34,837 nt of DNA from assembly GCA_001464235.1 (NCBI GenBank), contig LNFH01000097.1, positions 1 to 34,837 on the forward strand, in the 5' to 3' direction. How positions within the stretch are numbered: position 1 is the first letter of the stretch; the number at the start of each line of letters is the position of its first letter. Below the pieces are notes generated by a model. It was not told the origin of the DNA and searched no databases. It worked only from the letters and a program-made list of their open reading frames with translations. Of the stretch, positions 1 through 34,837 are shown in pieces. The stretch is from Rhizobiales bacterium Ga0077556 (lineage in GTDB: Bacteria; Pseudomonadota; Alphaproteobacteria; Rhizobiales; Phreatobacteraceae). Position numbers and translations under genes: made by a program.

Positions 1-627
1 GCTGGCGAGACGCTCCTCGACAGCTATTCGCCGGAGCGGCGCGGCGCGACCCTCGACGTCTTCGCCAACGCCACCAAGAGCACGCGCTTCATGACGCCAC
101 CGACCCGCGGGCACCGGCTGGTGCGTGAGGCGGTGCTCTCGCTGGCCCTGACGGAGGACTTCGCCAGGGGTTTCGCCAATCCGCGGCAGATGCAGCCCTA
201 CACCTATGGGCAGAGCCCGCTGACGCCCTTCGCAGGCCGCGATGCGGAGTTTGATGCGGGGCCGGTCTCGGGCGCCGCGCTGGCCAACGTCCGCCTCGCC
301 GATGGTTTTCTCTCCGATCATCTCGGCGACGGCTTCACCGCGCTGATCTTCGCGGATGGCGCGGTGCCGGCCGACATCGCCGCCCTCGTGGCGAGCCTCG
401 CGGCTCGCGAACCTCGCTTCCGCGCAGTCGTGGTCGGAGGAACGCTCGAGCACCCCTGCGCGGTCCCGATCGCCGATCCCGCCGGCCGCCTCGCGAACGC
501 TTACGGCGCCGTGCCCGGCACGCTCTATCTCGTCCGGCCGGACCTCCATGTCGCCGGCCGCTGGCGGCAGGCCGTGCCGGCCGAAGTCCTTATCACCCTC
601 TGTGTCGGTCTCGGGAGGCCGCAATGA
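1..627 (+). CDS. FAD-dependent aromatic-ring monooxygenase, C-terminal part (5' end outside window)
   Basis: The frame is open from base 1 and its start lies upstream of the window. The roughly 208 visible residues match the C-terminal part of the MhpA/phenol-hydroxylase group of flavin monooxygenases. They include a short SYSPERR-type segment that ends the FAD fold, then a QPYTYGQSPLTPF stretch, then a thioredoxin-like C-terminal domain (LADGFLSDHLGDGFTALIF onward). The FAD-binding GxGxxG motif is not in view, so the substrate cannot be judged. Known members hydroxylate phenolic acids with NAD(P)H and O2. The stop overlaps the next ATG (ATGA, 624-627), so the DUF2783 gene is translationally coupled. 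Class is fairly sure; substrate unknown. Confidence 0.8.
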   Translation, partial: AGETLLDSYSPERRGATLDVFANATKSTRFMTPPTRGHRLVREAVLSLALTEDFARGFANPRQMQPYTYGQSPLTPFAGRDAEFDAGPVSGAALANVRLADGFLSDHLGDGFTALIFADGAVPADIAALVASLAAREPRFRAVVVGGTLEHPCAVPIADPAGRLANAYGAVPGTLYLVRPDLHVAGRWRQAVPAEVLITLCVGLGRPQ

Positions 628-869
628 CCTCCGCTTCGACCCCCGCGACGCTTCCCTTCGAGGATCTCGAACGCGTCTACGAACAGCTCGCCGCCGCCAT
701 CGACCGGGCGGGGGAGGCCAACGAGGCGCTGTTCCTGGCGAAGCTCGTCATGGTCATGGCCCACCGGGCGGGCGGGGGGCTCGACATGGAGGCCTGCATC
801 GCCACGGCACTGGAGAACCTCGGCGCTCCCGCTCAGACCCTGTCGCCGTCCGGGCCGCCGTCGTCCTGA
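624..869 (+). CDS. DUF2783 domain small protein
   Basis: An 81-residue protein starting in an ATGA overlap with the monooxygenase. The core FEDLERVYEQLAAAID followed by EALFLAKLVMVMAHR matches DUF2783, a small helical family often found directly after FAD monooxygenases of aromatic breakdown. Its role is unknown; the coupling suggests it helps the monooxygenase. It has no signal peptide or membrane segment. Its last 37 bases overlap the 3' end of the convergent rlmE gene. Family assignment is from pattern recognition, function is inference. Confidence 0.75.
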   Translation: MTSASTPATLPFEDLERVYEQLAAAIDRAGEANEALFLAKLVMVMAHRAGGGLDMEACIATALENLGAPAQTLSPSGPPSS

Positions 870-1558
870 GCCTCGCCGGGTGAAACCGCGCCGCGGCCAC
901 GGAACCCCATGGCGAGCACGTAGAGCTCCTTCGAATCGGCCCGGCTGTGCTTCACCGTGGCGAAGTCGCGCTTCAGGTCGCCGAGCAGGTCGCCCTCGGT
1001 GCCGCCCTGCAGCACCTTGCAGAGGAAGTGCCCGCCGGGGGCCAGCACCTCGCGCGCGAAGTGGATGGCGAGTTCGGCGAGATAGATGATCTTGATCTGG
1101 TCGGTCTTGCGGTGGCCGGTGGCGTTGGCCGCCATGTCGGAGAGCACCACGTCGGCCTCGCCGCCGAGCATGTCCTTCAGCCGCTCGGGCGCATCGTCCG
1201 TGGTGAAGTCGCCCTTCATGAAGGCGACGCCGGGCACAGGATCGATGTCGAGGAGGTCGATGCCGACGATCTTGCCACGGCCCTGGTCGAGGCCGATGCG
1301 CTTGGCCGCCACCTGCAGCCAGCCGCCGGGCGCGGCGCCGAGGTCGACGATGCGCTGGCCCGGCTTCAGGAGCTTCGCACGGTCGTCGATCTCGATCAGC
1401 TTGAAGGCGGCGCGCGAGCGCCAGCCCTCCCGCTTGGCGCGGGCGACATAAGGGTCGTTGAGCTGCCGCTCCAGCCACTTCTGCTGGCTGGTGGTCCGCT
1501 TCTTCGCCGTCTTCAGGCGCACCGCCAGCTGGCGGCCGCCACCGGTCTTCGTCGTCAT
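833..1558 (-). CDS. rlmE: 23S rRNA (uridine-2'-O)-methyltransferase RlmE (FtsJ/RrmJ)
   Basis: A 241-residue SAM-dependent methyltransferase of the FtsJ/RrmJ family, which 2'-O-methylates U2552 (E. coli numbering) of 23S rRNA during late 50S assembly. The SAM motif DLGAAPGGW is at residues 72-80. The family's K-D-K-E catalytic set is visible as K53 (RAAFKLIEI), D141 (VVLSDMAAN), K181 (FLCKVLQGG) and E211 (SKELYVLA). The N-terminal extension of about 30 basic residues is common in alphaproteobacteria. Its ATG overlaps the stop of the upstream phosphatase gene (1555-1558), so the two genes form one operon. It overlaps the convergent DUF2783 gene at its 3' end. Confidence 0.95.
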   Translation of the reverse strand: MTTKTGGGRQLAVRLKTAKKRTTSQQKWLERQLNDPYVARAKREGWRSRAAFKLIEIDDRAKLLKPGQRIVDLGAAPGGWLQVAAKRIGLDQGRGKIVGIDLLDIDPVPGVAFMKGDFTTDDAPERLKDMLGGEADVVLSDMAANATGHRKTDQIKIIYLAELAIHFAREVLAPGGHFLCKVLQGGTEGDLLGDLKRDFATVKHSRADSKELYVLAMGFRGRGAVSPGEAQDDGGPDGDRV

Positions 1559-2685
1559 CGGCCGCCTCCCGGCCCGTTCGGCCTCGGCTCCTGGCGGTGG
1601 TGGAAAGGACGGCGCCAGACGCCGTCCTGGCGCATCAGGCTGACCAGGATGCCCTCGCGCAGCCCCCGGTCGGCGACGCGCAGCCGCTGGCAGGGAAAGT
1701 GCCGCCGCATGCCCTCCAGGATGGCGCAGCCGGCGAGAACCAGGTCGGCGCGCTCGGCCCCGATGCAGGGATGGGCGATGCGGTCCTCGTAGGTCATATC
1801 CAGCAGCTGGTCGAGGATGACGTCGACCTCGCCGGCCCCGAGCCAGGCCCCGTCGACGCGGCGCCGGTCATATTTCGGCAGGCCGAGATGGACACCGGCG
1901 AGCGTGGTGACGGTTCCCGACGTGCCGAGCATGTGCAGGTGCTCGATCTGCGACTGGATCGCCTTGCGGTGGGCGAAGGGCTCGACCATGGCGGCGACCT
2001 CGTCGACCATGCGCTCGAAGCTCTCGCGCGTCACGTGCTTGCCGTCGTGCCGCTCGGCCAGCGTCACCACGCCGACGGGGAGCGACGTCCAGCCGAGGAT
2101 CTCCGCCGTCGGCGGCCCGCCCTGGCGGCCGGGTCCGCGCGGCAGCAGCCAGACGATCTCCGAGGAGCCGCCGCCGATGTCGAAGAGGATGACGCCGCGC
2201 GAGCGCGGGTCGGCCAGCGGCACGCAGCCCTGGGCGGCGAGCTGCGCCTCGGTGCGCCGGTCGACCACCTCGAGCGCCAGGCCGGTCTCGGCCTTGACGC
2301 GGGCGATGAAGGCGTCGCCGTTGGTCGCCTGGCGACAGGCTTCCGTTGCGATGAGGCGGGCGCGGGCCACCTGCCGGTCGCGCAGCTTCATGCGGCAGAC
2401 CTTCAGCGCCTCGACGGCCCTGTCCATCGCCGCTTCGCTCAGCCGGCCCGTCTGGGCCAGGCCCTCGCCGAGGCGCACGATTCGCGAGAAGGCGTCGACG
2501 ACGCGGAAACTCGCGCCCTCGGGCTTGGCCACCAGCAGGCGGCAATTGTTGGTTCCGAGATCCAGCGCGGCATAGAGCCTGCGCGGCCGGTGCGGCTGGG
2601 GAGCACGGGCCTCGCCCGTCTTCCCGTCCGATTCCGGACGCACGCCCGAATCTCCCGGCGAACCGCGGGGCGGCTCGTGGGTCAT
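1555..2685 (-). CDS. Ppx/GppA family exopolyphosphatase / pppGpp phosphatase
   Basis: A 376-residue member of the ASKHA-fold Ppx/GppA family, which removes phosphate from polyphosphate or pppGpp. The phosphate-binding motifs are LDLGTNNCRLLVA (from residue 41) and FDIGGGSSEI (from 168), and the likely catalytic glutamate is E115 in IATEACRQAT. It is shorter than E. coli Ppx (about 513 residues) and lacks the C-terminal HD-like domain, which is the usual alphaproteobacterial short form. Residues 1-36 are a polar, poorly conserved extension. The ATG at 2685 has an AAAGG Shine-Dalgarno at suitable spacing. It precedes rlmE with a 4-base overlap. Whether polyphosphate or pppGpp is preferred cannot be told. 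Confidence 0.9.
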   Translation of the reverse strand: MTHEPPRGSPGDSGVRPESDGKTGEARAPQPHRPRRLYAALDLGTNNCRLLVAKPEGASFRVVDAFSRIVRLGEGLAQTGRLSEAAMDRAVEALKVCRMKLRDRQVARARLIATEACRQATNGDAFIARVKAETGLALEVVDRRTEAQLAAQGCVPLADPRSRGVILFDIGGGSSEIVWLLPRGPGRQGGPPTAEILGWTSLPVGVVTLAERHDGKHVTRESFERMVDEVAAMVEPFAHRKAIQSQIEHLHMLGTSGTVTTLAGVHLGLPKYDRRRVDGAWLGAGEVDVILDQLLDMTYEDRIAHPCIGAERADLVLAGCAILEGMRRHFPCQRLRVADRGLREGILVSLMRQDGVWRRPFHHRQEPRPNGPGGGR

Positions 2686-2827
2686 GGCGACCTTTCCCGC
2701 CGGAGGCCGGAACGCGCGAGCGCTCGACGGACGACCGGCTGATCTGTTCAGTTGGTGCCAAGTGTATCAGGGCGGGGGGCGGCTGCAAGCCTTCTGGTAC
2801 CGGCCTTCAAAAGCTGTCGCCCGGGGC

Positions 2828-2856
2828 TTGAACAGCCCGGCGCAATCGACTATGAC
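2828..2856 (+). promoter_or_regulatory. Probable sigma-70 promoter of the tRNA-Gln gene
   Basis: TTGAAC (2828-2833), a 17-base spacer and TATGAC (2851-2856) resemble a housekeeping promoter, each box matching 4 of 6 consensus bases. The predicted start near 2863 leaves a leader of about 34 bases before the tRNA. Seen by eye; not tested. Confidence 0.5.
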
Positions 2857-2896
2857 CGCGCCTCGCACGGCAACGCGCCCCTTCGGGAAGCGCTGC

Positions 2897-2970
2897 TGGG
2901 GGATAGTTCAACGGTAGAACATCGGACTCTGACTCCGAGAATCTTGGTTCGAATCCAGGTCCCCCAGCCA
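2897..2970 (+). tRNA. tRNA-Gln (anticodon CUG)
   Basis: A full cloverleaf can be folded. The 7-bp acceptor stem is 2897-2903 with 2960-2966 and has the weak U1-A72 pair typical of glutamine tRNAs. The D stem GTTC/GAAC is at 2906-2909/2917-2920. The anticodon stem TCGGA/TCCGA encloses anticodon CTG at 2929-2931. The T stem is 2943-2947 with 2955-2959, with a TTCGAAT loop. Discriminator G is at 2967 and CCA is encoded at 2968-2970. It reads CAG codons. Confidence 0.97.
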
Positions 2971-3022
2971 GCCGGCGTGTTCGTCCCTCTCTCCTTGAAA
3001 ATGCGGCGATCGGCGTGACCGT

Positions 3023-3059
3023 GCCGTCGGCGGACGTGGGTCCGACGGCGGTCTCTTTT
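3023..3059 (+). terminator. Intrinsic terminator after tRNA-Gln
   Basis: GCCGTCGG (3023-3030) pairs perfectly with CCGACGGC (3042-3049) around an 11-base loop, followed by the T-rich run TCTCTTTT at 3052-3059. It lies about 55 bases after the tRNA on the same strand. It also sits downstream of the convergent binding-protein gene and might act on both strands. Confidence 0.7.
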
Positions 3060-3159
3060 GCATGTGCGGTGCCGCGCCGGCGGCGCAGCCGATGGCCTCC
3101 GCCGCAGCGCCGGGTCGAGCGCGGCGCCTCGTGGCGGCCGCGCGCTCCCCGTCGCGCGT

Positions 3160-4710
3160 TCAGCGCTTGCTGACGCCCCAGGTGATCGGCTGGCCCGCCG
3201 GCCAGGGCCTGTATCCCTGCACGCGGGGGTGGCTCGCCTCCACGTTGGGGTTGAAGTAGAGGCCGATGATCGGGACGTCCGTGCGGATCTTCGCGTGAAG
3301 CTGCGCGAACAAGCCTGCCCGCGTGCGGTCGTCGGCCGTCCGCTCGCTCTCCGCCAGCAGCCGGATGGCGTCGGCATCGCCATACTGGGCGGTCTTGATC
3401 TGGCTCTTGTCGGCGATGAAGGTCGCGTACATCAGCCCCGGGTCGAAGCGGGCGGAAAATCCGAAGGACTGCATCTGGAAGCGGCCGTTGAGGTAGTTCG
3501 ATAGCTGCGTCGCCCAGTCGATCACCTCGAGCTGCACCTTGAAGCCCGCGGCGGTCAGCATCGCCTCGGCCATGACGGCGTTCTGGTACATGTTGGCATA
3601 TTGCCGGTTGGTCTGGATCTTCAGCGGCTCGCCGCGATATCCCGCCTCGCGCAGCAGCGCCTGGGCGCGGGCCGGGTCATGGGCCGGCCACTGCAGGTAG
3701 CCCGGCCCGAAGAAGGCGGTCGCCTCGCTGACGGAGGACGGATTGGCCTCCGCCATGCCGAGGTTGCGGGCCTCCGCGATCTGCCTGAGGTCGAGGGCAT
3801 GGGCGATGGCCTGGCGGATCTTGACGTTCGACAGCAGCGGATCGTCGGTCTGCAGCAGAAGCGTCGACCAGCTGAGCCCGGGCGCCGAGGTCACGGTCAT
3901 GCCGCGCTGCTTCAGCGTGTCGATCTGCTGCGGCTCGATCTGGTGGACGACGTCCACGGCGCCCGTCACCAGGGCGGCCTCGCGGGCGCTGCTGTCGGGG
4001 ATGATGCGGAACTGGACCTGGTCCACCTGCATGACCCTGGCGCCGGAGAAGCCGTCGGCGGGCGCCGCGGAGGGGCGGTATCCGGGGGCCTTGTCGAGGA
4101 GCACGTACTCCGCCCGGCGCCATTCGCGGAGGCTGAGGGGCCCCGATCCGATCGGCGTCTTCCACTTGCCCTCCGCGTCGACGCTGTCGGGATGGGCGGC
4201 CACCACGTGGCACTGGATGTTGGCGAGCTGCTTGAGGAAGACGCCGCTCGCCCGGTCCAGGCGGAACACCACCGTGCGCGGATCGGGGGCCTCCACCGCC
4301 GTCACCCGCGCGCCCGAGCGACCGTCGAAGATGGCGCGGCAGGCCCAGGTGGAGGCGCCGATCAGCCGCTCCCACATCCACTTCACCTCGGCCGATGTCA
4401 CCGGCTTGCCGTTGTGGAACGTGGCGCCTTCCCGCAGCGTGAAGGTGTACGTGCGCCCCTCGTCCGAGACCTGCCAGCTGTCCGCCAGCGCCGGGCCGAC
4501 CGTGAGGTCGCGGCGATAGGCGACCAGCCCCTCGAAGATCTGGTGGATGACCGTGTCGGTGTTGGAGTCGCGGTTGACGCCCGGTTCGAGGCTGCGGATG
4601 TCCGCGTTCATGCCGACCACCAGGGGGCTCGGCGTCTGTGCGGCGGCCGCTGCGGGGAGGGCGAGTGCGAGAGCCGCCACCAGCGGCAGGGTCCACGAGG
4701 CAGGGGTCAT
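3160..4710 (-). CDS. Periplasmic binding protein of an oligopeptide-type ABC importer (SBP family 5)
   Basis: A 516-residue extracytoplasmic solute-binding protein of family 5 (DppA/OppA/NikA type). It has a Sec signal peptide ending in ALPAAAAAQ, then LVVGMNADIRSLEPG, YTFTLREGATFHNGKPVTS and KIRQAIAHALDL, all typical of the family. ATG 4710 is preferred over ATG 4716 because GGAGAG lies six bases before it but directly abuts the other. It is the last gene of the amidase-hydrolase-binding protein unit, 13 bases after the hydrolase stop. The matching permeases and ATPase are probably those at 11101-14483, because no other dpp-like genes are visible. Ligands of this family range from peptides to opines, nickel chelates and sugars, so the ligand is unknown. 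Confidence 0.9.
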   Translation of the reverse strand: MTPASWTLPLVAALALALPAAAAAQTPSPLVVGMNADIRSLEPGVNRDSNTDTVIHQIFEGLVAYRRDLTVGPALADSWQVSDEGRTYTFTLREGATFHNGKPVTSAEVKWMWERLIGASTWACRAIFDGRSGARVTAVEAPDPRTVVFRLDRASGVFLKQLANIQCHVVAAHPDSVDAEGKWKTPIGSGPLSLREWRRAEYVLLDKAPGYRPSAAPADGFSGARVMQVDQVQFRIIPDSSAREAALVTGAVDVVHQIEPQQIDTLKQRGMTVTSAPGLSWSTLLLQTDDPLLSNVKIRQAIAHALDLRQIAEARNLGMAEANPSSVSEATAFFGPGYLQWPAHDPARAQALLREAGYRGEPLKIQTNRQYANMYQNAVMAEAMLTAAGFKVQLEVIDWATQLSNYLNGRFQMQSFGFSARFDPGLMYATFIADKSQIKTAQYGDADAIRLLAESERTADDRTRAGLFAQLHAKIRTDVPIIGLYFNPNVEASHPRVQGYRPWPAGQPITWGVSKR

Positions 4711-4723
4711 CCGCATCTCTCCA

Positions 4724-5593
4724 TCACGGTCGGGGGGTGGTCGGGGAAGGCGCGAGGCGAGACAACTGCTCGCCGAGGAAATCCTTGACGGCCGGCATGA
4801 GCCCGTCCCAGCGATGGGACACGCCGGGGATGCTGTCATGGCGCACGGCGATGCCGTGGCGCGTGAGGCTCGCCCCGAGCGAGGCCAGTCGCTCCGGGCG
4901 GTTGGCGCCCGCCACGTCCCAGTCGGGTCGCCAGCCGGGATGGGTCGGCGTGATGGTGATCTCCCAGGTGTCGAGATCGTCGGCGCCGATGACCGTCTGG
5001 ACCGCCACGGTCCGCATGGCCTCGATATCGATCGGACGGCCCCAGACCGCCGCGAAGTCGCGCACCCCGACCCAAAAGTCGCGTTCGCGGTCGAGCAGCG
5101 TCACGATCCCCGGCGCGCCGATCGACACCGCATGCAGCCTCCCGGGGTGCAGGTAGAGGAACCTGTGGGCGAAATGGCCGCCGCCCGAGAAGCCGAACAG
5201 GCTGAAGCGTGGCCCCGCGAGGCGGTAGCGCGCGCCGATCTCCTCGATCATGTCGAGCAGGGCGAGGTCATAGCGCACGGCGCAGGGCACCATGAGCTTG
5301 TAGGACGAGACGTCGGACGTGCCGGTGATGCCGGCGGGAAAGAGCGGCGCCAGGACGATGCAGGAATGGGCCTCGGCGAAGTCCGCGAAGGCGTCGCGGC
5401 TGCTCGTGGCGTCGCGTAGCGTGCCGTGGACGACCACGACGAGCGGATAGCGCTCCGCGCCGTCCTCGTCATAGCTGAGCGGGACATAGGCGCAGTAGGA
5501 CAGGCGCGGATCGAAGCGACTGACATAGATCGTCGTCCTGCCGAAATCGTAGGACGACAGCCGCCTGCCGTGGACGCGCCGTGTCGGGGTCAT
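4724..5593 (-). CDS. Alpha/beta hydrolase (esterase/PHB-depolymerase-like)
   Basis: A 289-residue alpha/beta hydrolase without a signal peptide, so cytoplasmic. The oxyanion region is PLVVVVHGTLRD. The nucleophile elbow GFSGGGH places the catalytic serine at S136, the acid is probably D205 or D206 (GADDLDTW), and the histidine is H260 (PGVSHRWDG). The layout resembles the poly(3-hydroxybutyrate)-depolymerase-like branch of small esterases. Its ATG overlaps the amidase stop (5590-5593), and the binding-protein gene follows 13 bases after its own stop, so all three are co-transcribed. It may split an ester or amide product of the imported compound; that is inference from context. Confidence 0.85.
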   Translation of the reverse strand: MTPTRRVHGRRLSSYDFGRTTIYVSRFDPRLSYCAYVPLSYDEDGAERYPLVVVVHGTLRDATSSRDAFADFAEAHSCIVLAPLFPAGITGTSDVSSYKLMVPCAVRYDLALLDMIEEIGARYRLAGPRFSLFGFSGGGHFAHRFLYLHPGRLHAVSIGAPGIVTLLDRERDFWVGVRDFAAVWGRPIDIEAMRTVAVQTVIGADDLDTWEITITPTHPGWRPDWDVAGANRPERLASLGASLTRHGIAVRHDSIPGVSHRWDGLMPAVKDFLGEQLSRLAPSPTTPRP

Positions 5594-7040
5594 GCCGGGC
5601 TCCAGGCGGGCGAGACGGGGGTGCGGGGCGTGCCGTGGGCCTCGATCACCTCGGCCGCGTCGAAGATGAGGTCCTCGCGGAAGCGTCCGGCGACCACCTG
5701 GACACCCGTCGGGATGGTGCCGGCAAGGCCGATCGGCACGGCGAGGCCGGGAAGCCCCATGACGGAGATCGCCATCATGGGCCCCTGCGCCTCCAGCACG
5801 CGCGCCGTGGTCGGCGCATCCGTCAGGTCGAAGCCGACGCGGTAGGGCAGGTCATAGGAGACCGGCATCACCACCACCGGATAGGTCTCGAGGAACACCT
5901 GCCAGTCGCGCAGCGCCGCCGAGCGCTCGCCGAGGGCGGTGAGCACGTCTTGCGGGCCGTAGGCCGGCAGCACCTCGTGCCAGAGGGCGACCGCCCGCCG
6001 GATGCCCCCGTCGCCATTCTTGTCGATGAGCGGCTGGAGGCCTGCCATCACGTCGGGCATGGCCATCTTCGCCCAGATGCGCGCGATGGCGTCGATACGC
6101 GGTGGCGCGACCTCGTCGACCCGATAGCCGCCGGCGGCCAGCCGCCGCCCGGCTTCGCGCACCGCATCGGACACCTCCGGCGCGACCGCAACCTCCTCCG
6201 ATCCGGTGACGAGGGCGACGCGCACGGGCCGTTGTGCCTGCGGGAACGGGGCGGGGACCACGCAGCGCGTGTCGAGCGGGCTCGGCTGGGCCATGGCCGC
6301 GAAGGCGAGGCGCATGTCGCGCATGGAGCGGGTGAGGGGACCCTGCACCGCCATGAGCTGCGAGGCGATCGGCGCGAGGCCGGTGGCCGTTCCGTTGCTC
6401 GACGGGATGCGGCCGAAACTCGGGCGCAGGCCGAAGAGGCCGCAGCAATAGGCGGGATAGCGGACCGATCCGGCGATGTCGTTGCCGTGGGCGATGGGAC
6501 CGATCCCGGCGGCGACCGCCGAGCCCGCCCCGCCCGACGAGCCGCCCGGGGTCACGTCACGGTCCCACGGATTGAAGGTCTGCCCGTGCAGGTCGTTGTC
6601 GGTGTGCCAACGCATCGAATAGCCGGGCGTATTGGTGCGCCCGATGACGATGGCGCCGGCACGGCGCAGGTTGGCGACCACCGGATTGTCGCTGGCGGCG
6701 ACGAGGTCGCGGTAGGCGACGATCCCGCCGTCCGTCGGGTGTCCCTGCTGGTCGATGTTGACCTTGATGGTGACGGGAACGCCGTGGAGCGGGCCGACCG
6801 GCTCGCCCGGTCGGCATCGCTCAGGGCCTCCTCGTCGAAGCGCCGGACGACCGCATTGAGGGCCCCGTTGACCGCGTCCATGCGCTGGAGGCAGGCCGCG
6901 ACCGCCTCCCGGCTGGACACCGTGCCGGCCCGGATCGACGCCGCGAGTTCGCTGGCTTCGAGCGTCCACAGGCCGGATCCTGCGGGATCCCCGCCCTTGC
7001 CGGGCATCGCCAGGGGGTGAACGGACGTGACTGCGGGCAT
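5590..7040 (-). pseudogene. Amidase-signature family amidase with a frame lesion near 6806
   Basis: An amidase-signature hydrolase of about 480 residues split over two frames. The N-terminal part (LWTLEASELAASIRAGTVSSREAVAACL) is read from ATG 7040, which has GGAGG eight bases upstream. The rest (GEPVGPLHGVPVTIK to the stop at 5590) is in another frame. The join falls near 6799-6815, where one base, or 3n+1 bases, appears missing at a GGG run. The triad survives: Lys codon 6763-6765 (TIKVN), cis-Ser in GGSSGG (6529-6546) and nucleophile Ser codon 6466-6468 (DIAGSVRYP). As written, no complete enzyme is made unless the ribosome shifts frame. It heads the amidase-hydrolase-binding protein operon, divergent from a GntR regulator. 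Substrate unknown. Confidence 0.85.
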
Positions 7041-7084
7041 CGGTCTTCCCTCCGGATTGCCATGGAGGACGATGGGATGTATTT

Positions 7085-7101
7085 TGTCAACTCATGAGAC
7101 A
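7085..7101 (-). promoter_or_regulatory. Amidase-operon promoter -35 box with overlapping inverted repeat
   Basis: On the minus strand a perfect TTGACA (7085-7090) lies 45 bases before the amidase ATG; the matching -10 is weak. It is embedded in the inverted repeat TGTC-N9-GACA (7085-7088 / 7098-7101), with a central palindrome CTCATGAG (7091-7098). The position in the gap between the amidase operon and the GntR gene suggests a regulator-binding site. Binding by the GntR protein is inference. Confidence 0.45.
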
Positions 7102-7230
7102 CATGCTGCGGAGAGCTTCATCGGTACGCCGGGTCGGGGTGCCTCCGCCGCCCGTCGCCCATGCTCAACTCCGGCCTTCGTCCTGCCCCTTCGCCGCGGC
7201 CCGGGTTCGGGCTATTCCTCAAACCCGTTC

Positions 7231-8223
7231 ATGACGTCCCCGCCGGCTCCCATGTCCTCAAAGCCCCGATCGCCCGCCGCCCGGCCGCCCCGCGGTAAGC
7301 CGCGCTCCTCCGCCGCCGCGACGCCGGCGGCCCCGAACGCATCGGCCGAACCGCCGAGCCGGCTGCAGCGCGATCTCCTGCCGCGGATCGTGGAATTGCT
7401 GCGCCTCGATGGGGCGGAACCCGGCCATCGCATCACCGAGGCGGCCATGGCGCGGCGCCTGCAGGTCTCCCGGACGCCGGTCCGTGCGGCCCTCAAGCAC
7501 CTCGCGGACCGCGGGGTGCTCGCCGCGCTGCCGGGCGGGGGCCTGACGATCGCCCGCCCGCTGGACCAGCTGGCGGACGCCGAATTCGCCTCGGTCGGGG
7601 TGGAGATCGACGTCTGGTGCTCGCGCATGGCGCGCGACAGGCTGTCCGGCGCCCTCCCGCATCAGGTCTCGGAAGCCGACCTGATGCGGCGCTATGACCT
7701 CGGCCGGCCGTTGCTGCTGCGCATCCTCAACAAGCTCGCCGAGGTGGGGCTCGTGGAGCGGCTCCCGGGACACGGCTGGCTCTTCTCGCCGGTCAATGAT
7801 CCCGCCGCCATCGCCGAAAGCTACGCCTTCCGCCGCATCATCGAGCCGGCGTCCCTGCTGGAGGCCGGTACCCGAATCGATCCCGCATGGCTCGCCGAGA
7901 TGCGCCGCCGGCACGAGGACATGCTGACCCGGACCTGGAACGAGGCCCTCGCCGTGTCGCTGTTCGAGATGAACGCGGATTTCCACGAGGGGCTCATCGC
8001 CTCATCGGGCAACCGCTACCTGCTGCTGGCGATCCAGCAGCAGACGCGGCTGAGGCGCTACACCAACTACGAATGGCGCTATGGCCCGGAGCGGGTGAAG
8101 GTGTCGTGCCGGCAGCACCTGGAGATCATCGCGCGGCTCGAGGCGGGAGAGATCGAGGTCGCCGCGGCCCTCCTGCGCCAGCATCTCGATCTCGCCCGCA
8201 CCGTCAGCCTAGGGCCGCGCTGA
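7231..8223 (+). CDS. GntR-family (FCD) regulator with two consecutive winged-helix units
   Basis: A 330-residue cytoplasmic regulator. Residues 45-110 form a GntR winged helix (ITEAAMARRLQVSRTPVRAALKHLADRGVL). Residues 120-188 look like a second one (HQVSEADLMRRYDLGRPLLLRILNKLAEVGLVERLPGHGW, with wing). Residues 195-325 are an all-helical FCD effector domain with the usual metal-binding type histidines (H252, H296, H318). Most FCD regulators have one DNA-binding unit and about 230 residues, so this is a longer variant. The start is uncertain: ATG 7231 and ATG 7252 both lack a clear Shine-Dalgarno. It is divergent from the amidase operon and followed in the same direction by a transaminase, its likely targets. 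Confidence 0.85.
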   Translation: MTSPPAPMSSKPRSPAARPPRGKPRSSAAATPAAPNASAEPPSRLQRDLLPRIVELLRLDGAEPGHRITEAAMARRLQVSRTPVRAALKHLADRGVLAALPGGGLTIARPLDQLADAEFASVGVEIDVWCSRMARDRLSGALPHQVSEADLMRRYDLGRPLLLRILNKLAEVGLVERLPGHGWLFSPVNDPAAIAESYAFRRIIEPASLLEAGTRIDPAWLAEMRRRHEDMLTRTWNEALAVSLFEMNADFHEGLIASSGNRYLLLAIQQQTRLRRYTNYEWRYGPERVKVSCRQHLEIIARLEAGEIEVAAALLRQHLDLARTVSLGPR

Positions 8224-8258
8224 CCACAGCCGTCGGCGGGCGATGCCCTATAGAGCCC

Positions 8259-8294
8259 TTGCGTCGTGTTCTTTATCGCATCATAGTACATGAT
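8259..8294 (+). promoter_or_regulatory. Transaminase promoter with overlapping inverted-repeat operator candidate
   Basis: TTGCGT (8259-8264), a 17-base spacer and CATAGT (8282-8287) resemble a promoter. The inverted repeat ATCAT-AGTAC-ATGAT (8280-8294) covers the -10 box, where a repressor would block transcription. It lies between the GntR gene and the transaminase and is AT-rich against its surroundings. The leader to ATG 8416 would be about 120 bases. Confidence 0.45.
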
Positions 8295-8415
8295 ATGGCG
8301 TGCGGCCCTCCACCGTTTCGGGGGGCGGCGGCCTGGCATGGCCGGTTGCGGCGTGCCGTCCCCTCGCGCCCGGTCCGACGCGGTCCGGAGGCGACAGCCG
8401 GATCAGGTATTGGCG

Positions 8416-9750
8416 ATGACGATTGTTCCCCAGCTCAATCTCAGCCGCGAGGCGCTCGAACCCTACTGGATGCCCTTCACGGCGAACCGCGCCTTCAAGG
8501 CCAGTCCGCGCCTGATGATCGCGGCCAAGGGCATGTATTACACCACGGCCGAGGGGCGACAGGTGCTCGACGCCATGGCGGGCCTGTGGTGCGTCAATGC
8601 CGGTCACGGCCAGCAGCGGATCACCGACGCCATCCGCGAGCAGGCGGGGCACCTCGACTACGTCTCCTCGTTCCAGATGGGCCACCCGATCGCCTTCAAG
8701 GCGGCCGAGCGCATCGCCGCCCTCACGCCCGCCGGGATGGACCACGTTTTCTTCGTCAATTCCGGCTCGGAGGCGGTGGATACCGCGCTCAAGATCGCCC
8801 GCGCCTATCACCGCATGCGCGGGGAGGGCCACCGCACCCGCCTCATCGGCCGGGCCAAGGGCTATCACGGCATGGGCTTCGGCGGCCTCTCGGTCGCCGG
8901 CATCGGCCGCCACCGCCGGGACTTCGGGCCGCTCCTCCCCGATGTCGCCCATCTGCCCCACACCTATTCGCGCGAGCACCAGGCCTTTTCCCGCGGGCAG
9001 CCGGACTGGGGCGCCCACCTGGCCGACGAGCTGGAGGCGATCGCCCAGATCAACGACCCCTCGACGATCGCCGCGGTCATCGTCGAGCCCGTGACGGGCT
9101 CGGGCGGCGTCCTGCCGCCGCCGAAGGGCTATCTCGAGCGCCTGCGGGCCATCTGCGACAAGTACGGGATTCTGCTCATCTTCGACGAGGTGATCACCGG
9201 TTACGGCCGGCTCGGGACGCCCTTCGGCTCGGCGGCGCTCGGCGTGACGCCCGACATCATCACCTGCGCCAAGGGCATGACCAACGGCGCGGTGCCGATG
9301 GGCGGCGTCATCGCCTCGGACAAGGTCTACGACGCCTTCATGGCCGGCCCCGAGGGCGCCGTGGAGCTGATGCACGGCTACACCTATTCGGGCCATCCGC
9401 TCGCTTGCGCCGCCGCCATTGCCTCGATCGACGTCTACGAGGAGCAGGACATCTTCGCCAACTGTGCCCGCGCCTCGGCGCGCTGGGAGGACCAGGCCCA
9501 TTCCCTCCAGGGCGAGCCGCACGTGGTCGACGTCCGGAACATCGGCCTCCTCGCCGCCATCGAGATCGCGCCGAAGCCCGGCGAGCCCGGCGGGCGTGCG
9601 CTGGCCGCCGGCAACATCTGCTTCGAGGCCGGCGTGCTGGTCCGCACCGCGGGGGATGCGCTCGTCCTGTCTCCGCCGCTGATCATCGCCGACGGCGAGA
9701 TCGACCGGATCTTCGAGACGATCCGCGGCGCCGTCCGGGCCCTCGCTTGA
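8416..9750 (+). CDS. Omega-amino acid (beta-alanine):pyruvate aminotransferase, class III
   Basis: A 444-residue PLP enzyme of class-III aminotransferases. The order and wording of motifs follow the beta-alanine/omega-amino acid:pyruvate transaminase of Pseudomonas closely: YWMPFTANRAFK near the N-terminus, GLWCVNAGHG, HVFFVNSGSEAVDTALK, GYHGMGFGG, D257 in IFDEVITGYGRLG, PLP lysine K286 in CAKGMTNGAVPMGGV, and HGYTYSGHPLACAA. The known reaction moves the terminal amino group of beta-alanine or related amines to pyruvate, giving malonate semialdehyde and L-alanine. The start at 8416 matches the family N-terminus. It lies downstream of the GntR gene and may use amines released by the nearby amidase and C45 hydrolase. 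The exact amine is unknown. Confidence 0.9.
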   Translation: MTIVPQLNLSREALEPYWMPFTANRAFKASPRLMIAAKGMYYTTAEGRQVLDAMAGLWCVNAGHGQQRITDAIREQAGHLDYVSSFQMGHPIAFKAAERIAALTPAGMDHVFFVNSGSEAVDTALKIARAYHRMRGEGHRTRLIGRAKGYHGMGFGGLSVAGIGRHRRDFGPLLPDVAHLPHTYSREHQAFSRGQPDWGAHLADELEAIAQINDPSTIAAVIVEPVTGSGGVLPPPKGYLERLRAICDKYGILLIFDEVITGYGRLGTPFGSAALGVTPDIITCAKGMTNGAVPMGGVIASDKVYDAFMAGPEGAVELMHGYTYSGHPLACAAAIASIDVYEEQDIFANCARASARWEDQAHSLQGEPHVVDVRNIGLLAAIEIAPKPGEPGGRALAAGNICFEAGVLVRTAGDALVLSPPLIIADGEIDRIFETIRGAVRALA

Positions 9751-9757
9751 GGTTGAT

Positions 9758-9782
9758 CCGGCAGGCGCCCTGCGCCTGCCGG
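9758..9782. terminator. Hairpin between convergent genes
   Basis: An 11-bp perfect stem (9758-9768 with 9772-9782) closes a 3-base loop, eight bases after the transaminase stop and just past the end of the convergent C45 gene. It lacks a good T run. It probably works as a shared terminator for both directions. Confidence 0.6.
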
Positions 9783-9793
9783 TCCGCTCCGCC

Positions 9794-10948
9794 CTATTCC
9801 GCGGCGCGCAGCACCCGGCCGTCGCGGGTTCCCTCGAAGGCCGCCTCCTCCATGTCCAGGCGATAGGCGGTGAACGTCCGGTCCGCCGCCGGCAGCATAG
9901 CCACCTCCATGCGGCCGAGGGAGGGCGTCATCACCACCATCGCCACCGTCGCGGTCACCATTCCCGACAGGGACGGGAAGGGCGGGCGGCAGACGGAGCG
10001 CGGCGACTGGAACGTGTCGAGCAGGGCCTCCTTGACGAGATCCGTCGTCACCCGGCCGCGATGGGGCGTGACCAGCTGGCGCACCCGGAGGTCGCGATAG
10101 AGCGAGTCGGGCGTCGTCGCGATGCCGGTATCCTTCAGCTTCGACAGGGCGACCGGGCTCTGCCAGTGATTGGCGTGGGCCAGGATGCCGGCGTCGGGAA
10201 AGACCTGGAACGTCTCGTCGGGCGCACACTCGAAATCGATCACGATCCCGGCGGGATGGCTGATGATCATGTTGTTGGAGGCGGATTTCGGCGTCGCATA
10301 GACCGCGTGCATCGCCATCGCCAGGTTGTCCTGCTGGAGGGCCTTGCGACGGATGAGGGCGAGGGGCACGCCGGTCTGGCGATAGTCCCGGTCGGATTGC
10401 AGGTAATTGGCCGTGATGGCGATTCCCGCGGCGTTGAAGCCGGAGCGCGCCAGGCCCCCGGCCTCGGTGAAGGTGAGGATGTCGGGTCCGTCGGCGCGCC
10501 GGATCTTCAGCACGACCGCGGTCTCGGCGCAGTCCACCTTCCAGTCCCAGTTCTGGGCGTGGATCAGCCGCCCGTCGGCCGTCGCCTCCCCCGTCACCAC
10601 GAGGCCCGTGCATTCCATGTCGGCGGCCGCGGCGGCGGCGCGGCGGCGGGACCCCAGCTTCAGGATCTCCGTGCGCGCGTTCAGCAGCACCACGTCCTCG
10701 AAGGCGACGCCGGCACCGCGCGCAATGCCCTGCATTTCCGGCACGTAGTCGGCGTCGAAACGCTCGATCGTCGGCAGGAAGCCGCCCACCAGTCCGTGGA
10801 TGTCGGCGACGGCGAGATCGGACCCGGCGAGCTGCTGCTGGTAATGTGCGATGCCGAGCCTGACGCGGTCACGGGCGGCCTCGCCATACTGTTCGCCCCG
10901 CTCCTGGGGGGAGCCGGAGACCTCGATCAGCGGCGCCGGGGTTGCCAT
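9794..10948 (-). CDS. C45-family Ntn hydrolase / acyltransferase-like protein
   Basis: A 384-residue member of peptidase family C45 (acyl-CoA:6-aminopenicillanate acyltransferase-like). Features are SGSPQERGEQYGEA at the start, EDVVLLNARTEIL, then C113 in DMECTGLVV as the expected self-cleavage nucleophile, followed by GRLIHAQNWDWK, FNAAGIAITANYL and AHANHWQSP. In the fungal enzyme the precursor splits before the corresponding Cys (about residue 103). There is no signal peptide. Bacterial members hydrolyse N-acyl amino compounds, but few substrates are known. ATG 10948 has GAGG six bases upstream. It lies divergent from the ABC importer genes and convergent with the transaminase, which fits a role in deacylating an imported compound (inference). 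Confidence 0.85.
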   Translation of the reverse strand: MATPAPLIEVSGSPQERGEQYGEAARDRVRLGIAHYQQQLAGSDLAVADIHGLVGGFLPTIERFDADYVPEMQGIARGAGVAFEDVVLLNARTEILKLGSRRRAAAAAADMECTGLVVTGEATADGRLIHAQNWDWKVDCAETAVVLKIRRADGPDILTFTEAGGLARSGFNAAGIAITANYLQSDRDYRQTGVPLALIRRKALQQDNLAMAMHAVYATPKSASNNMIISHPAGIVIDFECAPDETFQVFPDAGILAHANHWQSPVALSKLKDTGIATTPDSLYRDLRVRQLVTPHRGRVTTDLVKEALLDTFQSPRSVCRPPFPSLSGMVTATVAMVVMTPSLGRMEVAMLPAADRTFTAYRLDMEEAAFEGTRDGRVLRAAE

Positions 10949-10959
10949 GGGTGCCCTCG

Positions 10960-10988
10960 TTGTTTTTTGTCGACATGAAAACCATTAT
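10960..10988 (+). promoter_or_regulatory. Candidate promoter of the ABC importer genes with a palindrome in the spacer
   Basis: TTGTTT (10960-10965), a 17-base spacer and CATTAT (10983-10988) form a weak promoter-like pair. The perfect 8-bp palindrome TGTCGACA (10968-10975) sits inside the spacer. The stretch is the AT-rich part of the gap between the divergent C45 and permease genes. The call is tentative. Confidence 0.3.
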
Positions 10989-11100
10989 CGTTGATGATGA
11001 GTGGGAGCAAGGAGACAGGACGATGTTTTTTCGTTGCAGCGAGAGCGCGGGAATGCGGGACTGCCGACCGACCGGTGTCCCGGGCTGAGGGGGCGGACCC

Positions 11101-12831
11101 ATGGCCGGCTACATCGCCCGTCGCCTTTTGCTGACGATCCCGACCCTGGTTCTCGTCGCGCTCGCCGTCTTCGCGCTGATCCGCATGGTCCCCGGCGATC
11201 CCGCCCAGCTGATGCTCGGCGACAGCGCGGACGCCGAGACGCTCGAGGCCCTCCGCAAGGCGATGGGCCATGACCGGTCCCTCGCCGCGCAGTTCCTGCA
11301 CTGGAGCGGCAGGGTGCTGGCCGGCGACCTCGGGCTCTCGATCACCAGCCGCGAGCCCGTCCTCCCGCTGATCCTGACGCGCTTTGCCGTCACGGCCCAG
11401 ATCGTCGTCGTCGCCGTCGTCCTGTCGAGCCTCATCGCCGTCCCGCTGGGCATGATCGCCGCCTGGCGGCAGAATTCCGGTGTCGACCTCGGCATCACGG
11501 CGTTCTCGACCCTGATGGTCTCCCTGCCGAGCTTCTGGCTCGGGCTGATCCTGCTGCTGGTCTTCGGTGTCTGGCTCCAGTGGCTGCCCATCGTCGGTTA
11601 TGTCGGCCTCGCCGAGGATCCGCTGCGGTCGCTGAGCTTCGTGGTCCTGCCGGTGCTGACGCTGGTCCTGATCGAGGTCGGCGTGCTCACGCGCATGGCG
11701 CGCGCCGCCACCATCGACGTCCTCGGCCTCGAATACGTCGCCCACGCCCGCGCCAAGGGCGTCTCGGAGGCCGGCGTCATGGTGCGTCACGTCCTGCCCA
11801 ACGCCTTTGCGCCGACCCTGACCCTGATCGGCGTCGTCCTCGGCAACCTCCTCGGCGGCATCGCGGTCATCGAGACCGTCTTCACCCTGCCGGGCCTCGG
11901 CCGCCTGATGGTCGATGCGATCTTCCAGCGCGACTACCCCGTGGTGCAGGGCGTGATGCTGTTCATCGCCACGACCTACCTATCCCCTGTTCGATCCCCG
12001 CGTGGCGGCGGAGGCGTGATGCGCGCGCGGCTCAACCTGATCATCGGCGGCACGCTCGTCACCGCTCTCGTCGCCATGGCGGCGACGGCGCTGGTCTGGA
12101 CGCCGGCGAGCCCGGTGCGCGTCAACATCCGCGCCCGGCTGCAGCCGCCCTCGGGCCAGTACTGGCTCGGCACCGACGAATTCGGCCGCGACGTGCTGTC
12201 CCGGCTGATGACCGGCGCCCAGACCAGCCTGACGGTGGCCGTCACGACGGTCGTGGTGGCCATGGCCATCGGCATCGCCGTCGGGGTGACGAGCGGCTTC
12301 TTCCGCGGCTGGATCGACCGCGTGCTGATGATGGCCAACGACGCGCTGCTGGCCTTCCCCGGCATCCTGCTGGCGCTCGGCCTGCTCGCGGTCATCGGCC
12401 CCTCGCAATGGGGCATCGTGATGGCGCTCGGCCTCGCCTATGCCCCCACCGTCGCCCGCGTCGTGCGCGGGCAGGTTCTGTCCCTGCGCGAACGCGAATT
12501 CGTCGAGGCGTCGCGCGCCCTCGGCAACAGCCAGGCCTATACCCTGGTCCGCCACGTGCTCCCCCACACGGTGTCGCCGCTCATCGTGCTGGCCACCTCC
12601 ATGTGCGGCTGGGTCATCCTCGCCGAGAGCGCCCTGTCGTTCCTCGGCCTCGGCGTGCCGCCGCCGGCGCCGACCTGGGGCAACATGCTCTCGGCGGCCC
12701 GGCCCTTCATGGAGACCGCGCCCCAACTCGCCATCGTGCCGGGGGTCATGATCGCGCTCTGCCTGCTCGGCGCCAACCTGCTGGGGGACGCCCTCCGCGA
12801 CCTCCTGGATCCGAGGATGCTGGGCCGATGA
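11101..12831 (+). CDS. DppB-type permease whose lost 3' end fuses it in frame to the DppC-type permease
   Basis: One open frame of 576 residues spans two inner-membrane permeases of an oligopeptide-type ABC importer. Residues 1-292 are DppB-like (MAGYIARRLLLTIPTLVLV; RMVPGDPAQLMLG; coupling segment EYVAHARAKGVSEAGV). The expected DppB tail would continue from ATTY through a last helix. Here, after 11979, the frame jumps. The remains of that tail (YPLFDPRVAAEA and stop, 11981-12019) lie one base out of frame, implying loss of 3n+2 bases, probably 29. The shifted frame misses the TGA and runs into DppC, joined by an odd linker SPVRSPRGGGGV. GAGGGG precedes ATG 11101. A working fused permease seems doubtful because the last DppB helix is gone. 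Confidence 0.85.
   Translation: MAGYIARRLLLTIPTLVLVALAVFALIRMVPGDPAQLMLGDSADAETLEALRKAMGHDRSLAAQFLHWSGRVLAGDLGLSITSREPVLPLILTRFAVTAQIVVVAVVLSSLIAVPLGMIAAWRQNSGVDLGITAFSTLMVSLPSFWLGLILLLVFGVWLQWLPIVGYVGLAEDPLRSLSFVVLPVLTLVLIEVGVLTRMARAATIDVLGLEYVAHARAKGVSEAGVMVRHVLPNAFAPTLTLIGVVLGNLLGGIAVIETVFTLPGLGRLMVDAIFQRDYPVVQGVMLFIATTYLSPVRSPRGGGGVMRARLNLIIGGTLVTALVAMAATALVWTPASPVRVNIRARLQPPSGQYWLGTDEFGRDVLSRLMTGAQTSLTVAVTTVVVAMAIGIAVGVTSGFFRGWIDRVLMMANDALLAFPGILLALGLLAVIGPSQWGIVMALGLAYAPTVARVVRGQVLSLREREFVEASRALGNSQAYTLVRHVLPHTVSPLIVLATSMCGWVILAESALSFLGLGVPPPAPTWGNMLSAARPFMETAPQLAIVPGVMIALCLLGANLLGDALRDLLDPRMLGR
12019..12831 (+). CDS. DppC-type permease of the oligopeptide-type ABC importer (nested in the fused frame)
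   Basis: A 270-residue second permease with its own ATG at 12019, which overlaps the former DppB stop (TGATG, 12017-12021). It has an N-terminal membrane helix, then the DppC/OppC hallmark YWLGTDEFGRDVLSRLMTGAQ, several helices, the coupling segment EFVEASRALGNSQAYTLVRH, and SFLGLGVPPPAPTWGNML near the end. The sequence looks intact. In this assembly the frame is continuous with the truncated DppB, so it may be made as part of a fusion or by re-initiation. Its stop overlaps the ATPase ATG (12828-12831). Confidence 0.85.
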   Translation: MRARLNLIIGGTLVTALVAMAATALVWTPASPVRVNIRARLQPPSGQYWLGTDEFGRDVLSRLMTGAQTSLTVAVTTVVVAMAIGIAVGVTSGFFRGWIDRVLMMANDALLAFPGILLALGLLAVIGPSQWGIVMALGLAYAPTVARVVRGQVLSLREREFVEASRALGNSQAYTLVRHVLPHTVSPLIVLATSMCGWVILAESALSFLGLGVPPPAPTWGNMLSAARPFMETAPQLAIVPGVMIALCLLGANLLGDALRDLLDPRMLGR

Positions 12832-15167
12832 CGGCGACACCCGCAAAGTCCGGCGCATCGTCGCCGGCGGTCTCGCAGCCCGTCCTCGCCGTGCGTGACC
12901 TCCGGGTCGGAACGCCGTCCGGCTTCACCGCCGTGGCCGGCGTCAGCTTCGACATCGGCGCGGGAGAGATCGTGGCGGTGGTCGGCGAATCCGGCTCCGG
13001 CAAGACCGCCACGGGCCGCGCGGTGATCGGACTCCTGCCGAGCGGTCTCGCCGTCACGGGCGGCTCCATCGTCATCGCCGGCGAGGAGGTGACGACCCTG
13101 GCGCAGGGGCGGTTGCGATCCATCCGCGGCGCCGTCGTCGGCATGGTCTTCCAGGAGCCGATGGTCTCGCTCAACCCGGCGCTGAGTATCGGCCTCCAGA
13201 TGTCCGAGGCCCTGCGGATCCACACCACGCTGCCGGACGCCGAGATCCGGCAGGCGATCCTCGCCATGCTCGCGCGGGTCGGCATCGCCGATCCCGAAGG
13301 CTGCCTCTCAGCCTATCCGCACGAGTTCTCCGGCGGCATGCGCCAGCGGATCATGCTGGCGAGCGTCATGCTGCTGAAACCGCGGCTCCTCATCGCCGAC
13401 GAGCCGACCACCGCGCTCGACACCCTGTCGCAGGCCGAGGTCCTCGACCTCATGGTGGAACTGACCCGCGAGACCGGCACGGCGGTGATGCTCATCACCC
13501 ACAATCTCGGCCTCGTCGCCCGCTATGCCGACCGCGCCCTCGTCATGCGCCGCGGCGAGATCGTCGAGGAAGGCGCGGCGCGGCGCCTGCTCGCCGACCC
13601 TCGCCACGCCTATACGCGCGCCCTCGTCGATGCCCTGCCGCGCCGCACGGTCCGGCGGGTCGTGGCCGTCGCGCGGGACCCGGTGATCCGCGCGGAGGGG
13701 CTGTCCGTCCGCTTCGCCTCCGGCGGCGGCTGGCTGAGGCCGCGCCGGATCGTGCGCGCGGTCGACGGCGTCGACCTCTCCGTCCATGCCGGGGAAACGG
13801 TCTCGCTGGTCGGCGGCTCCGGGTCCGGCAAGACCACCCTCGGGCGGACCATGCTGCGCCTGGTCGAGCCGAGCGCCGGGCGGATTCTGTTCCGGGGCGA
13901 GGACGTCTCGGCCCTCAAGGGATCCCGGCTGCTGCCCTTCAGGCTGGCATGCCAGATCGTCTTCCAGGACCCCTATTCCTCGCTCGACCCGCGCATGCGG
14001 ATCGGCGCGATCGTCGGGGAGCCGCTCCGGCTGGTGCCGGGCCTCGATGCGGCGGAGGCCGCGCGGCGCGTCGCGGCCATCCTGGACGACGTCGGCCTCA
14101 CCGGCCTCGAGGCGCGCTACCCGCATCAGCTCTCGGGCGGCCAGCGTCAGCGCGTGGCGATCGCCCGTGCCCTCGTCCGGCGGCCCGACTTCGTCGTCGC
14201 GGACGAGCCGGTCTCCGCCCTCGACATGACCATCCAGAAGCAGATCCTCGCCCTGTTCAGGTCGCTGCAGCAGTCCTACGGCTTCGCCTGCCTGTTCGTC
14301 AGCCACGACCTGGCCGCCGTCGAGGAAATCTCCGACCGGGTGGTCGTCATGCAGGAGGGGAGGATCGTCGAGGAAGGCCCGCGCGACGCCGTCTACGATC
14401 ATCCCCGACACGACTACACGCGGCGGCTGCTGGCGGCCTCCCCGCGTCTCGACAGCGAAACGCCCGCGGCGAAAGGAGTGACGATGAGCGAGCCCCACGC
14501 GATCGACGGCAGCGACGGCCTTCGCCGGATCTATGACCCGCCGGCCGAGATGACCACCCGCAAGATCCTCGACCGGCTCGACGATCACTGTCGCCGGTTC
14601 ATCGCCCTGTCGCCCTTCCTCACCATCGCGAGCACCAGCGAGGGGGGCACCGATTGCTCGCCGCGCGGCGACGAACCCGGCTTCGTCCGCGTCGTCGACG
14701 ACAGGACCCTGCTGCTCCCCGACCGGCGCGGCAACAACATACTCGACACGCTCCAGAACGTGTTGACCCGCCCGGACGTGGGGCTTCTCTTCCTGGTCCC
14801 CGGGCTCAACGAGACCCTGCGCGTCAATGGCAAGGCCCGGATCGTGACCGACCCCGTCGTGCTCCAGTCCATGGCGATCAAGGGCAAGATCGTGCCGAGT
14901 TCGGCAATGGAGATCACGGTGGAGCAGGTCTATTTCCACTGCGGCCGTGCGATCCTGCGGTCCGATCTCTGGAACGGGGAGAAGAAGGTGGGCCGCGACG
15001 CCTTCCCGCCGCTCGGCACCGTGCTCGCCGACCAGATCAAGGGCGTCGACGCCGACCTGGCCAACCAGCGCCTCGCCGTGGCCTATACGGCGCCCGCTCG
15101 GGCTAGTCGTTGGACCGGATGTTGGCGCTGCGGACGAGGCGCCCCCATTTGTCCGACTCGGCCGTGA
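12828..15167 (+). CDS. Double ABC ATPase (DppD-DppF type), open in frame into a flavoprotein
   Basis: Residues 1-540 are two complete ABC ATPase halves of an oligopeptide importer in one chain. First half: Walker A GESGSGKT (53-60), Q-loop Q109, signature FSGGMRQR (from 167), Walker B LLIADEP (187-193), H-loop H225. Second half: Walker A GGSGSGKTT (329-337), signature LSGGQRQR (435-442), Walker B FVVADEP (455-461), H-loop H493. Such fused DppD-DppF ATPases are common in rhizobia. There is no stop at the expected end near residue 545. The frame continues through an internal ATG (14484) into a PPOX-type flavoprotein and ends at 15167. An out-of-frame TGA at 14479 suggests the ATPase may once have ended there. 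It follows dppC with an ATGA overlap. Confidence 0.85.
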   Translation: MTATPAKSGASSPAVSQPVLAVRDLRVGTPSGFTAVAGVSFDIGAGEIVAVVGESGSGKTATGRAVIGLLPSGLAVTGGSIVIAGEEVTTLAQGRLRSIRGAVVGMVFQEPMVSLNPALSIGLQMSEALRIHTTLPDAEIRQAILAMLARVGIADPEGCLSAYPHEFSGGMRQRIMLASVMLLKPRLLIADEPTTALDTLSQAEVLDLMVELTRETGTAVMLITHNLGLVARYADRALVMRRGEIVEEGAARRLLADPRHAYTRALVDALPRRTVRRVVAVARDPVIRAEGLSVRFASGGGWLRPRRIVRAVDGVDLSVHAGETVSLVGGSGSGKTTLGRTMLRLVEPSAGRILFRGEDVSALKGSRLLPFRLACQIVFQDPYSSLDPRMRIGAIVGEPLRLVPGLDAAEAARRVAAILDDVGLTGLEARYPHQLSGGQRQRVAIARALVRRPDFVVADEPVSALDMTIQKQILALFRSLQQSYGFACLFVSHDLAAVEEISDRVVVMQEGRIVEEGPRDAVYDHPRHDYTRRLLAASPRLDSETPAAKGVTMSEPHAIDGSDGLRRIYDPPAEMTTRKILDRLDDHCRRFIALSPFLTIASTSEGGTDCSPRGDEPGFVRVVDDRTLLLPDRRGNNILDTLQNVLTRPDVGLLFLVPGLNETLRVNGKARIVTDPVVLQSMAIKGKIVPSSAMEITVEQVYFHCGRAILRSDLWNGEKKVGRDAFPPLGTVLADQIKGVDADLANQRLAVAYTAPARASRWTGCWRCGRGAPICPTRP
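14484..15167 (+). CDS. Pyridoxamine-5'-phosphate-oxidase-like FMN flavoprotein, internal start
   Basis: From ATG 14484, with a perfect AAAGGAG five bases upstream, 227 residues resemble the FMN-dependent PPOX-type flavoproteins of the MSMEG_1061 group: FIALSPFLTIASTSEGGTDCSPRGDEPGF, LLLPDRRGNNILDTLQNVL, NETLRVNGKARI, YFHCGRAILRSDLW and a late ADQI segment. Related proteins are small split-barrel reductases or oxidases of unknown substrate. The good ribosome site argues for a separate protein, although the ATPase frame runs into it without a stop. The last 20 or so residues, from about 15094 on, do not look like the family. They overlap the convergent TctC gene by 65 bases, so the true end may have been altered. 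Confidence 0.7.
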   Translation: MSEPHAIDGSDGLRRIYDPPAEMTTRKILDRLDDHCRRFIALSPFLTIASTSEGGTDCSPRGDEPGFVRVVDDRTLLLPDRRGNNILDTLQNVLTRPDVGLLFLVPGLNETLRVNGKARIVTDPVVLQSMAIKGKIVPSSAMEITVEQVYFHCGRAILRSDLWNGEKKVGRDAFPPLGTVLADQIKGVDADLANQRLAVAYTAPARASRWTGCWRCGRGAPICPTRP

Positions 15168-16068
15168 GCCATGCGGCGAGTTCCGTGGGCGAGGAGCCGA
15201 GGGCCTCGACGGACAGCTCGGCCAGCCTCGTCCTGACGCCGTCCTGCCGCATGACCTGGACGATCGCGGCGGACAGGCTGTCGATCACCGCCGCGGGCGT
15301 CGCCGCCGGCGCGAAGACGCCGTTCCAGGTCGTCACCTCGAATCCCGGCAGGGTCTCGGCCACCGGCGGAAGTTCGGGCAGCAGCGGGTTGCGGCCGGGC
15401 GTGGTCACGGCCAGCGCCCGCACCGTGCCCGCCTTCACCTGCTGCACGACGGCGGTGAGGATGTCGAACATCACGTCGAGGCGGCCGCCGATCAGGTCGT
15501 TGAGCGCCGGACCGGTGCCGCGATAGGGCACGTGGGTCATGGTGACGCCGGTCATCTGGCAGAACAGCTCCGCGGCGAGATGCGCCGACGTCCCGATGCC
15601 GGCCGAGCCGTAGGTGATCTTGCCCGGCGCCGCCTTCGCCGCCGCGATCAGGTCGGCGGTCGAGCGCATCGTCATATGTGGGCCGACGAGCAGCACGTTC
15701 GGGACCGTGGCGATGAGGCTGACGGGTGCGAGATCCTTGAGCGGATCGAAGGGCAGGCTCTTGAAGATGTGGTGGTTGGTCGAAATGGAGACCGACGCGA
15801 CCAGGAGCTCGTGGCCGTCCGGCGTCGCCTTCGCCACCTGGCTGGCGCCGATCGTGCCACCGGCACCCGGCTTGTTCTCGATGACGACCGGGACCCCGAG
15901 GCGCCCGCCGAGGCCCTCGGCGGCGATGCGGGCGATGACGTCGGTGGAGCCGCCGGCGGGAAACGGCACGACCAGCTTGAGCGGGCGCCCGGCCGGGAAA
16001 CCGCTCGCCCCCGCCGCCGTCGATGCCAACAAACTAGCCGCACTGGCTAGAAAAAGTCGCCGGTTCAT
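15103..16068 (-). CDS. TctC/Bug-family periplasmic tripartite-tricarboxylate binding protein
   Basis: A 321-residue extracytoplasmic binding protein of the TctC (Bug) family. The signal peptide is MNRRLFLASAASLLASTAAG, then KLVVPFPAGGSTDVIAR, VIENKPGAGGTIG, HVPYRGTGPALNDLIGG and AAWLTAESDKWGRLV at the end, all in family order. Members bind carboxylates such as citrate, glutamate or aromatic acids. No tctA or tctB membrane genes are in the window, so it is an orphan, as is common for this large family. ATG 16068 gives the clean signal peptide; no strong Shine-Dalgarno is seen. It converges with the flavoprotein frame and is divergent from the DUF427 gene. Confidence 0.88.
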   Translation of the reverse strand: MNRRLFLASAASLLASTAAGASGFPAGRPLKLVVPFPAGGSTDVIARIAAEGLGGRLGVPVVIENKPGAGGTIGASQVAKATPDGHELLVASVSISTNHHIFKSLPFDPLKDLAPVSLIATVPNVLLVGPHMTMRSTADLIAAAKAAPGKITYGSAGIGTSAHLAAELFCQMTGVTMTHVPYRGTGPALNDLIGGRLDVMFDILTAVVQQVKAGTVRALAVTTPGRNPLLPELPPVAETLPGFEVTTWNGVFAPAATPAAVIDSLSAAIVQVMRQDGVRTRLAELSVEALGSSPTELAAWLTAESDKWGRLVRSANIRSND

Positions 16069-16161
16069 CCGCTGAGGCCCTCGTGCTGGACGGTACGCGC
16101 TGTCGTCGCAAGGGCGGTGCCAAGCTGGGCACGAGGGAGTGTCGCGGCCAGGCAGTGCGGT

Positions 16162-16186
16162 GGAACGGCGCCGGCGCGGCGGCGTT
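16162..16186 (+). promoter_or_regulatory. EcfG-type general-stress promoter of the DUF427 gene
   Basis: GGAAC (16162-16166), exactly 16 bases, then CGTT (16183-16186) match the alphaproteobacterial EcfG/RpoE2 consensus fully. The ATG at 16206 lies 20 bases further. The match is exact, but five plus four bases can occur by chance in GC-rich DNA; the position adds weight. Confidence 0.65.
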
Positions 16187-16205
16187 GCTGGCGAGGAGGC
16201 CTCAC

Positions 16206-16583
16206 ATGACACCGACACCAACTGGGATCAGCGCCGCCGCCCGTCCGTTCGACGGCTCGGTGCACGTGCGGTTCCTCGACACGATGCTCGCGTCCACCGG
16301 CGACGCGGCGATGATCGAGGACGCCGACCGGGGGCCGCTCTATCTCATCCCCTTCGACGACGTCTATTTCACCTACCTGACGCGGACGGATGCCAGCGTC
16401 GACCATCCCGACCGCGGGCGGCTCGGGGTGTGGCGCGTCTCGGCGGGTGGCCGGGCCGAAGACGCCGTCATGTGGACGCTGGACGAGCCACCGCCGGAGC
16501 TCGCGCGCTTCGGCCGATTCGTCATCTTCGACGGCACCAAGGTCACGATCGAGGTCGTGCCCGCCGACGGCACCGTGGTCTGA
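16206..16583 (+). CDS. DUF427 domain protein
   Basis: A 125-residue soluble protein with the DUF427 core: PLYLIPFDDVYFTYLTRTD, a GVWRV segment, AEDAVMWTLDEPPPE and the closing GRFVIFDGTKVTIEV. Its biochemical function is unknown. ATG 16206 has GGAGG seven bases upstream. An EcfG-type promoter sits right before it, so it is probably a general-stress gene. The hybrid kinase gene follows after 136 bases in the same direction and could be read through. Confidence 0.75.
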   Translation: MTPTPTGISAAARPFDGSVHVRFLDTMLASTGDAAMIEDADRGPLYLIPFDDVYFTYLTRTDASVDHPDRGRLGVWRVSAGGRAEDAVMWTLDEPPPELARFGRFVIFDGTKVTIEVVPADGTVV

Positions 16584-16672
16584 CCGGGTAACCCGGCACC
16601 GGATGGCAGGTGGTTCGTCCCGCTGCGGCAACTGCCCGATGGCATCGCCGCTCAAAGCCCTCTACACCTGAG

Positions 16673-16695
16673 GTCGCGCGCGCCCCGGGCGCGAC
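16673..16695 (+). terminator. GC-rich hairpin between the DUF427 gene and the hybrid kinase gene
   Basis: GTCGCGC (16673-16679) pairs with GCGCGAC (16689-16695). There is no T run, so termination would be weak. It may separate or only attenuate transcription between the two genes. The rest of the 136-base gap shows nothing clear. Confidence 0.3.
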
Positions 16696-16719
16696 GCGGA
16701 ATACGCAGGGCGAGGCAGA

Positions 16720-19677
<2,958 letters not shown>

Positions 19678-19720
19678 GAGGCCGTGACACCCCCGTGCAG
19701 AATGGCGATGTCGCGGCCCT

Positions 19721-19745
19721 GGAACCACCCCGCCCCAGGCCCGTT
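19721..19745 (+). promoter_or_regulatory. EcfG-type general-stress promoter of the HWE kinase gene
   Basis: GGAAC (19721-19725), 16 bases, then CGTT (19742-19745), an exact consensus match, 30 bases before the kinase ATG. It lies in the only gap between the two kinase genes, so the HWE kinase can be expressed on its own under general stress. Confidence 0.65.
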
Positions 19746-19775
19746 GATCATCTCTGATCGGACGCCCGGGTACGC

Positions 19776-21272
19776 ATGACTGATGATCGTCACTTTCTGG
19801 CCGGCGGGGGGCAGATGGGAGCGCTGATGCGGGCCCATGACTGGGCCGCGACCGCGTTCGGACAGCCGGCCGACTGGGCAGCCGAACTCAAGGTTCTGGC
19901 GGCTTTCGTCCTCGCCAGCCCGCAGCCGATGATGATCTGGTGGGGCCCCGATCTTCTGCAGATCTACAACGACGCCTTCGCCGGCCTGATGGGCCCCGAG
20001 CGCCATCCCGGCGCCTTCGGGGCCGCCGCGCAGCACAGCTGGAGCGAGATCTGGTCGACCCTCGGGCCGCAGGTCGCCCATGTCCTCGCCGGCGGCGAGC
20101 CGCGGCTGAACGAGGAGGAGCTGATCCAGATCACGCGGTTCGGCGCGCGGCGGAGCGTATGGTGGACCTACGGCTTCTCGCCGATCGTGGTCGCCGGAAC
20201 GGTGGCCGGCGTCGTCCTCACCTGCCAGGAGGTGACCGCCCGCCAGAGGCTGACCAACCGCATCCGCCACCAGTCGGAGCGCTTCCAGCAGCTCTTCGAA
20301 CAGGCGCCGGGCTTCATCGCCATCCTGCTCGGGCCGCAGCACGTCTTCCAGTTCGCCAACGCCGCCTACCGGACCCTCGTCGGCAACCGTCCGCTGATCG
20401 GCAAGCCGGTGGCCGACATCCTGCCCGAGGCCTCGGCCCAGGGCTTCGTGGCGCGCCTCGACGAGGTCTATGCCAGCGGCGAGCTGCACGCCGGACGCCG
20501 GGTGCCGCTGACGCTCACCGACGGCGACGGCACGGAGCGGGACTACGTCCTCGACGTCATCTACCAGCCGATCGTCGACGACGACGGTCAGGTCGCAGGC
20601 GTCTTCATCCAGGGACATGACGTCACGGCCCATGCGGCGGCCGAGAAGAACCTGACGCTGATCAACCACGAGCTCAAGCACCGGGTGAAGAACACGCTGG
20701 CGGTGACGACGGGCATCGTCAACCAGACGCTGCGCAACCGCGGCAACGACGAGCTCCTCACTACGCTGCGCGCCCGGATCAGCGCCTATGCCCGCGCCCA
20801 CGACATCCTCGCGCCCCAGACCTGGGCGACGGGAACGGTGCATGGCGCCGTCATGTCGGCCGTCCAGACGTTCCGCGCCCAGGGCGGCTCCTTCACCATC
20901 GAGGGGCCGGACCTCACCCTCGGATCGCGCCAGGTCCTCTCGCTCGCCCTCGCCGTTCACGAACTCGCCGTCAACGCCCGGCGCTACGGCGCGCTGTCGC
21001 GCCCCGGCGGCAGCGTCGACATCCGCTGGATGCTGCACGATCCCGAGGGAGAGCCGAAGTTCGATTTCTCGTGGAAGGAGAGCGGCGGCCCGCCTTGCAG
21101 CGAGCCGGAGCGCCACGGCTTCGGCCTGCATCTGGTCTCGCGGGTGCTGGCAGCCGATTTCGACGCCACGACGTCGATCGCCTTTCCCCCCTCCGGCCTC
21201 ATCTTCACGATGCTGGCGCTCGGCCCGTCCCTGCGCCCGCCCGATCCGGACGGTTTCTTCGCCAAGCTCTGA
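19776..21272 (+). CDS. HWE-family sensor histidine kinase with two PAS-type domains
   Basis: A 498-residue cytoplasmic kinase. Residues 25-160 form a PAS-like domain (MMIWWGPDLLQIYNDAFAGLMG) and residues 165-285 a second PAS (FEQAPGFIAILLGPQHVFQFANAAYR). The catalytic part has HWE hallmarks: phospho-acceptor H302 in NHELKHRVKNTLAV, the N-box HELAVNARRYGALS, and the Trp-x-Glu motif in FSWKESGGPP. HWE/HisKA2 kinases in alphaproteobacteria often feed the PhyR-NepR-EcfG general stress cascade. The EcfG-type promoter in front of this gene fits a feedback role, but no PhyR or NepR gene is in the window. It has no receiver domain and no TM helix. The Shine-Dalgarno before ATG 19776 is weak. Confidence 0.92.
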   Translation: MTDDRHFLAGGGQMGALMRAHDWAATAFGQPADWAAELKVLAAFVLASPQPMMIWWGPDLLQIYNDAFAGLMGPERHPGAFGAAAQHSWSEIWSTLGPQVAHVLAGGEPRLNEEELIQITRFGARRSVWWTYGFSPIVVAGTVAGVVLTCQEVTARQRLTNRIRHQSERFQQLFEQAPGFIAILLGPQHVFQFANAAYRTLVGNRPLIGKPVADILPEASAQGFVARLDEVYASGELHAGRRVPLTLTDGDGTERDYVLDVIYQPIVDDDGQVAGVFIQGHDVTAHAAAEKNLTLINHELKHRVKNTLAVTTGIVNQTLRNRGNDELLTTLRARISAYARAHDILAPQTWATGTVHGAVMSAVQTFRAQGGSFTIEGPDLTLGSRQVLSLALAVHELAVNARRYGALSRPGGSVDIRWMLHDPEGEPKFDFSWKESGGPPCSEPERHGFGLHLVSRVLAADFDATTSIAFPPSGLIFTMLALGPSLRPPDPDGFFAKL

Positions 21273-21278
21273 TGGGGG

Positions 21279-21303
21279 CCGGCGCGGATCGTCTCCGCGC
21301 CGG
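21279..21303. terminator. Hairpin between convergent genes
   Basis: A perfect 10-bp GC-rich stem (21279-21288 with 21294-21303) and a 5-base loop lie between the kinase stop and the end of the convergent TRAP binding-protein gene. It has no T run on the plus strand and is likely a shared terminator. Confidence 0.6.
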
Positions 21304-21310
21304 ACCTGTG

Positions 21311-22399
21311 TCAGCCGCGCTGCCTGAGGCGCAGCATCATGGTGTCGAAGGAATATTCCGCCACCTGCCACCACAGGTATTCCTCGTTGCGGAACGCGCG
21401 CATGTGCTCGTAGATCCGCTTGAAGTCGGCATTGCCCTTCGACAGGTCGTCATAGATCTCGTTCGCCGCCTTGTAGGCCGCGTCGAGGATCTCCGGGCTG
21501 AAGGCGCGCAGCTGCGCGCCGGCCGCCACCAGCCTGCGCAGGGCTGCCGGGTTGCGGGCGTCGTAGATGGCCGTCATGTCCATGTTGTTGGCGGCCGCCG
21601 CGTTGTTGAAGATCTGCTGATAGGACTTCGGCAGCGCGTTCCACTTGTCGGTGCCGATCCAGTAGTGGACCGTCGGCGCGCCTTCCCAGAAGCCGGGATA
21701 GTAGTAGTAGGGAGCGACCCGGACGAAGGCGAGCTTCTCGTCGTCATAGGGGCCGACCCACTCCGCCGCGTCGATGACGCCGCGCTCCAGCGAGGAATAG
21801 GTATCGCCGCCGGGGATCTGCTGCGGCACGACGCCGAGCTTGGCCACAACCTGTCCGGCGAGGCCGGCGATGCGGAACTTCAGGCCCTTCAGGTCCTCGA
21901 GCGTGCGGACCTCCCTGCGGAACCAGCCGCCCATCTGCGTGCCGGTATTGCCGCCGGGCACCGTGTGGACGTTGTACTTCTTGACGTAGTCGTTGATGAG
22001 CTGCTGCCCGCCGCCCTGGTAGAGCCAGGCGTTGCGCTGCCGCACGTTCATGATGAAGGGGATGTCGGCCATCAGCGCCAGGACCGGGTCCTTGCCGACG
22101 AAGTAGTAGCCGGGCGACTGGCACATCTCGATCGTGCCGGCCGAAACGGCGTCGAGCGTCTGGAAGGCGCCGACGATCTCGCCCGCCGCGAAGCACTGGA
22201 TCTTGAAGCGCCCGTCGGTCGCTTCCGCGATCTGCTTGGTCATCGTGTCGAGCGGACCGTAGAGCGCGTCCAGCGATTTCGGGAAGGAGGAGGCACAGCG
22301 CCAGCTGACCTCCGGCATGGTCTGGGCGATGGCCGGTGCCGCGACCGCGGCGCCGGCGACGCCGGCCGCACTTCCCGCCATGAATGTCCTGCGTTTCAT
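21311..22399 (-). CDS. TRAP-type periplasmic binding protein (DctP family), Tat-type signal
   Basis: A 362-residue DctP-family binding protein. The N-terminus MKRRTFMAGSAAG with AAPAIAQ is a twin-arginine type signal. Then come SWRCASSFPKSLDALYGPL, IEMCQSPGYYFVGKDP, LKGLKFRIAGLAGQVVAKLG (the conserved carboxylate-binding Arg region) and DAAEWVGPYDDEKLAFVRVAP, a pattern like TakP-type proteins for 2-oxo or other organic acids. No dctQ/dctM membrane genes are near, so the partner is elsewhere. GGAGG lies before ATG 22399. It follows the TctC gene on the same strand after a 193-base gap with a hairpin, so it may have its own promoter. The ligand could be an aromatic acid, given the neighbours (inference). 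Confidence 0.88.
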   Translation of the reverse strand: MKRRTFMAGSAAGVAGAAVAAPAIAQTMPEVSWRCASSFPKSLDALYGPLDTMTKQIAEATDGRFKIQCFAAGEIVGAFQTLDAVSAGTIEMCQSPGYYFVGKDPVLALMADIPFIMNVRQRNAWLYQGGGQQLINDYVKKYNVHTVPGGNTGTQMGGWFRREVRTLEDLKGLKFRIAGLAGQVVAKLGVVPQQIPGGDTYSSLERGVIDAAEWVGPYDDEKLAFVRVAPYYYYPGFWEGAPTVHYWIGTDKWNALPKSYQQIFNNAAAANNMDMTAIYDARNPAALRRLVAAGAQLRAFSPEILDAAYKAANEIYDDLSKGNADFKRIYEHMRAFRNEEYLWWQVAEYSFDTMMLRLRQRG

Positions 22400-22551
22400 C
22401 TCGTTCCTCCATTCGTCCGCGATTGTGATTGTGATGCGGATCGCGGGGTTGTCCCCCGTCGGACGAGACTAGCGCCTGGCTCACGCCTTCCGGCATGGCC
22501 CCAGCGAATGGACGACATGCGCGGACAATACGCGGCGTTTGCATGTGATTT

Positions 22552-22583
22552 GCGGCGGGCGGGACGGTGGTCCGGCCCGCCGC
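22552..22583 (-). terminator. Hairpin after the TctC gene
   Basis: GCGGCGGGC (22552-22560) pairs with GCCCGCCGC (22575-22583), and the loop itself can pair further (GGAC/GTCC). It sits nine bases past the TctC stop on the minus strand. No U run follows, so it may be a partial terminator. Confidence 0.45.
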
Positions 22584-22592
22584 GGTGTCGGG

Positions 22593-23579
22593 TTACTCCT
22601 CCAGCGAGAAGCCAGAGGCCTTGACGATCGGCGCCCAGGTCTGGCGGGCCCGCTCGAGATAGGCCGCATAGTCCGGCGGCGACATGGTGAAGGGCTCCTG
22701 TCCGACCGCCCTCAGCGTGTCGCGGGTGGCGGGCACCTTCACCGCCTCCGCCACGAAGCCGGCGATCTGCGCGGCGAGCGCCGGTGCCGTGGCTTTCGGC
22801 ATGAAGCAGCCGAACGTGTCGCGTCCCACCACCTGCGTGAACCCCTGCTCGGCGAAGGTCGGCACGTTCGGCAGGAAGGCCGACCGCTCACGGTCCGACA
22901 CGCCGATGACCCTGAGCGCGCCGGAAGCGGCGTGGGGCACATAGTCGCCGATCGGCGTGATGGTGGAGGCGACGTGGCCGCCGAGCAGGTCCTGGATCGC
23001 CGGCGTCGAGCCGCGATAGGGGACGTGGCGCAGCGGCACGCCGGCGGCGGCGACCAGCAGCTCGCCGAGGAAGTGCGGCGTCGAGCCTGCCGCCGGCGAG
23101 CCGAAGGCGGCCCGCGTCGGATTGGCCTTGGCCCACGCGATGAAGCCCGCCACGTCCTTCACCTCGGCCGGCACCATCGAGCCCACCGCGAGGGCGAAGA
23201 CCGCATAGGTCGCCGGCGTCACCGGCGTCACGTCGGTCGCGGCGTTGTAGGCGAGCTTCCTGTAGACGCTCGGATAGATGGTGAACATCGCGTCCGGGCT
23301 GACGAGGATGGTGCGGCCGTCGGCGGGCGCCTCCATCAGCGCCTGGATGGCGATCTTGGCGGCGGCGCCGGGCCGGTTTTCGACCACGAAACTGTCGGCG
23401 ACCGAGCCCTTCAGGCTCTCGGCGAGGCGCCGCGCCAGCGTGTCGGTGGGTCCGCCGGCCGGAAAGCCGACGAGGATGCGCCCGTTGCCGCGCACCAGCT
23501 GGGCGGGGGCGGGCAGGGTGGATGCGGTCAGGGCTGCGGCCGACAGGCCGAGCATGCGGCGGCGATTCATGGACGTCAT
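22593..23579 (-). CDS. TctC/Bug-family periplasmic binding protein
   Basis: A 328-residue TctC-type protein with signal peptide (MNRRRMLGLSAAALTASTLPAPA), ILVGFPAGGPTDTLAR, VVENRPGAAAKIA, HVPYRGSTPAIQDLLGG and VPTFAEQGF. GGAGG lies four bases before ATG 23579; a second in-frame ATG at 23570 is possible. It follows the amidohydrolase gene after 91 bases on the same strand and is probably the last gene of the hydroxycinnamate-type operon. It may bind the aromatic acid for uptake, though no TctA/TctB is present. It is distinct in sequence from the TctC protein at 15103-16068. Confidence 0.85.
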   Translation of the reverse strand: MTSMNRRRMLGLSAAALTASTLPAPAQLVRGNGRILVGFPAGGPTDTLARRLAESLKGSVADSFVVENRPGAAAKIAIQALMEAPADGRTILVSPDAMFTIYPSVYRKLAYNAATDVTPVTPATYAVFALAVGSMVPAEVKDVAGFIAWAKANPTRAAFGSPAAGSTPHFLGELLVAAAGVPLRHVPYRGSTPAIQDLLGGHVASTITPIGDYVPHAASGALRVIGVSDRERSAFLPNVPTFAEQGFTQVVGRDTFGCFMPKATAPALAAQIAGFVAEAVKVPATRDTLRAVGQEPFTMSPPDYAAYLERARQTWAPIVKASGFSLEE

Positions 23580-23670
23580 GGGTTCCTCCCTCTGGTGGCG
23601 GCGGTGGCGCCGGCTTCTCCTGGCCGGTCGACCGCACGGGTCTTGGCATGTCCTCCTGCGGGGCCGGGTC

Positions 23671-24537
23671 TCAACTGCCGAGGCCGAGCACCCGCATGGC
23701 ATTCTTCTTCATGATCAGGTCGTGCACCTCCGGCTTGAAGCCCACCTCGGCGAACTGGGCGAGCCAGCGCTCCGGCGCGATCAGCGGAAAATCCGAACCG
23801 AACAGCATCTTGGTGCGCAACTGCGCATTCGCATACTGGACGATCTGCGGCGGGAAGTATTTCGGCATCCACCCCGACAGGTCGATGTAGACGTTGGGCT
23901 TGTGCAGGGCCATGGACAGCGCCTCGTCGGTCCAGGGCCAGGACGGATGCGCCAGCACTATCGTCATGTCGGGGAAGTCCACCGCCACGTCGTCGACGTG
24001 GATCGGCTGGGAATACTTGAGCCTCATGCCGCCGCCGCCGCGCATGCCGGTGCCGATGCCGGAATGGCCGGTGTGGAAGATGGCCGGCATCTTGTGGTGG
24101 GCGATGACCTCGTAGAGCTGGTAAGCCATCCGATCGTTCGGATAGAAGCCCTGGCATGTCGGGTGGAACTTGAAGCCCTTGACCACGCCGCCCTTGATCA
24201 GGTCCTCCGCCTCGCGCGCGCCGAGCCGGCCCTTGTGAGGGTCGATGGAGGCGAAGGCGATCATCATGTCGGCATTGTCGCGCGCCGCGTCGGCGATCTC
24301 GTCGTTCGGGATGCGCCGGTTGCCGATCTGCGTCTCGGTGTCGACGGTGAACATGACGAGGCCGATCTTCTGCGCCCGGTAATGCGCGATGGTCTCGGCG
24401 ATGGTCGGCCGCTTTCCGACCTTGAAATACTTGCCCGCCGCCTCCTCGTAGGGCGCCCAGTAGGGATCGGGCTCCTGCCGGCACGAGACCTCGGCATGGG
24501 TGTGGATGTCGATGGCGACGAGATCGTCGACCTTCAT
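23671..24537 (-). CDS. Amidohydrolase-2 family metal-dependent hydrolase or decarboxylase
   Basis: A 288-residue TIM-barrel protein of the amidohydrolase-2 (ACMSD-like) family. Metal ligands are visible as IDIHTHAE near the N-terminus, KGFKFHPTCQGF, IFHTGHSG, IVLAHPSWPW and LFGSDFPL near the C-terminus. Members decarboxylate, hydrate or hydrolyse carboxylated ring or chain compounds. The ATG overlaps the stop of the CoA-ligase gene (24534-24537), so the two act together. An amidohydrolase of this class also occurs in the hydroxycinnamate (cou) cluster of Rhodococcus. By analogy it may process the side-chain-shortened product, but the exact reaction here is unknown. Confidence 0.85.
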   Translation of the reverse strand: MKVDDLVAIDIHTHAEVSCRQEPDPYWAPYEEAAGKYFKVGKRPTIAETIAHYRAQKIGLVMFTVDTETQIGNRRIPNDEIADAARDNADMMIAFASIDPHKGRLGAREAEDLIKGGVVKGFKFHPTCQGFYPNDRMAYQLYEVIAHHKMPAIFHTGHSGIGTGMRGGGGMRLKYSQPIHVDDVAVDFPDMTIVLAHPSWPWTDEALSMALHKPNVYIDLSGWMPKYFPPQIVQYANAQLRTKMLFGSDFPLIAPERWLAQFAEVGFKPEVHDLIMKKNAMRVLGLGS

Positions 24538-26417
24538 GGGGCCTCTCCTGCACGGATATCGAGAGCAATGATGCCGGGCGGCGGCGCCGCGGCATGGAGC
24601 GCGGCGACGAGCGCCTTGCGCCGGCCGAGCACGGCGCGCTGGTTGATGGAGCCCTTGTCGGTCAGTTCGCCGTGCTCCAGCGAGGGCGGATCGTCGAGGA
24701 TCTGCGCCCGCACGACACGGTTCGACGAGCCGGTGGCCTCCTTGGCGAGGCCCGCGAGGCGCCGCGTGACCTCGGCCACCAGCCCCTCGTGGGTCAGCAG
24801 GGCGGGATCGCCGGCCTTCAGTCCCGTGAAGGCGGCGCAGGCCTCGCGGTCGGGCACCAGCAGCACGCCGACCTCGTCGCGGTCGTGGCCGGTGATGACG
24901 GTGTCGCGGATCAGCGGGTCGAGGGCGGAGTTGAGGACATGGCGGAGCGGGCCGACGCTGACCCAGGTGCCGGTCGCGAGCTTGAAATCCTCCGACAGGC
25001 GGCCGTCGAACAGGAACCCCTTCGACAGGTCCTCCGGATCGGCATAAGCCACCGCATCGCCGAAGCAGTAGTAGCCTTCCTCGTCGAAGACCTTGGCGGT
25101 GAGGTCCGGCCGCCGCCAGTAGCCCGGCGTCACCGTTTCCGCCTTCACGCGCGCCTCGAGCTTCGCCCCCGCCGGGACGAGCTTCAGCGTCACGCCCACC
25201 ATGGGCAGGCCGATGGCGCCCGCCTGGCCGGTGGTGCGCAGGTTCATGATGGCGGAGGGCGCCGTCTCCGTCGCGCCGAGCCCGGTGACGAAGGGCACGT
25301 CGCGGCCGACGGCCTCGCGGGCGAGGGCGCGATAGCCGTCCCAGACCGGCTGGGCGAGGCCTGCGCCGGCATAGAACAACATTTCGAGGCGGCTGAAGAA
25401 GTGACGGGCGAAGGCCGGGTCCGCCTGGAGATGGGGCAGGAGGGCCTCGTAGCCCTTCGGCACGTTGAAATAGGCGGTGGGCGCGATCTCCCTGAGGTTG
25501 CGCACGGTCGGCAGGATGCCCGCCGCCACCGGCTTGCCCTCGTCGAGATGGAGCGTGCCGCCGTGGGTCAGCACCATGCCGAAATTGTGGTTCGAGCCGA
25601 AGGTGTGGTTCCACGGCAGCCAGTCGACGAAGACCGGCGGCGTCTCCGCGAGGAAGGGGAAGCACTGCTCCAGCATCACCTGATTGGCCATCAGCATGCG
25701 CTGGGTGTTGATGACGGCCTTCGGCTCGCCGGTCGAACCCGAGGTGAGGAGGAACTTCGCGATGGTGTCGGGCCCGACCGCCGCGTGGGCGGCGTCGACC
25801 GCGGGGTCCGCAGCATCGCCCGCCAGAGCCGCCAGCGACACCGCGCCCACCGCCTCCGCGCCGCGCGCCGCGACGATGACGCGTCCCTCGCCGGCGACCG
25901 CCGCGAGCGCCGCCCGGAACGGCCCGGCATCGGCGACGAAGACGAGGCCCGGCGTCAGCAGGTCGATGCAGTACGACAGCTTGCCGAAGTCCCGCGCCAC
26001 CAGGCTGTAGGGCGGTGAGATCGGCGCATAGGGCACGCCGATCATCATCGCCGCGAGGGCGATCAGCGCGTGGTCGATGCTGTTGCCGGAGAGGATGGCG
26101 ACCGGCCGCTCGGCCGAGAGGTCGTGGCGCAGCAGGCCAGCGGCGAGGCTTCGGACCTGACGGAGCGTCTCGGCATAGGTCAGCCGCCGCCAGGCGCCGT
26201 CCGGCCCGCGTTCGGCAAGGAAGGTGCGATCGGGCGCTGCCGCCGCCCAGTGCACCAGCCGGTCGGTGAGGGCGCGCGGATAGGGGCCGAGCCCCTGCCG
26301 CACGGTGACGAGACGCGCGCCGTCCGCCCGGTCCTCGACCAGGGGATCGAGGGTGCCGAGCCGGTGCCAGCCATGGCTGTCCGCGGCTTCCATCGGGCGG
26401 GGGGCGACACGCGACAT
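24534..26417 (-). CDS. Feruloyl-CoA synthetase-like aryl-CoA ligase
   Basis: A 627-residue AMP-forming acyl-CoA ligase. The N-terminus (LGPYPRALTDRLVHWAAAAPDRTFLAER) and VPYAPISPPYSLVARDFGKL are typical of feruloyl/p-coumaroyl-CoA synthetases. The P-loop is LLTSGSTGEPKAV, the motif GLGATETAPS follows, then GYYCFGDAVAY, DGRLSEDFKLATGTWVSVG, and the catalytic Lys region LTDKGSINQRAVL near the C-terminus. It activates a hydroxycinnamic acid to its CoA thioester with ATP. ATG 26417 has GGAGG before it. The gene follows the crotonase by 89 bases and overlaps the amidohydrolase gene. Ferulate, p-coumarate or a related acid is the likely substrate; exact specificity is not visible. Confidence 0.85.
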   Translation of the reverse strand: MSRVAPRPMEAADSHGWHRLGTLDPLVEDRADGARLVTVRQGLGPYPRALTDRLVHWAAAAPDRTFLAERGPDGAWRRLTYAETLRQVRSLAAGLLRHDLSAERPVAILSGNSIDHALIALAAMMIGVPYAPISPPYSLVARDFGKLSYCIDLLTPGLVFVADAGPFRAALAAVAGEGRVIVAARGAEAVGAVSLAALAGDAADPAVDAAHAAVGPDTIAKFLLTSGSTGEPKAVINTQRMLMANQVMLEQCFPFLAETPPVFVDWLPWNHTFGSNHNFGMVLTHGGTLHLDEGKPVAAGILPTVRNLREIAPTAYFNVPKGYEALLPHLQADPAFARHFFSRLEMLFYAGAGLAQPVWDGYRALAREAVGRDVPFVTGLGATETAPSAIMNLRTTGQAGAIGLPMVGVTLKLVPAGAKLEARVKAETVTPGYWRRPDLTAKVFDEEGYYCFGDAVAYADPEDLSKGFLFDGRLSEDFKLATGTWVSVGPLRHVLNSALDPLIRDTVITGHDRDEVGVLLVPDREACAAFTGLKAGDPALLTHEGLVAEVTRRLAGLAKEATGSSNRVVRAQILDDPPSLEHGELTDKGSINQRAVLGRRKALVAALHAAAPPPGIIALDIRAGEAP

Positions 26418-26506
26418 CGAGAGCCTCCGGGGGTGCCGATCGCGGCGGGATGAGGCGATGGTTTCAGGACATGCACTGGACCGGGCCTGGGGGCGGCCCT
26501 GGTCGG

Positions 26507-27313
26507 TCAGCCGGGACGGGCGACCTTCGCCGCCTTCTTGGCCAGGAAGTCGCGCACGCGCTCCTTGGCCTCGGGCATGGTCTGCGCGGTCGAGGCCATC
26601 AGCGCCTCGGTGAGGTAGCCGATATGGGGGTCGGCCTCCGCGATGCGGGGCAGGGCGTGGATCACCGCGAACCGGGTCATGTCGGCGATCCCGGCGGCCT
26701 TGCGCGCCAGCTCCATGGCGAGCGGCAGGCCGGCGCCGTCGTCGACGAGATACTGGCATGCACCGGCCGTCCGGGCCTCTTCGGCGGAGAGCGTGCGCCC
26801 GGTGAGCATCATGTCCTGCACGAGCGGCGTACCGATCAGCCGGGGAATGCGGACCGATCCGCCGCCGCCGAGGAAGATGCCGCGCTGCCCCTCGGGCAGG
26901 GCGAAGAACGCGGATCGCTCGGCGATGCGCACATGGGTGGCGGCGGCGAGCTCGAAACCGCCGCCGACGACGGCGCCGTGCAGCACCGAGAAGACCGGCA
27001 CGCGGCCGTACTGGAGGTCCTGGAACGAGCGGTGCCAGCCGAGGGAATGCTGGATGGCGGCAGCGAGATCCGGTTCGCCGTCCACCTCGCCGAGGTCGAG
27101 CCCGGCGCAGAAATGGTCACCCTCGCCGTGGATGACCACCGCCCGGATGGCGGCCGGAAAGCCGGTGACGGCTTTCGACAGGCCGGCCACCATGGCCTCG
27201 TTCAGCGCGTTGCGCTTGGCGGGGCGCGACAGCCGGATGACGGCCACGGCGCCGTCCACATGGACCGAGAGGCCCGCATTGGGTGACTGGACTGACAAGA
27301 GCGCCGCTCCCAC
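26507..27313 (-). CDS. Enoyl-CoA hydratase/isomerase (crotonase) family protein
   Basis: A 268-residue crotonase. Oxyanion-hole segments are HFCAGLDLGEV and HGAVVGGGFELAAATHVRIAE. The second acidic site region is FFALPEGQRGIFLGGGGSVRIPRLIG. With the adjacent aryl-CoA synthetase it probably hydrates the hydroxycinnamoyl-CoA double bond. Whether it also cleaves to an aldehyde, as feruloyl-CoA hydratase-lyase does, cannot be told, and no vanillin-type dehydrogenase is nearby. The start is uncertain: the GTG at 27313 lacks a ribosome site, while a TTG at 27298 has GGGAG eight bases upstream. It is the first gene of the operon, divergent from marR. Confidence 0.85.
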   Translation of the reverse strand: MGAALLSVQSPNAGLSVHVDGAVAVIRLSRPAKRNALNEAMVAGLSKAVTGFPAAIRAVVIHGEGDHFCAGLDLGEVDGEPDLAAAIQHSLGWHRSFQDLQYGRVPVFSVLHGAVVGGGFELAAATHVRIAERSAFFALPEGQRGIFLGGGGSVRIPRLIGTPLVQDMMLTGRTLSAEEARTAGACQYLVDDGAGLPLAMELARKAAGIADMTRFAVIHALPRIAEADPHIGYLTEALMASTAQTMPEAKERVRDFLAKKAAKVARPG

Positions 27314-27326
27314 GGAACCGTTTTTG

Positions 27327-27368
27327 GTTATTGAGGATAACTATTTTCCGCCGCCGCGCTTGTGTCAA
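27327..27368 (-). promoter_or_regulatory. Crotonase-operon promoter with inverted-repeat operator over the -10 box
   Basis: On the minus strand a perfect TTGACA (27363-27368), a 17-base spacer and AATAGT (27340-27345) make a good promoter. A perfect inverted repeat, GTTAT-TGAGG-ATAAC (27327-27341), overlaps the -10 and the start point. It lies in the gap between the operon and the divergent MarR gene, where MarR-family hydroxycinnamate repressors bind. Binding by this MarR protein is inference. Confidence 0.65.
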
Positions 27369-27422
27369 TGGGGCAGGGCCTTTACCGATCGGCACGCGGT
27401 GACGCAGCTTCGCGAGGTGGTG

Positions 27423-27863
27423 ATGGCGCTGGATCTGGGTCCTCTCGACAGCCACATGGGCTACCTGTTGCGCCGGGCCCAGCTCGCCGTCTTCGCCGAC
27501 ATCCTGCCGAGCCTCGCCGAGCACGACGTCTCGCCGGCGGACTATGCGGTCCTCACCGTCATCGACCGCAACCCGGGCGCGGGGCAGTCGCAGGTGGCCG
27601 AGACCCTCGGCATCCAGAAGACCAACTTCGTGCCCCTGATCCGCCGGATGGAGGCCCGCGGCCTCGTCCTGCGCACGCCGTCGGCGCGTGACCGGCGGTC
27701 GGTCGCGCTCACGCTGACGGACGAGGGGAGCGCGCTGCTCGGACGCCTGCACGCCGCGGCACAGGCCCACATCGACCGGGTTCGGGGCCATCTCGGCGCG
27801 GCGCAGTACGACGCGCTTCTGGAGCCGTTGCAGCGCCTGGCGAGCGTCAGCCGGCCGTCCTGA
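27423..27863 (+). CDS. MarR-family transcriptional regulator
   Basis: A 146-residue winged-helix regulator: GYLLRRAQLAVFADILPSL (dimer helix), DYAVLTVIDRNPGAGQSQVAETLGIQKTNFVPLIRRMEARGLV (recognition helix), then the wing with RTPSARDRRSVALTLTDEG, a classical MarR wing. GAGG lies five bases before ATG 27423. It is divergent from the crotonase / CoA-ligase / amidohydrolase operon. MarR repressors of this kind (CouR, FerR and HcaR types) respond to the hydroxycinnamoyl-CoA thioester, so it is the likely local repressor. Its 3' end overlaps the convergent DUF2254 gene by 17 bases. Confidence 0.9.
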   Translation: MALDLGPLDSHMGYLLRRAQLAVFADILPSLAEHDVSPADYAVLTVIDRNPGAGQSQVAETLGIQKTNFVPLIRRMEARGLVLRTPSARDRRSVALTLTDEGSALLGRLHAAAQAHIDRVRGHLGAAQYDALLEPLQRLASVSRPS

Positions 27864-29115
27864 CCCTGGCGACCGCCGCCGCGACGCCTTCCACCGCCCG
27901 CAGCTCCCCCTCCAGGGTCAGCGCCGCCTCGGCCCGGCGCAGCGCCGCGGCGGACTGGCGCCGGGCGGCGGCGCCGAAGACCGTCTCGTCCGCCGCCACC
28001 AGGGCGAGCAGGGCCTTCTGCAGCCGCAACTGCACCTCGAGGAGCCCGGCGCCGTCGCGGGCAATGGGAGAGAAGACGTCGCCGACCATGTCGTCGACCG
28101 CCAGGGCAGGAACGCGGACGTCCTCGCAGGCGATCTCCGCGTCCTCCGCGGGACCCTCACCGCGGTTCCAGCGCACCAGCAGCCGCACGGCCCGGCCGAT
28201 CACGTCGATGGCCGTGCCCGGATCGTTCACCGCGGGCGACAGGGCGCGCGACGCGATCTCCGACAGCACGCAGAGGCCGAAGCGCGGGTCCTGGTCGAAC
28301 GTGCGCTCCGCCCCGATGCTGAAGGCCTTCGCCACGGCGAGGGCGTCCTCGTCGTCCGCCGCGCCCGCGATCATCGCCACCGGGCGGGCGGGATCGGCGA
28401 AAACGCCGGGCGGCGCGGTGACGAAGATCGTGAGGCGGCCCTCCTTGGCCCGCTCCTGGAGCGCGGCCATGTCGACATGCTGGACATAGCCGATGGCGGT
28501 GGCGAAGACCGGACGGGCGCCGGACGGGGGCGGGCCCGCCATCGGCTTGCCGCCGAGATGGGGATGGGCGCGCCGCCTTTCGAGCGCCTCCCGCGTCGCG
28601 TCCTCGACCCGGGCGATGGTCTCGCCCAGCCGCCCGAACCGCGCGAGATAGTCGATCCAGCGCAGGATGGTGACGGCGATGAGCGCGATGAGCCCGATGG
28701 TGACCACCAGCAGGATGGCGCGCCCCTCGGAGCCGTAGAGGCCGGTGCTGAGTGCGATGATGCCGACGAGGCTGAACAGGAAGGAGCCGATGAAGGTGCC
28801 GAGCACGTTCTGGCTGGTGTTGTCCTCCATCAGCAGGCGGGTCGCCCGCGGCGTGACGTTGCTGGTCGCCGCGCCATAGGCCGACACCATGGTGCTCATC
28901 GAGAACACCGTGACCGCCAGCATGCTGGAGGCCAGCACGTTGAGAATGCCGTCGATGGCCTGGGCGCCGATCTTGATGGTCCAGGCGTCGGGCACATAGG
29001 GCGCGAAGACGATCCCCGCCGCCGCCGTCGCGACGCCGATCAGCGCCATCACGCTGACGCGGATCCAGAGCTTGCGGGCGAAGAGGGTGAGGAGCCAGCG
29101 CCAGCGCGTCATCAT
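27847..29115 (-). CDS. DUF2254 family integral membrane protein
   Basis: About 422 residues from ATG 29115 (ATG 29112 also possible). Four membrane helices lie in the N-terminal half (SVMALIGVATAAAGIVF; ILNVLASSMLAVTVFSM; GTFIGSFLFSLVGIIAL; AILLVVTIGLIALIAV). They are followed by a soluble C-terminal half with the DUF2254 motif FDQDPRFGLCVLSEIASRALSP-type run and AVNDPGTAIDVIGR. Function is unknown. The motif order matches this family well. It lies 49 bases downstream of ligD on the same strand, so it might be read from the stress promoter before ligD; no promoter of its own is seen. Shine-Dalgarno weak. Confidence 0.85.
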   Translation of the reverse strand: MMTRWRWLLTLFARKLWIRVSVMALIGVATAAAGIVFAPYVPDAWTIKIGAQAIDGILNVLASSMLAVTVFSMSTMVSAYGAATSNVTPRATRLLMEDNTSQNVLGTFIGSFLFSLVGIIALSTGLYGSEGRAILLVVTIGLIALIAVTILRWIDYLARFGRLGETIARVEDATREALERRRAHPHLGGKPMAGPPPSGARPVFATAIGYVQHVDMAALQERAKEGRLTIFVTAPPGVFADPARPVAMIAGAADDEDALAVAKAFSIGAERTFDQDPRFGLCVLSEIASRALSPAVNDPGTAIDVIGRAVRLLVRWNRGEGPAEDAEIACEDVRVPALAVDDMVGDVFSPIARDGAGLLEVQLRLQKALLALVAADETVFGAAARRQSAAALRRAEAALTLEGELRAVEGVAAAVARVRTAG

Positions 29116-29164
29116 GGCGGTGAGCCCGGGCCGGCGCGGGGAACCTGAAGGGGCGGGGACGTGC

Positions 29165-31690
29165 TCACAGGTCCGCCAGCGGTTGCGCCGCGGCACGAAA
29201 ACCCGCCCAGGGGTCGCGGGCGGGCAGGGCGTCCCCCACCTTGAGGGCGTTCGGCTCCATGCCGCCCTCCACGTCCTTCCAGGTGGCCGGCACGGCGAAG
29301 GGTGCGCCGGGACGGGCACGGGTGGAATAGGCGGCGACCGCCGTCGCCCCGCGTCCGTTGCGCAGGTAGTCGATGAAGATCTTGCCGCGCCGTGCCTTCT
29401 TGGCGAGCGTCGCGGTGTACCGCCCCGGCTCGGTCGCGGCCATGGCGCGGGCGAAGTCGTGGGCGAAGCCCTTGACGGCGGCCCAGTCGGCGCCGGGCGT
29501 CAGCGGCACCGTGACGTGGAAGCCCTTGCCGCCGGAGAGCTTGACGAAGCTGTCGAGGCCGATCCCCTTCAGCCGGTCGCGCACCGCGATCGCCCCCTCG
29601 CGCACCGCGTCCAGGCCGACACCGTCGCCGGGGTCGAGGTCGAAGATCACCTGATCGGGCCGCTCGAGGTCGTCGATGGTCGAGCCCCAGACGTGGATTT
29701 CCACCACGCCCATCTGGACGAGGGCGGCGATGCCGTCGAAATCCTCGACGTAGAGGAGGGCGTCGCTCTCGCCCTTCGGCTTCACGGTGCGGATCGCCTT
29801 GCCCATGCCGGGGGAGGCGTGTTTCTGGAAGAAGGAGTGGCGGGCGATGCCGTCCGGGGCGCGCACGAGGCTGAGCGGCCGGCGCACCACCAGCGGCTCC
29901 ATGCGCTTCCACACCGCGCCGTAGTGGGCGAGCAGACCCTCCTTGGTCAGGCCCGTGTCCGGCCAGAGCACCTTGTCGGCATTCGACAGCACCACCGAGG
30001 TCGCGGGCGCCGCGGCCGCGGGGGCCTTCTTTGCCCGCTTCGGCGCCTTCGTCGGCACCGGATCGGCGACGGGCCCGTCCTCGCGGACGATCTCGCCGGC
30101 GGGCTTGTCCTCGCGCAGCCCCTTGAAGGCCGCCTGCCGCAGCAGGCCGTCGGCCGTCCAGGTCCGGTACTCCACCTCGCAGGCGAGCGTCGGCTCCACC
30201 CAGACCACGTCCTTCTGGCGGCCCTCCTTGCCCGGGAAGGGCGAGCGCTCCGCACGGATCGGGTCGAGGCGGCGCTTCAGCGCGGTCGCCAGCGCGGTCG
30301 TATAGCCGGTTCCCACCCGTCCCGCGTGCTGCAGCGTGCCGTCCTCCTGATAGCCGACGACGAGCGAGCCGATGCGGCCGGCCTTTGCCTTGGACGGCAC
30401 GTAGCCGGCGATCACGAACTCCTGCGAGCGGGTGCACTTGGCCTTGATCCAGTCGCCGCGCCGACCGCTGTGGTAGGGCGCGTCGAGCCGCTTGGAGATG
30501 ACGCCCTCGAGCCCCATCCGGCAGGCATGGGCGAGCATGACCTCGCCGGGTTCCGCGAAATCCTCGCTGTAGCGGATGCGCGCGCCGTCGGCGTCCGCGA
30601 GCAGCGCCGCCAGCCGTTCCTTGCGCGCCACCAGCGGCTCGCCGGTGAGGTCCTCGCCGTCGAGATGCAGGAGGTCGAAGGCGTAGAAGATCATGCCCTC
30701 GCGCCGCCCCTCCGACAAAGCCGCCTGCAGCGCCGCGAAGGAGGAGACGCCGGCATCGTTCAGCACAACCACCTCGCCGTCGATGACGGCGCTCTCGCAG
30801 GGGAGGTCGGCGAAGGCGCCGGCAAGCGCGCTGCCGAACCGCTCCGTCCAGTCGAGGCCCGTGCGGGTGAGCAGTCGCGCCTCTCCGCCCGCGACCACCG
30901 CCTGGACGCGGTAGCCGTCGAACTTCACCTCGTGGACCCAGCCCTTTCCCTCGGCGGGACGCTCCTTGAGGCTGGCGAGGCAAGGCGGCACGAAGGCCGG
31001 CGCCTGAACCGCGCTCCGGCGCTTGCCGGCGGTCTTCGACGTCTTGGCGGCGGCCTTCGGCCGGGTCTTCTTCGCCTTCGGGGAGGGTTTTTTCGCCGGC
31101 TTGCCCTCCGCCACCTCCTCAACGGTCAGGCCCGAGACGAGCGAGGTCGGTTGCTCGGCGAGGATGTCGCGGTCGGAGGCCGCCGCGTCCTTCACCTTCA
31201 TCAGCAGCCAGTTGTCGCGGCTCTCGCCCTTCCGCGGCTTGAGCCTGACGAGGTGCCAGCCGCCCTTGAGGCGCTCGCCGTCCAGGGTGAAGGCGATGTG
31301 GCCCTTGGCCATGGCCTTGGCGGGATCGATCTCGGGGGTCCAGGTGCCCCGGTCCCAGACGATGACCGAACCCGCGCCATATTCCCCCGCCGGGATCGTT
31401 CCCTCGAAGCCGCCATAGCTCAGCGGATGGTCCTCGACGTGCACCGCGAGGCGCTTGTCGTCGGGGTCGAAGCTCGGCCCGCGCGTCACCGCCCAGCTCC
31501 ACAGGACGCCGTCATGCTCGAGGCGAAGATCGTAGTGGAGCCGCCGCGCGGCGTGCTTGTGGACGACGAAGCTCCCGCCGGCGGCCTTCGCCGCCGTCCC
31601 GGCGACACGGCCGTCGGGCTCCCGGGTCCTGGAGAAGTCGCGCTTCTGCCGATAGGCGCCGAGACGGTCGGCCGCTCGCGCCTTCGGCAT
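29165..31690 (-). CDS. ligD: NHEJ DNA ligase D (phosphoesterase-ligase-polymerase)
   Basis: An 841-residue multidomain end-joining enzyme with domain order PE-LIG-POL. The 3'-phosphoesterase is at residues 35-170 (HYDLRLEHDGVLWSWAV; HVEDHPLSYGGFEGTIPAGE). The ATP-dependent ligase is at about 230-520, with adenylated lysine K256 in HEVKFDGYR, VIDGEVVV, EGVISKR and WIKAKC. The polymerase/primase is at about 545-830 (SNADKVLWPDTGLTKEGLLAHY; catalytic DxD in IFDLDPGDG). Lys/Ala-rich linkers separate the domains (195-228 and about 515-540). It processes and seals double-strand breaks held by Ku. Its ATG overlaps the stop of the upstream small gene (TGATG), so it is translationally coupled to it. 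All catalytic motifs look intact. Confidence 0.96.
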   Translation of the reverse strand: MPKARAADRLGAYRQKRDFSRTREPDGRVAGTAAKAAGGSFVVHKHAARRLHYDLRLEHDGVLWSWAVTRGPSFDPDDKRLAVHVEDHPLSYGGFEGTIPAGEYGAGSVIVWDRGTWTPEIDPAKAMAKGHIAFTLDGERLKGGWHLVRLKPRKGESRDNWLLMKVKDAAASDRDILAEQPTSLVSGLTVEEVAEGKPAKKPSPKAKKTRPKAAAKTSKTAGKRRSAVQAPAFVPPCLASLKERPAEGKGWVHEVKFDGYRVQAVVAGGEARLLTRTGLDWTERFGSALAGAFADLPCESAVIDGEVVVLNDAGVSSFAALQAALSEGRREGMIFYAFDLLHLDGEDLTGEPLVARKERLAALLADADGARIRYSEDFAEPGEVMLAHACRMGLEGVISKRLDAPYHSGRRGDWIKAKCTRSQEFVIAGYVPSKAKAGRIGSLVVGYQEDGTLQHAGRVGTGYTTALATALKRRLDPIRAERSPFPGKEGRQKDVVWVEPTLACEVEYRTWTADGLLRQAAFKGLREDKPAGEIVREDGPVADPVPTKAPKRAKKAPAAAAPATSVVLSNADKVLWPDTGLTKEGLLAHYGAVWKRMEPLVVRRPLSLVRAPDGIARHSFFQKHASPGMGKAIRTVKPKGESDALLYVEDFDGIAALVQMGVVEIHVWGSTIDDLERPDQVIFDLDPGDGVGLDAVREGAIAVRDRLKGIGLDSFVKLSGGKGFHVTVPLTPGADWAAVKGFAHDFARAMAATEPGRYTATLAKKARRGKIFIDYLRNGRGATAVAAYSTRARPGAPFAVPATWKDVEGGMEPNALKVGDALPARDPWAGFRAAAQPLADL

Positions 31691-31914
31691 CAGGCGGCGG
31701 CCCGGGGATAGGGCGGCGCCGCCGCCGCGACGGCATCCGCCGCCATCAGGTCGAGCTGGGTGATGGCGGGAACGGGATCCTCCAGCATGGCCACCATGAC
31801 CTCGCGTCCGAGCCCGGATCGTACCGCCTCGGCGAAGGCCTGGCGCGTCTGCCGTTCGGCGCGCAACTGGGCGGCCAGAGCCAAGATCAGTCTGTCACGG
31901 CTGTCCATGATCAT
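31690..31914 (-). CDS. Small uncharacterised protein coupled to ligD
   Basis: A protein of about 74 residues that I do not recognise. It reads MIMDSRDRLILALAAQL at the start and looks helical, with an alternating basic and acidic first half (RDRLILALAAQLRAERQTRQ) and an Ala/Pro-rich tail. ATG 31914 is preferred (AAGGA seven bases upstream); ATG 31908 is possible. Earlier in-frame starts would overlap the -10 of the EcfG promoter. The stop overlaps the ligD start by one base (TGATG), so it is coupled to ligD. No membrane segment. A helper role in repair is possible but unproven. Confidence 0.6.
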   Translation of the reverse strand: MIMDSRDRLILALAAQLRAERQTRQAFAEAVRSGLGREVMVAMLEDPVPAITQLDLMAADAVAAAAPPYPRAAA

Positions 31915-31936
31915 CACCTCGTCCTTGCTCCCATGC

Positions 31937-31962
31937 AACGTCGGCCCGTCGCGGCGTGTTCC
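31937..31962 (-). promoter_or_regulatory. EcfG-type general-stress promoter of the small gene-ligD unit
   Basis: On the minus strand GGAAC (31958-31962), 17 bases, then CGTT (31937-31940), an exact consensus match. Transcription would begin about 15 bases before the small gene's ATG and continue into ligD. Confidence 0.7.
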
Positions 31963-31980
31963 CTGGATGGCCCCAGGTCC

Positions 31981-33004
31981 TCAGGCCGCCTCCGCCGTCA
32001 GCTCCCGTGCCGCGGGCACCGCGGGCTTCTGCTCCACCGTCTCGGTCAGGATCTTCAGCACCGCCCGCTCCGCCGGCGTCAGCTTCGCGTCGTACTCGGT
32101 CGCATGGGACATGCGGCGGGCATAGCGGGTGAGGAGGCCGCCCGTATGGGCGGAGAAGATGGCGGGGTGGATGTAGGACGAGCGGCACACGGCCGGCGTG
32201 TTGCCGAGGCGCTGCGACACCGCCCGCACCGCGCTCGCCAACTGCTTGCGCAACTGCCGCTCGTTCGGCGGGGGAGGGGCGAGCGACAGGGCGAGCCCGC
32301 AGAGCACCGTGCCCGCCCAGGTGCGGAAGTCCTTGGCGCTCACCGGGCCGCCGGCGGCGCGGCGCAGATAGTCGTTGACCTCGTCGGACGAGACGGCCCG
32401 CAATTCGCCGTCCTTGTCGCGGTACTGGAACAGGTGCTGCCCGGGAAGGTCCTGGCAGGTCCGCACGATGCGGCTGACGCGCTTGTCGAAGATGGCGAGG
32501 CGCCATTCCTTGCCGCTCTTGCCCTTGAAGGTGAAGCGGATGGTGGCGCCCGCCACCGCCACATGGCCGCTGCGCGCGCGCGTAGGTCTCGTTGCCGATG
32601 CGGATGAGCGTGCGGTCGAGGAGATAGACGACGGTCGCCAGCACCTTGTCGCGCTCGAGCCCCGGAAGGGCCATGTCGGCGGAGACCCGCCGCCGCAGCC
32701 GCGGCAGGATCTGCGCGAAGGCGATCATCTTCTCGAACTTCTCCGCCTCGCGCTCGGCGCGGAAGGCCGCGTGGTAGATGTACTGGCGGCGCCCCTTCTC
32801 GTCCCGTCCGATGGCCTGGACGTGGCCGGCGGGATCGGGGCAGATCCACACGTCTCGCCAGGCCGGCGGGATGACCAGGGCGCGAACGCGCTGGAGCGTC
32901 GCCGCGTCGAGGCGACCGCCCGTCTCGCTCCTGTAGGAAAAGCCCTTGCCGCAGCGCTGGCGGGTGATGCCGGGGGCGGTGAGGTCGGCGAAGACGAGAT
33001 CCAT
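31981..33004 (-). pseudogene. DNA topoisomerase IB, frame broken near 32578
   Basis: A poxvirus-type DNA topoisomerase IB of about 350 residues split over two frames. The N-terminal part runs from ATG 33004 (GTG 33016 possible) through YIYHAAFRAEREAEKFEKM and TLIRIGNETYAR. The rest begins SGHVAVAGATIRFTFKGKSGKEW in another frame and continues to the stop at 31981, including the nucleophile Tyr in SSYIHPAIFS (codon 32173-32175). The block between them, usually NGSYGLTTL-like, is absent and the frame is off by 3n+2 bases, probably 29, at a GCGCGCGCGC run near 32574-32583. The intact enzyme would nick and rejoin DNA to relax supercoils. As written the catalytic half is lost. It lies between ligD and ku. 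Confidence 0.85.
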
Positions 33005-33046
33005 GGCAGTGCTCACGCAGGCGCCGCTCGATGGGGCGCGAGGGGC

Positions 33047-33071
33047 AACGTGCCGGCTCCGGACAGGTTCC
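33047..33071 (-). promoter_or_regulatory. EcfG-type general-stress promoter of topoisomerase IB
   Basis: On the minus strand GGAAC (33067-33071), 16 bases, then CGTT (33047-33050), an exact consensus match, about 43 bases before ATG 33004. It sits in the 87-base gap after the ku gene. Confidence 0.7.
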
Positions 33072-33091
33072 TGCCGGGGCGGGGCTGCGCG

Positions 33092-34003
33092 TCAGGCCGC
33101 CTTCTTGCCGCGGGGCTTGGCGGAGCCGCTGCCGGCCGCCTTGGGCGACGTCTTCGCGGGGGTCTTGGCCGACGTTTTGGCCGAAGCCTTGGCCGGTGCC
33201 TTCGCTGCCTTGGCGGGGGCCGCCTTGCTCACGCCGGCGCTCGCCCGGAGGGCGTCCATCAGGTCCACGACCTTGGTCTGCTTCGGGTCCTTGCGCCGCG
33301 TCAGCGGCTTTCCGGCGAGCTTGGCCTTGACCATCTCGGCCACGGCCGCCTCGTAGCGGTCGTCGAAGGCGCTCGGGTCGAAGGTCCCGGCCTTGGTCTC
33401 GACGATGTGGCGGGCGAGGTCGAGCATGTCCTTCTTGATCTTGATGTCCGCGACGTCCTCGAAGGCCGAAGCGGCCGACCGCACCTCGTAGTCGTAGTTC
33501 AGCGTATGGGCGATCAGCCCCTCGCCGTGGGCCCGGATCATCAGCGTCCGCACCCGCTTGAACAGGACGGTGCGGGCGAGCGCCGCCACCTTCTCCTCGC
33601 GCATGGCGTCGCGGATGACGAGGAAGGCCTCCTGCGCCACCGCGCCGGCGGGCGCGAGGTAGTAGGGCTTGTCGAAGAACACCGTGTCGATGTCGTCGCA
33701 GGCGATGAAGGCCTCGACCTTCAGCCGCTTGTCGCTCTCCGGCACCGCCTTGGCGATGTCCTCGGGCTCCAGCAGCACCATGTGGCTGTCGTCCAGGGCA
33801 TAGCCCTTGATCTGCTGGTCGCGGTCGACGGGCTTGCCGGTGGCGGGGTCGACGAACTCGCGGCGCACCCGGTTGCCCGTCTTGGCATTGACGGTGTGGA
33901 AGGCGATGCGCTCCGCCGTCGAGGCGGCGGTGTAGAGCGCCACGGGGCAGGTGAGATCCCCGATCGCCAGCGATCCCTTCCAGTTGGCCCTCGGTGACGC
34001 CAT
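33092..34003 (-). CDS. ku: NHEJ end-binding protein Ku (copy 1)
   Basis: A 303-residue bacterial Ku homologue that forms a dimeric ring on DNA ends and recruits LigD. The core is typical: NWKGSLAIGDLTCPVALYTA, RIAFHTVNAKTGNRVRREFVDP, KGYALDD, IDTVFFDKPYYLAP, FLVIRDAMREEKVAALARTVLF, and AHTLNYDYEVRS. The last 45 or so residues are a Lys/Ala/Thr-rich low-complexity tail with AKxSAKT-type repeats, as in other bacterial Ku tails that bind DNA or LigD. ATG 34003 gives the standard Ku start. It is divergent from a second ku gene and has an EcfG-type promoter. Confidence 0.95.
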   Translation of the reverse strand: MASPRANWKGSLAIGDLTCPVALYTAASTAERIAFHTVNAKTGNRVRREFVDPATGKPVDRDQQIKGYALDDSHMVLLEPEDIAKAVPESDKRLKVEAFIACDDIDTVFFDKPYYLAPAGAVAQEAFLVIRDAMREEKVAALARTVLFKRVRTLMIRAHGEGLIAHTLNYDYEVRSAASAFEDVADIKIKKDMLDLARHIVETKAGTFDPSAFDDRYEAAVAEMVKAKLAGKPLTRRKDPKQTKVVDLMDALRASAGVSKAAPAKAAKAPAKASAKTSAKTPAKTSPKAAGSGSAKPRGKKAA

Positions 34004-34051
34004 GGCCTGTTCTTTCCCAGCGAGCCGCGCGAGCGACGGAACGGTGGAGGC

Positions 34052-34076
34052 AACGCCCCTACCGGCTTTTCGTTCC
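34052..34076 (-). promoter_or_regulatory. EcfG-type general-stress promoter of ku copy 1
   Basis: On the minus strand GGAAC (34072-34076), 16 bases, then CGTT (34052-34055), an exact consensus match 48 bases before ATG 34003. Confidence 0.7.
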
Positions 34077-34082
34077 GCCGAG

Positions 34083-34108
34083 GGAACTTCCCCGGGCCGG
34101 CCGGCATT
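34083..34108 (+). promoter_or_regulatory. Near-consensus EcfG-type promoter of ku copy 2
   Basis: GGAAC (34083-34087), 17 bases, then CATT (34105-34108), one mismatch from CGTT, 22 bases before ATG 34131. Together with the minus-strand site the 127-base gap would be a divergent stress promoter. Confidence 0.45.
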
Positions 34109-34130
34109 GTCTCGCGTCGGGGGAGATCGC

Positions 34131-34837
34131 ATGGCCGGACACACGTACTGGAAGGGCTATCTGAAACTGTCCCTCGTCACCTGCCCGGTGGCGATGACGC
34201 CCGCGACGTCGGAATCGGAGAAGATCCGCTTCCACACCATCAATCGCGAGACCGGTAACCGCGTCGAGAGCCGCTATGTCGACGCCGAGACCGGCAAGGT
34301 CGTCGACGACGACGACCAGGCCCGCGGCTATGCCCAGGGCGAGAACGACTTCGTCATCCTCGACGACGACGACCTCGACGCCGTCGCCCTCGACACCACC
34401 CGCACCATCGACATCGACACCTTCGTGCCGCGTGGCTCCATTCCCTGGCTCTATCTCGACAAGGCGCACTACCTCGTGCCGAACGACGAGGTGGGGGAGG
34501 AAGCCTTCGCCGTCATCCGCGAGGCGATGAAGGCCTCGAAGGTCGTCGGCATCGCCCGCCTGGTGCTCTACCGCCGCGAGCGCGCCGTCATGCTGCAGCC
34601 GCGCGACAAGGGCATCGTCCTGTGGACGCTTCGCTACGGCGACGAGGTGCGCGACGAGGCCGCCTATTTCGGTGACATCTCCGACGACGGGGAGCCGCCC
34701 GCCAAGGCGACCCAACTCGCCCGCGACCTCATCGGCGAGCGGACCCGGCCCTGGAACCCGAAGATGGCCTCCGACCCGGTCCAGACCGAGCTCGCCCGCC
34801 TCATCCAGTCGAAGAAGAAGACCCGGGCGAAGGCGGC
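34131..34837 (+). CDS. ku: NHEJ end-binding protein Ku (copy 2), 3' end outside window
   Basis: A second Ku homologue, divergent from copy 1, open to the end of the window (235 codons seen). It starts YWKGYLKLSLVTCPVAMTPA after the first four residues, then KIRFHTINRETGNRVESRYVD, FVPRGSIPWLYLDKAHYLVP, EEAFAVIREAMKASKVVGIARLVLY and GIVLWTLRYGDEVRDE, all Ku-core motifs. GGGAG lies seven bases before ATG 34131. It differs widely from copy 1 in sequence, so the pair is an old duplication and may form separate rings or a heterodimer. The visible end (SKKKTRAKA) begins a basic tail. Confidence 0.95.
   Translation, partial: MAGHTYWKGYLKLSLVTCPVAMTPATSESEKIRFHTINRETGNRVESRYVDAETGKVVDDDDQARGYAQGENDFVILDDDDLDAVALDTTRTIDIDTFVPRGSIPWLYLDKAHYLVPNDEVGEEAFAVIREAMKASKVVGIARLVLYRRERAVMLQPRDKGIVLWTLRYGDEVRDEAAYFGDISDDGEPPAKATQLARDLIGERTRPWNPKMASDPVQTELARLIQSKKKTRAKA

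Follow-up and report, generated by a model that had tools for sequence, protein, structure and literature searches.

Putative EcfG-type stress promoters before the ku, ligD and type IB topoisomerase genes of a Phreatobacteraceae genome

Four promoter-like sites in a contig of Rhizobiales bacterium Ga0077556 (GCA_001464235.1, LNFH01000097.1; 34,837 nucleotides, hereafter the window) are best read as promoters recognised by EcfG, the sigma factor of the general stress response, and the block that they precede, encoding LigD, two Ku proteins and a type IB topoisomerase (TopIB), as a stress-induced end-joining cluster in which TopIB is most likely a co-regulated maintenance enzyme (probability of about 0.87). 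EcfG control of ku, ligD and topIB, as proposed in the initial annotation, appears very likely here and is well supported by the spacing statistics, by motif conservation beside diverged spacers, by the absence of such sites before the 49 topIB loci examined outside Alphaproteobacteria and by the occurrence of the same motif before nepR-ecfG. Control of end-joining genes by EcfG is an already known kind of regulation, with Ku and TopIB among its targets in Sphingomonas melonis (PMC6599016). The present comparison adds a predicted EcfG target, topIB, that is widespread in Alphaproteobacteria and tracks Ku across the phylum.

Gene content and promoter sites of the block

By sequence, the block encoded components of bacterial non-homologous end joining, with the Ku fold and a LigD carrying ligase, polymerase and phosphoesterase domains (Pfam and NCBIfam). 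The ligD gene (29165-31690, minus strand) encoded 841 amino acids, with the domains in the order phosphoesterase, ligase, polymerase. Immediately 5' of it, a small gene of 74 amino acids (31690-31914, minus strand) matched no family in Pfam or NCBIfam, and its relatives before ligD in three congeners (G002, G003 and G008) showed 77-89% identity. A Methylobacterium-labelled MAG (L294) encoded a further relative of the small gene (56%) close to ligD. Upstream of this unit were topIB (31981-33004, minus strand), with both of its Pfam domains but in two frames, and ku-1 (33092-34003, minus strand), followed by ku-2 on the plus strand (34131-34837, continuing past the end of the window). Both ku genes matched Pfam Ku and NCBIfam Ku_bact.

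The exact GGAAC-N16/17-CGTT motifs that had been noticed before the small gene-ligD unit, topIB and ku-1 were all recovered, 22-48 bp from the likely start codons, as was the GGAAC-N17-CATT variant before ku-2. The site of the small gene-ligD unit (31937-31962, minus strand; GGAAC-N17-CGTT) ended 22 bp from the ATG at 31914 and occupied the same place in G002, G003 and G008, while that of topIB (33047-33071, minus strand; GGAAC-N16-CGTT), 42 bp from the ATG at 33004, occupied the same place in G002. The ku-1 site (34052-34076, minus strand; GGAAC-N16-CGTT) and the ku-2 site (34083-34108, plus strand) were 48 bp and 22 bp from the ATG codons at 34003 and 34131, respectively, and stood back to back with their GGAAC boxes 6 bp apart. 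All distances run to chosen (predicted) ATG codons. Each of the four sites was oriented toward its own gene, as the initial annotation had stated.

The proposed gene identities held for LigD and for both Ku proteins, but topIB was not a single open frame, its Top1B_N_bact and Topoisom_I core domains falling in two different frames. Alignment with the nearest relative, G002, revealed that the window gene was without 29 bp near position 32,575, inside a CG-repeat stretch. The G002 ortholog had both domains in one frame, as expected of a bacterial type IB topoisomerase and as the window gene did not, and also matched Deinococcus 2F4Q. Since the source assembly consists of 483 contigs and is 89% complete, an assembly error in topIB is possible, and the 29-bp gap may be either such an error or a true lesion.

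Frequency of the motif relative to chance

Across the whole window, five matches were found with spacers of 15-19 nucleotides, compared to 0.79 in shuffled sequences, and none of the 100 shuffles reached five. Concerning the genome background, for which a scan had been suggested, pattern counts in the source genome gave 489 occurrences of GGAAC-N6..30-CGTT, including 95 at N16/17 and 394 at the 23 other spacings. These 23 wrong spacings averaged 17 each, so that about 34 would be expected at N16/17, and the 95 seen represented a 2.8-fold excess; a cruder control, the reversed pattern, occurred 17 times at N16/17. About one third of the exact N16/17 matches in the source genome is thus background, and the motif by itself is no proof of a promoter. 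At the wrong-spacing rate, 0.017 sites would be predicted in the 2,172 bp of the block in which three CGTT sites were seen (P ~8e-7).

The same preference emerged in alphaproteobacterial topIB loci totalling 1.46 Mb, where the CGTT form occurred 87 times at N16 and 62 times at N17, with 3-17 occurrences at every other spacing. The CATT variant was also in excess at these two spacings (26 and 25, compared to 2-10 at the others), which makes the variant before ku-2 credible.

A fifth exact site of the window (16162-16186, plus strand) lay inside overlapping open frames and is possibly background.

Conservation within the genus

A search for the same promoters in relatives had also been suggested, and the whole block was present in G002 with all four sites. 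All 36 motif bases were identical between G002 and the window, whereas the three spacers of equal length matched at only 26 of 50 positions; the ku-1 spacer measured 16 nucleotides in the window, one fewer than in G002 (17). In G003, G005, G008 and G011, each of the two ku genes was also preceded by a site, bringing the count in the six genus genomes examined to 12/12 ku genes. Likewise, all four ligD genes of the genus had a site, which in G003 and G008 preceded the unit formed by the small gene and ligD. The back-to-back arrangement of the ku promoters was shared by five of the six genomes: the GGAAC boxes abutted in G003 and G008, and were separated by 6-8 bp in G002, G011 and the window; the exception was G005, in which the ku genes are convergent. 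The topIB site was less constant in the genus than those of ku, being present in 2/5 genomes, or 3/5 if GGTT is counted.

Distribution of the sites across Alphaproteobacteria and other Pseudomonadota

When a site was defined as GGAAC-N16/17-C[G/A]TT in the 400 bp preceding the topIB match, 57 of 111 alphaproteobacterial topIB loci had a site (33/70 in the order, 24/41 in the rest of the class), compared to none of 49 loci from other Pseudomonadota. The combined yield of sixteen wrong spacings was nine hits in the alphaproteobacterial set (111 loci) and one in the other set (49 loci). The former set came from 109 genomes, two of which (G313 and G324) provided two loci each; the latter represented 49 of the 50 TopIB-positive genomes outside the class, G391 (below the cut-off) not being included and L146, a second copy of G114, being dropped. 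In the 49 non-alphaproteobacterial loci (353 kb), GGAAC-N16-CGTT occurred nine times, while the other spacings averaged about 1.8 occurrences each (range 0-7), and none of these nine was within 400 bp upstream of topIB.

Among ku genes, a site preceded 27 of 44 in order and genus loci (26 order-level ku loci and six genus loci, so fewer than the 55 Ku-positive genomes of the order), compared to 0/20 outside the class, these 20 being hand-picked among the matches listed. For ligD, a site was found before 4/10 genes, all four from this genus, and before 0/14 outside the class. Genes with less than 200 bp upstream and ligD matches beginning after residue 60 were dropped from these ku and ligD counts. 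Among named loci, where ku genes with less than 250 bp upstream were dropped, the proportions were 28/57 in Alphaproteobacteria, 0/4 in ambiguous and 0/4 in non-alphaproteobacterial loci. Overall, about half of the topIB loci in Alphaproteobacteria, together with 17 of the 44 ku genes, did not show the strict pattern.

Sigma factor and general stress response genes

GGAAC-N16-CGTT was present upstream of nepR (nepR-ecfG) in nine of 11 congeners. NepR itself was found in all 11 congeners searched and in 11 of the 12 family genomes, the source draft being the one genome without a match. No EcfG ortholog was found in the source draft, in which at least five weak EcfG-like matches were obtained (best identity 29%). 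For phyR, the draft was covered by a DNA search (12 kb) with the G002 phyR neighbourhood alone: a 95% match began at base 1 of contig C189, approximately 4 kb past the phyR position in G002, and the remainder of the 12 kb yielded only weak, mostly repeated matches. The nepR/ecfG locus of the source was apparently lost in an assembly gap.

Elsewhere in the window, a further GGAAC-N16-CGTT (19721-19745, plus strand) was located 30 bp before an open reading frame (19776-21272, plus strand) encoding PAS and HWE histidine kinase domains, a kinase family described as coordinating the general stress response (PMC12148442).

Co-occurrence and neighbourhood of TopIB and Ku

Among 397 Pseudomonadota genomes, 93 encoded TopIB together with Ku, 37 TopIB without Ku, nine Ku without TopIB and 258 neither, so that TopIB was present in 93/102 genomes with Ku compared to 37/295 without, in counts that may still include effects of shared ancestry and of genome size, a reported correlate of end joining (PMC7719229). 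Among TopIB-positive Alphaproteobacteria, genomes with Ku had a median size of 5.4 Mb, compared to 4.0 Mb for those lacking it. In the 150 genomes of the order, the corresponding numbers were 34, four, 21 and 91, and within the genus, Ku was found in 5/5 TopIB-positive genomes and 1/7 of the others (P = 0.015). A trehalose-synthesis gene, taken as a lifestyle control and carried by the 78 genomes above the cut-off of its family, was less closely tied to Ku (odds ratio of 15, compared to 72 for TopIB), and the TopIB-Ku link persisted in both strata, with and without this gene. When the data were collapsed to families (assumed total 80-105), 19 families had both proteins (although in f93 they occurred in separate genomes), three TopIB only and four Ku only.

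The topIB and ku genes were at most about 5 kb apart in 12 of 160 loci belonging to six families, a lower bound as the flanks were of about 10, 5 or 1.5 kb, and the coordinates in G310, where the two genes are neighbours, added a seventh family. Linkage was thus rare, and topIB was present within the fetched stretch of only one of 80 named ligD loci (Mesorhizobium carmichaelinearum). The frequency of the topIB site was the same with Ku (43/83) and without it (14/26). In family f56, 16 genomes encoded TopIB and only two of these Ku, yet a site was found before 12 of the 16 topIB genes.

In four genomes (G005, G031, G311 and G347; loci L078, L073, L195 and L218), a separate LigD-type polymerase domain was located 1.2-7.8 kb from topIB, and the fetched stretch was without a Ku match beside the two.

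Discussion

We infer that stress would lead PhyR to draw NepR off EcfG, as in the known pathway, and that RNA polymerase with EcfG would then transcribe the small gene-ligD unit, topIB and, from the back-to-back promoters, ku-1 and ku-2. Ku would bind broken DNA ends and LigD would process and seal them, while TopIB would relax torsion without ATP, an activity that would fit non-growing cells. TopIB would thus most likely be a co-regulated DNA-maintenance enzyme that may aid end joining without being limited to it.

The four sites might instead be chance matches in GC-rich DNA, as the background of about one third among exact motifs could suggest, but this is hardly credible given their clustering, their conservation in relatives despite diverged spacers and the contrast between topIB loci inside and outside the class; a chance origin was rejected on the basis of the wrong-spacing controls together with conservation. 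GGAAC boxes are common to several ECF groups, and an ECF sigma factor other than EcfG could use the sites, a reading with which the weak EcfG-like matches in a draft where the ortholog was not found would agree. It is nevertheless improbable, as the motif precedes nepR-ecfG in most congeners and is found upstream of none of the 49 non-alphaproteobacterial topIB loci examined, and as EcfG dependence of Ku and TopIB has been measured in S. melonis (PMC6599016).

The role of the topoisomerase leaves more room for discussion. TopIB could be a dedicated part of end joining that swivels or relaxes DNA while Ku and LigD hold it, allowing the ends to be aligned and sealed, which would explain why the genes are kept, placed and expressed together. 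The co-occurrence with Ku in the phylum and in the genus, the weaker tie of the trehalose control gene, the recurrent topIB-ku neighbourhoods and the Deinococcus complex in which TopIB, with PprA and an ATP-dependent ligase, relaxes DNA and joins ends (PMC3893189) point in this direction. Against it stand the equal frequency of the topIB site in genomes without Ku, the f56 counts, the rarity of linkage to ligD, the possible contribution of genome size and ancestry to the counts, and the broken frame of the window gene. This reading is doubtful, and TopIB as a strictly end-joining part was not accepted, the site being equally frequent without Ku. For the initial proposal of the topoisomerase as a working part of break repair, co-occurrence and repeated neighbourhoods are no more than suggestive, and the observations on Ku-free genomes, ligD loci and the window frame do not favour it. 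A broader version, in which type IB topoisomerases would be general end-joining accessories across Pseudomonadota, relaxing Ku-held ends and being stress-induced with Ku and LigD in Alphaproteobacteria, is likewise tentative and rather unlikely. The preferred reading remains that of EcfG promoters serving an end-joining cluster and a co-regulated TopIB.

To our knowledge, the in-cell role of bacterial TopIB is ill defined. A link between TopIB and end joining becomes directly testable through the common stress promoter, the phyletic agreement with Ku and the recurrence of topIB-ku neighbourhoods; the tracking of Ku by TopIB makes such a functional link worth testing and is no demonstration of it. 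Control of topIB by EcfG is predicted to be wide in Alphaproteobacteria, and in the literature covered it has been measured in one species, S. melonis.

Comparison with known systems

In Sinorhizobium meliloti, Dupuy et al. in 2019 reportedly assigned end joining by Ku3/Ku4 and LigD4 to the control of RpoE2, the general stress sigma factor. Stress-induced end joining under RpoE2 in this species is also described in a review (PMC12844678), and, as predicted for the window, a single ligD and a pair of ku genes answer to a general stress sigma factor; unlike the window, that description includes no topoisomerase. In the open-access papers covered, searched with exact spellings, none contained both 'topoisomerase IB' and 'ligD', and 'topoisomerase IB' occurred together with 'general stress response' only in PMC6599016. 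Papers listed by searches on some of the terms had no TopIB term among their word counts. The word 'topoisomerase' was absent from PMC7719229 and PMC8656161, and PMC10932983 and PMC8092242 yielded no statement that EcfG controls ku or topIB.

In Sphingopyxis granuli, ku-ligD belongs to the direct general stress regulon (PMC7083833). As predicted for the window, end-joining genes are under EcfG with a flexible -10 box, whereas a single ku is described, and a word search of the same article for 'topoisomerase' returned no occurrence. Deinococcus radiodurans offers another parallel, as its PprA-LigB-TopoIB complex performs both relaxation and end joining (PMC3893189). There, as in the window, TopIB is accompanied by an ATP-dependent ligase and a protein that binds DNA ends, although PprA takes the place of Ku and the ligase is a different one.

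A further close counterpart is S. melonis Fr1, for which a table of the top 50 EcfG-dependent genes includes TopIB as well as Ku (Table 1 of PMC6599016). Their genes are far apart by gene numbers (1102 and 1831), unlike those of the window, and the word 'ligase' did not occur in the searched text of that article. The Ku site lies 30 bp from the gene (log2 ratio of -3.2) and was confirmed with a lacZ fusion, while the TopIB site, GGAAC-N17-CATT, lies 24 bp from its gene (log2 ratio of -3.5; PMC6599016). As in the window, an EcfG-type site is thus located close upstream of both the Ku and the TopIB gene, and the TopIB site of S. melonis carries the same -10 variant as that of ku-2.
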